In this document: positions 1-64,000 of the stretch, one piece after another | Layout of the letters: each line of letters begins with the position of its first letter | Position numbering within the stretch: position 1 is the first letter of the stretch | Assembly (NCBI RefSeq): GCF_023634805.2 | Contig: NZ_CP106881.1 | Coordinates: 2,710,001-2,774,000, forward strand | Length of the DNA stretch: 64,000 nucleotides | Reading direction: 5' to 3' | Source of the DNA: Comamonas endophytica | GTDB lineage: Bacteria > Pseudomonadota > Gammaproteobacteria > Burkholderiales > Burkholderiaceae_C | The notes under the pieces: generated by a model | The model's input: only the letters and a program-made list of their open reading frames with translations | What the model was told of the DNA's origin: nothing | Databases searched by the model: none | Program-made: the position numbers and the translations under genes

Positions 1-1068
1 GCCAAGGGCCTGGCCTTCCATTACGAACCCGAGGGCCAGCTGCCCGAATGGGTGCGCGCCGATGAAAAGCGCCTGCGCCAGATCCTGTTCAATCTGCTGG
101 GCAACGCGATCAAGTTCACCGTGCGCGGCTCGGTCACGCTGCGCGTGCGCCACAGCCGGCAGATGGCGCATGTATCGGTGATCGATACCGGCCCGGGCCT
201 GAGCGCCGACGAGCAGGCGCAGATCTTCGAGCCCTTTGCGCGCGGCTCGGGCGCGCATTCCAGCGCAGGCGCGGGCCTGGGGCTGACCATGGCCAAGATG
301 CTGACCGAGCTGATGGGCGGCGCGCTCAGCGTGCGCAGCCAGGCGGGGCAGGGCGCGGCCTTCGAGATCCGCCTGTTCCTGCCATCGCTGGAGCGCGGGC
401 CGGCGGCGCTGCCCGTGGCGCCGCGCCCCGTGGGTTATCTGGGCGCGACGCGCCGGCTGCTGGTGGTGGACAACGAGGAGGCCGACCGCGAGCTGCTGGC
501 GCAGCTGCTGGTGCCGCTGGGCTTCGCGCTGCAGCACGCGGCCAACGGCGCCGAGGCGCTGGCGCTGCTGGCCGCGGGCTATCGGCCCGATGCCATCTTC
601 ATGGACCTGGCGATGCCCGGCATGGACGGCTGGGAATGCCTGCGCCAGGTGCGCGAGATGCCGCTGGGCGAGGTCGCCTGCGCGATCGTCTCGGCCAACG
701 CCTTCGACCGCGAGATGCCCAATGACGTGGGCATCCGGCCGCAGGACTTTCTGGTCAAGCCGGTCCGCCACAGCGAGCTGCTGCAGTGGCTGGAAGACCG
801 GCTGGAGCTGGTCTGGCGCACTGCGCCCGCAGCCGCACCCGTTGCGCCAGTGCAGACAGCAGCCGGACTCGAAGGCGTACCCGAGGCAGCGCTCACTGCG
901 CTGCGCCAGTCGCTGGACTGGGGCTATATGCGCGGCGTGGCGCAGGCTTTGACGCAGCTGGCGCAGGACCACCCGCAGGCCGCGCCCGTCTGGCAACGGA
1001 TGCAGGCGCAGGCGCAGCAATTCCAGTTCGAGGCGATTACAGCGCAATTGAAAGACAAGGCCCGATGA
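1..1068 (+). CDS. Hybrid sensor histidine kinase, C-terminal part (5' end outside window)
   Basis: The reading frame is open from the first base, so the gene starts upstream of the window. The visible part begins inside a HATPase_c domain with an N-box (NLLGNAIKF), G1 box (DTGPGL), F box (FEPF) and G2 box (GAGLGL). A receiver domain follows, with acidic residues after LLVVD, a phospho-acceptor Asp in IFMDLAMPGMDG and the conserved Lys in FLVKP. A tail of about 70 residues rich in Ala, Leu and Gln ends the protein. It should phosphorylate itself and its own receiver, and probably the response regulator whose ATG overlaps its stop codon. The sensor domain, and therefore the signal, cannot be seen. 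The nearby urea operon is a possible target, but that is only proximity. Confidence 0.9.
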   Translation, partial: AKGLAFHYEPEGQLPEWVRADEKRLRQILFNLLGNAIKFTVRGSVTLRVRHSRQMAHVSVIDTGPGLSADEQAQIFEPFARGSGAHSSAGAGLGLTMAKMLTELMGGALSVRSQAGQGAAFEIRLFLPSLERGPAALPVAPRPVGYLGATRRLLVVDNEEADRELLAQLLVPLGFALQHAANGAEALALLAAGYRPDAIFMDLAMPGMDGWECLRQVREMPLGEVACAIVSANAFDREMPNDVGIRPQDFLVKPVRHSELLQWLEDRLELVWRTAPAAAPVAPVQTAAGLEGVPEAALTALRQSLDWGYMRGVAQALTQLAQDHPQAAPVWQRMQAQAQQFQFEAITAQLKDKAR

Positions 1069-2033
1069 TGGATTTCTCCCCCTCGCCCGCGCGCGGCGCC
1101 AGCCTGGTGCTGATCGTCGACGACGTGCCCGACAACCTGGCAATGCTGCATGACGCGCTCGACGCGGCGGGCTATATCGTGCTGGTCGCCACCAGCGGCG
1201 AGGCGGCGCTGGCGCGCGCCGCGCAGGCCCGGCCCGATATCGTGCTGCTCGACGCGCTGATGCCCGGCATGGACGGCTTCGAGGTCGCGCGCCGGCTCAA
1301 GGCCGATGCGCAGACGGCCCAGATTCCCATCGTCTTCATGACGGGGCTCACAGAAACCGAGCATCTGATTGCCGCGCTGGCGGCGGGGGGCGTCGACTAT
1401 GTGACCAAGCCGATCAAGCCCGCCGAGGTGCTGGCGCGCATGGGCGTGCACCTGGGCACGGCGCGGCGCGCGCAGGCCCAGCAGCAGCAGGCCGTGCAGG
1501 CGCGCAGCGCGCTCGATGCGTTTGGCTATGCCAGCCTCACGGTGCGCGTCGCCGACGGCCGCGTGCTGTGGCAGACCCCGCTGGCGCGCGAACTGCTGCG
1601 CCGCCACCTGGGAATCGAGGGGTTGCGCGCCATGCTTCCCGATGACATCACCGCCTGGATACAGCGCCAGCAGCCGACGCTTGCGCTGCAGCCCGAGCCG
1701 CCGCGCTGGACTTTCAATCATGGGCACGGCCCGGTCGTGCTGCGCCTGCACCCGCCATCGCCCGAGGCCGACGAGGGCGAGCTGCTGCTGGTCATGCGCG
1801 AGGAGTCCGATCTCGCGGCGCGCGAGACGCTGCGCCTGGCCTTCGGCATCACCGCCAAGGAAGCCGAGGTGCTGTATTGGCTGGCGCAGGGCAAGATCAA
1901 TCGCGACATCGCCGATATCGTCGGCAGCAGCCCGGCGACGGTGAAAAAGCACCTGGAGCGCATCTTCGCCAAGCTGGGGGTGGAGACGCGCACCGCGGCG
2001 GCGGCGATGGCGATGGCACGGCTGCCAGGGTGA
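1065..2033 (+). CDS. Response regulator, REC plus LuxR-type HTH
   Basis: The protein has 322 residues. An N-terminal receiver domain (about 12-130) carries the DD pair in LIVDDVPDN, the phospho-acceptor Asp near residue 63 in LLDALMPGMDG, and Lys in VTKPIKP. A middle region of about 110 residues has no clear match. A C-terminal LuxR/FixJ helix-turn-helix (about 258-320) reads ITAKEAEVLYWLAQGK...ATVKKHLERIFAKLGV. Two in-frame ATGs (1065 and 1068) overlap the kinase stop codon, so the pair is translationally coupled and almost certainly forms one two-component system. It should be a DNA-binding transcriptional regulator; its targets are unknown. The long middle region between REC and HTH is larger than in typical NarL-type regulators. 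Confidence 0.92.
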   Translation: MMDFSPSPARGASLVLIVDDVPDNLAMLHDALDAAGYIVLVATSGEAALARAAQARPDIVLLDALMPGMDGFEVARRLKADAQTAQIPIVFMTGLTETEHLIAALAAGGVDYVTKPIKPAEVLARMGVHLGTARRAQAQQQQAVQARSALDAFGYASLTVRVADGRVLWQTPLARELLRRHLGIEGLRAMLPDDITAWIQRQQPTLALQPEPPRWTFNHGHGPVVLRLHPPSPEADEGELLLVMREESDLAARETLRLAFGITAKEAEVLYWLAQGKINRDIADIVGSSPATVKKHLERIFAKLGVETRTAAAAMAMARLPG

Positions 2034-2104
2034 TCGGAATTGGCAATCCAAGACATCCAGATTTCCTACCCACGGCCGCTGCCGTCCTGCCTACACTGGT
2101 CGGC

Positions 2105-2632
2105 ATGACGCAGCAAAACTCCTCCTCCCCCTCCGAGCCCGCAGGCCTTGGCGACGACACATTGGCCTTTGCCGACAAGGTATTCGACGCCGCACGCAAC
2201 GGCGACACCGCAAGCCTGGCGCAATGGCTGGCCGCGGGCCTGGCGCCCGATCTGCGCAACGCCCAGGGCGACAGCCTGCTGATGCTCGCCAGCTACCACG
2301 GCCATGCACAGGCGGCCGCGCTGCTGCTCGAGCATGGCGCCGATGCGGCGCTGGTCAACCTGCGCGGCCTGTCCCCGCTGGCCGGCGCGGCCTTCAAGGG
2401 CGATCCAGCGATGGCCGAGCTGCTTCTGAGCCACGGCGCGGATGTCGACAGTCCTGCGCCCGATGGCCGCACGCCGCTGATGTTTGCGGCGATGTTCAAC
2501 CAGGTGGAAATCATGCAGCTGCTGATCGCGCGCGGCGCCCGCACCGATGCGCGCGACGCCCGGGGTGCGACGCCGCTGGACTGCGCGCTGGCGATGGGGG
2601 CGCAGGAGGCGGCGGGGTTTTTAAGGGGGTAG
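2105..2632 (+). CDS. Ankyrin-repeat protein
   Basis: The protein has 175 residues with about four ankyrin repeats (roughly 20-170). Typical signatures are GDSLLMLASYHGHAQAAALLLEHGAD, GLSPLAGAAFKGD and GRTPLMFAAMF. There is no signal peptide or membrane segment, so a cytoplasmic protein-binding role is likely; the partner is unknown. The ATG at 2105 is chosen because the Ser/Pro-rich N terminus leads straight into the first repeat and the preceding regulator ends only 71 bases upstream. The gene may be cotranscribed with the two-component system. It ends before a palindromic intergenic repeat that separates it from a convergent gene. Confidence 0.85.
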   Translation: MTQQNSSSPSEPAGLGDDTLAFADKVFDAARNGDTASLAQWLAAGLAPDLRNAQGDSLLMLASYHGHAQAAALLLEHGADAALVNLRGLSPLAGAAFKGDPAMAELLLSHGADVDSPAPDGRTPLMFAAMFNQVEIMQLLIARGARTDARDARGATPLDCALAMGAQEAAGFLRG

Positions 2633-2664
2633 GCAAGCGTTTTTGGCTTGGAGCGCAGGACCTT

Positions 2665-2746
2665 CATCCTTCGACGGGGCCGCCAAGGTAGGCTCAGGAC
2701 GAACGGAGTTTTAACCGTTCGTCCTGAGCCTGTCGAAGGATGGACG
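2665..2746. repeat. Interspersed palindromic repeat, copy 1
   Basis: Two inverted arms (2665-2707 and 2714-2744) share the core TTCGACaggCTCAGGACGAACG and its complement. The left arm carries an extra block of about 14 bases (gggccgccnaggt) inside the stem, so it is the long subtype. The element sits between the convergent ankyrin gene and ABC transporter gene. At least eight more copies occur in the window. Confidence 0.85.
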
Positions 2747-2758
2747 GCCAGCCCTCCA

Positions 2759-3962
2759 TCACACCCCCGGCCTTAGATGCCGCACCTCAATAACCACCAT
2801 CCGCCGAGACGCCTCCTCCAGCACCCGATCGATTCGTTCGCAATTCCCCTCATCCAGATTCGCATCCCATTCATCCAGCATCAGCAATCCCGGCGCCAGC
2901 GAAAGCGCGTTTTCGATTTCCTTGATGCGCCCCTGTCCCGTCGAAAGCCCGCTGGAGGAATCAAGAAAATGAATCTCCGGAGTCAGCAGCAGCGAATCAG
3001 GCACCAGGTCCTTGATGATTTTCAACAGGGTGGACTTGCCTGAACCATTGGCTCCCGTGACGCTGAATCGCCCGCAAGCAAGTTCGTTGCCCTGCAACGC
3101 AACGATGAGTTCACCGGGCTGCCATTGCGTTTCCTTCTCGTGAATGGAAATGCCCTGCAATGGCGTCCCATGCATCTCGTATCTCTCCAATGCCGAGAAA
3201 AAACCATCGAGATTGCGCAGCCTGGCCCGCACCAGAAAGAACTGGCTCAGATGGATGCTCAGCGAATGCACATTGCCAAACACCTGCAGGCTGCGCGGCA
3301 GCATCGCGACGAGGGCCCCGGCCAAGGACGCCGTGAAAATTTCGGCGAACTGCAGCAGGCCCAGCAAGGCCAGCGTTGAAATCACAATCGGGCAACAGGC
3401 CACCATCTGCTCCAGCAGCACATGGCGGTTGACCTGCGAAAAATAGCGCTGCAGCTTGGCATCCAGCCTGCCAAACCCCGCCGCGCGCATCTTGGGGCTG
3501 CCAAACATTGCCGCGTTCCAGGTGGGCTCCAGGCAAAGCAGCGCCTTCAGCCGCCGCTGCTGCATCTCGCCGGCCGTGCCTTCGATCCTGCGGCGCAGCG
3601 CCATGGCAGGCATGCGCGATGGTCGACTGCGCCTCGCCGGCCAGCCATTGGGCAATGGATTTCTTGTTGTTCTGCGATGCGTATTGCCTGCTTGTCGTGC
3701 AGATGGAAAGCAGGTGGGTTGAATATTCCTGCCAGATTTGATTAGCCGCGCGGGTGGTGAAGGAAGTCGCCATCGAGCTGGCGATGTAGCCCAGAAGTGC
3801 GTAGATGAAGAACAGCGAGATGTGATTCAGTACGTGATCGATCTCTCCTTCGGACAGGGCGGCACCGGCCTGGGCTATGTAGTAGGTGGAGAGGGCCAGG
3901 AGCAATTGCTGAGTCAGGGTGAGGCCCAGGGCGCAGAGGAAGCGCGGGTTGCGAAATACCAT
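2759..3962 (-). pseudogene. ABC transporter (membrane plus ATPase), interrupted by a frameshift near 3600-3612
   Basis: Two minus-strand frames together spell one transporter of about 400 residues. The first frame (3962 to about 3606) gives an N-terminal membrane part with two hydrophobic segments. The second (about 3604 to 2759) continues with another membrane pair, then an ATPase with Walker A GANGSGKST, a signature-like LSTGQ, Walker B LLMLDEWDANLDE and a switch region VVIEVRH. Joining them needs a one-base change close to 3605. The LSTGQ and DEW pattern recalls cyclic-peptide/siderophore exporters of the SyrD/PvdE type, but the protein is short (those are about 550 residues). It could be a decayed gene, a programmed frameshift or a sequencing error. 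ATG 3962 opens a hydrophobic N terminus; no other gene is cotranscribed. Confidence 0.75.
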
Positions 3963-4077
3963 CGACCTGAATACTGAACCGGTGGGGGAGGTGGGGCATG
4001 CCGGAGGAGGGCGTGTTCTTCTAAAGTGGCAAAGCGGTGCCGTAGGGGCGGCTCGTTGTACTTTTTGACGACAGGCC

Positions 4078-4223
4078 GTCCATCCTTCGATCCTTCGACA
4101 AGCTCAGGATCAGGACGAACGGTTGCTGAGGCCTGCGCCAGCTGCAGGCGTCTGCTCGGGGCAAGCGGCAAAAAACCGTTCGCCCTGAGCTTGCCTGGGC
4201 GGCCCCGTCGAAGGGTGAACGGC
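4078..4223. repeat. Interspersed palindromic repeat, copy 2
   Basis: Left arm 4078-4122 (ccatccttcgatccttcgac, then the CTCAGGATCAGGACGAACGG variant with a small internal duplication) and right arm 4175-4223, which includes the long-subtype block tgcctgggcggcccc. The arms are separated by about 50 bases. This copy lies between divergent genes, unlike most others. The rest of the 3963-4380 gap shows no clear promoter beyond a ribosome-binding site (AGGAG) before urtA. Confidence 0.8.
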
Positions 4224-4380
4224 CTGCGCAATAGTGCTCCTGCAGCGCATCCTCCCGCCCCTCATACGCCATCCGGCGTATATCCCAAACCCCCTCCCAT
4301 CCATAGCATTGTCCCCAAGGTGCTGACCAAAGCCGAGGGCATTTGCAGCACCTGCCCAACCACCCCAGGAGCCGCTGACC

Positions 4381-5649
4381 ATGCACCGTCGTTTCACCCT
4401 TCAATCCCTGGCTGCCGCGGCAGCGATCGCTGGTCTCGGCCTGGGCGCCATGCCGGCGTGGGCCGCGGACACCATCAAGGTGGGCGTGCTGCACAGCCTG
4501 TCGGGCACCATGGCGATCTCGGAAACCGTGCTCAAGGACACGGTGCTGATGGCCATCGACGAGATCAATGCGTCGGGCGGCGTGCTGGGCAAGAAGCTCG
4601 AGCCGGTCGTCGTCGACCCCGCCTCGAACTGGCCGCTGTTCGCCGAGAAGGCCAAGCAGCTGCTGGGCCAGGACAAGGTCTCCGTGATCTTCGGCGGCTG
4701 GACCAGCGTGAGCCGCAAGTCGGTGCTGCCCGTCGTCGAGGAAATGAACGGCCTGCTGTTCTACCCCGTGCAGTACGAGGGCGAGGAGCTGTCGAAGAAC
4801 GTGTTCTACACCGGCGCCGCGCCGAACCAGCAGGCCATTCCCGCGGTGGATTACCTGATGGGCAAGGACGGCGGCAGCGCCAAGCGCTGGGTGCTGCTGG
4901 GCACCGACTACGTGTACCCGCGCACCACCAACAAGATCCTGCGCGCCTACCTCAAGTCCAAGGGCGTGAAGGACAGCGACATCGACGAGAAGTACACGCC
5001 CTTCGGCCACAGCGACTACCAGACCATCGTCGCCGACATCAAGAAGTTCAGCCAGGGCGGCAAGACCGCCGTGGTCTCGACCATCAATGGCGACTCCAAC
5101 GTGCCCTTCTACAAGGAACTGGGCAACGCCGGCCTGAAGGCCACCGATGTGCCCGTCGTCGCCTTCTCGGTGGGCGAGGAGGAGCTGCGCGGCGTGGACA
5201 CCAAGCCGCTGGTCGGGCACCTGGCCGCCTGGAACTACTTCATGTCGATCAAGAACCCCGAGAACACGGCGTTCATCAAGAAGTGGAGCGACTACGCCAA
5301 GGCCAAGAACATCGCCGGCCACAAGGACCGTCCGCTGACCAACGACCCGATGGAAGCCACCTACATCGGCATCCACATGTGGAAGCAGGCCGTGGAGAAG
5401 GCCAAGAGCACCGACGTGGACAAGGTGATTGCCGCGATGGCCGGCCAGACCTTCAAGGCGCCGAGCGGCATCGTCAGCAAGATGGACGAGAAGAACCACC
5501 ATCTGCACAAGAACGTGTTCATCGGCGAGATCAAGGCCGACGGCCAGTTCAATGTGGTGTGGAAGACGCCCGCGCCCGTGAAGGCCAAGCCGTGGAGCCC
5601 CTACATCCCCGGCAACGACAAGAAGAAAGACGAACCCGAGAAAAAGTGA
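4381..5649 (+). CDS. urtA: Urea ABC transporter, substrate-binding protein UrtA
   Basis: The protein has 422 residues. It starts with a cleavable signal peptide (MHRRFTLQSLAAAAAIAGLG, cleavage likely after AWA) and continues with a type-I periplasmic binding fold of the amide/urea branch: IKVGVLHSLSGTMAISE, then FGGWTSVSRKSVLPVVEE and LFYPVQYEGEE, all characteristic of UrtA. It binds urea, or short amides, in the periplasm and delivers it to UrtBC. The length is normal for the family. AGGAG lies about ten bases before the ATG. It is the first gene of urtABCDE, and a GC-rich stem-loop follows it, as is common after highly expressed binding-protein genes. Confidence 0.96.
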   Translation: MHRRFTLQSLAAAAAIAGLGLGAMPAWAADTIKVGVLHSLSGTMAISETVLKDTVLMAIDEINASGGVLGKKLEPVVVDPASNWPLFAEKAKQLLGQDKVSVIFGGWTSVSRKSVLPVVEEMNGLLFYPVQYEGEELSKNVFYTGAAPNQQAIPAVDYLMGKDGGSAKRWVLLGTDYVYPRTTNKILRAYLKSKGVKDSDIDEKYTPFGHSDYQTIVADIKKFSQGGKTAVVSTINGDSNVPFYKELGNAGLKATDVPVVAFSVGEEELRGVDTKPLVGHLAAWNYFMSIKNPENTAFIKKWSDYAKAKNIAGHKDRPLTNDPMEATYIGIHMWKQAVEKAKSTDVDKVIAAMAGQTFKAPSGIVSKMDEKNHHLHKNVFIGEIKADGQFNVVWKTPAPVKAKPWSPYIPGNDKKKDEPEKK

Positions 5650-5662
5650 TCGGGTGAAACCC

Positions 5663-5713
5663 GGCCGCGGCACTGCGCTGCGGCCCCTCAATCGACGTGG
5701 CCTGCAGTGCAGG
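5663..5713 (+). other. GC-rich stem-loops between urtA and urtB
   Basis: GGCCGC at 5663-5668 can pair with GCGGCC at 5680-5685, and a short palindrome CCTGCAGTGCAGG lies at 5701-5713. No T-tract follows, so these are not intrinsic terminators. They may protect the 3' end of a urtA message or lower readthrough into urtB. This role is inferred from position only. Confidence 0.4.
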
Positions 5714-5744
5714 CCGCGCGTCTTTATCGGAAATCGCCACCACC

Positions 5745-7340
5745 ATGCTTGGACACTTACTGACCACCGGCCTGCGCCGCGCCGCGCTGGCCTGCGCGCT
5801 GCTGGGCGCGACGGCCGCACAGGCGCTCACGCCCGATCAGGCGCTGGCCATGGCGCAGGGCGACTCGGAATCGCGCATTGCCGCCATCGCCGCCGCGCTG
5901 CAGCAACCCGACGCAAAACTGGACGCCTATCTGCGCGCCATGGCCGATGACGCCGTGGTGGTCGCCGAAGGCCGCGCGCTTGTCGTGCAAAGTGGCCAGG
6001 CCAGCGACCCCGTGACGGGCGCCTCCGCGGCGCTGCCCGAGGGCGCCGAAGAGGTCATGAACAACAACCGCATGCGCGGCGAGATTGCCGGCGCACTGGC
6101 CGCGCTCGATCTGTTTGCGCCCGACACCCTGCGCCGGCGCGAGGCCGCGCAGGCCATGCTCAAGCAGCCTTCGCCCGAACGCATTGCGCTGCTCGACCGC
6201 GCGCTGGCCGAGGAAAAGGACACGCTCACGCGCCAGTCGCTGGAGCTGGCGCGCTCGGCCGCGCTGCTGGGCAGCGAGGACCCGGCGCAGCGCCGCGAAG
6301 CCGCCGCCACCGTGGGCGAAAGCGCCTCGCCGCAGGCGCGCCTGCTGCTGCAGACGCAGTTGTCCGAAGAGAGCGACGCGACGGTGCAGGCGCAGCTGCG
6401 CCGCTCGCTCGCTCAGGTCGATGACCGCCTGGCCTGGGGCGAGCGCCTGGGCGTGGTGTTCACCGGCATCAGCCTGGGCTCGATCCTGCTGCTGGTGGCG
6501 CTGGGCCTGGCCATCACCTACGGCCTGATGGGCGTGATCAACATGGCGCATGGCGAGCTGATGATGATCGGCGCCTATGCCACCTATCTGGTGCAGAACC
6601 TGTTCCAGGCCTATTTCCCCGGCGCCTTCGACTGGTATCTGCTGGCGGCCGTGCCGCTGTCCTTCCTGGCCGCGGCCGCGGTGGGCGCGCTGATGGAGCG
6701 CACGGTGCTGCGTTTTCTCTACGGCCGTCCGCTGGAAACGCTGCTCGCCACCTGGGGCATCAGCCTGGTGCTGATGCAGACGGTGCGCTCCTTGTTCGGC
6801 GCGCAGAACGTCGGTGTGGAGAACCCCATCTGGATGAGCGGCGGCTGGCAGCTGTTGCCGAACCTGACGCTGCCGCTCAACCGCCTGGTGATCATCGTAT
6901 TTGCCGCCGCGGTGCTGCTGGCGATGGCCTGGACCATCGGCCGCACCCGCCTGGGCCTCTTCGTGCGCGGCGTCACGCAGAACCGCGCCATGGCCGCCTG
7001 CGTGGGCGTGAACACGGCGCGCGTCGACACCATGGCCTTCGCGCTGGGATCGGGCGTCGCGGGCCTGGCGGGCTGCGCGCTCAGCCAGGTCGGCAACGTC
7101 GGCCCGGACCTGGGGCAGAGCTACATCGTCGATGCCTTCATGGTGGTGGTTCTGGGCGGCGTGGGCCAGTTGCTGGGCACCGTCTATGCGGCGCTGGGCC
7201 TGGGCATCCTGGGCAAGTTCCTCGAGGGCTGGACCGGTGCGGTGCTGGCCAAGATCGCGGTGCTGGTGTTCATCATTGTCTTCATCCAGAAGCGTCCTCA
7301 AGGCATTTTTGCAATGAAAGGCCGCAGCGCGGAGGCTTGA
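5745..7340 (+). CDS. urtB: Urea ABC transporter, permease UrtB
   Basis: The protein has 531 residues. A signal-like N terminus and a helical, Ala-rich periplasmic extension of about 220 residues precede the LivH-type permease domain (about 240-525). That domain carries ALGLAITYGLMGVINMAHGELMMIGAY and the exit segment GGVGQLLGTVYAALGLGILGKFLEGW. The long extension is typical of UrtB and absent from amino-acid LivH proteins. It pairs with UrtC to form the channel in the inner membrane. The ATG at 5745 is chosen because the signal-like sequence begins there; an in-frame GTG 48 bases upstream has no better support. Confidence 0.95.
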   Translation: MLGHLLTTGLRRAALACALLGATAAQALTPDQALAMAQGDSESRIAAIAAALQQPDAKLDAYLRAMADDAVVVAEGRALVVQSGQASDPVTGASAALPEGAEEVMNNNRMRGEIAGALAALDLFAPDTLRRREAAQAMLKQPSPERIALLDRALAEEKDTLTRQSLELARSAALLGSEDPAQRREAAATVGESASPQARLLLQTQLSEESDATVQAQLRRSLAQVDDRLAWGERLGVVFTGISLGSILLLVALGLAITYGLMGVINMAHGELMMIGAYATYLVQNLFQAYFPGAFDWYLLAAVPLSFLAAAAVGALMERTVLRFLYGRPLETLLATWGISLVLMQTVRSLFGAQNVGVENPIWMSGGWQLLPNLTLPLNRLVIIVFAAAVLLAMAWTIGRTRLGLFVRGVTQNRAMAACVGVNTARVDTMAFALGSGVAGLAGCALSQVGNVGPDLGQSYIVDAFMVVVLGGVGQLLGTVYAALGLGILGKFLEGWTGAVLAKIAVLVFIIVFIQKRPQGIFAMKGRSAEA

Positions 7341-7342
7341 AA

Positions 7343-8491
7343 ATGCAGTTGAATTCTTCCATTCCTCCCCTGGTGCTGCCGGCCCCGAAGCCACTGCTGT
7401 CCGGCCGCGGCTGGGCGGTGTTCCTGGTGGCGCTGGTCACCATCTGCGCCATCGCGCCGCTGCTCAATCTGTGGGTGCCGGCGGGCAGCGCCCTGCACCT
7501 GTCCGACTACGCGGTATCGCTGCTGGGCAAGATCATGTGCTATGCGATCTGCGCGCTGGCCATGGACCTGATCTGGGGCTACGCCGGCATCCTGAGCCTG
7601 GGCCATGGCCTGTTCTTCGCGCTCGGCGGCTACGTGATGGGCATGTACCTGATGCGCCAGATCGGCGCCGACGGCAACTCGGGCAGCGCGCTGCCGGACT
7701 TCATGGTGTTCCTCGACTGGAAGGAACTGCCCTGGCACTGGCAGCTCAGCGGCAGCTTCATCGCGACGCTGTTGCTGGTGCTGGCCGTGCCGGGCCTGGT
7801 GGCCTTCGTGTTCGGCTATTTCGCCTTCCGTTCGCGCATCAAGGGCGTGTACTTCTCGATCATCACGCAGGCGCTGACCTATGCTGCCATGCTGCTGTTC
7901 TTCCGCAACGAGACGGGCCTGGGCGGCAACAACGGCTTCACCGATTTCAAGCGGATTCTTGGCGTGGCGATCGCGACGCCGCAGATGCGCATGTTCCTGT
8001 TCGTGCTCACCGGCTGCGTGCTGCTGGGCTGCTACCTGTTCGCGCGCTGGCTGGTGCAGAGCAAGTTCGGCCGCGTGCTGCAGGCCATCCGCGACGCCGA
8101 GACGCGCGTGATGTTCTCGGGCTACTCGCCGCTGCCCTACAAGCTCACGATCTGGTGCATCAGCGCCATGATGTGCGGCATCGCCGGCGCGCTCTATGTG
8201 CCGCAGGTGGGCATCATCAACCCGGGCGAGATGAGCACGGCGAACTCCATCGAGATGGCGGTGTGGGCCGCGGTGGGCGGGCGCGCCACGCTGATCGGGC
8301 CGATCGCCGGCGCCTTCATCGTCAACGGCGCCAAGAGCTGGCTCACGGTGAGCGCGCCCGAGTTCTGGCTGTATTTCCTCGGCGCGCTGTTCATCGGCGT
8401 GACATTGTTCCTGCCTCAAGGCGTGGTGGGACTGGTGCGGCAGCTGCGCGGCCTGCGCCGCTCCAAACCCGAAGCTGGAGAATTGCCATGA
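7343..8491 (+). CDS. urtC: Urea ABC transporter, permease UrtC
   Basis: The protein has 382 residues with about nine hydrophobic segments and the LivM-type motif CALAMDLIWGYAGILSLGHG. The segments YFSIITQALTYAAMLLFF and LPQGVVGL near the C terminus also fit the family. It forms the urea channel with UrtB. The ATG at 7343 lies two bases after the urtB stop; a TTG at 7337 overlaps that stop and is a weaker choice. The stop overlaps the urtD start in an ATGA, so the four downstream genes look translationally linked. Confidence 0.95.
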   Translation: MQLNSSIPPLVLPAPKPLLSGRGWAVFLVALVTICAIAPLLNLWVPAGSALHLSDYAVSLLGKIMCYAICALAMDLIWGYAGILSLGHGLFFALGGYVMGMYLMRQIGADGNSGSALPDFMVFLDWKELPWHWQLSGSFIATLLLVLAVPGLVAFVFGYFAFRSRIKGVYFSIITQALTYAAMLLFFRNETGLGGNNGFTDFKRILGVAIATPQMRMFLFVLTGCVLLGCYLFARWLVQSKFGRVLQAIRDAETRVMFSGYSPLPYKLTIWCISAMMCGIAGALYVPQVGIINPGEMSTANSIEMAVWAAVGGRATLIGPIAGAFIVNGAKSWLTVSAPEFWLYFLGALFIGVTLFLPQGVVGLVRQLRGLRRSKPEAGELP

Positions 8492-9366
8492 CCCCCGATC
8501 AGATGGAAGCCGGCGCCGAGCGCCTGGCGGCTCTGGAAGCGCGCCGCGCGGCGCAGATCCCTGGCGACTCGGGCGGGCGCAGCGCGAGCTACGCGCGCGC
8601 GGCCGTGCCCGGCGAGGTCGATGTGACCCATGGCCGCATCCTGTACCTCGAAGACGTGCATGTGAGCTTCGACGGCTTCAAGGCCATCAACGGCCTGAAC
8701 CTGGATATCGCGCCGGGCGAGCTGCGCTGCATCATCGGCCCGAACGGCGCGGGCAAGACGACGATGATGGACATCATCACCGGCAAGACGCGCCCCGACC
8801 GCGGCACGGTGTTCTTCGGCTCCACCATCGATCTGCTGCGCCACAACGAGCCGCAGATCGCGCAGCTGGGCATCGGCCGCAAGTTCCAGAAACCGACGGT
8901 CTTCGAGAACCTCACGGTGTTCGAGAACCTGGAGCTGGCGCTGAAGACCCACAAGGGCGTGCGCCACGCGATGTTCTTCCGCCTCGACAGCGCGCAGAAG
9001 GACCGCCTCGCCGAGGTGCTGCACACCATTCACCTGGCCGATGCGGTGACGCGCCTGGCCGGCGTGCTGAGCCACGGCCAGAAGCAGTGGCTCGAGATCG
9101 GCATGCTGCTGATGCAGGAGCCCAAGCTGCTGCTGCTCGACGAGCCCGTGGCCGGCATGACCGACGAGGAAACGGTGCGCACCGCCGAGCTGTTCCTGCG
9201 CCTGAAGGGCCGGCACTCGCTGATGGTGGTCGAACACGATATGTCCTTCATTGCCGCGATCTCCGAGAAGGTGACGGTGCTGTGCGACGGCGCGGTCCTG
9301 GCCGAGGGCCCCCTGGCCCAGGTGCAGGCCGACGAGCGCGTGGTCGAAGTCTATCTGGGGCGCTAA
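8488..9366 (+). CDS. urtD: Urea ABC transporter, ATPase UrtD
   Basis: The protein has 292 residues. An N-terminal extension of about 45 residues precedes the ATPase core, which has Walker A GPNGAGKTTMMDIITGKTRP, signature LSHGQKQWLEIGM, Walker B LLLLDEPVAGM and H-loop VVEHD. The LSHGQ signature and the phrase GRKFQKPTVFENLTVFENLELAL are hallmarks of UrtD as opposed to LivG. It hydrolyses ATP on the cytoplasmic face of UrtBC. The start overlaps the urtC stop by four bases. Confidence 0.96.
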   Translation: MTPDQMEAGAERLAALEARRAAQIPGDSGGRSASYARAAVPGEVDVTHGRILYLEDVHVSFDGFKAINGLNLDIAPGELRCIIGPNGAGKTTMMDIITGKTRPDRGTVFFGSTIDLLRHNEPQIAQLGIGRKFQKPTVFENLTVFENLELALKTHKGVRHAMFFRLDSAQKDRLAEVLHTIHLADAVTRLAGVLSHGQKQWLEIGMLLMQEPKLLLLDEPVAGMTDEETVRTAELFLRLKGRHSLMVVEHDMSFIAAISEKVTVLCDGAVLAEGPLAQVQADERVVEVYLGR

Positions 9367-9371
9367 AAATC

Positions 9372-10064
9372 ATGTTGAAAGTCCAGAACCTTCACCAGTA
9401 CTACGGCGGCTCGCATATCCTGCGCGACGTGAGCCTGCAGGCCGAGCCCGGCCAGGTCACCGTGCTGCTCGGGCGCAACGGCGTGGGCAAGACCACGCTG
9501 CTCAAGAGCCTGATGGGCCGCGTGCCGATACGCAGCGGCTCCATCGAGTGGCAGGGCCGCCGGATCGCCGGCCTCACGCCCTACGAGCGCGCGCGCGCCG
9601 GCATCGGCTTCGTGCCCCAGGGGCGCGAGATCTTCCCGCGCCTGACGGTGCAGGAGAATCTGCGCATGGGGTTGGCGTATTGCAGCGCGAAGGCGCCGAT
9701 TCCCGACGATCTGTTTGTCTTGTTTCCGGTGCTCGAGCAGATGCTGCAGCGGCGGGGCGGGGATCTGTCCGGTGGGCAGCAGCAGCAGCTGGCCATTGCA
9801 CGTGCCTTGGCTCCTGGTCCGAAGCTGCTGATCCTCGACGAGCCCACTGAAGGGATCCAACCGAGCATCATCAAGGATATCGGGCGGGTGATCCGGATGC
9901 TGGCGCGGGAGAGGGGGATGGCGGTGCTGCTTTGTGAGCAGTATTACGATTTTGCGGAGGAGCTTGCCGATCAATATTTGGTGATGCAGCGCGGGGCTGT
10001 GATTGCGCAAGGTCCTGGTTCGGAAATGAAGGAGAAGGGGATTCGGGATCTGGTGGCGATTTAG
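9372..10064 (+). CDS. urtE: Urea ABC transporter, ATPase UrtE
   Basis: The protein has 230 residues and is a LivF-type ATPase: Walker A LLGRNGVGKTTLLKSLMG, signature DLSGGQQQQLAIARAL, Walker B LLILDEPTEGIQPSI and a CEQY switch. The residues QPSII and the closing half fit UrtE closely. It is the partner ATPase of UrtD. It starts five bases after urtD and ends the operon. Codon use near the 3' end is slightly less GC-biased than in the first half. The enzyme that would use the urea, urease, is represented in the window only by ureD. Confidence 0.95.
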   Translation: MLKVQNLHQYYGGSHILRDVSLQAEPGQVTVLLGRNGVGKTTLLKSLMGRVPIRSGSIEWQGRRIAGLTPYERARAGIGFVPQGREIFPRLTVQENLRMGLAYCSAKAPIPDDLFVLFPVLEQMLQRRGGDLSGGQQQQLAIARALAPGPKLLILDEPTEGIQPSIIKDIGRVIRMLARERGMAVLLCEQYYDFAEELADQYLVMQRGAVIAQGPGSEMKEKGIRDLVAI

Positions 10065-10432
10065 GGTGGCTTAACGATCTTTGCTGCATGCCGTTGCCAC
10101 GGGCAGGGGCCGGGTCTCGGCCCGGCAGCCGACTTCATTTTCTTGTACGCACAAGAAAACGAAGCAAAAGAAAGCGGCCCTACTGTCTGCGACCCTCCGC
10201 TGCGCTGCGGGCAACCTGCGCCGCACAAGTCCCGGGCTGCACCGCGGAACTCGCTACGCGGCTTCGCCGCTGCGCTCGGACAACCGCGGTGAGTCAGTTT
10301 ACGAAGCAGGTGTGTCCTTCGGCACACCTGCCAGCCCGGGCCTCGCGCGTCGCAGGCGCAGCCAGAAGGGCGGGGCCGGGAGCGGGATAGCTTCTTTAGG
10401 GCTTTAAAGCCGTGTCACTCCATTGGAGGGTG

Positions 10433-10480
10433 GACGTCCATCCTTCGACGGGGCCGCCCAGGCAAGCTCAGGACGAACGG
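10433..10480. repeat. Interspersed palindromic repeat, copy 3 (single long-subtype arm)
   Basis: A single arm, tccttcgacggggccgcccaggcaagctcaggacgaacgg in two pieces, matches the long subtype of the family. The opposite arm is absent or decayed. It lies in the central part of the long inverted repeat. Confidence 0.75.
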
Positions 10481-10556
10481 TTTACCAACGGTCATTGGAC
10501 CCGCAAGGGCGCGTTAGAGATCACGTAAATATCTTTCACGTCCCAAGGAAGCTATT

Positions 10557-10584
10557 CCGGTATCCGGTATCCGGTGTCCGGTAT
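10557..10584. repeat. Short tandem repeat, four CCGGTAT units
   Basis: Four consecutive 7-base units CCGGTAT, CCGGTAT, CCGGTGT and CCGGTAT lie between the two arms of the long inverted repeat. A slippage-prone non-coding tract; no function is evident. Confidence 0.8.
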
Positions 10585-10917
10585 TTGGGCCCCGGTCCCC
10601 GCCCATCTGGCTGCGCCTGCCGCGCACAGGGCCGGGGCTGGCCGGAGTGCCGAAGGACACGGAGGCTTCGTAATCTGACTCACCGCGGTTGTCCGAGCGG
10701 AGCGCTGTAAGCGCGTAGCGAGTTCCGCGGTGCAGCCCCGGACCGAGCACGGCAGGTTGCCCGGAGCGCAGCGAAGGGTCGCAGACAGCTGGGCCGCATT
10801 TCTTTGCCTCCTTTCTTGTTGCGAGACAAGAAAGGAGGTCGGCTGCCGGGCCGAAACCCGGCTCCTGCCCGCGGCAAAGGCATGACGCAAAAACCGTCAA
10901 TGGCGGTCATGTCCCCA

Positions 10918-12024
10918 TCAAACCGCCTCCCCCAGCGAAATTCCAATATCCCTCGCCATCACCAGCAGCCCGTTATCCAACCCAATGGTCCGCTGCACAT
11001 TCGCCACGCGCGAAATCTCCACGCTCCCGATCTCTCCGCCCTGCAGCGTCACCATGCGCCCGAACTCCCCGCGGATCACCAACTGCGCCGCGTGGTGCCC
11101 GAAGCGCGTGGCCAGCACGCGATCAAAGGGCGTAGGGTCACCGCCGCGCTGCAGATGCCCCAGCACCGTCGTGCGCACCTCGCTCCTGAGATGCGGCTGC
11201 AGCCGCTCGCGCAGCACATGGCCCACGCCGCCCAGGCGCACCGGGTCGGGGCTGTGCGCCACATGCTCGCGCACCGTCTGGCTGGCACCGCTTTCCTTGG
11301 CGCCCTCGCCGATGCAGATGATGGTGTAACGCTGGCGCGCCTCGCGCGCGCGGCAGACGTCGATGATGGCCTGGAGGTCGTAGTCGATCTCGGGCAGCAG
11401 GATGATGTCGGCCGCGCCCGCAATGCCCGACTCGAGCGCCAGCCAGCCCGCATGGCGGCCCATGGTCTCGACGATCATCACGCGGTGGTGGCTCATGGCC
11501 GTGCTCTCGATGCGGCGCAGCCCCTCGGTGACGGTGGCCACGGCGGTGTCGAAGCCGAAGCTGCGATCGCAGTTGGCGATGTCGTTGTCGATGGTCTTGG
11601 GCACGCCCACGCAGCGCAATCCCACTTGCTCCAGGCCATGCGCCAGGCTCATGGTGCCGTCGCCGCCGATCGCCACGACCACATCCAGGCCCAGGCGCCG
11701 GATGTTCTCGCCGGTCTGCGCCAGCGTGGCCGCGTCGCGCAGCGGGTTGGCGCTGTTGCTGGTGCCGAGAATGGTGCCGCCCTGGTGCAGGATGCCCGAC
11801 ACCTCGTCCCAGGCCAGCGCCTTGACGCGCGGGTTCTCGCCCATCAGGCCTTCGAAGCCGTCGGCGATGCCCAGCACCTCGGCATGGCCGTGGTGGATCA
11901 ATGATTTGGTCACGGCGCGGATCACCGCATTGAGGCCGGGACAGTCGCCGCCGCCGGTCAGCAGGGCGACGCGCATCTTGTGGGAGTGAGGGCGCATGGC
12001 AAATGGATGGGAAAGGAGCTGCAT
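10918..12024 (-). CDS. 6-phosphofructokinase family protein
   Basis: The protein has 368 residues of the PfkA fold: TGGGDCPGLNAVIRAV, the nucleotide loop GGDGTMSLA (about 120-128), substrate loop PKTIDNDI (about 142-149), and MGRHAGWLALES. It should phosphorylate fructose 6-phosphate. The Gly after GGD usually marks ATP users, whereas the Lys in PKTIDND usually marks pyrophosphate users, so this protein mixes the two rules; the donor cannot be fixed from sequence. The start at 12024 follows GGGAG closely. A later ATG at 11976 would give the canonical N terminus and is possible. It is transcribed alone, convergent with the urea operon. Confidence 0.88.
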   Translation of the reverse strand: MQLLSHPFAMRPHSHKMRVALLTGGGDCPGLNAVIRAVTKSLIHHGHAEVLGIADGFEGLMGENPRVKALAWDEVSGILHQGGTILGTSNSANPLRDAATLAQTGENIRRLGLDVVVAIGGDGTMSLAHGLEQVGLRCVGVPKTIDNDIANCDRSFGFDTAVATVTEGLRRIESTAMSHHRVMIVETMGRHAGWLALESGIAGAADIILLPEIDYDLQAIIDVCRAREARQRYTIICIGEGAKESGASQTVREHVAHSPDPVRLGGVGHVLRERLQPHLRSEVRTTVLGHLQRGGDPTPFDRVLATRFGHHAAQLVIRGEFGRMVTLQGGEIGSVEISRVANVQRTIGLDNGLLVMARDIGISLGEAV

Positions 12025-12244
12025 TCTCTCCCAGACGCTGCGTTTGTAACAGCGATGGGATTTTTCGGAACCCCCATGAACCCGTCGTTACATACGGGCA
12101 TGGACTTCCGTGGTTCGCGGCTTTTTCCGACAGCAACAGGGAAGATTCCATGTGAGGCGAAAGCTTGCAGGCGCCTCCGCTGTATAGCGCAAGAGCGCCT
12201 GGCTGCAGTCAACGCTGTCTTAACGCAGTTTCAAGGAGCATGCG

Positions 12245-12802
12245 ATGTTTGGCATTCAGAGATCAGCGCCCAGCATTGTCGATTTCGGTGGCCTGATGGA
12301 TAAAGCAGAAGCGGTGGCGCTCAGAGGCGGCAGGCTCAGGGCCGCGCCGGTACGGCAATGTGAAACCCAGCGCCTGGGCTTGCTGAGGATTTCAGCCAGC
12401 GACATCAACCAGGCCACGCGCGGCGCCTTCCAGGCTGCGCTCGAGCTCTACCTGGGCCAGGACAGCGCCGCGCACGCGCTGCGGCTCGGCGGTGCAGTCA
12501 CCAACAGCAGCCAGCCCCTGATGGCGGCGGAAATCCGCCAGGTGCTGGAGGTGGCGCACCGCATCAAGAAGCTCAATGGGGAAATCAGCCAGTTGAAGAA
12601 AACCCATATCGAGCAGCTGATCGCGCGCAATGCCGAGGATTCGCGGATCGTGCTGATGGCGCTGGACCAGGGCGCGCGCCGCGACGAGATGCTCCTGTCG
12701 AGCACAGCGCAGGCCCGGGTGGATGAGGCCAAGCGCCGGCTCGATGCCAAGTGCGCCGAGCTGAACAGCTACCTGCAAAGCCCCCGGGCAGGCGCCCATT
12801 GA
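12245..12802 (+). CDS. Hypothetical protein, helical
   Basis: The protein has 185 residues and is not recognised. It has no signal peptide or membrane segment. The C-terminal half (about 95-180) is charged and likely a helical hairpin or coiled coil (VAHRIKKLNGEISQLKKTHI, then DEAKRRLDAKCAELNSYL). The start is supported by AAGGAG six bases ahead of ATG 12245. It stands alone between divergent phosphofructokinase and convergent ureD, whose stop is only 12 bases away. GC content is a little lower than in the neighbours. It could be a small structural or chaperone-like protein, but nothing fixes a role. Confidence 0.7.
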   Translation: MFGIQRSAPSIVDFGGLMDKAEAVALRGGRLRAAPVRQCETQRLGLLRISASDINQATRGAFQAALELYLGQDSAAHALRLGGAVTNSSQPLMAAEIRQVLEVAHRIKKLNGEISQLKKTHIEQLIARNAEDSRIVLMALDQGARRDEMLLSSTAQARVDEAKRRLDAKCAELNSYLQSPRAGAH

Positions 12803-12814
12803 GGCGCCGGGCGG

Positions 12815-13645
12815 CTACATGGACCAGATCCGCGGCGCGACCGCGGGCAGGCCCCAGAAATGCGCGCGCCACAGGTGCCAGACCTGCTGCCACAGCTGCA
12901 TCACCGGCTCGACCAGAGGCGCGATGGCGCGCAGCACGAGTACCTGCTCCTGCGGGCTGGTCACGCCGCAGCGCGCGCCCAGCGGGTGGGCCTCGAGCAG
13001 CGCGCGCGTCAGCTCCAGTGCCGCGTCGCGGCGTTCGCGCGCCATTGGACTGCCGGTCACGAAGAACAGCGAAGCCAGGCAGCGCTGGCCGTCCAGGCCG
13101 AGCGGCCCGTCCATGAGCCAGGTATCGCCCGCGGCAATGCGGCCCTGCTCGAGCCACACGCCGGGCAGCGCCATGTGCTGGCTATAGCTGCCTGCGACAA
13201 AGGGCAGGCCTGCATGCGGCAAGCCCAGCGCGGTGACGTCCCACCCGATCAGCTCGGCGCCGGGCGCCAGCTGCAGTTCCAGCCGGTTGTGCGCCTCGCA
13301 GCCGCTGTAGGCAATGGTCTCCAGCGGCAGCCATTCCATGCGCGCCCCGGTTTCCAGCGTCAATTGCGTCTGCTGCACGGCTGAAGCGCCCTCGGCGCGA
13401 TAAAAGCGCGTGGCGCCGGGCGTGGTCACCAGCGCATGCGCGCCAGCCGCCACATGCGCGCGGATGTCCAGCGTATCGCCTCCCACCAGGCCGCCCGGCG
13501 GATGCACCAGCACGTTGTGGCAGACCGCGCCGCCCTCGGGGTAGAGGCTGCGCAGCACGCGCAGCGGCCCGTCGTGGCGGTGATGCACCACGCTGCGGCC
13601 GTGCGAGACGGCATAGTCCATTTCAAGTCTTGCAAGCCAGGCCAT
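12815..13645 (-). CDS. ureD: Urease accessory protein UreD
   Basis: The protein has 276 residues, normal for UreD/UreH. The family pattern is clear: LRVLRSLYPEGGAVCHNVLVHPPGGLVGGD, then LVTTPGATRFYRA and MEWLPLETIAYSGC. UreD docks on apo-urease with UreF and UreG during nickel insertion. It is the last gene of a minus-strand set that begins with two binding proteins at 18006. ureABC, E, F and G are not in the window, although in many relatives ureD heads the urease operon. It may therefore have been separated from the rest, or be a second copy. Confidence 0.92.
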   Translation of the reverse strand: MAWLARLEMDYAVSHGRSVVHHRHDGPLRVLRSLYPEGGAVCHNVLVHPPGGLVGGDTLDIRAHVAAGAHALVTTPGATRFYRAEGASAVQQTQLTLETGARMEWLPLETIAYSGCEAHNRLELQLAPGAELIGWDVTALGLPHAGLPFVAGSYSQHMALPGVWLEQGRIAAGDTWLMDGPLGLDGQRCLASLFFVTGSPMARERRDAALELTRALLEAHPLGARCGVTSPQEQVLVLRAIAPLVEPVMQLWQQVWHLWRAHFWGLPAVAPRIWSM

Positions 13646-13708
13646 GCGGCGGATTCCAATGGATTCAGGGATATGCCTGCGCGCAGGTACGCCTGCCGCA
13701 GGCGAAGC

Positions 13709-15032
<1,324 letters not shown>

Positions 15033-15058
15033 GGATCGGCTTTCTTGCGATGGCGTAC

Positions 15059-15898
15059 TCAGGCGGCTGCTGCCGTGCTGGGCGCAGCGTGGCGCAGCGC
15101 GCCAATGTGCCCGCGCAGCTCATGCACGATGTCGCTGAATTCCTTGGTGTAGGTCAGTTCCAGCTCGCGCGGGCGCGGCAGTTCGATCTCGCGCTTGACG
15201 ACGAAACGCCCCGGGCTCTTGCTCATCACATAGACCGTGTCGGCCAGGAACACCGACTCGCGCAGGTCGTGCGTGACCAGGATCACATTGAATTTCTGCT
15301 CGGTCCACAGGTCGCGCAGGATGCACCACAGCTCCTCGCGCGTGAAGGCATCGAGCGCGCCGAAAGGCTCGTCGAGCAGCAGCAGCTGGGGCTCGTGGAT
15401 CAGCGCGCGGCAGATGCTGGCGCGCTGCTGCATGCCGCCCGACAGCTGCCAGGGGAACTTGTCTTCATAGCCCGCCAGGCCGACCTTCTGCAGCAGCCGG
15501 CGCGCGCGCTCCTCGTACTCGGCGCGGCGCGCCTTGAACTGGCTGCGGTGCGGCTCGACGATCTCCAGCGGCAGCAGCACGTTCTCCACGGTGGTGCGCC
15601 AGGGCAGCAGCGAGGGCGCCTGGAAGGCCATGCCGGAGATCTTCAGCGGGCCGGTGACGGGCTCGCCGTCGATCAGGATGCGGCCGATGGACGGCATGCG
15701 CAGGCCCGTGGCCAGCTTCATGAACGTCGACTTGCCGCAGCCCGAGGGCCCGACGATGGCAATGAACTCGCCGCGCGTGAGCTGCAGGTCGATGGCTTCG
15801 ACGGCAAAGTGGTTCTTCGCGCGCAGCTCGTCGTTGTAGGCCAGCCAGACATTGCGGAAGTCGACAAAGGGAGGAGCGGTGTCCGTCATGCGGTTCAT
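15059..15898 (-). CDS. ABC transporter ATPase, SsuB/TauB type
   Basis: The protein has 279 residues from ATG 15898 or 276 from ATG 15889. The second ATG has AAGGA at a better distance. Walker A VGPSGCGKSTFMKLATGL, signature QLSGGMQQRASICRAL, Walker B LLLLDEPFGALDAF and H-loop VTHDLRE are all present. The FGALDA stretch marks the nitrate/sulfonate/taurine family. It powers the adjacent permease. The gene sits between the second binding protein (11-20 bases) and the permease. Confidence 0.92.
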   Translation of the reverse strand: MNRMTDTAPPFVDFRNVWLAYNDELRAKNHFAVEAIDLQLTRGEFIAIVGPSGCGKSTFMKLATGLRMPSIGRILIDGEPVTGPLKISGMAFQAPSLLPWRTTVENVLLPLEIVEPHRSQFKARRAEYEERARRLLQKVGLAGYEDKFPWQLSGGMQQRASICRALIHEPQLLLLDEPFGALDAFTREELWCILRDLWTEQKFNVILVTHDLRESVFLADTVYVMSKSPGRFVVKREIELPRPRELELTYTKEFSDIVHELRGHIGALRHAAPSTAAAA

Positions 15899-15909
15899 TT
15901 CCTTGGGGA

Positions 15910-16944
15910 TCACTTCTTGGGCAGCACGTCGAGCGCGGCGGCCGGGGGCAGGAAGCTGCCGTTCCAGACGGCGCTGGCCGGCACCGGGTTCTTCGTGCCG
16001 TAGGCCTTGGCCACCTGTTCGGCCATCAATTGCAGCCGCGGCAGGCGCAGTTGGCCGAAGCCTTCCTCGCGCGCGCCGGGGCTGTCGATGGCGGTCTCGA
16101 TGGTCAGCTGCAGGCGCTTGATCTCCACCTCGGTGTTGACCAGGCCATCCCTGGCCTTGAGCGAGGCGATCGCGGCCGCGGGATCGGCGATCACTTCGCT
16201 GGCGCCCTTGGCAAAGGCCTGCAGAAAAGCGCGCAGCGCCTCGGGCTTCTCGGCGATCAGCTTGGGGCTGGCAATGATGACGTTGCCGTAGAGCTTCACG
16301 CCGTGGGTGGCATAGGGCAGCACGACGATGTCTTCGCGCTTGACGCCGCGCGCCTCCAGGTTGAGCAGGCTGGTGAAGGTGTAGCCGGTCACGGCATCGA
16401 GGTCGCCGCGCACCAGCATGGTCTCGCGCAGCGGCGGGTCCATCGTGGTCCATTGCACCTCGCCCACGCCATTGGCCTGCGCGAAGATCGGGAAGGTGCG
16501 GCGGCCCGCGTCGAACACCGGCGCGCCGAGCTTCCTGCCCGTGAGATCGGCAGCCGTCCTGATGCCGCTTTTCTTCAGCGCCATCACCGAGGCCGGCGTG
16601 GTGTTGTAGATCACCATCACGGCCACCGGCTTGATCGGCGCATCGGGGTTGTTGGCGTGGAACTCCATCAGTGCCGCGAGATCGGCGAAGCCCAGGTCAT
16701 GGGTGCCCGAGGCCACGCGCTGGATCGCGCCCGCGCCGCTGGCCGCCTCCACCGTCACGTCGAGGCCGCGCTCCCGGAAGTAGCCCTTGGCGCCGGGGTG
16801 CACGAAGAAGGCCGCCGGGCCTTCGAAGCGCCAGTCCAGCTGGAACTTCAGCGGCGTCAGCGCGGGCGTTGCGGCGATGCTCCAGGCGGAGGCGGTCAGC
16901 GACGCCACGGCAAGGGCGGTCTGCAGGAAGGAGCGTTTGATCAC
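15910..16944 (-). CDS. ABC transporter substrate-binding protein, NMT1/SsuA type (copy B)
   Basis: The protein has 344 residues with a signal peptide (cleavage near ALA/SIAA) and the NMT1/THI5-like binding fold: LKFQLDWRFEGPAAFFVHPGAKGYF, then ASGTHDLGFADLAALMEFHANNPDAP and TTMDPPLRETMLVRGDLDAVTGYTF. The opening LDWRFEGP is close to riboflavin/pyrimidine-precursor binding proteins, but the ligand is not known. The codon at 16944 is GTG. It is a close paralogue of the next gene upstream in the operon, and both serve one ATPase/permease pair. Confidence 0.9.
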   Translation of the reverse strand: MIKRSFLQTALAVASLTASAWSIAATPALTPLKFQLDWRFEGPAAFFVHPGAKGYFRERGLDVTVEAASGAGAIQRVASGTHDLGFADLAALMEFHANNPDAPIKPVAVMVIYNTTPASVMALKKSGIRTAADLTGRKLGAPVFDAGRRTFPIFAQANGVGEVQWTTMDPPLRETMLVRGDLDAVTGYTFTSLLNLEARGVKREDIVVLPYATHGVKLYGNVIIASPKLIAEKPEALRAFLQAFAKGASEVIADPAAAIASLKARDGLVNTEVEIKRLQLTIETAIDSPGAREEGFGQLRLPRLQLMAEQVAKAYGTKNPVPASAVWNGSFLPPAAALDVLPKK

Positions 16945-16980
16945 GGGAAGTTCCAGGTAGGTTGGGGCGGCGCGCAGCGC

Positions 16981-18006
16981 TTACTTGCGCGGCAGGACGT
17001 CGAGCGCGGCGGCGGCAGGCAGGAAGCTGCCGTTCCAGACGACGTTGGGCTGCACGCGCTGCTTGGTGCCGTAGACGTCCGATACCTGCGAAGCCATCAG
17101 CGAAAGGCGCGCGGCATTGACCTGGCCGAAGCCTTCGGCGCGCGCGTCGGGGCTGTTGACGACGGTGTCGATGGCCAGCTGCAGGCGGCGCGTTTCCAGC
17201 GGCACGTTGACGATGCCGTCGCGCGCCTTGACGGCGGCGATCGCATCGGCGGGCTTGGCGATCACTTCCTTGGCGCCCTTGGCGAAGCCGCGCAGGAATT
17301 TGCGCACCGCTTCGGGGTTCTCCTGGATCAGCTTGCTGCTGGCGATGATCACGTTGCCGTAGAGCTTCACGCCATGGTCGGCGTACTGCATCACCACCAC
17401 GTCCTGGGGCTTGACGCCGCGCGCCTCGAGGTTGAGCAGCGAGGTGAAGGTGAAGCCGGCGATCGCGTCGATGTCACCGCGCACCAGCATGGTCTCGCGC
17501 AGCGGCGGATCCATCGTCGTCCAGGTGACGTTGCTGATCTTGTTGGCGGCCGCGAATAGCGGGAAGGCCTTGCGCCCGGCATCGAACACCGGCGCGCCCA
17601 GCTTCTTGCCCGACAGGTCGGCAGCCGTCTTGATGCCGCTCTTCTTCAGCGCCATCACCGAGGATGGCGTGTTGTTGTAGACCACCATCACCGCGACGGG
17701 CTTGTTCGGCGCATCGGGATTGTTGGCGTGGAATTCCATCACCGACGCCAGGTCGGCAAAGCCCATGTCGTAGGTGCCCGAAGCCACGCGCTGCACCGCG
17801 CCGCCCGAGCCACTGCCGGCATCGACCTGCACGTCCAGGCCTTCGGCCTTGAAGTGGCCCTTGGCCACGGGGTGCAGGAAGAATGCCGCCGGGCCTTCGA
17901 AGCGCCAGTCCAGCTGGAACTTGATCGGCGTGTCGGCCGCATGGGCGGCAACGCACGACAGGGCCAGGGCGGCCGCGCCGGCCTTCAGGAAGAAACGCTT
18001 TTGCAT
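16981..18006 (-). CDS. ABC transporter substrate-binding protein, NMT1/SsuA type (copy A)
   Basis: The protein has 341 residues with a signal peptide MQKRFFLKAGAAALALS ending near AHA. The body aligns with copy B over its whole length (IKFQLDWRFEGPAAFFLHP, KPVAVMVVYNNTPSSVMALK). ATG 18006 has AAGGA at a good distance; an ATG 51 bases upstream is rejected because it would hide the signal peptide. It is the first gene of a six-gene minus operon and is divergent from the flavin-reductase-like gene. The tandem pair looks like a gene duplication that allows two ligands or two affinities. Confidence 0.9.
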   Translation of the reverse strand: MQKRFFLKAGAAALALSCVAAHAADTPIKFQLDWRFEGPAAFFLHPVAKGHFKAEGLDVQVDAGSGSGGAVQRVASGTYDMGFADLASVMEFHANNPDAPNKPVAVMVVYNNTPSSVMALKKSGIKTAADLSGKKLGAPVFDAGRKAFPLFAAANKISNVTWTTMDPPLRETMLVRGDIDAIAGFTFTSLLNLEARGVKPQDVVVMQYADHGVKLYGNVIIASSKLIQENPEAVRKFLRGFAKGAKEVIAKPADAIAAVKARDGIVNVPLETRRLQLAIDTVVNSPDARAEGFGQVNAARLSLMASQVSDVYGTKQRVQPNVVWNGSFLPAAAALDVLPRK

Positions 18007-18281
18007 GGAGGTCCTTGAGAGGATTGGCAGGTAATGCACATGACAGCGCAAAAACAATGCCAGCTTGCAAAGGCCGGGACGGGCCGCTGTGCGGCGACGC
18101 CTGCACCGATGCGGTGCGCGCGCCGGCGTGCCCCGCAGGCGCCCCGTGGCGCTGCGCCGAGTTGGTGCGCCTGCGTGGCCTGGCAGCGGCTGCCCGCGGC
18201 ATGCTTATTGCAAAAATCCCCGCAGCTGCCGCGCCCATCCCGGCGCGGCCTTTTGAGTTTCCGCATTGCAGGGCCCGCGCC

Positions 18282-18923
18282 ATGACCGAGATCGATTTCA
18301 CCCAGATAGACAGCTACGCCCGCTACAAGCTGATGGCCAGCCTGATCGTGCCGCGCCCGATCGCGCTGATCACCACGCTGGCCGAGGACGGCACCGTCAA
18401 TGCCGCGCCCTTCAGCATGTTCAACATGGTGGGCGAGGACCCGCCCATCGTCATGGTCAGCATCAACAAGCTCAGCGACGGCCATCTCAAGGACACGGCC
18501 GCGCATATCCTGCGCTCGCGCGAATTCGTGGTGCACATCGCCGACGAGGCGATTGCCGAAGCCATGCACCGCTGTGGTGACCGGTTGCTAGTGACAGAGA
18601 GCGAATTGGTGCACGTGGGGCTCGACGCCGTGCCTTCGCGCAGCGTCAAGCCGCCGCGCATCGCGCAGGCGCCGGTGGCCTTCGAGTGCCAGCTGCACGA
18701 AGTCATGGAAACCGACAGCCGCTATGTGTTCATTGGCCGCGTGGTCTGGCTCGCGGTGCGCGACGGGCTGGTGGACACCGAGAAGTGGCGGGTGTCGCTG
18801 CAGGATTATTTTCCCGTGGGGCGCTTCGGGGCGAGCTTCTATGTGACTTGCCGGGACCGGTTTGCGATCACGGCGGAGCAGACCCAGGCAGCGCAGGCGA
18901 GTACGGCGATCGATGAGATTTAA
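18282..18923 (+). CDS. Flavin reductase-like (FMN-binding split barrel) protein
   Basis: The protein has 213 residues with the DIM6/NTAB flavin-reductase-like fold: VPRPIALITTLAEDGTVNAAPFSMFNMVGEDPPIVMVSI (about 25-63) binds FMN, and DTEKWRVSLQDYFPVGRFG lies near the C terminus. Proteins of this class supply reduced flavin to a monooxygenase or bind flavin in other ways. It is divergent from the binding-protein operon across 275 bases, so the flavin chemistry may act on the same imported compound. No oxygenase lies beside it. The ATG at 18282 is preferred because the conserved fold starts soon after. Confidence 0.85.
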   Translation: MTEIDFTQIDSYARYKLMASLIVPRPIALITTLAEDGTVNAAPFSMFNMVGEDPPIVMVSINKLSDGHLKDTAAHILRSREFVVHIADEAIAEAMHRCGDRLLVTESELVHVGLDAVPSRSVKPPRIAQAPVAFECQLHEVMETDSRYVFIGRVVWLAVRDGLVDTEKWRVSLQDYFPVGRFGASFYVTCRDRFAITAEQTQAAQASTAIDEI

Positions 18924-18987
18924 GCTCAGGTGCCATTCACACCGAGCGTGTGGATGGGTGGGAGCAGGACACGGTTTTTGAGGGCAG

Positions 18988-19128
18988 GCCGTTCATGGTT
19001 CGACAGGCTCACCACGAACGGATTGGCGGCGTGCGCTGAGCTTGTCGGCATCACCGTTCGTCCTGAGCTTGTCGAAGGATGAACGTCCCGCACTCAAGCC
19101 ATGAGAGCGGATCCCTCATGGTTCGACC
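18988..19128. repeat. Interspersed palindromic repeat, copy 4
   Basis: Left arm near 18990-19022 (gttcatggttcgacaggctc, then accacgaacgg), an inner partial arm ctgagcttgtcgg at 19037-19049, and right arm 19053-19086 (accgttcgtcctgagcttgtcgaagg). A further half copy follows near 19117-19128 (catggttcgacc). It lies between the convergent flavin-reductase-like gene and maeB. Confidence 0.8.
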
Positions 19129-19141
19129 ATGTGTCGTACAC

Positions 19142-19168
19142 AAAAAAAGCACGCCCTAGGGCGTGCTT
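19142..19168 (-). terminator. Intrinsic terminator of maeB
   Basis: Stem AAGCACGCCCT/AGGGCGTGCTT at 19147-19168 is a perfect palindrome. Read on the minus strand it is followed by a run of T (the A run at 19142-19148), 23 bases past the maeB stop. Confidence 0.9.
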
Positions 19169-19190
19169 CCTGCAGCGGTGATCGGGTCGA

Positions 19191-21491
19191 TCAACCAGCG
19201 TGCACCGTCTGCGCCTGCGCCGCAGCCAGCGCCGTCATGTTCACCACGCGGCGCACCGTGCTCGAAGGCGTGAGCACATGCGCGGCGGCCGAGCAGCCCA
19301 GCAGCATCGGGCCGATGGTGGTGCCATGCGCGGCCGTGGTCTTGAGCACGTTGAACAGGATGTTCGCCGCGTCGAGGTTAGGGCAGATCAGCACGTTGGC
19401 CTCGCCGTTGAGCGGGCTGTCGAGCAGCGCACGGGCGCGCACTTCGGGCGACAGCGCGGCGTCGCCGTGCATCTCGCCGTCGCATTCGACGTTCGGCACG
19501 TTCTTCGCGAACTGCTCGCGCGCGGCGCGCATCTTCAGCGCCGAGGGGCGTGTCGATGTGCCGTAGTTCGAGTGCGACAGGAAGGCCACCTTCGGCGGCA
19601 GGCCGAAGCGCTGCACTTCCTCGGCCGCCATCTGCGCGATGCTGGCCAGCAGCTCGGCGTCGGGGTTGTCGTTGATGTAGGTGTCGGCGATGAACAGCGT
19701 GCGGCTTTCCAGCATCAGCGCGTTCACCGTGGCGAAGCCCGGCGCGCCGTCCTTGAGGCCCAGCACGCTCTCGATGTGCTCGAGGTGGCCGTCGAAGCGG
19801 CCGACCAGCCCGCAGAGCATCGCATCGGCATCGCCCAGATGCACCATCAGCGCGGCGATCAGCGTGTTGGAGCGGCGCACCGCGGCCTTGGCGTTCTCGG
19901 GCGTGACGCCGTTGCGGCCCATCAGCTGGTGGTAGGTCTCCCAGTACTGGCGGAAGCGCGGGTCGTCCTCGGGGTTGCAGACCTCGACGTCCTTGCCCGG
20001 CTGCAGGCGCAGGCCGGCCTTGGCGATGCGCGCCGCGATGACGGCGGGGCGGCCGATCAGGATCGGCAGCGCCAGGCCGTCGTCCACGGCCACCTGCACT
20101 GCGCGCAGCACGCGCTCGTCTTCGCCCTCTGCATACGCCACGCGCTGCAGCTTCTGCTTGGCGGCGGCAAACACCGGGCGCATGAACATGCTGGTCGAGT
20201 AGACGAAGCGCGAGAGGCTTTCGCGGTAGGCGTCGTAGTCGGCGATCGGGCGCGTGGCCACGCCCGAGGCTTCGGCGGCGCGCGCCACGGCCGGCGCGAT
20301 GCGCAGGATCAGGCGCACGTCGAAGGGCGTCGGGATGATGTAGTCGGGGCCGAAGGCCAGCTCCTGGCCCTGGTAGGCGGCGGCGACTTCGTCGCTCATC
20401 TCGGCCTTGGCCAGGTTGGCGATCTCGCGCACGCAGGCCAGCTTCATCTCCTCGGTGATCTTGGTCGCGCCGCAATCGAGCGCGCCGCGAAAGATGTAGG
20501 GGAAGCACAGCACGTTGTTCACCTGGTTCGGATAATCCGAGCGGCCGGTGGCGATGATGCAGTCGGGGCGGATGGCCTTGGCCAGCTCGGGGCGGATTTC
20601 CGGCTCGGGGTTGGCCAGCGCCAGGATGATCGGCTTGTCGGCCATGGTCTTGACCATCTCGGCCGTGAGCACGCCCGGAGCCGAGCAACCCAGGAACACG
20701 TCGGCGCCGTTGACGGCGTCGGCCAGCGTGCGGCCTTCGGTCTTCTGCGCGTACTGTGCCTTGGAGGCGTCGAAGCCGCCGGGGCGGCCTTCGTAGATCA
20801 GGCCCTTGGAGTCGCACATGAACACGTTCTCGCGCTTCACGCCCAGGCCGATCATCACGTTGACGCAGGCAATGGCCGCGGCGCCGGCGCCCGACACCGC
20901 GATCTTGACCTTGTCGATCTCCTTGCCCACCAGTTCCAGGCCGTTGAGCAGCGCGGCGCTGGAGATGATGGCGGTGCCGTGCTGGTCGTCATGGAACACC
21001 GGAATGTTCATGCGCTTGGACAGCTCCTGCTCAATATAGAAGCACTCCGGCGCCTTGATGTCCTCGAGATTGATGCCGCCGAGCGTGGGCTCGAGCGCGG
21101 CGATGATCTCGATCAGCTTGTCCGGATCGCGCTCGGCCAGTTCGATGTCGAACACGTCGACGCCGGCGAACTTCTTGAACAGGCAGCCCTTGCCCTCCAT
21201 CACCGGCTTGCTGGCCAGCGGGCCGATGTCGCCCAGGCCCAGCACCGCGGTGCCGTTGGTGACCACGCCGACCAGGTTGCCGCGCGCCGTGAACTCGGCG
21301 GCCAGCGAGGGATCGGCCTCGATGTCCAGGCAGGGATAGGCCACGCCCGGGGAGTAGGCCAGCGAGAGGTCGCGCTGGTTGGACAGCGGCTTGGTCGGGG
21401 TCACCGAGATCTTGCCCTTGTTCGGGCTGCGGTGGTATTCGCGCGCAGCATCGCGCAGGGCTTGCTCGGCGGTGGACAGGTTCTGGGTCAT
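19191..21491 (-). CDS. maeB: NADP-dependent malic enzyme with phosphotransacetylase-like domain
   Basis: The protein has 766 residues. The malic enzyme half (about 1-430) has the Tyr-containing motif [16 protein letters not shown], the metal/substrate region [20 protein letters not shown] and a Rossmann segment [19 protein letters not shown]. The C-terminal half (about 435-766) is a phosphate acetyltransferase-like domain, as in E. coli MaeB, where it is regulatory. It converts malate to pyruvate with NADP. The length matches the family. The gene stands alone with its own terminator, and a 311-base divergent gap lies upstream. The position next to purine genes is probably coincidental. Confidence 0.95.
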
Positions 21492-21802
21492 GCGAAAAGT
21501 CTCGTCAACAAATGGCTTTGTGCGAGCTTAACTGATGGCGCCGCGTCCTACGCCCTGGAATGCCATATTGCGATGACGGGGTCTCATCTCCCGTGCCTTG
21601 CGTTGCGCGCGCAACGTCTGTCGGCAGCCCAGACAGTGGCGATCTGGAGCATGCACTCGCACTGTGAATCATTGTCATACCTGCCGATGGCACGTTCGAT
21701 AGCCCTTTTTCCAATTCCTCGTCTTGGAACTGCATCTGACCGATTGTTACGAAACGTATTGGAAGCTCATCCCGCAGCTTCCCGTCCATTGAGGAACCTG
21801 CC
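21492..21802. other. Divergent intergenic region between maeB and the AT-rich gene pair
   Basis: These 311 bases must hold the maeB promoter and the promoter of the small genes on plus. GC content drops from left to right, and the change continues into the next two genes. A GAGGAA ribosome-binding site precedes ATG 21803. No palindromic repeat copy, terminator or clear operator was found here. Confidence 0.5.
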
Positions 21803-22093
21803 ATGAGCGATTCAAGGAAACTTCATTTGTCCAGGATGCTGGAGGAATACAAGGAGGAGTTGCGCAAGCTGGAGGAGGAAAGGCGCAGTTTGCTTCAAGG
21901 CAGTGGATTGAACCCGGAAAATGCCAGCGCGTTACTGGCAGACCGGATATCGGATGAACAGATTGCCAGGATCGAGGCGAATGCCGCGCAAAGGATGCGT
22001 GCGATCGAGCAGGATGTTCAATACCGTATGGCCAGGCATTCCAATGGGAACGTATCAAAAAATACTGCTCGAAGGATTATTTCCAGGATTTGA
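21803..22093 (+). CDS. Small charged coiled-coil protein, unknown
   Basis: The protein has 96 residues and is not recognised. It starts with a strongly charged helix (LSRMLEEYKEELRKLEEERR), then a mixed stretch (GLNPENASALLADRISDEQI) and an Arg-rich end. It has no signal or membrane segment. The ATG has GAGGAA at the right distance. GC content and codon use are clearly lower than in the surroundings, and a second AT-rich gene follows after 23 bases, so the two are probably one imported unit. It could be a chaperone or DNA-binding protein, but this is a guess. Confidence 0.65.
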   Translation: MSDSRKLHLSRMLEEYKEELRKLEEERRSLLQGSGLNPENASALLADRISDEQIARIEANAAQRMRAIEQDVQYRMARHSNGNVSKNTARRIISRI

Positions 22094-22116
22094 AATTTTT
22101 TTGAAGGAGTTCCATC

Positions 22117-22692
22117 ATGAGCTTGATTTCATCGTCCGGTCCATCAATTCAGGCGAATCAATTTGCCCCGGCGTCAAGCCAGAAATCCGTACTTCCGAAT
22201 TGGGAGAATATAGGAAGCAATGAAAGAACGATCGCTTTGGTGGAGAAAAAGATCGCTGATATGGAAAGGCAGTTCGACGGAGTGGATGTAAAGATTTCTT
22301 CGGCAGAAAATGTGAAGATTCCTGATCCGGTAAGCACCTATGAAAAGATTAAAAGGAGGGAAGGCGGTAAGCTGGAAATTACGAAAGATATTGCAAAAAC
22401 GTTGATGGATAACTTGAATATTCCATCGGGTTATGTATTGATGAATGGAAGATACGATAGATTGACGAGTGATGAGTATGCTAAGGTCGCAGGGTTGATA
22501 ACAGAACAAAGAGCCGAGTTGCAGGATTGGTCTGCGAAGTGGATGAATACATCCAATGAAAAAGCCGATTCTGCCGATAATTCAAAGGCAGCTTCACTTG
22601 AAGCGCTGAAATCAGCGTGTAAGGAGTTGGATGCTCTTGTTTCAAAGCAAGAGGAAGATAGAAGAAAGGTTCTATATCCGAATGAGGCTTGA
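22117..22692 (+). CDS. Unknown protein encoded by an AT-rich gene
   Basis: The protein has 191 residues and is not recognised. The N-terminal 40 residues are rich in Ser, Gln and Asn and look disordered. A helix-rich body follows (VEKKIADMERQFDG, then a Ser/Ala-rich stretch and a Lys/Glu-rich helix near 165-185). The ATG has GAAGGAG at the proper distance. Third positions carry many A and T, unlike every neighbour, which suggests recent gain. Ser/Gln-rich N termini are common in type III secreted effectors, but no secretion signal can be claimed from sequence by eye. Confidence 0.65.
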   Translation: MSLISSSGPSIQANQFAPASSQKSVLPNWENIGSNERTIALVEKKIADMERQFDGVDVKISSAENVKIPDPVSTYEKIKRREGGKLEITKDIAKTLMDNLNIPSGYVLMNGRYDRLTSDEYAKVAGLITEQRAELQDWSAKWMNTSNEKADSADNSKAASLEALKSACKELDALVSKQEEDRRKVLYPNEA

Positions 22693-22888
22693 ATGGATGG
22701 CTGCGCGAAACCAAGCCGGGGCGGATTGATAGGAAGCGTGCGAATACACTGAGATAACAGCTATCGAGCCTAGGAAACCGTAGATTCCAGCGCGTGCCGC
22801 AGGGCGTGGTATATAGAGCACTGACCACGGCAGGCGCGGCACTGCGCCCGCCTAGATGGGATGGCCAGTGCCCTGGCCTGCTGCACTC

Positions 22889-24157
22889 TTACCCCAACAG
22901 ATCGTGCAAGCTGCGCGCAATGACCTTGGTCGCTCCGCGCAGATCCTCAAGCTCCAGGCGCTCGTCCGCGCGCTTGGCGTGCGATTCCAGCACCGTGCGC
23001 GGCCCGGCGCCATAGATCACGCCGGGAATGCCATGTGCGACATACAGGCGCACATCGGTATAGAGCGGCGTGCCCACGGCGGGAGGCTTCTCGCCGAACA
23101 CGGCCTCGCCATGCTGCTGCAGCGCGTCGACCAGCGGCTGGTTGCCCGCCAGAGGCGTCATAGCCTGGGCCAGCAGCAGGCGCTTGATATCGATGCGCAC
23201 GGCATCCTCGCCTTCGAGGCCCTGCAACTGGTTGAAATCGGCCACGGCCCGGACCATCACCGCGCGGATGCTGGCCTCGACTTCCTGCGGGTTCTCCTCG
23301 GGAATCATGCGCCGGTCGAGCTTGAGCTGGACCTTCCCCGGCACGACATTGGTATTGGTCCCGCCCTCGATGCGCCCGATGTTCAGATAGGGATGGGTGA
23401 TGCCTGGCACGGCAGACGTGATCTGCTTGTATTTCGCATTCTCGGCATACAGCGCGTTCATCAAGGCCACCGCGGCCTGCAGCGCATCGACGCCGGTATG
23501 CGGCACGGCGGCGTGCGCCATCTTGCCGTGCACCGTGACTTCCATCTGCAGGCAGCCGTTGTGCGCCGTCACCACCTCGTAGCTGAAGCCTGCGGCAATC
23601 ATTAGATCGGGTTTGGTGAGCTGATTCTTCAAAAGCCACCCAGGGCCCAGTTCGCCGCCGAATTCCTCGTCATAGGTGAAGTGCAGCTCCACGGTGCCCT
23701 TGGGCGGCCGGGCCACGGCCTCCAGCGCGCGCACCGCATAGGTGAAGCTGGCGAAATCGCTCTTGCTGACAGCGGCGGCGCGGCCATAGAGCCTGCCGTC
23801 CTCGATCTGCGCGCCATAGGGATCGCGGCTCCAGCCTTCGCCCGGCGGCACCACATCGCCATGCGCATTGAGCGCAATCGTGCGGCCCGAGCCTTCGGGG
23901 CCGTAGGGCCGGCGCACGATCAGATTGGTGATCGACTGCATGCCATAGGCCTCGACTTCCTCGGCCGGCACGGCGTGCTTCTCGGCCTGCATTCCGAAGT
24001 CCTGCAGCAGCTCGGCGGTGCGCTCGGCATGCGGCGCGTTGTTGCCGGGCGGGGTGTCGGTGGGCACCTGCACCAGCGCCTGCAGGAACCGCACCTGCTC
24101 GTCGAAATGCTGGTCGATCCAGGCGTCGAGTGCGGCGTAGGTCGTGGCGTGGCTCAT
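22889..24157 (-). CDS. M20-family metallohydrolase (ArgE/DapE-like)
   Basis: The protein has 422 residues. A catalytic domain has NAHGDVVPPGEGW (His 99, Asp 101) and the acid pair TYDEEFGG (Glu 164-165); a lid domain of about 110 residues is inserted, and SHAKRADERLELEDL supplies the last His. In usual M20 enzymes an Asp follows the GRG stretch and bridges the two metals. Here the stretch reads YGRAAAVSKSDF, with Val at that place and an Asp four residues later. It is the last gene of the gntR operon, with its ATG overlapping the stop of the fusion gene. It could hydrolyse a late purine intermediate such as a ureido compound or an N-acyl amine; the family alone does not say. Confidence 0.85.
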   Translation of the reverse strand: MSHATTYAALDAWIDQHFDEQVRFLQALVQVPTDTPPGNNAPHAERTAELLQDFGMQAEKHAVPAEEVEAYGMQSITNLIVRRPYGPEGSGRTIALNAHGDVVPPGEGWSRDPYGAQIEDGRLYGRAAAVSKSDFASFTYAVRALEAVARPPKGTVELHFTYDEEFGGELGPGWLLKNQLTKPDLMIAAGFSYEVVTAHNGCLQMEVTVHGKMAHAAVPHTGVDALQAAVALMNALYAENAKYKQITSAVPGITHPYLNIGRIEGGTNTNVVPGKVQLKLDRRMIPEENPQEVEASIRAVMVRAVADFNQLQGLEGEDAVRIDIKRLLLAQAMTPLAGNQPLVDALQQHGEAVFGEKPPAVGTPLYTDVRLYVAHGIPGVIYGAGPRTVLESHAKRADERLELEDLRGATKVIARSLHDLLG

Positions 24158-25929
24158 GGGGCTTCCTGGCTCAGTTGTTCGAGAACATGGGTGAAGGCAT
24201 CGACCGCCAGCTGCATGTCGTTGGCCGTCGTGCTTTCCAGCGGGTTGTGGCTGATGCCGCCATTGAGGCCGCGCACGAACAGCATGGCCTGGGGCATGAT
24301 TTCATGCAGCTTCATCGCGTCGTGGCCGGCTCCGCTGGGCATGCGGAACACCGGCAGACCCAGCGCCTCGACGGCGCGCTCCCAGTGCTGCTGCAGGCCC
24401 GGATCGCTGGGCGCCGCGGCCACGGCCATCGCGCGCTCGCAGCTGCTGCGCAGGCCGCGGCGCGCGGCGATGGACTCCATCTCGGCCAGGATGTCGGCCA
24501 CCAGCGCATCGCGCTGCGCGTCCGTGGGGGCGCGCATGTCCAGGCTGAACAGGCAGCGCCCCGGCACGACATTGATCGAGCCATTGGGCACCTGCAGCTG
24601 GCCGATGGTGGCGACCGAGTCGCCGTCGCGCGCGGCGCGCTGCTCGGCATAGAGCGCGAGTTCCGCCACCCCCACGGCCGCGTCGCGCCGACGGTTCATC
24701 GGCGTGGTGCCCGCATGGCTGGCCATGCCGGTCATCTCGCACAGATAGCGCACGCCGCCGTTGATCGAGGTGACGACGCCCAGCGGCAGGTCCAGCTCGG
24801 TGAGCACCGGGCCCTGTTCGATATGCACTTCGACAAAACCCAGGTAGTGCGCCGGATCGCGCCGCAGCGCGGGAATGTCGTCGGGGTTCAGGCCCGCGTG
24901 CAGCATGGCCGCGCGCATGGTGATGCCGTCGGCATCCTTTTGTTCCAGCCATTCGGCTTTGAAGGCACCGATCAGCGCGCTCGAGGCCAGGAAGGTGGCC
25001 TTGTAGCGCTGGCCTTCCTCCTCGGAGAACGCCACGACCTCGATGCCGATGGGCAGCCGCCGGCCCTGGCGGTGCAGCGCGCGCACGCAGGCCATGGGCA
25101 CCACGATGCCCAGGCGGCCGTCGTACTTGCCGCCGTTGCGCACGGTGTCGTAATGGCTGCCGGTGAGCAGATAGCGGCCGTCCGCGCTGCTGGGGTGGTA
25201 GCGGCCCACGACATTGCCCACGGCGTCGATGCCGACCTCGTCGAAGCCGCAGTCGCGCATCCAGCCGGCGATGCGCTCGGCGCAGGCGCGGTGCGCGTCG
25301 GTGAGATAGGTGACGGTGAGCTGGCCCTTTTCGGCAAAGCCAGGGTCGGAGTATTCGGCCAGCGCTTCCTGCCAGTCCCAGACATCGTTGCCCAGCACGG
25401 GCTCGGCGCCGAACTTGTCGTTCAGGCGGATCTCGGCGATGCGGTGGATATTGCGCAGCGCCTCCTCGCGCTCGAAGTCCGGGTGGTGCTGCAGGCGCCG
25501 CGCAAAGGTGTCGATGATCTCCTGCTTGCGCAGCCCCTGGCCGCGCGGGCCGCGCACCGCCAGGATGAAGGGAAAGCCGAAGCGCGCGTTGTAGTCGGCA
25601 TTGAGCTGCTGGATGCGCGTGAATTCCTCCAGCGAGCATTGCGTGAGCCCGGCGCGGTTCTGCTCATTGGTCGATTCGGCCGTGAGGCTGCGCGCGACCA
25701 TGGCCTTGCCCGCCAGCTCGGGGTGGGCGCGGATCAGTTCCAGCTTCGCCTGCGGCGACGCGGCCGCCAGCACCTGGGCCATGCTGTGCTTCAGATGCTC
25801 CAGCGAGCGGAAGGGCCGCTCGGCCAGCGCCGCCGCGGCAATCCAGGGCGAGTGCTCGTACAGGCCGTCGAGCAATGCAAGGGCCGAAGCGGGATCGGCC
25901 TGGTTCAGTTGTTCCAGCGTCAGGGGCAT
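24154..25929 (-). CDS. Fusion of OHCU decarboxylase (UraD) and allantoate amidohydrolase
   Basis: The protein has 591 residues with two enzymes joined. Residues 1 to about 172 match UraD, 2-oxo-4-hydroxy-4-carboxy-5-ureidoimidazoline decarboxylase, with catalytic His in IRAHPELAGKA (about 69) and FGFPFILAVRG. Residues about 183-591 match M20 allantoate amidohydrolase, with GSHYDTVRNGGKYDG (His 259, Asp 270), FSEEEGQRY and AHYLGFVEVHIEQGPVL. The first half makes allantoin stereospecifically; the second turns allantoate into ureidoglycine, ammonia and CO2. In many bacteria these are separate genes. The start lies five bases after the puuE stop, and the ATGs fit a single operon. No frameshift separates the two halves. 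Confidence 0.93.
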   Translation of the reverse strand: MPLTLEQLNQADPASALALLDGLYEHSPWIAAAALAERPFRSLEHLKHSMAQVLAAASPQAKLELIRAHPELAGKAMVARSLTAESTNEQNRAGLTQCSLEEFTRIQQLNADYNARFGFPFILAVRGPRGQGLRKQEIIDTFARRLQHHPDFEREEALRNIHRIAEIRLNDKFGAEPVLGNDVWDWQEALAEYSDPGFAEKGQLTVTYLTDAHRACAERIAGWMRDCGFDEVGIDAVGNVVGRYHPSSADGRYLLTGSHYDTVRNGGKYDGRLGIVVPMACVRALHRQGRRLPIGIEVVAFSEEEGQRYKATFLASSALIGAFKAEWLEQKDADGITMRAAMLHAGLNPDDIPALRRDPAHYLGFVEVHIEQGPVLTELDLPLGVVTSINGGVRYLCEMTGMASHAGTTPMNRRRDAAVGVAELALYAEQRAARDGDSVATIGQLQVPNGSINVVPGRCLFSLDMRAPTDAQRDALVADILAEMESIAARRGLRSSCERAMAVAAAPSDPGLQQHWERAVEALGLPVFRMPSGAGHDAMKLHEIMPQAMLFVRGLNGGISHNPLESTTANDMQLAVDAFTHVLEQLSQEAP

Positions 25930-25934
25930 GAGAT

Positions 25935-26891
25935 TCAATCTTGGCAAGGGTGGGCCTGGACCCAGTGGCGGGCGATGTCGATGCGGCGGCAGACCCAGAC
26001 GTTCCGGTGCTGCTGTATATGGTCGAGAAAGCGCTGCAGCGCCGTGATGCGCCCGGGGCGGCCCAGCAGCCGGCAGTGCATGCCGATGCTCATCATCTTC
26101 GGCGCGTTGTCGCCCTCGGGGTCGCCTTCGGCATAGAGCACGTCGAAGCTGTCCTTGAGGTATTGGAAGAACGGGTCGGCATGCGAGTAGCCCTGGGGCA
26201 GCGCAAAGCGCATGTCGTTGCAGTCCAGCGTGTAGGGCACGATCAGCTGGCGCGCCGTGCTGCCGTCGCTTTTGGCGACTTTCATCCAGAACGGCAGGTC
26301 GTCGCCGTAGTAGTCGCTGTCGTAGGCAAAGCCGCCGAAATCGGCCACCAGGCGGTGGGTGTTGGGGCTGTCGCGCCCGGTGTACCAGCCCAGGCCGTGT
26401 TCGGCGCGGCTGCCGAACAGCTGCTGGAAGATCTCCATCGCCTGCCGCAGATGGGCACGCTCGATCTCCTCGGGCACGCCCTGGTAGTGGATCCACTTGA
26501 GGCCGTGGCAGGCCACCTCGTGGCCCAATTCGACAAAGGCCTGGGTCACGTCCGGGTGGCGCTGCAGCGCGCTGGCCACGCCGAACACCGTCAAAGGCAG
26601 GCCGCGCTTCTCGAACTCGCGCAGCAGCCGCCACACGCCGGCGCGCGAGCCGTATTCGTAGATGCCCTCCATGCTCATGTGGCGCTCGGGATAGGCGGCG
26701 GGATTGAACATTTCCGACAGGAACTGCTCGCTGGCCGGGTCGCCATGCAGCACGCTGTTCTCGCCGCCTTCCTCGTAGTTCAGCACGAACTGCACCGCGA
26801 TGCGGGCCTGGCCCGGCCACTGGGCATGGAGCGGCTTGCGGCCGTAGCCCACAAGGTCACGGGGATAGGGGGCGGTGGCGTCGTACAGCAT
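25935..26891 (-). CDS. puuE: Allantoinase, polysaccharide-deacetylase type
   Basis: The protein has 318 residues of the NodB/polysaccharide deacetylase fold used by cofactor-free allantoinase PuuE. It starts PYPRDLVGYGRKPLHAQWPG and continues with IAVQFVLNYEEGGENSVLHG and GHEVACHGLKWIHYQG, which carry the family's conserved His and Glu residues. The reaction is allantoin to allantoate. ATG 26891 gives the normal N terminus; the frame further upstream runs into gntR. It lies two bases from the gntR stop and five from the fusion start, so the set is one transcript. Confidence 0.93.
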   Translation of the reverse strand: MLYDATAPYPRDLVGYGRKPLHAQWPGQARIAVQFVLNYEEGGENSVLHGDPASEQFLSEMFNPAAYPERHMSMEGIYEYGSRAGVWRLLREFEKRGLPLTVFGVASALQRHPDVTQAFVELGHEVACHGLKWIHYQGVPEEIERAHLRQAMEIFQQLFGSRAEHGLGWYTGRDSPNTHRLVADFGGFAYDSDYYGDDLPFWMKVAKSDGSTARQLIVPYTLDCNDMRFALPQGYSHADPFFQYLKDSFDVLYAEGDPEGDNAPKMMSIGMHCRLLGRPGRITALQRFLDHIQQHRNVWVCRRIDIARHWVQAHPCQD

Positions 26892-26895
26892 GCGT

Positions 26896-27567
26896 TCAGG
26901 GCAAAAGAGAGGACAGGGGCAGGTCGCTGGCCGGCAGTTCGTGGTCGAAGGCCAGGCCGGCCTCGACATGCAATAAATGTTCCTGCATCAGGCGCACGGC
27001 CAGGTCGGCGTCGCGCGCCGCCAGCGCCTCGACGATCTGCGCATGCTCCTCGTGCGAGTGCGCGGCGGCCGAGGCCGACTGGTACATCAGCATGATCAGC
27101 GCGCAGCGCGAATTCAGGTCGCCCAGCAACTGCGCCAGCACCTCGTTGCCCATGAGCTCGGCCATGCGCACGTGGAAGTCGCCCAGCAGCTCGGTGCGCT
27201 CGCTGGCATCGCTGCCATCGAGCGCTGTCTGCTCCGCCGCCACATGGGCGCGCAGCGCGGCGATCTTCGCGGGCGTGACATCGGCGACGAAGGCGCGTGT
27301 CATTTCGCTCTCGAGCATGCGGCGCACGGCAAACACCTCGTGCGCCTCCTGCACCGAGGGCGTGGAGACAAAGGCGCCGCGCGCCGGCTCCAGCGTGACC
27401 AGCCGGTTCTGCGTGAGCTGGAACAGCGCCTGGCGCACCAGCGTGCGCGACACGCCGAAGTGGTCGGCCAGCTTCTGTTCGCCGAGCTTCATGCCGGGAC
27501 GCAGGCGGTGCTCCACGATGGCGCGGGTCAGCGCCTGCGCGATGCTGAGGGTGGGCGTGGATGGCAT
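26896..27567 (-). CDS. GntR-family (FCD) regulator of the purine cluster
   Basis: The protein has 223 residues. The N-terminal winged helix-turn-helix (about 5-70) reads LRPGMKLGEQKLADHFGVSRTLVRQAL. The FCD ligand domain (about 85-210) has metal-site-type His residues (FHVRMAELMGN, HSHEEHAQI). GntR/FCD repressors often sense a pathway metabolite; allantoin or a relative would be the natural choice here, but this is an inference. The ATG at 27567 lies three bases from a perfect 18-base palindrome, so it very likely controls itself, the purine genes that follow, and the divergent hiuH. Confidence 0.9.
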   Translation of the reverse strand: MPSTPTLSIAQALTRAIVEHRLRPGMKLGEQKLADHFGVSRTLVRQALFQLTQNRLVTLEPARGAFVSTPSVQEAHEVFAVRRMLESEMTRAFVADVTPAKIAALRAHVAAEQTALDGSDASERTELLGDFHVRMAELMGNEVLAQLLGDLNSRCALIMLMYQSASAAAHSHEEHAQIVEALAARDADLAVRLMQEHLLHVEAGLAFDHELPASDLPLSSLLP

Positions 27568-27570
27568 GGG

Positions 27571-27588
27571 AAAATTGTATACAATTTT
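27571..27588. promoter_or_regulatory. Operator palindrome for the GntR-type regulator
   Basis: AAAATTGTATACAATTTT is an 18-base perfect palindrome in the 70-base gap between gntR (minus) and hiuH (plus). The TTGTATACAA core is of the kind bound by FadR/VanR-class GntR regulators. Its place, touching both starts, suits a repressor that blocks both transcripts. Confidence 0.85.
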
Positions 27589-27637
27589 GCGCAGCGGGCC
27601 GCCGACCGGCAGGGCCTTTGCCTTTCTGGAGATTCCC

Positions 27638-27988
27638 ATGGGCCTGAGCACCCACGTTCTCGACACCATGCATGGCTGCCCGGCAGCCGGCATGGCCGTT
27701 TCCTTCTACCGCACCGAGGGCGAGCAGGCGACGCTGCTGCGCCAGTTCGTGCTCAACGCCGATGGGCGCACCGAGGGGCCACTGGTGGACAACGCCAGCC
27801 TGGAAGCCGGCACCTACCGCTTGAGTTTCGATGTGGGCGCGTATTTCAAGGCGCGCGGCGTGGCGCTGCCGGAGCCGAGTTTTCTGGACCGTGTGAGCCT
27901 GGATTTCGGCGTGGCGCATGTGGACCAGCATTACCATGTGCCGCTGCTGGTGAGTCCGTGGAGTTACTCGACTTACAGGGGGTCGTGA
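27638..27988 (+). CDS. hiuH: 5-hydroxyisourate hydrolase
   Basis: The protein has 116 residues of the transthyretin-related family. The N terminus has STHVLDT with the catalytic His, the middle keeps HVDQHYHVPLLVSP, and the chain ends in the diagnostic tetrapeptide YRGS. It hydrolyses 5-hydroxyisourate, the PuuD product, to OHCU, the UraD substrate. No signal peptide, so cytoplasmic. GGAG lies before ATG 27638. It is divergent from gntR and should be controlled by the palindrome in the gap. Confidence 0.95.
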   Translation: MGLSTHVLDTMHGCPAAGMAVSFYRTEGEQATLLRQFVLNADGRTEGPLVDNASLEAGTYRLSFDVGAYFKARGVALPEPSFLDRVSLDFGVAHVDQHYHVPLLVSPWSYSTYRGS

Positions 27989-28040
27989 TCTGAGATGTAC
28001 TGAGGGCTTTGATTGGCGCCCAGTATTTTCTTGAGGTGGG

Positions 28041-28130
28041 GCCGTCCATCCTTCGACAGGCTCAGGACGAACGGATAAGACACCGTTCGCCCTGATCCTG
28101 AGCCTGTCGAAGGATCGAAGGGTGAGCGTC
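28041..28130. repeat. Interspersed palindromic repeat, copy 5
   Basis: Left arm 28044-28074 (gtccatccttcgacaggctc, then aggacgaacgg) and right arm 28083-28121 (accgttcgccctgatcctga, then gcctgtcgaagg), with a six-base internal duplication in the right arm. Short subtype. It lies between the convergent hiuH and the TonB-like lipoprotein gene. Confidence 0.85.
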
Positions 28131-28137
28131 CTGTCCT

Positions 28138-28653
28138 CTAGAGTTGCCCCTCCGTCAGCGTATCCAGCTGGAACTTCCCCGACTTGTCCCAAAGCCAGGT
28201 ATCGATATAAGTGACCTTGCCCAGCCGTGCCGGCACCGGATAGGGCGCGGCGGCGCGCGCCGTGCGCTCGATCTCGGCAATCACCTCCGGCGCGTGGCGC
28301 GGCGCGCGCAGCCAGTGCAGGCGCTGCACGCGGCCCTGGCGGTCGATGTCGATTTCCAGCGTGCCCACGGCATACAGGACCGGCGGCAGCTGGCCCTTGT
28401 AGATGCGCTGCGCGTTGAGCGCATACAGGTGCCTGGCGCCATCCTGGCGATAGGCGCGCGGCGTGGCGGCATCGGAAGGCGCGGGCCGGCCGCTGGCCTG
28501 GCCCTGTTGCGCGGGGCTTGGCGCAGGCGCGCGCGGCGCGGAGGGCGACTTGCAGCCGGCCACCAGCGAGGCGACGGCGGCCATCAGGCTGCCCCAGAGC
28601 CAGGGGCGCTTGCGTGGGGAGGAGGGCGAAGAAGAGGAACGCTGATCGGGCAT
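28138..28653 (-). CDS. Lipoprotein with TonB C-terminal-like domain
   Basis: The protein has 171 residues. A Ser/Pro/Arg-rich N terminus leads to a hydrophobic segment and the lipobox SLVAGC (Cys 34). A Pro/Ala linker of about 40 residues follows. Residues about 85-171 resemble the TonB/TolA C-terminal fold (LYAVGTLEIDIDRQGRVQRL, then APYPVPARLGKVTYIDTWLW). It is a small cell-envelope protein. No ExbB/ExbD partner is in the window. It is divergent from xdhC by 53 bases and convergent with hiuH. Its role in purine use, if any, is unknown. Confidence 0.75.
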   Translation of the reverse strand: MPDQRSSSSPSSPRKRPWLWGSLMAAVASLVAGCKSPSAPRAPAPSPAQQGQASGRPAPSDAATPRAYRQDGARHLYALNAQRIYKGQLPPVLYAVGTLEIDIDRQGRVQRLHWLRAPRHAPEVIAEIERTARAAAPYPVPARLGKVTYIDTWLWDKSGKFQLDTLTEGQL

Positions 28654-28706
28654 GCTGCAAGGTTATCCTGAAAGCCTGGCAGTCCAGGGCAAAGTCAGGC
28701 AAGACC

Positions 28707-29573
28707 ATGCACCGCGCTGGCAAAGCCGGGAAGGATTTTCAGTTGAGTACATTGAATACAGCCTGCGAACATCTGGCCAAAGCATCCGGCTGCTGGGTCG
28801 AGGTCATCCGCACCGAAGGCTCGGTGCCGCGCGAGGCCGGGACCTGGATGCTGGTGACGGCCGACGCGCTGGCCGGCACGATCGGCGGCGGGCATCTGGA
28901 ATTCGACGCCACGGCGCAGGCGCGTGCGCTGGTGGCCCAGGGCGGGGATGGCTTCGAGCAGCGCTTTGCGCTGGGCCCGAGCCTGGGCCAGTGCTGCGGC
29001 GGCGTGGTGTGGTTGCGCTTCACGCCGCTGGCGCAGGGCGGTACCGGCGCGTTGCGCGCGCTGGCGTCACGCAGTGCCGAACGCCTGGCGCCCGCGCTGC
29101 AGGTGGCGCTGTTCGGCGCCGGCCATGTGGGCCATGCCCTGGTGGAACTGCTGGCGCGGCTGCCCTGCCGCCTGATGTGGATCGACAGCCGCGACGCGGT
29201 GTTCGCGCCGCGCTGGCTGCAGGAGGGCAGCGGCGTGGCCTGCGAGCATTCGGCGCCCGTGGAAGGCGCGGTGGCCGGCCTTGCACCGCATTCGCAGGTG
29301 CTGATCATGAGCTTCAGCCATGCCGAGGACCTGGAGGTGGTGGCCGCCTGCCTGCAGCGCCAGCGCCAACGCGCCGACCTGGATTTCATCGGCCTGATCG
29401 GCAGCGCCACCAAATGGGCGGTATTCCGCCGCCGCCTGGCGCAGCGCGGCTTCACCGAACAGGAACTCGATCAGGTCACCTGCCCGATCGGCCTGCCGGG
29501 AATCACGGGCAAGGAGCCGGAGGTGATCGCGGTGGCGGTGGCAGCGCAGCTATTGCAGCGGCGACCGAACTAA
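28707..29573 (+). CDS. xdhC: Xanthine dehydrogenase accessory protein XdhC
   Basis: The protein has 288 residues from ATG 28707. A TTG at 28743 is in frame and has the better ribosome-binding site (GGAAGGA seven bases upstream), giving 276 residues, so the true start is uncertain. The N-terminal part has WVEVIRTEGSVPREAGTWM and IGGGHLEFDA, typical of XdhC. The second domain has a Rossmann-like ALFGAGHVGHALVEL and GLIGSATKWAVFRRRL. XdhC binds molybdenum cofactor, guides its sulfuration and hands it to xanthine dehydrogenase. The partner genes xdhAB are about 10 kb away, so xdhC is split from its usual operon. Confidence 0.92.
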   Translation: MHRAGKAGKDFQLSTLNTACEHLAKASGCWVEVIRTEGSVPREAGTWMLVTADALAGTIGGGHLEFDATAQARALVAQGGDGFEQRFALGPSLGQCCGGVVWLRFTPLAQGGTGALRALASRSAERLAPALQVALFGAGHVGHALVELLARLPCRLMWIDSRDAVFAPRWLQEGSGVACEHSAPVEGAVAGLAPHSQVLIMSFSHAEDLEVVAACLQRQRQRADLDFIGLIGSATKWAVFRRRLAQRGFTEQELDQVTCPIGLPGITGKEPEVIAVAVAAQLLQRRPN

Positions 29574-29586
29574 TAGCCCCTGATAT

Positions 29587-29690
29587 CCGTTCGTGCCGAG
29601 CCTGCCTGCGCGGCCCGGTCGAAGCATGAAGGGCCTGTGGTCTATTTTGAGACTAGGCCGTCCATGGTTCGACAAGCGCACCACGAACGG
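29587..29690. repeat. Interspersed palindromic repeat, copy 6
   Basis: Left arm 29587-29632 (ccgttcgtgccgagcctgcc, then tgcgcggcccggtcgaagc), a degenerate long-subtype copy, and right arm 29660-29690 (ccatggttcgacaagcgcac, then cacgaacgg). It separates convergent xdhC and the Bug-family gene. Confidence 0.75.
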
Positions 29691-29712
29691 TTTTTGCTCG
29701 CAGTCTTGACGA

Positions 29713-30699
29713 TCACTGGGGCTGGATGTTGGCGGCCTTGATGGTCTGCGCCCACTGCTGGCGGTCCTTCGCCAGATATTTCACGAAGTCCGCCGAAGAC
29801 ACGCCAGGCACGGGCTCGGAGCCCAGCAGCGCCATCTTTTCATGCGTGGCGGGGTCCTTGAGCACTTCCTGCACGGCCTGGTAGTAGGTCTTCATCACGT
29901 CCGCAGGCAGGCCGGCGGGCGCGAACAGGCCTTGCCAGGTCGGCATGTCGAAGTTGGCGATGCCCTGCTCCTGCAGCGTGGGCACGCTGGGCAGTTGGGG
30001 CGCGCGCTTGGCGGTGGTCACGCCCACGGCCTTGACCTTGCCTTCCTTGACCAGGGCAGCCGCGGTGGTGATGTTGTCGACGGTCATGGCGATGTGGCCG
30101 CCCAGCAGGTCGGTGATCACGGGGGCGGCGCCCTTGTAGGCCACGGCTTCCATCTTCACGCCCATGCGGCTGAGCATCGACTCGGCGATCAGGTGGTTGG
30201 AGATGCCGATGCCGGCAATGCCATAGCTGGCCTGCGGGTTCTTCTGGATGTAGCTCTTGAGCTCGTTGATGTTCGTTGCGGGCACGTTGTTGTTGACGAT
30301 GACCACGTTCGGCTGGGTCGCCAGCAGCGTCACGGGTGCGAAGCTCTCGGGCTTGTACTTGGTGGCCGAGGGGTTCAGGTGGAAGGTCACCGACATCGAA
30401 CCCGCGGCGCCCATGCCCAGGGTGTAGCCGTCGGCGGGCGCGGTGGACAGGCGCTGGGCCATGATGTTGCCGCCCGCACCGGGAATGTTCTCGACCACCA
30501 CCGGCTGGCCCAGCTTGCGGCTCAGCGGATCGGCGATCAGGCGCGCCAGCGTGTCGGCGGAGCCGCCCGGTGCGAAACCGACCAGCAGCTTGACGGGCCG
30601 CTCTGGCTTCCATTGGGCCAGGGCCGCGGTGGAACCCAGGGCGGTGGTGGCCAGGGTCAGGGCGCAGACGCCGGCGTGGATCAGGGGACGAATCGACAT
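29713..30699 (-). CDS. Tripartite tricarboxylate transporter binding protein, Bug family
   Basis: The protein has 328 residues with a signal peptide (cleavage near ALA). It has the Bug fold: VKLLVGFAPGGSADTLARLIADPLSRKLGQPVVVENIPGAGGN near the N terminus, and VEAVAYKGAAPVITDLLGGHIAMTVD in the middle. It binds a carboxylate or related metabolite in the periplasm. No TctA/TctB genes are beside it, which is usual for this large family. ATG 30699 has GAGGA at a good distance. It could be the last gene of the AroM operon, though a 410-base repeat array lies between. Confidence 0.9.
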   Translation of the reverse strand: MSIRPLIHAGVCALTLATTALGSTAALAQWKPERPVKLLVGFAPGGSADTLARLIADPLSRKLGQPVVVENIPGAGGNIMAQRLSTAPADGYTLGMGAAGSMSVTFHLNPSATKYKPESFAPVTLLATQPNVVIVNNNVPATNINELKSYIQKNPQASYGIAGIGISNHLIAESMLSRMGVKMEAVAYKGAAPVITDLLGGHIAMTVDNITTAAALVKEGKVKAVGVTTAKRAPQLPSVPTLQEQGIANFDMPTWQGLFAPAGLPADVMKTYYQAVQEVLKDPATHEKMALLGSEPVPGVSSADFVKYLAKDRQQWAQTIKAANIQPQ

Positions 30700-30749
30700 A
30701 AGGAATTCCTCAAGGCTCACAGTGAAAAAACAGGGGGAAATGTGTTCGT

Positions 30750-31104
30750 CCTCACCTGTCGATGCATGAAGGGCGCGCTTTCATGAGTGCAGGCCCTTCA
30801 TGGTTCGACAGGCTCACCACGAACGTTTTCATCCGTTCGCCCTGAGCTTGCCGAAGATGAAGGGCCGGCTCTCAAGAGTGCGGGCCTTTCCTGTTTCGAC
30901 GAAGCTCACCACGAACGTTTTGGTCCGTTCGTCCTGAGCCTGTCGAAGGATGAAGGGCCGGCTCTCAAGAGTGCGGGCCTTTTCCGTTTCGACGAAGCTC
31001 ACCACGAACGTTTTGGTCCGTTCGTCCTGAGCTTGTCGAAGGATGAAAGGCCGGCTCTCAAGGAAACCAGGCCCTTCATGGTTCGACAGGCTCACCACGA
31101 ACGT
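30750..31104. repeat. Array of palindromic repeats, copy 7 (about 3.3 units of 93 bp)
   Basis: Three complete units and a partial one repeat at intervals of about 91, 93 and 94 bases; the TTCGAC arm starts lie at 30804, 30895, 30988 and 31082. Each unit has a left arm (ttcgacgaagctcaccacg), a spacer aacgttttggtc, and a right arm cgttcgtcctgagcttgtcg. A degenerate unit lies near 30751-30774. The gap between the Bug gene and the AroM gene (410 bases) is made almost wholly of these units. There are no unique spacers, so it is not a CRISPR array. Confidence 0.85.
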
Positions 31105-31109
31105 TTTGC

Positions 31110-31787
31110 TCAAGCCAGCAGCTGCCCCAGCGCATCCGCCACGATGCGGTTGGATAGCAGCGTCGGCCGGCCGCTGGCCCGGGCCACGCGTTCGCGCATG
31201 GCCTGGCTGTAGCCCATGCAGTGCATGACGATCAGGTCGCAGCCGGCCAGCGCGCGGCCGGCGGCGTCGAACGCTGCGGCCGCGGCCACGGGGTCGGATT
31301 CGTAAGGCGAGGCATGCACGGTCTGTACCGCGCAGGCCACGGGCTGGGCCAGGTGGAAGGTCTCGACCTGGGCGGCCAGCGGCACGATCAGGCCCAGCGT
31401 CGTGCAGTGCGCCGACAGCGCCGCCACATGGTGGTCCACCACCTGCTGCGGCTCGACCACCAGGCTGCGCATGCGCGGGATCAGGGTGCCGGTGCACAGC
31501 GGCACCAGCACGTCATAGCCCTTGTCGTCGGCCTGCTGCATCAGCGCTGCCAGCCTGGCCTCGGTCTTGTGGTGATCGAGCTCGATCTGCGCGCCGCTGC
31601 GCAGCCGCGTCGCGAAGCGGTGGCTGCCGGCGCGCGGCGCGAGCTCGGCGCGCTGCGCCTCGTCCAGGCCGTCCAGCACGCCGAACTCGTCGATGTGCAC
31701 ATGCTCGCCCAGGCAGCGCGCCATCTCGGGCACGACATCGGAGCGCGGCGATTCGCCGATGGTGAAGAAGGCAATGCGGCGGGACAT
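31110..31787 (-). CDS. AroM family protein
   Basis: The protein has 225 residues. It starts RRIAFFTIGESPRSDVVPEM, the AroM hallmark, and has DVLVPLCTGT in the middle and LIVMHCMGYSQAMRERV near the C terminus. The fold resembles Asp/Glu racemases, though no biochemical activity is assigned to AroM. ATG 31787 has GAGGAGA upstream; ATGs further up fall in the next gene. It follows a DUF1177 gene by ten bases, so the two are surely translated together. Despite the name, no shikimate genes are nearby. Confidence 0.88.
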   Translation of the reverse strand: MSRRIAFFTIGESPRSDVVPEMARCLGEHVHIDEFGVLDGLDEAQRAELAPRAGSHRFATRLRSGAQIELDHHKTEARLAALMQQADDKGYDVLVPLCTGTLIPRMRSLVVEPQQVVDHHVAALSAHCTTLGLIVPLAAQVETFHLAQPVACAVQTVHASPYESDPVAAAAAFDAAGRALAGCDLIVMHCMGYSQAMRERVARASGRPTLLSNRIVADALGQLLA

Positions 31788-31797
31788 CGCGCTCTCC

Positions 31798-32724
31798 TCA
31801 GGCGCCGGCCGGCGCATTGCCGACGGTCTGCAGGTGCGCCAGCGAGCCGTAGCGCGCCTGCAGCTGCGCCCAGTGCTCGGCATGCACGAAAGGCAGCTTG
31901 CCCGCGCCGAACATCTTCGCCACCTCGATGCAAAAGCGCATCGCGACATCGGTGTCCCAGGCATTGGTCACGCCGGTGGCGCAGCCCGGCACGGTGGTCT
32001 GGGCCGTGAGCGCCACGCCGACCACGGGGGCATCGGTGGCAATGGTCGGCTGCATGATCGAGTTCACATGCGGCAGGCCGTTTTCATAGGGCGTGATGTC
32101 CTGCGTGGTCAGCGGCAGCGTCAGCGGCAGCTCGCCGCTGACCCAGCCCATCAGGTCCAGCATCAGATCGGGGATGGGCAGCAGGTAGCCCTGCTTGGCG
32201 ACGGGCGTCAGCGCCACGCCGCGCTGGTTCACCAGGCGGTTGCCGCGCGTGGTGTCCACGGCCAGGATCGCGTCCATGCGCGCGCTGACCTCATGGCGCA
32301 TCATTTCGCGCATCGCGAAGGGCGACTTCATCATCGGCACCGGGTGGTGCGGGCGGGTGCCGGCGCGCGGGCAGATATGGGTGGTGACGACCACGGTGCC
32401 TTCCAGCACGTCGCCGCGGTTGTGCATCTCCATCAGATGCGCGGCGGCCGCCAGCGCCACGACGGCACCGTCGCTGTCCGAGACCAGGCCGGTGACGCTC
32501 GGGCGCGCGCCCACGCCGCCCAGGCGGCCGACAATGCCCAGGCGCGGCGCCTCGGGGTTGCTGCCGGGGATCTCGATGTGGATGAAGTCGGTGGACAGGC
32601 CGTCCTGGCTGACCGGAGTGACGGTGATGCTGCCGATGCCGAAGCCGCGCAGGTATTCGGCAATGCTTTCGCCGCTGACCTGGGGGCTGGACAGCAGGTC
32701 GATGAATTGGGAGACGTATTTCAT
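31798..32724 (-). CDS. DUF1177 family protein
   Basis: The protein has 308 residues and matches, from memory, the DUF1177 family: a leading LSSPQVSGESIAEYLRGFG, GSNPEAPRLGIVGRLGGVGARP, and THICPRAGTRPHHPVPMMKSP in the middle. The His/Asp-rich stretches (THICPRAG, AVDTTRGN) suggest a metal or amidohydrolase-like fold, but this has not been shown. It is found beside AroM in other bacteria. There is no signal peptide. It lies 19 bases after pepE and 10 before aroM in the same direction. Confidence 0.8.
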   Translation of the reverse strand: MKYVSQFIDLLSSPQVSGESIAEYLRGFGIGSITVTPVSQDGLSTDFIHIEIPGSNPEAPRLGIVGRLGGVGARPSVTGLVSDSDGAVVALAAAAHLMEMHNRGDVLEGTVVVTTHICPRAGTRPHHPVPMMKSPFAMREMMRHEVSARMDAILAVDTTRGNRLVNQRGVALTPVAKQGYLLPIPDLMLDLMGWVSGELPLTLPLTTQDITPYENGLPHVNSIMQPTIATDAPVVGVALTAQTTVPGCATGVTNAWDTDVAMRFCIEVAKMFGAGKLPFVHAEHWAQLQARYGSLAHLQTVGNAPAGA

Positions 32725-32743
32725 GGATCGGATCTTCAGGATT

Positions 32744-33451
32744 TCAGGATTTCCAGGAGCCCATGGGCAGCAGCGCCGGGGCTTGCACGCCGGTGAACCA
32801 GCGGGCGGGGGTCTGCGGGTCACCCAGCAGGGTGCGGCTGTCGCCGTCGATGCGCACGCCGGTGCCTTCGGGCAGGCCCAGCACCGGAACACCCGGGTTG
32901 AGCAGCGCGAATTCGCGCAGCCGCTGCTGGCGGGTCTCGCCGCGGTGGCCTTCGGGGTGGGCTTCGGTGTAGTGCGGGTTGATCTGGAATGGCACCAGGC
33001 CCAGCGTGTCGAAGCCCAGCGGATCGACGATCGGCATGTCGTTGCTGGTGCAAAGGCGCGGGCAGGCGAGGTTGGCGCCGGCGCTCCAGCCCAGGTAGCG
33101 TGCGCCGCCCGAACGCACGCGCTCGGCAATGGCGGCCAGCTGGCCGGTCTGGCGCAGCTGGCGCACCAGGGCGAAGGTATTGCCGCCGCCCACCACGATA
33201 TGCGTGGCGCCGGCAATGGCCGCCAGGGGCGCAGCTTCGCGGTGCAGCGAGCGCACGGCCAGGCCCGTGGGGCGCAGCGCATCGGCGACCAGGGTCTCGT
33301 ATTCGTCCCAGGTGCGCGTGACGCCGGCATAGGGCACGAACAGCACGCTGGCGTTCTCGGGCGCGGGGCCGGCCCATTGCCGGATGTCGGGCAGCGCGTG
33401 GGTCAGGAAGCCCTGCGGGCTGCTGGAGTTGCTCAGAAGAAGAAGTTGCAT
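32744..33451 (-). CDS. pepE: Dipeptidase E (peptidase S51)
   Basis: The protein has 235 residues. Catalytic Ser 123 lies in GWSAGANLACP, Asp 138 in CTSNDMPI and His 160 in QINPHYTE, which matches the Ser-His-Asp/Glu set of PepE at the expected spacing. PepE removes N-terminal Asp from dipeptides. The protein is cytoplasmic. It follows the regulator gene by 11 bases. Together with AroM and DUF1177 it suggests a pathway acting on an acidic or cyclic dipeptide, but that is an inference. Confidence 0.9.
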   Translation of the reverse strand: MQLLLLSNSSSPQGFLTHALPDIRQWAGPAPENASVLFVPYAGVTRTWDEYETLVADALRPTGLAVRSLHREAAPLAAIAGATHIVVGGGNTFALVRQLRQTGQLAAIAERVRSGGARYLGWSAGANLACPRLCTSNDMPIVDPLGFDTLGLVPFQINPHYTEAHPEGHRGETRQQRLREFALLNPGVPVLGLPEGTGVRIDGDSRTLLGDPQTPARWFTGVQAPALLPMGSWKS

Positions 33452-33462
33452 GGTGAAAGGCT

Positions 33463-34275
33463 TCACAGGGAAGTGGACCACTGCGCGGCAGGCAGTGCGG
33501 GTTCGCTCCAGTAGCGGTCGCTGACGCGGCGCCCCAGTGCGCCGACCTCGTCGAGCATCAGCTGGCGGTACTGGTTGAGAGAGGGCGCATCCATGGGCGC
33601 ATGGACACCGGCGACGAAAGACAGGCAGAAGCCGCGCAGCTCGCCGCTGACCGGATGGCGCACCGCGGCGGCAATCGCACCGACGCCGGGCAGCGCCGCA
33701 TCGACCAGCACCGCATGCTGCTGGCGCCGGGCCAGCGCCACCTCCTCGGCCAGCGCACCGGTATTTGCCAGGCCGGCCTGGCTGGGCGGCTCGAGCAACT
33801 GCTGCGCATCGCTGCCGTAGAGCAGCTCGAACTCGGCAGCCGTGAGGCGCGAGAGCAGGGCGCGGCCCATGGCCGTGTCGCCAGCGGCGCGCAGCGAGCC
33901 GGGCGGCGACACCACCTGCACCGGCGAGCGGCCGTCGAGGCGCTGGATGACCATGGTCTGCGCACCGCTGAGGGTCGAGAGATAGGCGGTGAGCCCGGTG
34001 CGCTCGGACAGCTGCTCCAGCACCTGCCAGCATTGCGCGTCCCAGGAGCTGCTGTGGTTGTGGGCATGCGATGCCTGCGCCAGCAGCGCGCTGGTGCGGT
34101 AGCGCCGCGTCTGCGGGTTCTGCTCGAGCAGGCCGAAACGGTGCATCTGGTTGAGCAGGTGCGAAGCGGAGCTCTTGGGCAGGTCGAGCTGCTCGGCCAC
34201 CTCGCTGAAGCTCAGGTCGGTGACGCCCTGGGCATACACCGTCAACAGGCGCTGCACGTTTTCCAGAATACTCAT
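33463..34275 (-). CDS. IclR-family transcriptional regulator
   Basis: The protein has 270 residues. The winged helix-turn-helix (about 5-65) reads LSFSEVAEQLDLPKSSASHLLNQMHRFGLLE. The effector-binding domain (about 85-255) contains VVSPPGSLRAAGDTAMGRALLS, typical of IclR. The ATG at 34275 matches the usual IclR N terminus; the frame upstream is not conserved. It heads the pepE-DUF1177-AroM set, so it probably controls that operon and may respond to its substrate. A 443-base divergent gap to puuD lies upstream. Confidence 0.9.
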   Translation of the reverse strand: MSILENVQRLLTVYAQGVTDLSFSEVAEQLDLPKSSASHLLNQMHRFGLLEQNPQTRRYRTSALLAQASHAHNHSSSWDAQCWQVLEQLSERTGLTAYLSTLSGAQTMVIQRLDGRSPVQVVSPPGSLRAAGDTAMGRALLSRLTAAEFELLYGSDAQQLLEPPSQAGLANTGALAEEVALARRQQHAVLVDAALPGVGAIAAAVRHPVSGELRGFCLSFVAGVHAPMDAPSLNQYRQLMLDEVGALGRRVSDRYWSEPALPAAQWSTSL

Positions 34276-34718
34276 GGGGATGTCTCTGTTCGATTTTTTG
34301 GAACTACGTTCGGTATTTTCGTTAATGATACGGGAAAGGCATGAAAACCAGGGCTGCGCGGCATTGAATTTGACTGATGAACGTCTCTTCATTCAATAGC
34401 GAAAAGCTATTATTGGCAGTTGCCTCCAGGAATGATGTAAGCACCTACTGTCGGTTGTTGTTTGGTGGGATGGCGATTCTCCTTTATGCGCACCAATATG
34501 ATGCGTCCGGCTGCACCAAGCCCGGGCCTATCGCTCCGGGCTGGTGCAACGGCACTTCGTGACTTTTTGTATACACTTGGTGCAGTACAGACTTGGTCGC
34601 AGCGGTGCCCATGCCGGTGGCTCAGCCACCGCCGGTGCGCGATCTTCTTCTGCCCAGAGCGCCCGCAGTGGTGGGCAGTGGACCTTCAGGGCAGCCCACG
34701 CTGCCAGGGTTGAGAGCG
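34276..34718. promoter_or_regulatory. Divergent regulatory gap between the IclR operon and puuD
   Basis: This 443-base stretch is AT-richer than most. It has a small inverted repeat AATAGC/GCTATT (34395-34400 and 34406-34411, five-base loop), which could be an IclR-type site. At 34564-34577 it reads TTTTTGTATACACT, which contains the TTGTATACA core of the palindrome beside gntR. That second site suggests that the GntR-type regulator also controls puuD. No palindromic repeat copy or terminator was found. Confidence 0.55.
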
Positions 34719-35999
34719 ATGGAAAGCTACTTTCTCGATTGGGCCAATCTGCTGCTGCGGTGGCTGCATGTCATTACCGCCATTGCCTGGATCGGTTCCT
34801 CGTTTTATTTCGTGTTCCTCGACAGCAGCCTCACGCCGCCCGAGGACGAGGAACTGAAGAAGCAGGGCGTGAGCGGCGAGCTCTGGGCGGTGCATGGTGG
34901 CGGCTTCTACCACCCGGTCAAATTCGCGGTGTCGCCACCGAAGCTGCCCGGCCATCTGCACTGGTTCTATTGGGAAAGCTATACGACCTGGCTCAGCGGT
35001 TTCGCGCTGCTCACGGTGTCCTATCTGTGGAACGCCAATATCTACCTGGTCGACCCCTCCAACCCCAATGCGCCGCATCCGCACGCGGCGATTGCCGCGG
35101 CGCTGGCGTTCCTGGTAGTGTTCTGGCTGCTGTATGACGGCATCTGCCGCGTCTTCGGCCAGCGCGAACGTGGCGATGCCATCGTCGGCGCGCTGGTGCT
35201 GGTGCTGGTCTGCATCGCGGCCTGGCTGGCCTGCCATATCTTCCCGGGCCAGGCAGCCTTCCTGCTGACGGGCGCGATGCTGGCCACCACCATGACCGCG
35301 AACGTGTTCTTCTGGATCATTCCCGGCCAGCGCACCATGGTGAAGGATCTCAAAGCAGGCCGCCCGGTCGACCCGATCCACGGCAAGCGCGGCAAGCAGC
35401 GCAGCGTGCACAACACCTATTTCACGCTGCCGGTGCTGTTTGCCATGCTGTCCAACCACTATGGCTGGCTGCACAGCCACGAACAGAACTGGCTGGTGCT
35501 GATACTGATGATGTTCGCCGGCGCGGCCATCCGCCAGTTCTTCGTCATGCGCCATGGCTTCAAGCTCGGACGCAACCCCCATCCCTGGCCCTATGCGCTG
35601 GCCGGCGTGCTGGTGCTGATCGCCACGGCCATCTGGCTCAGGCCCGCGGCAGCGCCCGGAAGGGCGGCTCCAGCAGCCGCAGCCCCGGCTGCCGCGGCTC
35701 CGGCTGCCGCAGCCCCGGCCGCTGCCACGGCCGGCGCCGCGCCTGCCGCCGGCGTTCCTGGCTATGACGCGATGGGCAAGCTGCTGACCCAGCACTGCGT
35801 GGTCTGCCACAGCACGGCGACGATGGCACAGAAGAACGTTTTGCTCGACACGCCCGAGGAGGTCAAGAGCCATGCGGCGCAGATCCACCAGCAGGTCGTG
35901 GTGCTGCGCAAGATGCCCTTTGGCAACCCGGGCGCGCTCAGCGACGAGGAACGCGATCTGGTCAAGCGCTGGTACGAGGGTGGCGCTCCCGTGCGGTGA
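34719..35999 (+). CDS. puuD: Membrane urate oxidase PuuD with cytochrome c domain
   Basis: The protein has 426 residues. A membrane part of about 305 residues with seven or eight segments starts LDWANLLLRWLHVITAIAWIG and has the family's conserved His residues (WAVHGGGFYHP, HWFYWESY). An Ala/Pro linker (about 309-345, AAPAAAAP units) leads to a cytochrome c domain with CVVCH (360-364) and a candidate axial Met near 399. PuuD oxidises urate to 5-hydroxyisourate and passes electrons to the chain, so no H2O2 is made. ATG 34719 is used because the first helix starts there. A glycerate kinase gene follows closely. Confidence 0.95.
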   Translation: MESYFLDWANLLLRWLHVITAIAWIGSSFYFVFLDSSLTPPEDEELKKQGVSGELWAVHGGGFYHPVKFAVSPPKLPGHLHWFYWESYTTWLSGFALLTVSYLWNANIYLVDPSNPNAPHPHAAIAAALAFLVVFWLLYDGICRVFGQRERGDAIVGALVLVLVCIAAWLACHIFPGQAAFLLTGAMLATTMTANVFFWIIPGQRTMVKDLKAGRPVDPIHGKRGKQRSVHNTYFTLPVLFAMLSNHYGWLHSHEQNWLVLILMMFAGAAIRQFFVMRHGFKLGRNPHPWPYALAGVLVLIATAIWLRPAAAPGRAAPAAAAPAAAAPAAAAPAAATAGAAPAAGVPGYDAMGKLLTQHCVVCHSTATMAQKNVLLDTPEEVKSHAAQIHQQVVVLRKMPFGNPGALSDEERDLVKRWYEGGAPVR

Positions 36000-36035
36000 T
36001 GACCCATGGCCGCAACCCATGCACAATCACCGGCC

Positions 36036-37403
36036 ATGACTACAACAAATCCTCCAGAGACAAGCGCGCAGCCCGATCCGCACCGCGCGCCGCGCGCCTT
36101 CCTTCATGACCTCTTTGCCACGGCGGTGCGCAGCGCGCTGCCGCTGCATGCGATGGCCGCGCACCTGCCGGCGCCGCCGCGCGGGCGCACGGTGGTGATC
36201 GGTGCGGGCAAGGCCGGCGCCTCCATGGCGCAGGCGGTCGAGGCGCTGTGGCCGGCCGATGCGCCGCTGAGCGGCCTGGTCGTCACGCGCTATCACCACG
36301 TGCCCGAGCGCCCCGCGGGCCTGGCGCAGCGCATCGAGGTGGTCGAGGCCGCGCATCCCGTGCCCGACGCGGCCGGCATGCAGGCTGCCGGGCGCATCCT
36401 GGGACTGGTGCAGGGGCTGACGGCCGACGATCTGGTGCTGTGCCTGATCTCGGGCGGCGGCTCCTCGCTGCTGACGCTGCCCGCCGAGGGCCTGTCGCTG
36501 GAGGACAAGCAGCGCATCAACCGCCAGCTGCTGGAAAGCGGCGCCGACATCGCCGAGATGAATTGCGTGCGCAAGCACCTGTCGCGCATCAAGGGCGGGC
36601 GCCTGGCCGCGGCCTGCGCGCCGGCGCAGGTGGTGACGCTGACGATCAGCGATGTGCCGGGCGACGACCCCGCAACGATTGCCAGCGGGCCCACGGTGGC
36701 CGACGCCGGCAGCTGCGCCGACGCGCTGGCGATCATCGACCGGCTGGGCATCGAATTGCCCGAGGCGGTGCGCGCGCAGTTGCAAAGCGGCGCGCTGGAA
36801 ACGCCCAAGCCCGGCAGCGCCTGTTTCGAAGGCCATGCGTTGGCGGTGATCTCGGCGCCGCAGCAGGCATTGGAGGCGGCCGCGGCCCGCGCCCGCGCCG
36901 CCGGCATCGATGCGTATGTGCTCAGCGACGAGATCGAGGGCGAGTCGCGCGAAGTCGGGCGCGTGCACGCGGCGCTGGGGCGCGCCGTGGCGCGCCGCGG
37001 CCAGCCCTTCGCGGCACCCTGCGTGCTGCTCAGCGGCGGCGAGACCACCGTGACGGTGCGCCCGCGCGCGCCGGGTGCCGCCCGGGGCCGGGGCGGGCGC
37101 GCGGGCGAGTTCTGCCTGGGCCTGGCGCAGGCGCTGCAGGGCCAGCCGGGCGTCTGGGCACTGGCGGCCGACACCGATGGCATCGACGGCGTGGAGAACA
37201 ATGCCGGCGCACTGGTCGCGCCCGACACGCTGGCGCGCGCGCAGGCGCAAGGCCTGTCGGTGCAGGACCATCTGGACCGCAACGATGCGTGGAGCTACTT
37301 CGACGGCCTGGACGATCTCGTGATCAGCGGGCCGACCTTCACCAATGTGAATGACTTCCGTGCGCTGCTGATCCTTGGCGCCGACGCGCCGCAGCCTTCC
37401 TGA
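36036..37403 (+). CDS. Glycerate 2-kinase (MOFRL type)
   Basis: The protein has 455 residues of the TtuD/GckA type: GRTVVIGAGKAGASMAQAVE, DLVLCLISGGGSSLLTLPAEG, MNCVRKHLSRIKGG, SDVPGDDPATIASGPT, and the C-terminal MOFRL domain with GGETTVTVR and ADTDGIDG. It phosphorylates glycerate at position 2. Glyoxylate left from purine breakdown can reach glycerate through tartronate semialdehyde, so the place after puuD makes sense. An ATG at 36006 is in frame. The ATG at 36036 is preferred since a CACAAT hexamer lies eight bases ahead, as for a leaderless start. Confidence 0.9.
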   Translation: MTTTNPPETSAQPDPHRAPRAFLHDLFATAVRSALPLHAMAAHLPAPPRGRTVVIGAGKAGASMAQAVEALWPADAPLSGLVVTRYHHVPERPAGLAQRIEVVEAAHPVPDAAGMQAAGRILGLVQGLTADDLVLCLISGGGSSLLTLPAEGLSLEDKQRINRQLLESGADIAEMNCVRKHLSRIKGGRLAAACAPAQVVTLTISDVPGDDPATIASGPTVADAGSCADALAIIDRLGIELPEAVRAQLQSGALETPKPGSACFEGHALAVISAPQQALEAAAARARAAGIDAYVLSDEIEGESREVGRVHAALGRAVARRGQPFAAPCVLLSGGETTVTVRPRAPGAARGRGGRAGEFCLGLAQALQGQPGVWALAADTDGIDGVENNAGALVAPDTLARAQAQGLSVQDHLDRNDAWSYFDGLDDLVISGPTFTNVNDFRALLILGADAPQPS

Positions 37404-37526
37404 CGCCGCGCACGGGCGCGGCCCGCAGGGCTTACAAACCGTTTCCTCCATCCCTGGGGTTCAACCCCTAGGGCAGGCCAGCGGCGGCTGTTTATATTGG
37501 CAGCACTTTGGCTTTGCTCCATCCCC

Positions 37527-39614
37527 ATGGCCCCTGACGCCGATCTTGGCTTCTCCGAAGAGGGCCCCCCACCGCCGCGTGCCCGCATCGGGCCCGTGCT
37601 GCGCAGCCTGTTGCTGCTGCTGGTGCTGGCCGTGCTTCTGGCCGGCGCGGGCAGCGCCTGGTATGTGCAGCGCGGCATGGCGCAGGAGCTGCAGGCGCGC
37701 GCCGGCGCGCAGCAGGCCGAGGAGGTCGAGCTCGTGGCGCGCCTGCTGGCGGCGCGCGTCGAGCAGCAGCAAAAAGCGCTGCTGGCGCTGGCCGATGCCA
37801 TTCCGCTCATCCGCCTGCAGGACCGCGAAGGCCTGTCCCGGGCGCTGCACCGGGAATTGCCGCTGGCCGACTGGTTCGATTCGCTGAGCGTGGCGCTGGC
37901 CGACGGCCGCGTCATGGCCTACGCGCGCGCCGGCAAGGACCTGCCGCTGGAGTCGCTCGATCCCAGCGAACGCGACCTGCTGCGGCGCACGCTCTCGGGC
38001 GGCAAGCCGCTGGTGGGCACCGTGCTGCAGGCGGCGGAAAACGATCTGCGGCTGCTGTTCACCGCGCCGCTGCGCACCGCCGCGGGCGAGGTGGTGGGCG
38101 TCTTGGCCGGTGGCATGCGCCTGTCGTCGCAGGCGCTGCTGCCGCCCGCGCCCGCCGACGGCTGGTCCGCGAGCCGGCTGATGCTGGTGGCGCCCGATGG
38201 CGGCATCATGGCCCACTCCAGCCCCGCACGCTGGCTGGGCCATGTGCGCGACGAGGCCGGCCTGGGGCTGCCCTTCCTGCGCCTGCTGCAGCAGCAGTTG
38301 CCGGTGCAGCTGCGCGGCACCAGCGAGACACGCGACGGCTATCTCTACACGCTGGCCGGCATGCCGCTGCCGCAGTGGTTCGTGGTGCGCGTGACGCCGC
38401 TCGACGCGCCGCCGCTGTGGGGCGTTTCCGGATTGGGCAGTGCAGCGCTGCTGGGCGCGGCCCTGCTGGCGCTGCTGGCGGCCGGGGCCATGGTGCTGCT
38501 GGCCCATCCCTGGATGGAACTCACGGCGCGCGCCGCGCAGCTGCTGCAGCGCGGCCCGGCCGGGCCTGGCGCGGCCCGGCCTGACGCGGCCCGGCCAGCC
38601 AGCCTGCCGGCGCTGCCGCAGGCCTGGGGCGAAGTCGCGGTGCTGTGGCGCGCGCTGCATGCGCTGTCGCGCCAGCGCGATACCCAGGCCCGGCGCGCTG
38701 CGCGTTTCCAGGCCCAGACCATGACCATCCTGGAGGAGGCCCCGGTGGCCATCGTGGTCACGCGCCACGACCGGGTACAGCTGCTGGGCCTGCAGGCTGC
38801 GCGGCTGCTGGGCTATGCGCCGCACGAGCTGCAGGGCTATCCCGTGCGCCAGCTCTGCGCGGGCGATGCCGAGTACCTCCGGCTGATGGAACGCATCCAT
38901 GGCGAGATGCGCGCCTACGGCCAGTTCAATGGCGAGGTCTGTTTGATGCGCAAGGACGGCAGCTCCGCCTGGCTGCGCATGCAGGGCCGGCGCGTGGCTT
39001 GGCCGCTGCCGCGCGAGGGCGCGGGCATGACCATGGTCTGGATGGTGCGCGACGTGACCGACCAGCGCAAGGCGCGCACCCACCCCCAGTGGCAGGCCCG
39101 GCACGACGCGCTGACGCAGCTGCCCAACCGCGAAGCCTTTGCGCTGCGGCTGCAGCAGTGGATGGACGAACGCCGGAAGGCGCCGGGCGAGGGCGGGGTG
39201 CTGCTGTTCCTGGATCTGGACCATTTCGCCAGCGTCAACGACATGGCCGGGCATGACGCGGGCGACGCGCTGCTGCGCCATTTCGCGCGGCTGCTCGAGA
39301 CCCTGGTGCCGCCGCCCGGCTCGGTGGCGCGCCTGGGCGGCGACGAGTTCGCGGTGCTGCTGCCCGACGCCAGCGCGCGCGAGGGCCGCGCCCAGGCCGA
39401 ACAATTGTGCGCCGCGGTCAGTGCCTGGGAGGCGTCATACCACGGCCAGCGCTTCTGGCTGGGCGTGAGCATCGGCCTGGTGGTGCTGGATGCGCAAAGC
39501 AGCGTGGGGGCCTTGCTGCATGCGGCCGACATGGCGTGCTATGAGGCCAAGCGGCAGGGAAGGGGCGGGGTGCATGAGCATTGCGAGGTTGTCGAGAAGA
39601 TCGCCTCGGAATGA
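37527..39614 (+). CDS. Diguanylate cyclase with periplasmic sensor and PAS domain
   Basis: The protein has 695 residues. An N-terminal membrane anchor (about 26-50) is followed by a periplasmic sensor of about 240 residues, a second membrane segment (about 295-325), a PAS domain (about 395-510; ILEEAPVAIVVTRHDRVQLLG) and a GGDEF domain with RLGGDEFAVLL near 604-608. The GGDEF motif is intact, so it should make cyclic di-GMP. The receptor ligand is unknown. ATG 37527 is chosen; a TTG 30 bases upstream is weaker. A TATATT hexamer sits 29 bases before the ATG. It is followed by a palindromic repeat before the convergent xdhB. Confidence 0.9.
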   Translation: MAPDADLGFSEEGPPPPRARIGPVLRSLLLLLVLAVLLAGAGSAWYVQRGMAQELQARAGAQQAEEVELVARLLAARVEQQQKALLALADAIPLIRLQDREGLSRALHRELPLADWFDSLSVALADGRVMAYARAGKDLPLESLDPSERDLLRRTLSGGKPLVGTVLQAAENDLRLLFTAPLRTAAGEVVGVLAGGMRLSSQALLPPAPADGWSASRLMLVAPDGGIMAHSSPARWLGHVRDEAGLGLPFLRLLQQQLPVQLRGTSETRDGYLYTLAGMPLPQWFVVRVTPLDAPPLWGVSGLGSAALLGAALLALLAAGAMVLLAHPWMELTARAAQLLQRGPAGPGAARPDAARPASLPALPQAWGEVAVLWRALHALSRQRDTQARRAARFQAQTMTILEEAPVAIVVTRHDRVQLLGLQAARLLGYAPHELQGYPVRQLCAGDAEYLRLMERIHGEMRAYGQFNGEVCLMRKDGSSAWLRMQGRRVAWPLPREGAGMTMVWMVRDVTDQRKARTHPQWQARHDALTQLPNREAFALRLQQWMDERRKAPGEGGVLLFLDLDHFASVNDMAGHDAGDALLRHFARLLETLVPPPGSVARLGGDEFAVLLPDASAREGRAQAEQLCAAVSAWEASYHGQRFWLGVSIGLVVLDAQSSVGALLHAADMACYEAKRQGRGGVHEHCEVVEKIASE

Positions 39615-39668
39615 AATGCAGATAGGAGATCCGTGGACAAACCCATGCTGCGCCCATTCTCTTGAGCT

Positions 39669-39866
39669 TGGCCGTTCATGCCCCGACGGGGCCGCCCAGG
39701 CAGGCTCAGCACGAACGGAGGGTGAGGCTCGGCACGAACGGCGGGTGAGGCTTGGCACGAACGGCGGGTGAGGCTCGGGGCAAACGGGGGTTATCCGTTC
39801 GTCCTGAGCCCGTCGAAGGATGAACGGCCGCCCTCAGGTTGACACTTGCACTGTCCGTTCGTCCCA
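39669..39866. repeat. Interspersed palindromic repeat, copy 8, with a 23-bp tandem repeat
   Basis: Left arm 39674-39718 (long subtype, ccccgacggggccgcccagg, then caggctcagcacgaacgg) and right arm 39794-39826 (atccgttcgtcctgagcccg, then tcgaagg). Between them lie three 23-base direct repeats (39721-39743, 39744-39766, 39767-39789) of the form ggtgaggctcggcacgaacg. A last half copy, ccgttcgtcccaggctc, abuts xdhB. The tandem units are copies of one arm. The element separates convergent genes. Confidence 0.8.
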
Positions 39867-39869
39867 GGC

Positions 39870-42224
39870 TCAAACCCTGCCCATCGCCCGCAGCAGATTC
39901 TCCGCAGTCGCCGGCGCAGTCAACACCAGCGGCTGCCGCGCCAATTCCGCCGGCCGGCTGGCCGCCACCGCATTGCGCAGCGCCTCATATATGCTGATGG
40001 CCAGCATGAACGGCGGCTCGCCCACGGCCTTGCTGCCGCCGACGTTGTCCTCGCGGTTGGCCTCGTGCCACAGGTCCACCCGGAAATGCGCGGGTATGTC
40101 GCCCGCCGTCGGGATCTTGTAGGTGCTGGGCGCGTGGGTCGTCAGCAGGCCCTTGTCGTTCCACACCAGCTGCTCGGTCGTGAGCCAGCCCATGCCCTGC
40201 ACGAAGCCGCCCTCGATCTGGCCGATGTCGAGCGCCGGGTTGATGCTGTGGCCCACGTCGTGCAGGATGTCCACGCGCAGCACGCGGCTCTCGCCCGTGA
40301 GCGTGTCCACCGCGACCTCGGTGCAGGCCGCGCCATAGGCGAAGTAATAGAAGGGGCGGCCGGTCAGCGTGTGCTTGTCGTAGTGGATCTTGGGCGTGCG
40401 GTAGAAGCCGTCGCTCCACAGCTGGATGCGGTTGGCATAGGCCTCGCCCACCACTTCCTCCCAGCGGCGCTCACCCTTGGGGGTGCGCACCCAGCCGCCG
40501 GCGAAGTCCACCGCGCCCGCGCCGCAATGGTCGAGCCCGGCAACGAAGGCTGCCAGGTTGTTGCGCACGGTGCGCGCCGCGTACTGCGCGGCGCGGCCAT
40601 TGAGGTCGGTGCCGCTCGAGGCCGCGGTGGCGCTGGCATTCGGGATCTTGCTGGTGTCGCTGGCCGTCACCAGCACGCGCGCCAGCGGCACGCCCAGCTC
40701 GTCGGCCACGATCTGCGCCACCTTGGTGTTCAGGCCCTGGCCCATCTCGGCGCCGCCATGGTTCACCTGCACGCTGCCGTCGGTATAGACATGCACCAGC
40801 GCGCCGGCCTGGTTGAACAGCGTGGCGGTGAAGCTGATGCCGAACTTCACGGGCGTCATCGCCAGCCCGCGCTTGATGATCGGCTGCCCGGCATTCCACT
40901 CGGTGATGTGAGCCTGGCGCGCGTGGTAGTCGGCCGAGGACGCGAGTGCCGGCAGCAGTTCGTGCAGGATGTTGTCCTCGACGCGCATCTGGTAGTGCGT
41001 GAGGCTGCGCGGGCCTTGCGGGTCGGCGTCATAGAGATTGCGCATGCGCACTTCGAGCGCATCGAGGCCCAGCTGGCGCGCGATGTCGCCGATGATGGCC
41101 TCGATGACGATCACGCCCTGCGGTCCGCCAAAGCCGCGGAAGGCCGTATGGCTCTGGGTGTTGGTCTTGCAGCGGTAGGAAGCGATCTCCACGTCGCTGA
41201 GGAAATAGGCGTTGTCGGCATGGAAGATCGCACGGTCAGCCACCGGACCCGAGAGGTCGGCGGAGAAGCCGCAGTTGGCCAGCATCTCCAGGCGCAGGCC
41301 GGTGATCAGGCCGGTGTCGTCGAAGCCCACGTCGTATTCATAGGCAAAGGGGTGGCGCTTGCCGGTGACCATGAAGTCGTCGTCGCGGTCAAGGCGCAGC
41401 TTGACCGGGGCGCCGAATTTGTGCGCCGCAAGGCAGGCCCAGACGGCCAGATGCCCGGCCTGGGTTTCCTTGCCGCCGAAGCCGCCGCCCATGCGCCGGC
41501 ATTCGACCTTGACCGCGTGGTTGTCCAGCCCCAGCGCGTGCGCGACCCAGTGCTGCACCTCGCCGGGATGCTGGGTGCTGGAGTAGACATGCCACTGGCG
41601 CTGCTCGAGCGGCAGCGCGTAGGCGATCTGCCCCTCCAGATAGAAGTGCTCCTGGCCGCCGACTTCCATGCGTCCTTCGAGCCGGTGCGGGCTGCGCAGC
41701 AGCGCGCCCTGGGCATCGCCGCGGCGCACGAACACCGGTGGCAGCACATAGCTTTGCTGCGCATGCGCGGTGTGCACGTCCAGCACCGCGGGCAGCGCCT
41801 CGATGTCGCAGGCCACCAGCCGCGCGGCGCGGCGCGCCAGGCGCGGGCTGTCGGCCACGGCCAGGCCGATGACCTGGCCCACATGCTGCACGCTGTCGAT
41901 GGCGAACACCGGCTCGTCATGGCCGAAGGCGGCAAGGATCGGGTCGCCCGGCACATCGGCCGCCAGCACCACGCCGCGCACGCCCGGCAGCGCCTCGGCC
42001 GCCTGGCTGTCGACGCCGCGCAGCCGGCCATGGGCCACGGGCGACAGGATCGGCGCCGCATACAGCGTGCCCTTGAGTTCGGGCAGGTCGTCGATGTAGT
42101 TGGCGGTGCCCAGCACCTGGGCCTGGGCGCTCTCATGGATATGCGACTGGCCCATGGCCGGCACGGGGCTGGCCGCCGCCAGTGCGGCAGCGGCTTCGGG
42201 AAAGAGCGAGGGGAGGGATTTCAT
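39870..42224 (-). CDS. xdhB: Xanthine dehydrogenase, molybdopterin subunit XdhB
   Basis: The protein has 784 residues, normal for XdhB. It has GTANYIDDLPELKGTLYAAP near the N terminus, the Moco-binding stretch GGGFGGKETQAGH, EVRMRNLYDADPQG, and GGAEMGQGLNTKVAQIVADELGV. It oxidises hypoxanthine and xanthine to urate with the FAD/iron-sulfur subunit XdhA. The start overlaps the xdhA stop by four bases. The catalytic Glu near the C terminus cannot be fixed by eye, but the chain is complete. The accessory xdhC is 10 kb away. It is convergent with a diguanylate cyclase across a repeat. Confidence 0.95.
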   Translation of the reverse strand: MKSLPSLFPEAAAALAAASPVPAMGQSHIHESAQAQVLGTANYIDDLPELKGTLYAAPILSPVAHGRLRGVDSQAAEALPGVRGVVLAADVPGDPILAAFGHDEPVFAIDSVQHVGQVIGLAVADSPRLARRAARLVACDIEALPAVLDVHTAHAQQSYVLPPVFVRRGDAQGALLRSPHRLEGRMEVGGQEHFYLEGQIAYALPLEQRQWHVYSSTQHPGEVQHWVAHALGLDNHAVKVECRRMGGGFGGKETQAGHLAVWACLAAHKFGAPVKLRLDRDDDFMVTGKRHPFAYEYDVGFDDTGLITGLRLEMLANCGFSADLSGPVADRAIFHADNAYFLSDVEIASYRCKTNTQSHTAFRGFGGPQGVIVIEAIIGDIARQLGLDALEVRMRNLYDADPQGPRSLTHYQMRVEDNILHELLPALASSADYHARQAHITEWNAGQPIIKRGLAMTPVKFGISFTATLFNQAGALVHVYTDGSVQVNHGGAEMGQGLNTKVAQIVADELGVPLARVLVTASDTSKIPNASATAASSGTDLNGRAAQYAARTVRNNLAAFVAGLDHCGAGAVDFAGGWVRTPKGERRWEEVVGEAYANRIQLWSDGFYRTPKIHYDKHTLTGRPFYYFAYGAACTEVAVDTLTGESRVLRVDILHDVGHSINPALDIGQIEGGFVQGMGWLTTEQLVWNDKGLLTTHAPSTYKIPTAGDIPAHFRVDLWHEANREDNVGGSKAVGEPPFMLAISIYEALRNAVAASRPAELARQPLVLTAPATAENLLRAMGRV

Positions 42225-43717
42225 GCCAGGGCTTTCTGAACGGCAGCAGCTTGCGCCAGGGGGCGAAGGGTGGCCAGCTGGCTTGCGGTATCGGTGCTCT
42301 CGCGCCAGTAGCGCTCGAGCAGATGGGCCAACAGCGCGCGCCGGTAGTCGCTGCTGGCGCGCATGTCGGACAGCGGCTGGAATTCGCCGCGCAGCGTATC
42401 GGCGGCGCGCACGACGCTGGTCTCGTTCCAGGCAGCGCCCGTCAGCACGGCCTCGGTGGCGCGCGCGCGCACCGGCGTGGCGGCCACGCCGCCCACGCCA
42501 ATCGACGCCGCCTGCACTTGGCCACCCTGCAGCGTCAGCTGGATCGCCAGGCAGACCGCGGAGATGTCGTCGTCCGTGCGCTTGGAAACCTTGTACACGC
42601 GCAGCAGATCACCGGCGCGCGGCTTGGGCACTTCGATGCGCACCAGCAGTTCGTCGGCCGCCAGCTGGTTCTGGCGGTAGCCGGTATAGAACTCTTCCAG
42701 CGGCAGGCGGCGCTCGCCGCGCAGGCTGGCCAGCACCACCTGCGCGCGCAGCGCGATCAGCAGCGGCATCGAGTCGCCGATCGGCGAGCCGTTGGCGACG
42801 TTGCCGCCCAGCGTGCCCGCATTGCGCACCGGCAGGCCGGCGAAGCGCGCGGCGAATTCATCGAGCTGCGGCCACAGCGCCAGGAGCGCCTCGAAGGCCT
42901 GGGTCAGCGTGGCGGCCGCGCCAATCGCAAGATGCTCGCCCTGGTCGCTGATCTCGCGCAGCTCGGCCACGCGCGTCACATCCAGCACCCGGCCGAATTC
43001 ACGGAACTGCTTGGTGACCCACAGGCCCACATCGGTGCCGCCGGCCACGATCTGCGCCTGGGGGTGCGCGGCGCGCGCCTGCAGCAGTTCGGCCAGGCTG
43101 CGCGGCGCAAGATAGGCGGCATCTCCGAGCACTGGCGGCTTCAGCGATTGCAGCTGCGCCAGTACCGCGGCCTCGTTCACCTGCGCGCGCGGCAATTGCT
43201 CCATCTGCTGGGCCGCGTCGAGAATAGGCCGGTAGCCGGTGCAGCGGCACAGATTGCCCGACAGGTCGTGCTGCGCCAGCTCGCGCGTGACGCTCTGGCC
43301 CTGGCATACGCGGTTCTGGTACATGCCGAACAGGCTCATGACGAAGCCCGGCGTGCAGAAGCCGCACTGCGAGCCGTGGCAGCTGACCATGGCGGCCTGC
43401 GCCGGATGGATGACGGCCGGCGCCTCGCGCTCGATCAGGGGGTCGCGCGCCAGGTCCTCGACGGTCCACAGCGCCAGGCCCTGCACCGAGTGCGCCAGGC
43501 GGATGCAGCTGTTGACGGCCGAGTAACGCAGCGTGTCTCCCTCGGGCTCGCCCACCACCACGGTGCAGGCGCCGCAGTCGCCCTCGGCGCAGCCTTCCTT
43601 GGTGCCGGTGCAGCCCAGGTCTTCGCGCAGGACTTCGAGAAGCGTGCGCTCGGGCGGCACATCGCGCAGTGTCACGGTCTGGCCGCGGCGGACGAATTGC
43701 AGAACTGGCAGGGTCAT
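42221..43717 (-). CDS. xdhA: Xanthine dehydrogenase, iron-sulfur/FAD subunit XdhA
   Basis: The protein has 498 residues. A plant-type ferredoxin domain has LGCTGTKEGCAEGDCGACTV; a second 2Fe-2S domain has SQCGFCTPGFVMSLFGMY and LSGNLCRCTGYRPI. An FAD domain (about 200-370) has IVAGGTDVGLWVTKQF and NAGTLGGNVANGSPIGDSMP, and a CO-dehydrogenase flavoprotein C-terminal domain follows. It takes electrons from XdhB and reduces NAD. ATG 43717 opens the conserved ferredoxin fold; the open frame above it has no support. A 406-base divergent gap to the BMP importer lies upstream. Confidence 0.95.
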   Translation of the reverse strand: MTLPVLQFVRRGQTVTLRDVPPERTLLEVLREDLGCTGTKEGCAEGDCGACTVVVGEPEGDTLRYSAVNSCIRLAHSVQGLALWTVEDLARDPLIEREAPAVIHPAQAAMVSCHGSQCGFCTPGFVMSLFGMYQNRVCQGQSVTRELAQHDLSGNLCRCTGYRPILDAAQQMEQLPRAQVNEAAVLAQLQSLKPPVLGDAAYLAPRSLAELLQARAAHPQAQIVAGGTDVGLWVTKQFREFGRVLDVTRVAELREISDQGEHLAIGAAATLTQAFEALLALWPQLDEFAARFAGLPVRNAGTLGGNVANGSPIGDSMPLLIALRAQVVLASLRGERRLPLEEFYTGYRQNQLAADELLVRIEVPKPRAGDLLRVYKVSKRTDDDISAVCLAIQLTLQGGQVQAASIGVGGVAATPVRARATEAVLTGAAWNETSVVRAADTLRGEFQPLSDMRASSDYRRALLAHLLERYWRESTDTASQLATLRPLAQAAAVQKALA

Positions 43718-44123
43718 GGGTGATCGTGGAAGCAGCTGTTCATAGGGAATTGGCAGGGCCGGCCGGCGCTCCCGTGGGACTGCCGGCGACAGAGCTGCGT
43801 AGCAATTTTCATGCGGACTGCGGCGCGCGTCCAGCATGCGGGGGACTGCCCCTGCGCCAGGGTGGAGCGCTGGTGCGGGTGGCGCCGGCTGGTGCTGCCC
43901 ACGGCTGCAGGGCATTCGCCGACACGCGCAGGCGTTGCATTCCTGCATGCTCCAGGGTGCAGGGCTGATTCACAAAGCCTGCTCGTGCGGGCTGGGAGCT
44001 TGCGCCGAACAATGCCTAGCGAGGCTTTGCTGCTATCAACTTGGGAGCTTGTTGGCAAGGCCAGTCAAGCCGTTGCAGGATCTCTTGGATCAGGTATTTG
44101 GCAATTGAGAGACAATCGCGCCC
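43718..44123. promoter_or_regulatory. Divergent gap between xdhAB and the BMP importer
   Basis: These 406 bases must hold promoters for both purine operons. The best visible element is GACAAT at 44111-44116, with seven bases to the ATG of the importer gene, which would make a leaderless message if it is a -10 box. A TTGGAT hexamer 20 bases ahead is a weak -35. A segment like TTGCTGCTATCAACTTGGGA (44029-44048) resembles a second intergenic repeat. No copy of the TGTATACA core was found here. Confidence 0.45.
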
Positions 44124-45698
44124 ATGAATCCCCCTGAAACAAATTCCGCGCCCGGCCACCCGCCGCCGCGCTTGCAACTGACGGGCATCACCAAACGTTA
44201 TCCGGCCGTCGTGGCCAACAGTGGCGTCTCGCTGACAGTGCAGCCCGGCGAGGTGCATGCCGTGCTGGGCGAGAACGGCGCGGGCAAGTCGACCCTGATG
44301 AAGATCATCTACGGCTCGGTCAAGCCCGACGAGGGCCTGCTGCGGGTCGATGGCAAGGAAGTGCAGGTGCGCAATCCCCAGGAAGCGCGCCAGCTGGGCA
44401 TTGCCATGGTGTTTCAGCATTTCAGCCTGTTCGACACGCTCACCGTGGCGGAGAACGTCTGGCTGGGCCTGGACAAGCAGATCGCGCTGGCCGAGGTCGT
44501 GCGCCGCATCGAGGAAACCGCGCAGGTCTACGGCATGGACATCGACCCGCAGCGCCCGGTCCACACCCTGTCCGTGGGCGAGATGCAGCGCGTCGAGATC
44601 ATCCGCGCGCTGCTCACGCGCCCGCGCCTGCTGATTCTCGACGAACCCACTTCGGTGCTGACGCCGCAGGCCGTCGACAAGCTGTTCGTGGTGCTGCGCA
44701 AGCTCGCTTCCGAAGGCTGCAGCATCCTCTATATCAGCCACAAGCTGCATGAGATCCGCGCGCTGTGCAACACCTGCACGGTGCTGCGCGGCGGCAAGGT
44801 GACGGGCGTGTGCGATCCGCGCGAGGAGTCGAATGCCTCGCTGTCACGGCTGATGATCGGCGCCGAGCCGCCGGCGCTGACGCACCGCGAAGTCGCAGCC
44901 GGGGAGACGGTGCTGCGCGTGCAGGACCTGTGGCTGACGCGCACCGACCAGTTCGGGGTGGACCTGGAAGGCATCGATTTCGAGGTGCGCGCGGGCGAGG
45001 TCGTGGGCATTGCCGGCGTGTCGGGCAACGGCCAGAAGGAATTGCTCTACAGCCTCTCGGGCGAGGACCGGCGCGCGGCGCCGGGCATGGTGCAGATGGC
45101 CGGCCATCATGCCGGGCGCATGTCGCCGCGCCAGCGCCGCGCGCTGGGCCTGCACTTCGTGCCCGAGGAGCGGCTGGGCCGCGGCGCGGTGCCGACCATG
45201 AGCCTGGCGCACAATTTGCTGCTCACGCGCGACGACGCCGTGGGCCGCGGCGGCTGGCTGCGCATGGATGCCCTGCAGCAGCAGGCGCGCGCGATCATCG
45301 AGCGCTTCCAGGTCAAGGCCGGCGGGCCGCAGGCGGTGGCGAAGTCGCTGTCGGGCGGCAACCTGCAGAAATTCATCGTGGGACGCGAGATCGAAGCCAA
45401 GCCGCGGCTGCTGATCATCTCGCAGCCCACCTGGGGCGTGGACGTGGGCGCCGCGGCGCAGATCCGCGGCGAGATCCTGGCGCTGCGCGACGCGGGCTGC
45501 GCGGTGCTCGTGCTCAGTGAGGAGTTGGACGAATTGTTTGAAATCTGTGACCGGCTGCATGTGGTGGCCAAGGGCCAGCTGTCGCCCTCCGTGCCCCGGG
45601 CCGAGGCCACGGTGCAGCGCATCGGCGAATGGATGAGCGGGCTGTGGCATGACGAGGCGCCGGCCGGCGCGGCAGGAGCGCAGCATGCTCAGGCTTGA
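44124..45698 (+). CDS. BMP-family (nucleoside) ABC importer, ATPase with two domains
   Basis: The protein has 524 residues with two ATPase domains, as in sugar and nucleoside importers. The first has Walker A GENGAGKSTLMKIIYG, signature LSVGEMQRVEIIRAL and Walker B LLILDEPTSVLTP. The second (about 265-510) has the degenerate loop GVSGNGQKELL and LSGGNLQKFIVGREI. The pattern is that of NupO/YufO-type purine nucleoside importers. It drives the two permeases that follow. It starts the long plus-strand operon and overlaps the next gene by 14 bases. Confidence 0.93.
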   Translation: MNPPETNSAPGHPPPRLQLTGITKRYPAVVANSGVSLTVQPGEVHAVLGENGAGKSTLMKIIYGSVKPDEGLLRVDGKEVQVRNPQEARQLGIAMVFQHFSLFDTLTVAENVWLGLDKQIALAEVVRRIEETAQVYGMDIDPQRPVHTLSVGEMQRVEIIRALLTRPRLLILDEPTSVLTPQAVDKLFVVLRKLASEGCSILYISHKLHEIRALCNTCTVLRGGKVTGVCDPREESNASLSRLMIGAEPPALTHREVAAGETVLRVQDLWLTRTDQFGVDLEGIDFEVRAGEVVGIAGVSGNGQKELLYSLSGEDRRAAPGMVQMAGHHAGRMSPRQRRALGLHFVPEERLGRGAVPTMSLAHNLLLTRDDAVGRGGWLRMDALQQQARAIIERFQVKAGGPQAVAKSLSGGNLQKFIVGREIEAKPRLLIISQPTWGVDVGAAAQIRGEILALRDAGCAVLVLSEELDELFEICDRLHVVAKGQLSPSVPRAEATVQRIGEWMSGLWHDEAPAGAAGAQHAQA

Positions 45699-46767
45699 AC
45701 CGCGTCCCCAGGTCTCGAAACTCTGGACCTATGCCTCGCCGGTGCTGGCGCTGGCCATCACCGTGCTGATCGGCGTCGCGCTGTTCGTGCTGCTGGGCAA
45801 GGACCCGGTGCGCGGGCTGCAGGCCTTCTTCTGGGAGCCGATCAAGTCGGGCTACGCGCTGGGCGAACTGGTCATGAAGGCCACGCCGCTGCTGCTGGTG
45901 GCGCTGGGCCTGGCGGTGTGCTTTCGCTCCAATGTCTGGAACATCGGCGCCGAAGGGCAGTTCGTCATTGGCGCGGTGTGCGCCGGCGGCATTGCGCTGC
46001 TGGCGGACAAGGACACCGGGCCTTGGATCGTGCCCGCGATCCTGGCGGCCGGGGTCATCGGGGGCATGCTCTGGGCGGCGATCGTCGCCTTCCTGCGCGA
46101 CCGTTTCAACGCCAACGAGACGCTGGTCAGCCTGATGCTGGTCTATGTCGCGATCCTGGTGCTGGGTTACCTGGTCTACGGCCCGTGGAAGGACCCGATG
46201 GGCTACAACTTCCCGCAGAGCAAGACCTTCGAGCGCGTGACGCAGATTCCGAAGCTGATCGACGGCATGCGCATGAATATCGGCGTGATCCTCGCGCTGC
46301 TGGGCGCGGGCGCGCTGTGGATCTTCCTGGCGCGCACGCGCGCCGGCTTCGCGCAGCAGGTCAGCGGCCTGGCGCCGGCAGCCGCGCTGTACGCCGGCTT
46401 TTCCTCGCGCCGCGCGCTGTGGACGGCGCTGCTGGTCTCGGGCGGCGCGGCCGGCCTGGCCGGGGCGCTGGAAGTCGCCGGCCCGATGGGCCAGCTCACG
46501 CCCTACGTTCCCGCGGGCTACGGTTTCGCCGCGATCATCGTGGCCTTTGTCGGACGCCTGCACCCCGTGGGCATGATCTTTTCCGCCATTCTCATGAGCA
46601 TGTTCTATATCGGCGGCGAGCTGGCGCAGTCGCGCCTGGGCCTGCCCAAGTCCCTCACCGGCGTGTTCCAGGGCCTGCTGCTGTTCGCGCTGCTGGCCTG
46701 CGACACGCTGGTGGCCTACCGCCTGCGCTGGCGCCGCGCCGCTCCCGCAATCAAGGGAGGTGCGTGA
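45685..46767 (+). CDS. BMP-family ABC importer, permease 1
   Basis: The protein has 360 residues and about ten hydrophobic segments. VALGLAVCFRSNVWNIGAEGQFVIGAV and AAIVAFLRDRFNANETLVSLML are signatures of the NupP/YufP-like permease family. It forms the nucleoside channel with permease 2. AGGAG lies six bases before the ATG, which overlaps the end of the ATPase gene. Confidence 0.93.
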   Translation: MLRLEPRPQVSKLWTYASPVLALAITVLIGVALFVLLGKDPVRGLQAFFWEPIKSGYALGELVMKATPLLLVALGLAVCFRSNVWNIGAEGQFVIGAVCAGGIALLADKDTGPWIVPAILAAGVIGGMLWAAIVAFLRDRFNANETLVSLMLVYVAILVLGYLVYGPWKDPMGYNFPQSKTFERVTQIPKLIDGMRMNIGVILALLGAGALWIFLARTRAGFAQQVSGLAPAAALYAGFSSRRALWTALLVSGGAAGLAGALEVAGPMGQLTPYVPAGYGFAAIIVAFVGRLHPVGMIFSAILMSMFYIGGELAQSRLGLPKSLTGVFQGLLLFALLACDTLVAYRLRWRRAAPAIKGGA

Positions 46768-47687
46768 TGGAGTCGTATGCATTGCTTTTCGGCTCCACGC
46801 TGAGCGCCGGCACGGTGCTGGCGCTGGCCGCGCTCGGGCTGCTGATCAACGAGAAGGCCGGCATCATCAACCTGGGCGCCGAGGGCATGATGCTGTGCGC
46901 CGCCATTGCCGGGTTCGCGGCCGTGGTGCACACCGGCAACACCTGGGCGGGTTTCGGCGCCGGCATGGCCGTCGGGGCGCTGCTGGCGGGCCTGTTCGGA
47001 CTGCTGGTCATCTGGCTCAACACCAACCAGCAGGCCACGGGCCTGGCGCTGACGCTGTTCGGCGCGGGCTTCTCGGCGTTTGCTGGCCTGGGCTATGTGC
47101 AGGCCAAGCTGCCCGAGCTGCCGAAGTACGCGATTCCCGGCCTGGCCGACATTCCGCTGCTGGGGCCCGCGCTGTTTCGCCACCACCCGCTGGTCTACAT
47201 CGTGGTGCTGCTGGCCATTGCCATGGTCTGGTTCCTCTACCGCTCGCGTGCCGGCCTGGTGCTGCGCGCGGTGGGCGAGTCGCCCGAGTCGGCGCATGCA
47301 CTGGGCTACAACGTGCGCGGCATCCGCCTGGCGGCCGTGATGTTCGGCGGCGCGATGTGCGGCCTGGCCGGCGCGTTCATCTCCACCGTGTACACCCCGC
47401 TGTGGGTCGAGGGCATGGTGGCCGGGCGCGGCTGGATCGCGCTGGCGCTCACCACCTTCGCCACCTGGCGCCCGGCGCGCATCCTGCTCGGCGCCTACCT
47501 GTTCGGCGGCGTGACCATGCTGCAGTTCCACCTGCAGGCCTCCGGCGTGCAGCTGGCCAGCCAGCTGCTGAGCATGCTGCCCTATGTCGCGACCATCGTC
47601 GTGCTGGTGCTGATCTCGCGCAATCCGGCCTGGATTCGTGCGAACATGCCGGCCTCGCTCGGCAAGCCCTTCCATCCAGGCTCCTGA
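46767..47687 (+). CDS. BMP-family ABC importer, permease 2
   Basis: The protein has 306 residues. TLSAGTVLALAALGLLINEKAGIINLGAEGMM and VGESPESAHALGYNVRGIRLAAVMFGGAMCGLAGAF are NupQ/YufQ-like. It is the smaller partner of permease 1. GGAGG precedes the ATG, and the start overlaps the previous stop by one base. Confidence 0.93.
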   Translation: MESYALLFGSTLSAGTVLALAALGLLINEKAGIINLGAEGMMLCAAIAGFAAVVHTGNTWAGFGAGMAVGALLAGLFGLLVIWLNTNQQATGLALTLFGAGFSAFAGLGYVQAKLPELPKYAIPGLADIPLLGPALFRHHPLVYIVVLLAIAMVWFLYRSRAGLVLRAVGESPESAHALGYNVRGIRLAAVMFGGAMCGLAGAFISTVYTPLWVEGMVAGRGWIALALTTFATWRPARILLGAYLFGGVTMLQFHLQASGVQLASQLLSMLPYVATIVVLVLISRNPAWIRANMPASLGKPFHPGS

Positions 47688-47726
47688 CGCGCGCCCCTTT
47701 CCATCAAAAACAAACGAGAAACCAGA

Positions 47727-48878
47727 ATGACGAATCTGCACAAACGCTCCCTTCTCAAGGCCGCCGCGCTGTCGGCGGTGGCCCTGGCCGCGCTGGTGGC
47801 CTGCGGCAAGAAGGAAGAAGCCGCTGCGCCCGCAGCCGCGCCTGCGCCCGAAGCCGCTGCCGCGGCCGAGCCGCTGAAGATCGGCTTCATGTACGTGAGC
47901 CCGGTGGGCGACGGCGGCTGGACCTTCCAGCACGAGAAGGCGCGCCAGGCGCTGCAGGCCGAGTTCGCAGGCAAGATCGAGACCTCGCTGGTCGAGAGCG
48001 TGCCCGAGGGCCCGGACGCCGAGCGCGTGCTGCGCGACATGGTCGGCCAGGGCAACAAGCTGGTGTTCGCCACCAGCTTCGGCTACATGGAGCCGGTGCA
48101 GAAGGTGGCCGCCGAGGCCAAGGACGTGAAGTTTGAGCATGCCACCGGCTACAAGACCGCGGACAACGTGCGCACCTACGACGCGCGCACCTATGAAGGC
48201 GCGTACCTCGCGGGCATCATTGCCGGCGGCATGAGCAAGTCCGGCCAGATCGGCGTCGTGGCCTCGGTGCCGATCCCCGAAGTGCTGCGCAACATCAACA
48301 GCTATGTGCTGGGCGCGCAAAGCGTGAACCCGAAGATCACGGCGCGCGTGGTCTGGGTCAACGAATGGTTCAGCCCGCCCAAGGAATCCGAAGCCGCCAC
48401 GACGCTGATCAACGGCGGCGCGGACGTGCTCTACCAGAACACCAATTCCCCCGCGGTGCTCAAGACCGCCCAGGAGCGCGGCGTGCGCGCTTTCGGCAAG
48501 GACTCCGACATGAGCGCCTACGCGCCCAAGGCGCATCTGGCTTCGGCCGAGATCAACTGGCTGCCCTACTATCGCAAGATCACGCAGGACACGCTGGCCG
48601 GCACCTGGAGCACGGGCCAGGACTGGTGGGGCGTGAAGGAAGGCGCGATGGACCTGGTGAGCATTGCCGACGACGTGCCGCAGGAGCTCAAGGACAAGGT
48701 CGCCGCCGCCAAGGCCGGCCTCAAGGACGGCAGCTTCCACATCTGGAAGGGCCCGCTCAAGGACAACACCGGCAAGCAACTGCTGGCCGAAGGCGCCAAC
48801 GGCGACCATGCCTTCCTCAGCGGCATCAACTTCTACGTGGCCGGCATCGACGGCACCGTGCCGGGCGCCAACAAGTGA
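47727..48878 (+). CDS. BMP-family basic membrane lipoprotein, nucleoside binding (copy 1)
   Basis: The protein has 383 residues. A lipobox ALVAC puts Cys at 26, followed by a charged Ala/Pro linker. The binding fold has LKIGFMYVSPVGDGGWTFQHEKAR, ESVPEGPDAERVLRDMVGQGNKLVF and GYKTADNVRTYDARTYEGAYLAGI, all BmpA/Med family. It delivers purine nucleosides or related bases to the permease pair. It follows permease 2 by 39 bases. A second, close copy starts 150 bases after its stop. Confidence 0.93.
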   Translation: MTNLHKRSLLKAAALSAVALAALVACGKKEEAAAPAAAPAPEAAAAAEPLKIGFMYVSPVGDGGWTFQHEKARQALQAEFAGKIETSLVESVPEGPDAERVLRDMVGQGNKLVFATSFGYMEPVQKVAAEAKDVKFEHATGYKTADNVRTYDARTYEGAYLAGIIAGGMSKSGQIGVVASVPIPEVLRNINSYVLGAQSVNPKITARVVWVNEWFSPPKESEAATTLINGGADVLYQNTNSPAVLKTAQERGVRAFGKDSDMSAYAPKAHLASAEINWLPYYRKITQDTLAGTWSTGQDWWGVKEGAMDLVSIADDVPQELKDKVAAAKAGLKDGSFHIWKGPLKDNTGKQLLAEGANGDHAFLSGINFYVAGIDGTVPGANK

Positions 48879-48948
48879 TGCGGCGCGGGCACGTTACTTG
48901 CTGACACATTCCGTGTAGGGCAAGGGCGTGCCCAGCCATTGGCGCGCC

Positions 48949-48996
48949 GGATCGCCGGGCCGCCGGAACGCCGGGCCGCCGGATCGCCGGGCCGCC
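48949..48996. repeat. Tandem repeat, three 16-bp units
   Basis: Three consecutive units GGATCGCCGGGCCGCC (middle one GGAACGCC...) lie between the two BMP lipoprotein genes. They can fold into GC-rich stems. Such a tract may vary in number between strains. Confidence 0.85.
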
Positions 48997-49029
48997 TGAT
49001 GCCTCCATTGCATTTATCTAGGATGAACC

Positions 49030-50187
49030 ATGACTGATCTGCACAAGCGTTCGATGTTCAAGATGGCGGCACTGACCGCCGTGGCAGCGGCCGCCCTGGC
49101 CGGCTGCGGCAAGAAGGAAGAGCCGGCACCGGCTCCTGCCGCCGCTCCCGAAGCCGCGGCACCCGCCAAGGCCGAGCCGCTGAAGATTGCCTTTGCCTAT
49201 GTCGGCCCCGTGGGCGACGGCGGCTGGTCGTTTGCCCACGACCAGGCGCGCAAGAAGCTGGAGCAGGAATTCGGCGACAGGATCCAGACCAGCTACGTCG
49301 AAAGCGTGCCCGAGGGCCCCGACGCCGAACGCGTGCTGCGCGACATGGCCGGCCAGGGCAACAAGCTGATCTTCGGCACCACCTTCGGCTACATGGAGGC
49401 GATCCAGAAGATCGCTCCCGACTTCGCCGACGTGAAGTTCGAGCACGCCACCGGCTACAAGACCGCCGCCAACGTGCGCACCTACGACAGCCGCACCTAT
49501 GAAGGCGCCTACCTGGCGGGCATCATTGCCGGCGCGATGACCAAGAGCAACACGCTGGGCGTGGTCGGTTCGGTGCCGATCCCCGAAGTGCTGCGCAACA
49601 TCAACAGCTTCACGCTGGGCGCGCAGTCGGTGAACCCGAACATCAAGACCAAGGTGGTCTGGGTCAACGAATGGTTCAGCCCGCCGAAGGAAACCGAAGC
49701 CGCGACCTCGCTGATCAACGGCGGCGCCGACGTGCTGTTCCAGAACACCGACTCGCCCGCCGTGCTCAAGACCGCGCAGGAAAAGGGCAAGCGCGCCTTC
49801 GGCTGGGATTCGGACATGACCGCCTACGGCCCCAAGGCCCACCTGGGCTCGGCCATCATCAACTGGCAGCCCTACTACAGCAAGGCGGTCAACGAAGCGC
49901 TGGCCGGCAACTGGACCACCGGCTCGAGCTGGTGGGGCGTGAAGGAGGGCACCATCGACCTGGTGTCGATTGCCGACGACGTGCCGGCCGAGATCAAGGC
50001 CAAGGTCGAACAGGTCAAGGCCGGCCTCAAGAACGGCAGCTTCACGATCTGGAAGGGCCCGATCGCCGGCCAGGACGGCAAGGAACTGCTGGCTGCAGGC
50101 ACCGCGGCCGACGACAAGTTCCTGTCGGGCGTGAATTTCTACATCAAGGGCGTCGAAGGCAACGTGCCTGGCGGCGACAAGAAGTAA
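49030..50187 (+). CDS. BMP-family basic membrane lipoprotein, nucleoside binding (copy 2)
   Basis: The protein has 385 residues and a lipobox with Cys at 26 (ALAGC). Its sequence closely follows copy 1 over the whole length (LKIAFAYVGPVGDGGWSFAHDQARK, NVRTYDSRTYEGAYLAGI, WWGVKEGTIDLVSIADDVP). It is probably a tandem duplicate with an altered ligand range. It ends with a strong terminator, which suggests the importer operon stops here. Confidence 0.93.
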   Translation: MTDLHKRSMFKMAALTAVAAAALAGCGKKEEPAPAPAAAPEAAAPAKAEPLKIAFAYVGPVGDGGWSFAHDQARKKLEQEFGDRIQTSYVESVPEGPDAERVLRDMAGQGNKLIFGTTFGYMEAIQKIAPDFADVKFEHATGYKTAANVRTYDSRTYEGAYLAGIIAGAMTKSNTLGVVGSVPIPEVLRNINSFTLGAQSVNPNIKTKVVWVNEWFSPPKETEAATSLINGGADVLFQNTDSPAVLKTAQEKGKRAFGWDSDMTAYGPKAHLGSAIINWQPYYSKAVNEALAGNWTTGSSWWGVKEGTIDLVSIADDVPAEIKAKVEQVKAGLKNGSFTIWKGPIAGQDGKELLAAGTAADDKFLSGVNFYIKGVEGNVPGGDKK

Positions 50188-50236
50188 GCGCCGCTGCGGC
50201 CTGGCCCTGATTCACATCAGGTCTGCTGCGCCAGCC

Positions 50237-50263
50237 AAGCCCCGCCATCGCGGGGCTTTTTTT
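50237..50263 (+). terminator. Intrinsic terminator of the BMP importer operon
   Basis: Stem AAGCCCCGC/GCGGGGCTT (50237-50245 and 50250-50258) with a CATC loop, followed by a run of seven T (50257-50263), 49 bases past the stop of the second binding protein. The rest of the 345-base gap to the next gene has an AT-rich segment near 50335-50395 with a TATATT hexamer at 50355-50360, a plausible promoter for the lipoprotein gene. Confidence 0.92.
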
Positions 50264-50532
50264 CGCCTGGAAAAAGCGGCGCGATGCAATGCCGCCACAG
50301 GATGCCACCCTGGCAAAAAAATCCTGCGAGGTAATGGGAATTCGATTCCGGCGACAGGTATATTCGTAACAAAATAAATCATACCCATGGGAGACACTGT
50401 GCGGCTGCTTGCCCCGCAGAAGCCTTGCCCGGGGCGAATTTCCCCGGCCGCCGGCTTCCATGCTGCCTTGCGCAGCGTGAATGTCTGCAGTGCTGGATCC
50501 TGATCCATAACCAGCGTGAAAAGCAGAAAAAC

Positions 50533-51774
50533 ATGCAGACATCCCTTTCCTCCCGTTTCAGCAAGCTCGCCATTGCCATGGCCTGCACCACCCTGCTGGC
50601 CGCCTGCGGCGGCGGCGGCAATGGCGACAGCAACGATACCGGCAGCAATACCGGTGGCAACAACGGCGGCGCCGTCAGCCCCGCTCCCGCCCCCGAACTG
50701 TCGGCCGGCCAGATCCTGGAGCAGCAAAAGGCCGGCCTGACCAGCACCGCCAACGCCTACAACCTGGCGCTGTCCATTGGCGACACCTGGCGCCTGGTGC
50801 TCGATCCAGCGGCCAAGACCTATACGCTGACCGTGGTCCAGACCGCATTTGCTGCCGGCCAGCTGAGCAACGGCGCAGTGCACACCGGCTTCTACGCGGT
50901 GGGAGCCGATGGCGAATTGGGCGCGGCCAACGGCGACTGGGAACTGCTGGTCGACGCCAACACCCAGTCGGTGACCGGCGGAGTGCGCGGTTTCGCGGGC
51001 CAGCCCATCGTCATCGGCGGCAAGCCGGTCATTGCCCAGGTCAATGGCACCAGCTATGCGGCGCCCGCCGATCTCAGCCGCTTCAAGGGCACCTATTTCG
51101 TGAGCGGCGCCATGCGCAATGCGGGCAATGGCGCCTTCCCCTGGAGCTATGCCGGCCAGCTGCGTGTGGCGGACGACGGCAAGAGCTACCAGCTGTGCGC
51201 CAACGGCCTGTTCAACGCGCAAGGCAAATGCAGTGCGGTCGAGCCCAATCAGGAAGTCTCGGAAGGAAGCTTCAACCTGGTCAGCGACCCGGCGACCGGC
51301 CTGATCCGCGTGAAGGACAGCACCGGCGGCGACCAGGGCGTCATGACCTTCCAGCTCAACGGCCTGGGCGGCTATACGCTGATCCATGACCGCATCGGAC
51401 GCAACGAGGAGGGCGTGCTGCGCACCGGCGTGGCATATGCCAGCAGCGCCGTGGCCCTGAAGTCGGGCGACCTCGATGGCAGCTTCAAGTGCAAGAATGC
51501 GTTCCAGAGCAGCTGGAGCTCCAGCATCACCATTGCCGGCGGCACCGTCAGGATTGCCGAGGAGAGCCCGAACGGCTACCAGGCTACCGAGAACCTGACC
51601 TATAACCAGTTCCGCTCGGCGGCGGGAACGCTGGTCGATTTGCCGGGCATCGTGGAGGCCTCTCCTGCCGGCCGCCCGAATGATGGCGCCATCCTGCACC
51701 CCATTTCCCGCAACACGCTGGTGGTCGAACGGGACGACGAGGACGCACAGGCCCTGTGCTCGCGCGCGATCTGA
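50533..51774 (+). CDS. Putative outer-membrane lipoprotein, unknown
   Basis: The protein has 413 residues. Its signal peptide ends in a lipobox LLAAC (Cys 25), followed by a Gly/Asn/Ser-rich spacer of about 25 residues. The rest is Gly- and polar-rich with alternating beta-like stretches (YTLTVVQTAFAAGQLSNGAVHTGFY, GSFNLVSDPATGLIRV), which suggests a beta-sandwich or repeat-based surface protein. No domain is recognised. ATG 50533 gives a normal signal peptide; longer open frames do not. It has a terminator after it and lies between the importer and the Rieske gene, so it may be cell-surface decoration and not part of purine use. Confidence 0.8.
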   Translation: MQTSLSSRFSKLAIAMACTTLLAACGGGGNGDSNDTGSNTGGNNGGAVSPAPAPELSAGQILEQQKAGLTSTANAYNLALSIGDTWRLVLDPAAKTYTLTVVQTAFAAGQLSNGAVHTGFYAVGADGELGAANGDWELLVDANTQSVTGGVRGFAGQPIVIGGKPVIAQVNGTSYAAPADLSRFKGTYFVSGAMRNAGNGAFPWSYAGQLRVADDGKSYQLCANGLFNAQGKCSAVEPNQEVSEGSFNLVSDPATGLIRVKDSTGGDQGVMTFQLNGLGGYTLIHDRIGRNEEGVLRTGVAYASSAVALKSGDLDGSFKCKNAFQSSWSSSITIAGGTVRIAEESPNGYQATENLTYNQFRSAAGTLVDLPGIVEASPAGRPNDGAILHPISRNTLVVERDDEDAQALCSRAI

Positions 51775-51847
51775 AGCATGCACCGCGCCCGCCAGGGCGT
51801 GGCGACCCGTGGGGCTTACCCGTGGGGCTTGTCTGAGCCGTAGGTCG

Positions 51848-51873
51848 AAAGGGCTGCCATGGGCAGCCCTTTT
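51848..51873 (+). terminator. Intrinsic terminator after the lipoprotein gene
   Basis: A perfect 11-base stem AAAGGGCTGCC/GGCAGCCCTTT with a three-base loop, followed by TTTT on plus (51848-51873). The flanking A and T runs make it usable in both directions. It lies 73 bases past the lipoprotein stop and 23 before the next ATG. Confidence 0.9.
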
Positions 51874-51895
51874 CGCTGGCGCATACACTCCCGCG

Positions 51896-53946
<2,051 letters not shown>

Positions 53947-53978
53947 ACCCCGCGGCCGCACCAAGCCGCGGTCCGCGC

Positions 53979-54138
53979 TAGAATCCGCACCGCCTGTTCC
54001 AGTGCCCGCTGGGACGGGCTTTTGTTTTCAGCGCCGGGTCGACTGGCGCTGAAGGACAACCGGGGGCTTTGCCTTCCGGTACGCCTTGCACGCAGTGAAA
54101 AGCGTGGGGCTTTTTTTCGGGTCATGTAGAGGAACACC
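53979..54138 (+). promoter_or_regulatory. Structured 5' leader with possible attenuator, before the third BMP gene
   Basis: A TAGAAT hexamer (53979-53984) could be a -10 box, giving a transcript from about 53991. The leader can form: helix P1, GTTCCAG with CTGGGAC (53997-54003 and 54010-54016); terminator-like stem GCCCG/CGGGC (54004-54008 and 54015-54019) followed by TTTTGTTTT, which shares bases with P1 so that they exclude one another; helix TCAGCGCC/GGCGCTGA (54028-54035 and 54045-54052); ACCGG/CCGGT near 54059-54080; and a last stem CACGC/GCGTG (54089-54106) followed by seven T, about 20 bases before the ATG. This is how riboswitch or attenuator leaders look. I recognise no known class. 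Confidence 0.6.
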
Positions 54139-55239
54139 ATGTACAAAAACCTCGCAGCCGCGCTTGCGGCCGCCTGTTTTTTCGCCCCCGTCTTTTCCCA
54201 GCCCGCGAAGGCCCAACCAGATGCCGGCAAGCCGCTGTCGGCGGCATTCGTCTATGTCACGCCGGTGCTCGAAGCCGGCTGGACGCACCAGCACGATGCC
54301 GGACGCAAGGCCGCCGAGGCCGCACTCGGCAAACAGCTGCAGACCACGGTGGTGGCCGATGTGCCCGAAGGCCCCGATGCCGAGCGCGTGCTGCGCGATC
54401 TCGCACGCAGCGGCCACCAGCTGATCTTCACCACCAGCTTCGGCTACATGGAGCCGACGATGCGCGTGGCGCGCGACTTTCCCGGCGTGAAGTTCGAGTC
54501 GATCACCGGCTACAAGCGTGCCGACAACGTCGCCACCGCCAATGCGCGCTACTACGAGGGCCGCTACCTGTCGGGCATTGCCGCGGCGCGCATGAGCAAG
54601 AGCGGCGTGGCCGGCTACGTCGCGGGCTTTCCCATTCCCGAAGTGCTGCAGGGCATCAACGCGTTCACGCTGGGCATGCGTTCGGTCAACCCTTCGGCCC
54701 AGGTCAAGGTGGTCTGGCTCGACACCTGGTTCGATCCCGCCAGGGAGCGCGATGCCGCCATGACGCTGATGAACCAGGGCGCCGATGTGCTGGCCTTCCA
54801 TTCGGCGACCAACGCGGTGATGGTCGCGGCGCAGGAGCGCGGCAAGTTCGCCGTGGCCTACCACTCCGACATGCGTGCGGTGGCGCCCGATGCGCAGATC
54901 CTGGCCGTGACGCACCAGTGGGGCGACTACTACACACGGCGCGCGCGCGCCGTGCGGGACGGCACCTGGACCAGCGGCGATGTCTGGGGCGGCGTGCGCG
55001 AAGGCATGATCCGCCTCGAGGCCTTTGGCCGCAAGGTCCCCGCGGCCGTGCAAAAGGAAGTGCTGGCGCAGCAGCAGGCCATGGCCCAGGGCCGCCTGCA
55101 GCCCTTTGCCGCAGGGCAGGGCGATGTGCGCGACAACTCCGGCCGCGTCGTGATTGCCAAGGGTACACAGCTCAATGATGCGCAGATCCTGGGCATGAAC
55201 TGGCTGGTCGAAGGCGTCCAGGGCAACATCAAACATTGA
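54139..55239 (+). CDS. BMP-family periplasmic binding protein (copy 3)
   Basis: The protein has 366 residues with a cleavable signal peptide (ends AKA) and no lipobox, unlike copies 1 and 2. The fold has LSAAFVYVTPVLEAGWTHQHDAGRKAAE, DVPEGPDAERVLRDLARSGHQLIF and NVATANARYYEGRYLSGI. It is more diverged from copies 1 and 2 than they are from each other. No permease or ATPase is beside it, so it probably uses the importer 8 kb upstream. It follows the structured leader and precedes guaD by 29 bases, so its ligand may be guanine or guanosine. Confidence 0.9.
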   Translation: MYKNLAAALAAACFFAPVFSQPAKAQPDAGKPLSAAFVYVTPVLEAGWTHQHDAGRKAAEAALGKQLQTTVVADVPEGPDAERVLRDLARSGHQLIFTTSFGYMEPTMRVARDFPGVKFESITGYKRADNVATANARYYEGRYLSGIAAARMSKSGVAGYVAGFPIPEVLQGINAFTLGMRSVNPSAQVKVVWLDTWFDPARERDAAMTLMNQGADVLAFHSATNAVMVAAQERGKFAVAYHSDMRAVAPDAQILAVTHQWGDYYTRRARAVRDGTWTSGDVWGGVREGMIRLEAFGRKVPAAVQKEVLAQQQAMAQGRLQPFAAGQGDVRDNSGRVVIAKGTQLNDAQILGMNWLVEGVQGNIKH

Positions 55240-55268
55240 TCCGGATCGACTCCATTAGGCTTCACGAT

Positions 55269-56552
55269 ATGCAGATCTACCGCAGCGCCCTGTTGCGCTT
55301 CACGCCCGAAGGGCAGCCCCTGTATGAAGAAGACGGCCTGCTGGCCGTGGCGCGCACGCCCGACGGCCGCGCGCGCGTGCAGGCCGCAGGCAGCTGGGCC
55401 GCGCTGTCGCCGGCCTATGCGGGCCTGCCGGTGCAGCATTGGCCGGGGCGGCTGATCGCGCCGGGCTTCGTGGACCTGCATATCCATTACCCGCAGACCG
55501 ATGTGATCGGCGCGCCGGCCGACGGCCTGCTGCCCTGGCTCGAGAACTACACCTTCCCGCACGAGCAGCGTTTTGCCGATGCGCAGTACGCCGCCGAAGT
55601 CGCCGACTTCTTCATTGCCGAGCTGCTGCGCAACGGCGTGACGACGGCACTCGCCTTTGCCACCAGCCATCCGGCCTCGGTCGATGCGCTGATGGGCGCC
55701 GCGCAAAGGGCGCAGATGCGCCTGGTCACCGGCAAGGTGCTGCAGGACCGGCATTCGCCGGACGGCGTGCGCGATGCCACCGAGCAGAGCCTGCTGGACA
55801 CCGAGGCATTGATCCAGCGCTGGCATGGCGTGGACCGGCTGGGCTACGCCATCACGCCGCGCTTCGCGCCCACCAGCTCCGAGGCCCAGCTGCGCGGCGC
55901 AGGGGAGCTGGCCGCGCGCCATCCCGATGTCTGGGTGCAGTCGCATGTGGCGGAAAACCTCGACGAGATCCGCTGGGTGCGCGAGCTGTTTCCGCAGGCG
56001 CGCAGCTACCTGTCGGTGTATGACGATTTCGGCCTGCTGCGCGAACGCGCGGTGTACGCGCACTGCATCCACCTCGATGACGCGGACCGCGCGTTGATGC
56101 GCGCGCGCGGCGCGGCCGCGGCCATCAGCCCGACCAGCAACCTGTTCCTGGGCAGCGGCTTCTTCGACTATGCCAGCGCGCGGGAAGCCGGCTTTGCCTA
56201 CGGCCTGGCCAGCGACGTGGGCGCGGGCACGAGCTTCTCGCCGTTCCACACCATGCTGGCCGCCTACACCGTGGGGCGCGAGGGCCAGACCAAGCGCGGC
56301 CTGAGCCTGGCGCCCGCCGACCTGTGGTGGCAGCACACGGGCGGCGCAGCAGCCGCCATGGGCCTGGGCGGCGTGGTCGGCAATCTGCTGCCGGGCTGCG
56401 AGGCCGATTTCGTGGTGCTCGACCCGGCCGCCACGCCACTGCTCGCGCGCAAAACGCAGGCCGCGCGCAATCTCGACGAACTGCTGTTCGCGATGATCGT
56501 GCTGGGCGATGACCGGCTGATCGAGCAGACCGTGATTTCTCAAGCAAAATAG
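55269..56552 (+). CDS. guaD: Guanine deaminase
   Basis: The protein has 427 residues of the amidohydrolase fold. It has APGFVDLHIHYPQTDVIG (zinc-binding His-x-His and the guanine deaminase-specific YPQTD), WLENYTFPHEQRF, SHVAENLDEI and SDVGAGTSFS. It converts guanine to xanthine. ATG 55269 is used because the conserved region begins soon after; a TTG 33 bases upstream overlaps the previous stop and is less likely. No strong ribosome-binding site is seen for either. It makes the XdhAB substrate. Confidence 0.95.
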   Translation: MQIYRSALLRFTPEGQPLYEEDGLLAVARTPDGRARVQAAGSWAALSPAYAGLPVQHWPGRLIAPGFVDLHIHYPQTDVIGAPADGLLPWLENYTFPHEQRFADAQYAAEVADFFIAELLRNGVTTALAFATSHPASVDALMGAAQRAQMRLVTGKVLQDRHSPDGVRDATEQSLLDTEALIQRWHGVDRLGYAITPRFAPTSSEAQLRGAGELAARHPDVWVQSHVAENLDEIRWVRELFPQARSYLSVYDDFGLLRERAVYAHCIHLDDADRALMRARGAAAAISPTSNLFLGSGFFDYASAREAGFAYGLASDVGAGTSFSPFHTMLAAYTVGREGQTKRGLSLAPADLWWQHTGGAAAAMGLGGVVGNLLPGCEADFVVLDPAATPLLARKTQAARNLDELLFAMIVLGDDRLIEQTVISQAK

Positions 56553-56559
56553 CCCGTTT

Positions 56560-56603
56560 GCGCTTGGATCTCCAAGCGCGCGGGGCCTGCCGGGCGGGCC
56601 CCG
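56560..56603 (+). other. Two adjacent GC-rich hairpins between guaD and dcd
   Basis: GCGCTTGG/CCAAGCGC with an ATCT loop (56560-56579), then GGGGCC with GGCCCC (56582-56602). No T-run follows. The segment, with TTGCTATCAAAG after it, resembles a small palindromic repeat of other Comamonadaceae, and may slow readthrough from guaD into dcd. Confidence 0.4.
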
Positions 56604-56639
56604 TTGCTATCAAAGAAACAGGTATTGGCAGGAGTTCCC

Positions 56640-57206
56640 ATGAGCATCAAGAGCGACAAATGGATTCGTCGCATGGCCGAGAATCACGGCATGATCGAGC
56701 CCTTCGAGCCCGGCCAGGTCCGCGAGGCCGATGGCCGCAGGATCATCAGCTACGGCACCAGCAGCTATGGCTACGACATCCGCTGCGCGCCTGAATTCAA
56801 GGTCTTCACCAACATCCACAGCACCGTGGTCGACCCGAAGAACTTCGACGAGAAGAGCTTCGTCGATTTCGAGGGCGACAGCTGCATCATCCCGCCCAAC
56901 AGCTTCGCGCTGGCGCGCACCGTGGAATATTTCCGCATCCCGCGCAACGTGCTGACGATCTGCCTGGGCAAGAGCACGTATGCGCGCTGCGGCATCATCG
57001 TCAACGTCACCCCCTTCGAGCCCGAGTGGGAGGGTTACGTGACGCTGGAGTTCTCCAACACCACGCCGCTGCCGGCGCGCATCTATGCCGGCGAGGGCTG
57101 CGCGCAGGTGCTGTTCTTCGAGAGCGACGAAGTGTGCGAGGTCAGCTACAAGGACCGCGGCGGCAAGTACCAGGGCCAGAGCGGAGTGACCCTGCCCAGG
57201 GCCTGA
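56640..57206 (+). CDS. dcd: dCTP deaminase
   Basis: The protein has 188 residues, the usual length. It has [21 protein letters not shown] near the N terminus, [20 protein letters not shown] in the middle, [22 protein letters not shown] and [17 protein letters not shown] at the end. It makes dUTP from dCTP for thymidylate synthesis. ATG 56640 has AGGAG at a good distance. It is a housekeeping gene, placed after guaD by chance or as part of nucleotide metabolism. Confidence 0.97.
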
Positions 57207-57350
57207 GCCGGCGCCCTTGCAAACCGCGGCGGTTGGAAGAAATCTGACAGCAGCGAGCGTTTTTCTCCCTCCATGGGCGATCGGACGGCCGGATACCATC
57301 CAGGTCAAGGCGGCAGACAGGTGGCTGCGCCTGCATGATCTGGAGGTTCT

Positions 57351-57686
57351 ATGTTTGCGATGTTGAGGATGGCCCTGGGCACGGCAACGGCATCTGTGCC
57401 GGTGGCCGAAAGCCACGTGCCAGCACGCGCCGCGGAAAATCCCTGGCGCCTCGATAGCCGCCACAGCGCCTATTGGCCGCAACACGAGCTCGATTCCTTC
57501 ATGCTGCAGATGGCCGGGCACGGCCACGCGGTGAACTCGGCGATGATGCTGGGCGATATCGGCTACGCGCGCCAGCAGCTCGCCACCGCCATCGCCATCG
57601 GCTGCCCCAAGCTGCGTGCGCTGAGCGCGCGCCTGAGCGCCTATTTCGATCACCCTCCTTGCGCCTGCAGCATAGAGACCCACTGA
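57351..57686 (+). CDS. Small hypothetical protein
   Basis: The protein has 111 residues and is not recognised. It has a hydrophobic N terminus (MFAMLRMALGTATASVPVAE) that may be a weak signal or membrane helix, then HSAYWPQHELDSFMLQMAGHGHAVNSAMMLGD, and ends with a Cys-containing stretch. GGAGG lies before ATG 57351, which supports translation. It is convergent with the diguanylate cyclase 17 bases away, too close for a repeat or terminator. Confidence 0.65.
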   Translation: MFAMLRMALGTATASVPVAESHVPARAAENPWRLDSRHSAYWPQHELDSFMLQMAGHGHAVNSAMMLGDIGYARQQLATAIAIGCPKLRALSARLSAYFDHPPCACSIETH

Positions 57687-57702
57687 AGCGCCCGCGCCGG
57701 CC

Positions 57703-59433
57703 TCAAGGCTGCGCCAGCGCACGGTTGCGGCCCGCGGTCTTGGCCGCGTAGAGCGCCTCGTCGCTGCGGCGCAGCATCGCACAGGCATCGGCATCGCCAG
57801 GCCGCAATGCCGACAACCCGGCACTCACCGTGACGCTTCCCACCGGATCCTGCGGCTGATCCCGTACCGCGCGCACGAGTTCTTCCGCCAGCTGCTGCGC
57901 CTGCGCCAGCGTGGTCTCGGGCAGCAGCACGATGAATTCCTCGCCCCCCAGGCGCGCCACCACGTCCGAGGCGCGCAGCCGGCTCCTGAGCTGCTGCGCC
58001 AGGCTGCGCAGCACCTGGTCGCCGATCTCGTGGCCATGGGTATCGTTGACCTGCTTGAAATGGTCCACGTCGATGGTGATCACGCTCATCGGGAGACTGC
58101 TGCGCTGCGCCAGCGCCAGGGCCTGCGCCAGCCGCGCATCGAAGCCGCGGCGGTTGAGCAGGCCGGTGAGCGGGTCGCTGCTGGCCAGCCGTTCGAGCTC
58201 CTGGTTGGCATATCGCAGCTCCAGCGTGCGCTGGCGCACCACCTCCTCCATGGCCTCGTTCATCTCCAGCAGGCGGCGCGTCATGTGGCCCAGCGTGCTG
58301 GACAGGCGCTGCACCTCGCGCGTGCTGTGGGTCAGCGGCACGACGGCGCCCGGTGTGCCGGCCTCGATGTGCAGCGCCGCGCGCGACAGGCTGTTGAGGT
58401 CTTCGCTGAGCCGGCGCGCGGCCAGCGAGGCGATCAGGGCGGAGAGCAGCGCGGCCACCAGGCCGCCGGCCAATGCCCTGGACACGATGCTGTCCGCCCC
58501 GGCAAACGCCGTGGCCGTGGGCTGGCGCACCACCACGTACCAGCCCAGATCGCTGGCCAGATTGCGCGCCGGCAGGCGCGTCACGGCCGTGAGGAACTGT
58601 GGCTGCGCATCGGCCCAGTGCGCCAGGCCCGCCAGGCCTGGAACCGTGAGGCTGTCGCGCCCGAGGGCCGGCGGCGGCTCGGTCTCGGGCAGGCGCTGGT
58701 CGAGCGCGACGAAGGGCGCGATGCGGCCGCCGGGCGCGTAGATCATCCGCCCCTCGCGATTGAACACGAACAGCTCGATCTGCGCATGGTCGGCATAGGT
58801 CGGGCGCAGTCCTTCGAGCGTATCGCGCGCCCAGTCCCAGCTCAGATGCAGGCCCAGCACGCCCACGGTTTCGCCATTGCGCTCGATGGGCGCGGCAAAG
58901 TCGAGGAAACGCTGCGCCTCGCCGCTGGGGCTGGGCGCGATGCGTTCGGCCAGCGCCGGGAGCTCGTGGACGTCGCCGACGTACGGATCCTTGATGCCGG
59001 CCTGGAACCAGGGGGCGGCGCTCACATCCTGGCCGCTGAACATGTGGTTGGAATCGGTCTGGACGATGCCGTGCACATCGGCCACGCCGATCCAGCGGCT
59101 GTAGGGCCGGCTGGTGTGCATGCGCTGCAGCAGCGGAAGCAGGTCCTGCGCGCCCAGGCCCTTGTCCCACAGATCCTGCGACGAGGCCAGCACCTGCACC
59201 AGCCGGCTGCGCTCGAACAGTTCCTCCGCCATCACCTTGGCCGCGTTGTGGCCCACCATGTGCAGCGCGGCAGCCGCCTCGTGCTGCGCGCGCAGCTTGA
59301 GCAGCTCGCCGAAGGCCAGCGACAGCAGGAGCGCGACCACCGACACCAGGCTGCCGAAGACCACGGCGATCTGCGTGCGCAGGCTCCAGGGACGGCGCGC
59401 GGGCACGGGCGGGATGGGCGGCCGGGGTGTCAT
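57703..59433 (-). CDS. Diguanylate cyclase with dCache-type sensor and HAMP
   Basis: The protein has 576 residues. An N-terminal anchor (about 17-40) leads to a periplasmic sensor of about 260 residues ([40 protein letters not shown]) of the Cache type, a second membrane segment (about 320-340), a HAMP segment and a GGDEF domain with [11 protein letters not shown] near 495-499. GGEEF is an active version, so it should make cyclic di-GMP. ATG 59433 is chosen since the anchor begins after it; the longer open frame runs opposite the metallopeptidase gene and is not supported. Confidence 0.88.
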
Positions 59434-59686
59434 GCACGGACTCCGGCCACGGGCGCGCATGCCCGGCGGGCCCCGGCCGGGGCCCGTCGATGCAGGGATA
59501 TCCATGGCAGCGCTGTGCGGCAGGCGTAGCAAGAGGGCATGGGCAGAATGTACACAGGACGAGACCGACATGCTTGTAGGAGCGTGGGCCTCCGCGACGC
59601 ATTTTTGCTGCGGTTGGCCGCGCAGCGGTCTTGTGCAACGTAATATGCCGTCCATGCGCCGCGCGGTCCGGCGCCAAGGAGCTCTT

Positions 59687-60562
59687 ATGCGCTGGGAAGG
59701 CAATCGGGAATCGGAAAACATCGAGGATCGGCGCGGTGGCGAAGGCGGCTCCCCGATCTTCGGCGGCCGCACCATCGGCATCGGCACCATCGTGGTGGCG
59801 CTGGTCGGCGGCTGGGTGCTGGGCATCAATCCGCTGACGCTGCTGGGAATGCTCAGCGGCGGTGGCGGCAGCCCGGTGGCGGTGCAGCAGCCGGCCCACG
59901 TCGGCAAGCCCCCGGCCGACGACACCATGGCGCGCTTCGTCTCCACGGTGCTGGCCGATACCGAGGACGTGTGGGCGCAGGTGTTCCGCCAGAACGGCGG
60001 CAGCTACCAGCAGCCGCGGCTGGTGCTGTTCCGCGGCGCCACACCCACCGCCTGCGGCACGGGCCAGTCCGCAATGGGCCCCTTCTACTGCCCTGCGGAC
60101 CAGAAGGTCTATATCGACCTGGCCTTCTACCAGACGCTGAAGAACCAGCTGGGCGCGCCGGGCGACTTCGCCCAGGCCTATGTGATCGCGCACGAGGTCG
60201 GCCACCATGTGCAACATTTGCTGGGCATCAACGAGAAGGTGGACAGCATGCGCGGGCGCGTCAGCCGCGCCGAGTACAACCAGCTGTCGGTGCGCCTGGA
60301 GCTGCAGGCCGACTGCCTGGCAGGCGTCTGGGCCCACCACGCGCAAGACGCGCGCCAGATCCTGGAGCAGGGGGATGTGGAGGAGGCGATGAACGCCGCG
60401 GCCCGCATCGGCGACGATGCGCTGCAGCGCGCCTCGGGCGGCGCCGTGGTGCCCGACAGCTTCACGCATGGCACCAGCGCCCAGCGCCAGCGCTGGTTCC
60501 AGACCGGCCTGCAGCGCGGCGAACTGCGCGCCTGCGACACCTTCAGCGCGCGCCAGCTCTGA
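59687..60562 (+). CDS. Neutral zinc metallopeptidase, YpfJ family
   Basis: The protein has 291 residues. A basic N terminus and one membrane helix (about 28-55, [20 protein letters not shown]) are followed by a periplasmic domain with [24 protein letters not shown] and the zinc motif HEVGHH near 167. The length fits the YpfJ/DUF2342-like group. AAGGAG lies before ATG 59687. It is divergent from the diguanylate cyclase gene. Its substrate is unknown. Confidence 0.9.
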
Positions 60563-60674
60563 GGCCTGCGCCGCACCGGGCGCGGCATTCTGTCGCGCGG
60601 AACCATCGCATGAACCCCTGGAATCAGGGGACAAATAGGTGTGTTTCCCGCTCGGTGCGACAATAGCAGGCTAA

Positions 60675-62102
60675 ATGACAAGTTCTTTTTCCAATCTCTC
60701 CCTGTCGGAACCCCTGGCCCGTGCTGTTGCCGAGATGGGCTATGAGTCGATGACGCCCATCCAGGCGCAGGCCATTCCCGTTGTCTTGACCGGCAAGGAC
60801 GTGATGGGCGCCGCCCAGACCGGCACCGGCAAGACCGCCGCTTTCTCGCTGCCGCTGCTGCAGCGCCTGCTCAAGCACGAAAACAGTTCGACCTCGCCCG
60901 CGCGCCATCCGGTGCGCGCCCTGGTGCTGCTGCCCACACGCGAGCTGGCCGACCAGGTGGCCCAGCAGATCGCGCTGTACGCCAAGCACACCAAGCTGCG
61001 CAGCACCGTGGTGTTCGGCGGCATGGACATGAAGCCCCAGACCATCGAGCTCAAGAAGGGCGTCGAAGTGCTGGTGGCCACGCCCGGCCGTCTGCTCGAC
61101 CATATCGAGGCCAAGAACGCGGTCCTCAACCAGGTCGAATACGTGGTGCTGGACGAAGCCGACCGCATGCTGGACATCGGCTTCCTGCCCGACCTGCAGC
61201 GCATCCTGTCCTATCTGCCCAAGACCCGCACCACCTTGCTCTTCAGCGCGACCTTCTCGCCCGAGATCAAGCGCCTGGCCGGCAGCTACCTGCAAGACCC
61301 GATCACCATCGAGGTCGCGCGGCCCAACGAGACCGCCTCCACCGTGGAGCAGCGCTTCTTCAGCGCCGCCGACGATGACGAGAAGCGCCTGGCCATCCAC
61401 AAGCTGCTCAAGGAGCGCGGCATCCGCCAGGCCTTCATCTTCTCCAACAGCAAGCTCGGCTGCGCCCGGCTCACGCGCGCGCTCGAGCGCGACGGCCTGC
61501 GCGCCACCGCGCTGCATGGCGACAAGAGCCAGGACGAACGCCTGAAGGCGCTCGAGGCCTTCAAGGCGGGCGCCGTCGACCTGCTGGTGTGCACCGACGT
61601 CGCGGCGCGCGGCCTGGATATCAAGGACGTGCCGGCCGTGTTTAACTACGACGTGCCCTTCAACGCCGAGGACTACGTGCACCGCATCGGCCGCACCGGC
61701 CGCGCCGGCGCCTCGGGCCTGGCGGTCACGCTGGTGTCCTCGCGCGACGCACGCCAGGTCGGCGAGATCGAGAAGCTGATCAAGAAGAAGATCGACGTCG
61801 AGGCACTGCAGCTCGACGACGCACGCCCGCGCGGCCGCATGAACGACGGCCGCCGCGCCTGGCGCGGCGAGGGCGACGATGCGGCGCGCGGCGTCGTGGG
61901 CCGCTTCGCGCCGTCGCCGCGCTCCGCGCGTCCCGCGCCGCGTCCAGCGGCCGATCCCTTCTTCGACCGCCCCTACGAGCCCAAGGCCAACGCCGCCGCC
62001 ACCTGGGACGACGCCCGCCAGCCCGCCGCGCGCACGCCTTCGATCAAGCCCAAGCGCAAGCTGGCAGCGCTGTTCCGGGCGCCGGAGATGGCGCAGTCTT
62101 GA
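60675..62102 (+). CDS. rhlE: DEAD-box RNA helicase, RhlE type
   Basis: The protein has 475 residues. It has the Q motif (MTPIQAQAIP), Walker A AAQTGTGKTA, PTRELA, TPGRLLDHI, DEAD in VVLDEADRMLD, SAT, ARGLDI and HRIGRTGR. The C-terminal extension (about 385-475) is Arg- and Pro-rich, as in RhlE. It unwinds RNA, for instance in ribosome assembly or RNA decay. The gene is monocistronic, ending at a repeat copy and a bidirectional terminator. Confidence 0.95.
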   Translation: MTSSFSNLSLSEPLARAVAEMGYESMTPIQAQAIPVVLTGKDVMGAAQTGTGKTAAFSLPLLQRLLKHENSSTSPARHPVRALVLLPTRELADQVAQQIALYAKHTKLRSTVVFGGMDMKPQTIELKKGVEVLVATPGRLLDHIEAKNAVLNQVEYVVLDEADRMLDIGFLPDLQRILSYLPKTRTTLLFSATFSPEIKRLAGSYLQDPITIEVARPNETASTVEQRFFSAADDDEKRLAIHKLLKERGIRQAFIFSNSKLGCARLTRALERDGLRATALHGDKSQDERLKALEAFKAGAVDLLVCTDVAARGLDIKDVPAVFNYDVPFNAEDYVHRIGRTGRAGASGLAVTLVSSRDARQVGEIEKLIKKKIDVEALQLDDARPRGRMNDGRRAWRGEGDDAARGVVGRFAPSPRSARPAPRPAADPFFDRPYEPKANAAATWDDARQPAARTPSIKPKRKLAALFRAPEMAQS

Positions 62103-62111
62103 TGTTTCCGA

Positions 62112-62217
62112 TCCGTTCGTCCTGAGCTTGTCGAAGGATGAAGGGCCTGTGCTCAGTTCTGAGAACAGGCCGTCCATGGTTCGACGGGCCCGCCCAGGCA
62201 AGCTCACCACGAACGGA
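62112..62217. repeat. Interspersed palindromic repeat, copy 9
   Basis: Left arm 62112-62140 (ccgttcgtcctgagcttgtc, then gaaggatg) and right arm 62170-62217 (ccgtccatggttcgacgggc, then the long-subtype block and caccacgaacgg), arms of different subtype. It separates convergent rhlE and the Bug gene, just ahead of a terminator. Confidence 0.85.
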
Positions 62218-62247
62218 TAAAAAAAGCGCCTTGCGGCGCTTTTTTCG
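62218..62247. terminator. Bidirectional intrinsic terminator between rhlE and the Bug gene
   Basis: Stem AAAAAGCGCC/GGCGCTTTTT (62221-62230 and 62235-62244) with a TTGC loop, with A run on the left and T run on the right, so it works on either strand. It ends rhlE on plus and the Bug-family gene on minus. Confidence 0.92.
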
Positions 62248-62261
62248 TTTGTGTGAGATGT

Positions 62262-63257
62262 TCAACCATCCACCTTCACATTTGCTTCTTTGATCACCGT
62301 GGCCCACTTCGCCACTTCCGCCTTCTGGAAGGCCGCGACCTGAGCCGTGGACAGGGTGGATGGCTCCATGCCCATGGTCTTCAGGCGGCCCTGCATGTCG
62401 GGCGTGGCCAGGACCTTGGCGATTTCCTGGTGCAGGCGCTGCACGATTGCGTCGGGCGTGCCCGTGGGCGCGAAGATCGCCTGCCAGGAGGTGACCTCGA
62501 AATCGCCCAGGCCCTTGAGGCCGGACTCCGCCACGGTGGGCACGTCCTTGAGCGAATCGAGGCGCTGCCTGGAGGTCACGGCCAGCGCGCGCAGCTTGCC
62601 GCTGGTGATGTGGGGCGCGGCCACCACGGTGGTGTCGAACATCATGTCGACCTGGCCGCCCATCACGTCCTGGATCGCCGGGCCGCTGCCCTTGTAGGGC
62701 ACGTGGGTGAACTTGACGCCCGACTTCCAGGCCAGCATCTCCAGCGCCAGATGCTGCGAGGTGCCCGCGCCGGCCGAGGCCGAGGACAGGCCGCCGTTCT
62801 TCGCCTGCGAGGCCTCGATCACGTCCTTGAGCGACTTGTAGGGGCTGTTGGCCGGCACGACCAGTACCAGCGGGTTGGTGCCGATCAGCGTGATCGGCGT
62901 GAAGGACTTGGTCGGGTCATAGCCCAGCTTCGGATAGAGGCTGATGTTGATCGCATGCGAGCTGATCGTGCCGCCCAGGATGGTGAAGCCATCGGGCTGG
63001 GCGCGCGCCGCGAGCTCCGAGCCCACGCTGCCGCCGGCGCCGGCCTTGTTGTCAACGACCACCGTCGTGCCCAGCGCGGGTCCCAGTTGCTGGGCGATCA
63101 GACGGCCCAGCTGGTCGGTGGTGCCGCCGGCGGCAAAGGGCACCATGTACGTGATGACCTTGCCTTTGGGCCAGTTGCTCTGCGCCAGCACCGCAGCGGG
63201 CAGGCAGGCGAGGGCCACGGGTGCGACCGCGGCCTTGAGTAGTTGTCGGCGTTGCAT
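62262..63257 (-). CDS. Tripartite tricarboxylate transporter binding protein, Bug family
   Basis: The protein has 331 residues with a signal peptide (MQRRQLLKAAVAPVALACLP, cleavage near LAQ). The fold has ITYMVPFAAGGTTDQLGRLIAQQLGPALG, DNKAGAGGSVGSELAARAQPDG and HVPYKGSGPAIQDVMGGQVDMMFD. It binds a carboxylate, possibly a sugar diacid given the galactarate dehydratase gene 70 bases upstream. No TctAB genes are present. It is the second gene of that set. Confidence 0.9.
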   Translation of the reverse strand: MQRRQLLKAAVAPVALACLPAAVLAQSNWPKGKVITYMVPFAAGGTTDQLGRLIAQQLGPALGTTVVVDNKAGAGGSVGSELAARAQPDGFTILGGTISSHAINISLYPKLGYDPTKSFTPITLIGTNPLVLVVPANSPYKSLKDVIEASQAKNGGLSSASAGAGTSQHLALEMLAWKSGVKFTHVPYKGSGPAIQDVMGGQVDMMFDTTVVAAPHITSGKLRALAVTSRQRLDSLKDVPTVAESGLKGLGDFEVTSWQAIFAPTGTPDAIVQRLHQEIAKVLATPDMQGRLKTMGMEPSTLSTAQVAAFQKAEVAKWATVIKEANVKVDG

Positions 63258-63327
63258 GTTTCTTGTCTCCTGGGTAATGAATGCCGCCTGTGAATCCAGG
63301 CGTGCGGGGTTTGAAAACTTCCGGTAT

Positions 63328-64000
63328 TCAGGTCACAGGCGCGGGATTGAAAAGAACCAGCGCGTTGTGCAGCTTCCACTGCTCGGCCCAGGTCTTGCGG
63401 CGGCCGCTGGCCACCTCGAGCATCAGGCGGAACAGCTCCCAGCCCGTCTCCTCGATCGTCGCCTCGCCGTCGGCGATGCGCCCGGCGTTCACATCCATCA
63501 GGTCGTGCCAGCGGCGCGCCAGATCGCTGCGCGTCGCCACCTTGATCACGGGGCACGCGGCCAGGCCGTAGGGCGTGCCGCGCCCGGTGGTGAAGACGTG
63601 CAGGTTCATGCCGGCCGCCAGCTGCAGCGTGCCGCAGATGAAGTCGGAGGCCGGCGTGGCGGCGTAGGTCAGGCCCTTTTGCTGCAGCTTCTCGCCCGGG
63701 GCCAGCACGCCGGTGATCGGTGCGGAACCCGACTTGACGATCGAGCCCATGGCCTTCTCGACGATGTTGGACAGCCCGCCCTTCTTGTTGCCCGGCGTAG
63801 TGTTGGCGCTGCGGTCGGCGCGGCCGCGCGCGAGGTAGCTGTCGTACCAGGCCATCTGGTCGATCATGGCCTGCGCGACTTCGGGCGTGCTGGCGCGCGA
63901 GGTCAGCTGGTCGATGCCATCGCGCACTTCGGTGACTTCGGAGAACATGACGCTGGCGCCGGCGCGCACCAGCAGGTCGGTGGCGAAGCCCACCGCCGGG
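63328..64000 (-). CDS. garD: Galactarate dehydratase, C-terminal part (5' end outside window)
   Basis: About 224 residues of the C-terminal half are visible; the gene starts beyond the right edge. It reads [43 protein letters not shown], and ends [21 protein letters not shown], a close match to the end of GarD/UxaA-type dehydratases. It should convert galactarate to 5-keto-4-deoxyglucarate. The pathway yields tartronate semialdehyde and then glycerate, the substrate of the glycerate kinase at 36036. An altronate dehydratase is the alternative, but the end matches GarD better. Confidence 0.9.

Follow-up and report, generated by a model that had tools for sequence, protein, structure and literature searches.

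A conserved pseudoknot and ribosome-site element before a BMP-family binding protein gene in Comamonas endophytica and its relatives: a candidate preQ1-I-like riboswitch

In the preQ1-I riboswitches, as described in PMC11625349, loop L1 opens with a U, a cytosine stands just 5' of the P1 3' strand, a G-C floor closes P1, and an adenine of the A-rich L3 reads the ligand; in types II and III the specificity cytosine is preceded by an A. The A-rich 3' tail carries 4-5 adenines before P2 (PMC10622847), and in translational members the Shine-Dalgarno sequence is buried as the P2 3' strand (PMC11625349; PMC10622847). For the import of queuosine precursors, a transporter survey (PMC11130926) names an ABC family (PF00005) as an untested candidate, and the terms "BMP" and "basic membrane" are absent from its main text. 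Among BMP-family proteins, AtzT is reported to bind guanine (110 nM) more tightly than adenine (2.5 uM) (PMC6834077).

Here, we describe an element that comprises the leader and the first five codons of BMP3, the third BMP gene in the window (the whole stretch of 64,000 nt that was analyzed). We consider it likely that leader and codons together form a translational OFF riboswitch with a preQ1-I-like core, whose ligand would be preQ1 or a close 7-deazaguanine. An initial annotation had pointed out a -10-like box followed by a structured leader and had read in it the logic of an attenuator or riboswitch. The box is present as TAGAAT, and none of 200 dinucleotide shuffles folds as well as the leader (-78 kcal/mol; shuffle mean -59.9, z -3.9). 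The idea of a riboswitch holds insofar as this is a conserved, riboswitch-like cis-regulatory RNA, but the mechanism and the place were wrong. The annotated range ended at 54138 and thereby cuts the core, whose last 15 nt are inside the gene, and neither the pseudoknot 54004-54008/54118-54122 nor the invariant core 54123-54153 figured in that account. The features are listed in Table 1.

Table 1. Layout of the leader and the beginning of BMP3, in window positions.
Feature	Position	Strand	Basis
-10-like box TAGAAT	53979..53984	+	sequence; TANRAT in relatives
Outer pseudoknot helix S1, 5' strand	53992..54002	+	hairpin match; S1 covaries in relatives
Outer pseudoknot helix S2, 5' strand, hairpin loop GCCCG	54004..54008	+	loop complementary to tail, with covariation among relatives
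Outer pseudoknot helix S1, 3' strand	54009..54019	+	hairpin match
Linker L3, 98 nt, with three extra hairpins and T7	54020..54117	+	comparison with relatives
Extra linker hairpins	54028-54052, 54059-54080, 54083-54110	+	
Seven T (T7) after the last extra stem	54111-54117	+	
Outer pseudoknot helix S2, 3' strand CGGGT	54118..54122	+	zero gap to core
Core, proposed P1 5' strand CAUG, last G the proposed floor base	54123..54126	+	CATGT conservation
Core loop L1: invariant U (proposed U6 equivalent), then A/C/G	54127..54128	+	
Shine-Dalgarno GAGG, proposed P2 5' strand	54129..54132	+	
Core loop L2 ANNAC; C54137 the proposed specificity cytosine	54133..54137	+	comparison with PMC11625349
Proposed P1 3' strand, C plus start codon AUG	54138..54141	+	
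First codons: loop L3 NNN(N)AAAA, then CCUC as proposed P2 3' strand	54142..54153	+	
BMP3, BMP-family periplasmic substrate-binding protein, proposed queuosine-precursor binder	54139..55239	+	PF02608

Two stems of the window leader resemble terminators, one at 53992-54019 and one at 54083-54110, the latter with the T7. The first, which is followed by TTTTGTTTT, has the most pairs among 15 terminator-like matches between positions 46000 and 64000. A stem with seven T had been placed just before the start codon; stem and T7 are there, but the T7 ends 21 nt before the AUG. The computed fold also contains a long-range helix, AUCCG/CGGGU, that uses the -10 box and adjacent bases. In relatives the first helix begins 6-7 nt past the -10 in 58 of 123 measured leaders, the most frequent spacing, so these bases are probably untranscribed.

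The linker L3 is 98 nt long in the window, whereas 155 of the 164 relatives that could be parsed have one of 7-19 nt. Its three inner hairpins (54028-54110) are missing in the close relatives L004-L006 and L084, and the extra stems were seen in this form in no other leader. At least 5 T within 8 nt after S1 were counted in 109 of the 164 parsed leaders. The competition between the first helix and a terminator-like stem, as proposed in the initial annotation, is thus not a conserved feature. Three other leaders (L138, L140, and L187) have long linkers with one added hairpin each and keep S2. The window shows a change of this kind too, its S2 being GCCCG/CGGGU with a 98-nt linker. The inserted hairpins and the U7 (54028-54117) may add a transcription terminator in the window genome. 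Neither the leader nor its insert has a second copy in its own genome, where only short, chance-level matches were found, and the idea that the linker insert is a repeat was rejected on this ground. A single entry of a plasmid collection, from a Variovorax, gave a match to a portion of the query.

Across the relatives, the loop of S1 can pair with the 4-7 nt that immediately precede CAUGU, which gives an H-type pseudoknot. TANRAT lies 44-66 nt upstream of CATG in 127 of 170 leaders and was not found in the other 43, and the linker L3 is 56% U over 158 leaders. Examples of S2 strand pairs are GCUCUGG/CCAGAGC (L043), GUCACGG/CCGUGGC (L009), GCUCCAG/CUGGAGC (L049), GGUCA/UGACC (L096), and GUCCUG/CAGGAC (L007). 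With loops defined from hairpins folded without the tail, an S2 of at least 4 bp was found in 95% of 170 unique leaders, in 63% with tails swapped and in 40% with tails shuffled; for at least 6 bp, the values were 65, 32, and 6%, and in the swapped control many leaders have an identical tail. In a MAFFT alignment of 30 leaders, 96% of S2 cells and 68% of the poorly aligned S1 cells were paired. The whole-structure covariation score of this alignment was 0.365 against 0.207 when shuffled (reached by 0 of 500) and at most 0.192 when slid, and two of five measures were attained by some shuffles (28 and 19 of 500). Tree-based counting over 157 leaders yielded 52 compensatory changes at 7 S2 pairs vs. 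6 at 6 slid pairs; the parser's requirement of 4 pairs makes this count partly circular. Overall, the outer pseudoknot exists and is supported by covariation of S1 and S2, the check on homologous leaders that the initial annotation had recommended.

In the 164 parsed leaders, P1 follows S2 with no gap, an abutment that the parser required. Six of the 170 unique leaders were left unparsed (L001, L018, L128, L133, L134, and L136). The window leader itself (L001) has a linker that exceeds the 75-nt slice, L018 has one U-U mismatch in S2, L128 has an irregular S1, and in L134 and L136 S2 is displaced by one base and would need a 1-base shift to abut P1. The core is present without a convincing outer pseudoknot in L133, a fragmentary copy from a MAG, and in L170, a spurious parse. 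L133 and L120 stem from one genome (G366), in which the element context is divided between two contigs: a leader and a broken core are on the first, and a core and BMP without the outer pseudoknot are on the second. This split is probably an assembly artefact or a rearrangement.

The core extends from -16 to +15 as CAUGU[A/C/G]GAGGANNACC-AUG-NNN(N)AAAACCUC and is nearly invariant through codon 5. CATGT and ATG are present in 211 of 211 unique elements with a core tail, and AAAACCUC in 211 of 212 unique elements; the second base of L1, after the invariant U, is A in 172, C in 38, and G in 1. Most of the loci behind these counts were fetched by patterns that hold the upstream core half (CATGT). 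A search with the downstream half only, unconditioned on CATGT, returned 132 places in 299 genomes, and CATGT is present at all 132; 131 of these places are in genomes on the lists of the A or C form of the element (matched by handle), and one reads CATGTG. Codon 5 is CTC in 167 of 170 and codon 3 is AAA in 168 of 170, compared with 29% of Leu codons and 18% of Lys codons, respectively, elsewhere in these genes. Because CTC at Leu5 and AAA at Lys3 stand so far above their usual codon shares, protein selection fails to explain the conservation of the early codons. The core is conserved as RNA, even at synonymous positions. At five queE loci (L135, L173, and L256-L258) there is one A fewer and the frame differs from that of BMP, yet AAAACCUC is kept.

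The letters at -5 and -4 vary without compensation, and the other free core positions are -11 and +4 to +6. The P1 and P2 pairs of the core are invariant, the proposed P1 having just 4 bp; since these pairs never vary, the AUG and the Shine-Dalgarno sequence being fixed, core covariation neither supports nor denies P1 and P2. Two other readings of the core were rejected. A start-stop mini-ORF, AUGUAG, is contradicted as a conserved feature by AUGUCG in 12 of the 19 orthologs that lack the A form and by AUGUGG in one further genome. A hairpin GUAG/CUAC around the Shine-Dalgarno sequence was dismissed by eye, given the uncompensated changes at -5 and -4.

Among 100 loci (80 + 20) fetched by the BMP protein alone, the window included and some genomes repeated, the whole core was found in 96; L099-L102 are without it. 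The A-form pattern CATGTAGAGGANNACCATG matched in 127 of 399 family genomes, as a single copy in 126 and as two in one, and the reversed pattern, used as a control, had zero matches in the same 399 genomes. Of the 128 A-form places, 93 were read as sequence. BMP orthologs, defined at E<=1e-130, are present in 121 of the 399 genomes, and the exact A form is in 102 of these 121 (hand-compared lists), directly upstream of BMP in 101. One genome (G245) has the A form upstream of queE and the C form upstream of BMP. A one-letter variant, CATGTCGAGGA, occurs in 12 of the other 19 ortholog genomes; in total, the element lies upstream of 114 of 121 BMP orthologs, and 7 are without it. The C form was found in 38 of 299 family genomes. 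An order-wide search of 399 genomes, 387 of them outside the family, gave two outside matches to a longer pattern when as many as 3 mismatches were allowed; they belong to one genus, and each is upstream of a BMP gene. Five genomes of genus g70 (L211-L214 and L217) keep BMP, and another conserved start region, CATGAAGAGCGTCACTTCTAAAATACGCAGCAGCGGC..., replaces the element there.

BMP is the next gene in 194 of 212 element records; of the other 18, 5 have queE next, one (L120) is at a contig end, and 12 are on pieces too short for the next gene to be recognized. Likewise, 27 of 30 C-form loci are upstream of BMP and 3 upstream of queE. Altogether, the element precedes queE in no more than 8 genomes, which represent 5 genera (L110, L111, L135, L173, L181, and L256-L258), and nearly all other sites that were read are upstream of BMP. 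The QueE proteins are 78-85% identical to that of L173, a full QueE above the TIGR04508 cut-off. A queD gene follows queE in 8 of 8 element-queE loci, and the QueD pieces have their best match to TIGR03367 or TIGR00039, below the cut-off. At the queE loci the element opens a leader ORF of 16-42 codons, the stop of which overlaps the queE start (ATGA) in 6 of 8 and ends 5 nt upstream in 2 of 8. The gene order is add, element, queE, queD, guaD in G268 and G398, and add, a further gene, element, queE, queD, guaD in G151, compared with add, element, BMP, guaD in G177, a relative of all three and a congener of G268 and G398; queE-queD thus takes the position that BMP has in G177, behind the same element. 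This replacement points to a queuosine precursor like preQ1 or preQ0 more than to guanine or adenine as such. The purine ligand guessed in the initial annotation is probably right in kind, as a purine analogue, but guanine and adenine themselves are disfavored. The window genome has its queE at another place, preceded by a weakly QueD-like frame and lacking the element.

Neighbor genes vary among relatives and the element stays. In 74 relatives with more than 1 kb of upstream sequence, add ends within 350 nt in 8 and within 1 kb in 22, lies further off in 25, and is absent from the fetched upstream DNA in 27. From these distances and absences, the element is not simply the terminator of add, the plain-terminator reading that the initial annotation had named as a possible refutation. 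Elsewhere in the window, short GC-rich tandem-like repeats (GCCGGGCCGCCGGATC...) lie at about 48950-49030, between the first and second BMP genes, as found in the upstream sequence of L002, and a terminator-like palindrome, AAAAAAGCGCC...GGCGCTTTTTT, at 62220-62245 is perhaps a two-way terminator.

BMP3 belongs to PF02608; among solved structures, AtzT and 3s99 are closest to it. The equivalents of AtzT Ser97, Phe98, Glu165, and Trp194 are kept in 161 of 161 BMP3 orthologs. At the equivalent of Asn220, BMP3 has G in 114 and A in 47, so that none of the 161 keeps the Asn, and position 220 is N or D in BMP1, BMP2, AtzT, and 3s99. The equivalent of Asn218 is H in 146 and Q in 15, and a His at 218 is also found in 3s99, which was modelled with adenine. 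Two tandem BMP paralogs at 47727-50187 of the window have a pocket matching that of AtzT (N at 218, N/D at 220). The pocket residues of BMP3 would fit a guanine-like ligand altered at one edge, and we propose that BMP3 is a substrate-binding subunit of an importer for queuosine precursors.

The conservation of the outer pseudoknot, and of a core that covers both the Shine-Dalgarno sequence and the start codon, points to control of translation. In the mechanism that we propose, the loop of the S1 hairpin pairs with the stretch just 5' of CAUGU and so forms the outer pseudoknot, the part that covariation shows. S2 ends at the core start and may stack on the core, and such coaxial stacking could support a P1 of 4 bp. 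The core may fold as a preQ1-I-like H-type pseudoknot over the ribosome site, in which P1 would be formed by CAUG with C+AUG (the start codon), L1 by U-N, and P2 by GAGG, the Shine-Dalgarno sequence, with CCUC of codons 4-5; L2 would end in A-C, and L3 would be A-rich. At high levels, preQ1 or a close 7-deazaguanine would form a pair with the cytosine at -2 and lock both helices, hiding the Shine-Dalgarno sequence and the AUG together, so that translation is OFF, a direction of control taken from the known preQ1 switches. When the ligand is scarce, the ribosome would initiate, the BMP binding protein would be made, and queuosine precursors could be imported. Upstream of queE-queD, the element would instead control synthesis through the short leader ORF, which may be coupled to queE.

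Several other explanations deserve to be weighed against such a riboswitch. One is that the S1 hairpin and a U tract stop transcription, either of the upstream gene or of BMP, as an attenuator or plain terminator, or that they do so as an added layer in this genome only. Both terminator-like stems of the window leader, and the T-rich stretch after S1 in the 109 leaders, would suit this, but the U tract is not universal, and terminator-based attenuation was rejected as a common mechanism for that reason; add is not near upstream in most of the 74 relatives, in which the element is kept, and loop-to-tail covariation and a core inside the ORF would be left unexplained. We regard this as very improbable. 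It is just as hard to credit a constitutive translation enhancer or 5' stabilizer that acts without a ligand. The first helix probably starts at the 5' end of the transcript, and A-rich early codons, such as those of the element, favor translation initiation; however, CCUC opposite the Shine-Dalgarno sequence would hinder it, and the presence of a single A-form copy in 126 of 127 matching genomes, with BMP or queE at the sites read, also speaks against this reading.

It is also conceivable, if distinctly unlikely, that the core is the target of a trans-acting RNA or an RNA-binding protein, and that the outer pseudoknot presents the core or protects the 5' end. A nearly invariant stretch of 30 nt over the ribosome site, possibly single-stranded, looks like such a target. 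However, a search of the window's own genome for a complement of the core, with up to 3 mismatches over 32 nt, found only the site itself, and a complementary trans-acting RNA was rejected within these limits, short seeds being possible. The free positions (-11, -5, -4, and +4 to +6) fit a ligand-binding pseudoknot better than one duplex, and the identifiable next gene is always BMP or queE, one contig end (L120) aside. Finally, the same fold might bind another guanine-like ligand, such as guanine, xanthine, a nucleoside, or queuine, instead of preQ1 or preQ0. The neighboring add and guaD in the window would be in line with this, as would the affinity of AtzT, the nearest solved relative of BMP3, for guanine (PMC6834077). 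We consider it unlikely, since a queuosine precursor would suit the 8 genomes in which the element precedes queE-queD, the neighbors vary in relatives while the element stays, and BMP3 has lost Asn220 of AtzT throughout its orthologs. Overall, a preQ1-type switch remains the reading that we prefer.

The initial annotation had recognized no known class in the leader, and the Rfam search agrees. At the gathering score the window gave zero matches and the leader alone only chance-level ones, and 11 relatives gave zero matches, including to Xanthine/NMT1, preQ1-II (RF01054), and preQ1-III (RF02680). No preQ1 or other relevant Rfam family was found in the window, the leader, the 11 relatives, 7 further loci, or the window genome's own queE locus. 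RF00522 gave six weak matches (E 0.13-0.71, five genomes), none at the element, and was above the cut-off in 0 of 100 family genomes, a weak negative because the model is above its cut-off in just 1 of 14 control genomes. The element is in no Rfam class (Rfam 15) and would apparently be an unrecorded kind of switch.

The core nevertheless shares a set of sequence features with preQ1-I. The A and specificity cytosine correspond to ACC at -3 to -1 in 211 of 211 elements, ACC being held in the search patterns, and the U6 equivalent is U(-12) in 211 of 211 and at all 132 places unconditioned on it. For the G-C floor of P1, G(-13) and C(-1) are invariant, which is compatible in sequence only, and AAAACCUC, at the frequency given above, supplies an A-rich L3 directly 5' of the P2 3' strand. 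An association with queuosine genes is seen in the queE and queD loci, a minority of sites, and a role of BMP in this pathway is putative. A descriptor of preQ1-I features, composed after the core was seen, matched 243 loci (duplicates included), all at the element; it had no match off the element in 2.76 Mb, both strands counted, and none in 640 kb of shuffled sequence.

On balance, we lean towards a new subtype of preQ1-I ("type IV") whose aptamer would consist of the ribosome site itself, with a second covarying pseudoknot stacked beneath it and BMP as a substrate-binding subunit of an ABC importer for queuosine precursors. If this is true, a BMP-type ABC importer would be undescribed for the pathway in the literature searched (open-licence PMC text), where neither the element nor a BMP-type queuosine transporter was found, and it would be a new candidate for the open list of queuosine-precursor transporters given in PMC11130926. 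The BMP binding protein, until now assigned solely by its analogy with purine-binding proteins, would gain a testable substrate. The ligand pocket would include the start codon and extend into the ORF, and a search limited to leader sequences could overlook such an arrangement. PreQ1-type control would be present in a family in which RF00522 detects none above its cut-off in 100 genomes.

Compared with known systems, BMP3 is in the same family as the purine-binding BMP proteins AtzT (6pi5) and Brucella 3s99, with the four pocket equivalents kept; by contrast, the change of Asn220 to G or A removes one polar contact. The xanthine (NMT1 motif) riboswitch is described as an OFF switch that is sometimes near guanine or adenosine deaminase genes, like the element, but it is a hairpin with conserved bulges (PMC7373994), unlike the element's pseudoknot, and has no Rfam match here. 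PreQ1-II and preQ1-III have the presumed ligand and the context of queuosine transporters in common with the element; they are described as HLout-type pseudoknots with another pocket (PMC11625349), and they too gave no Rfam match. The closest resemblance is to preQ1-I types II and III (RF00522), which, as described in PMC11625349 and PMC10622847, have the same order of P1, L1 (U first), P2, L2 (AC), P1', A-rich L3, and P2', together with the G-C floor, a Shine-Dalgarno sequence in P2, and a link to queuosine genes. The element differs in that it goes undetected by RF00522, in that its proposed P1 holds the start codon and has only 4 bp, and in that the strands of P2 are swapped, the Shine-Dalgarno sequence being the 5' strand and the anti-Shine-Dalgarno lying inside the ORF. 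In addition, it is adjoined by a second, upstream pseudoknot, and its main target is a BMP binding protein.
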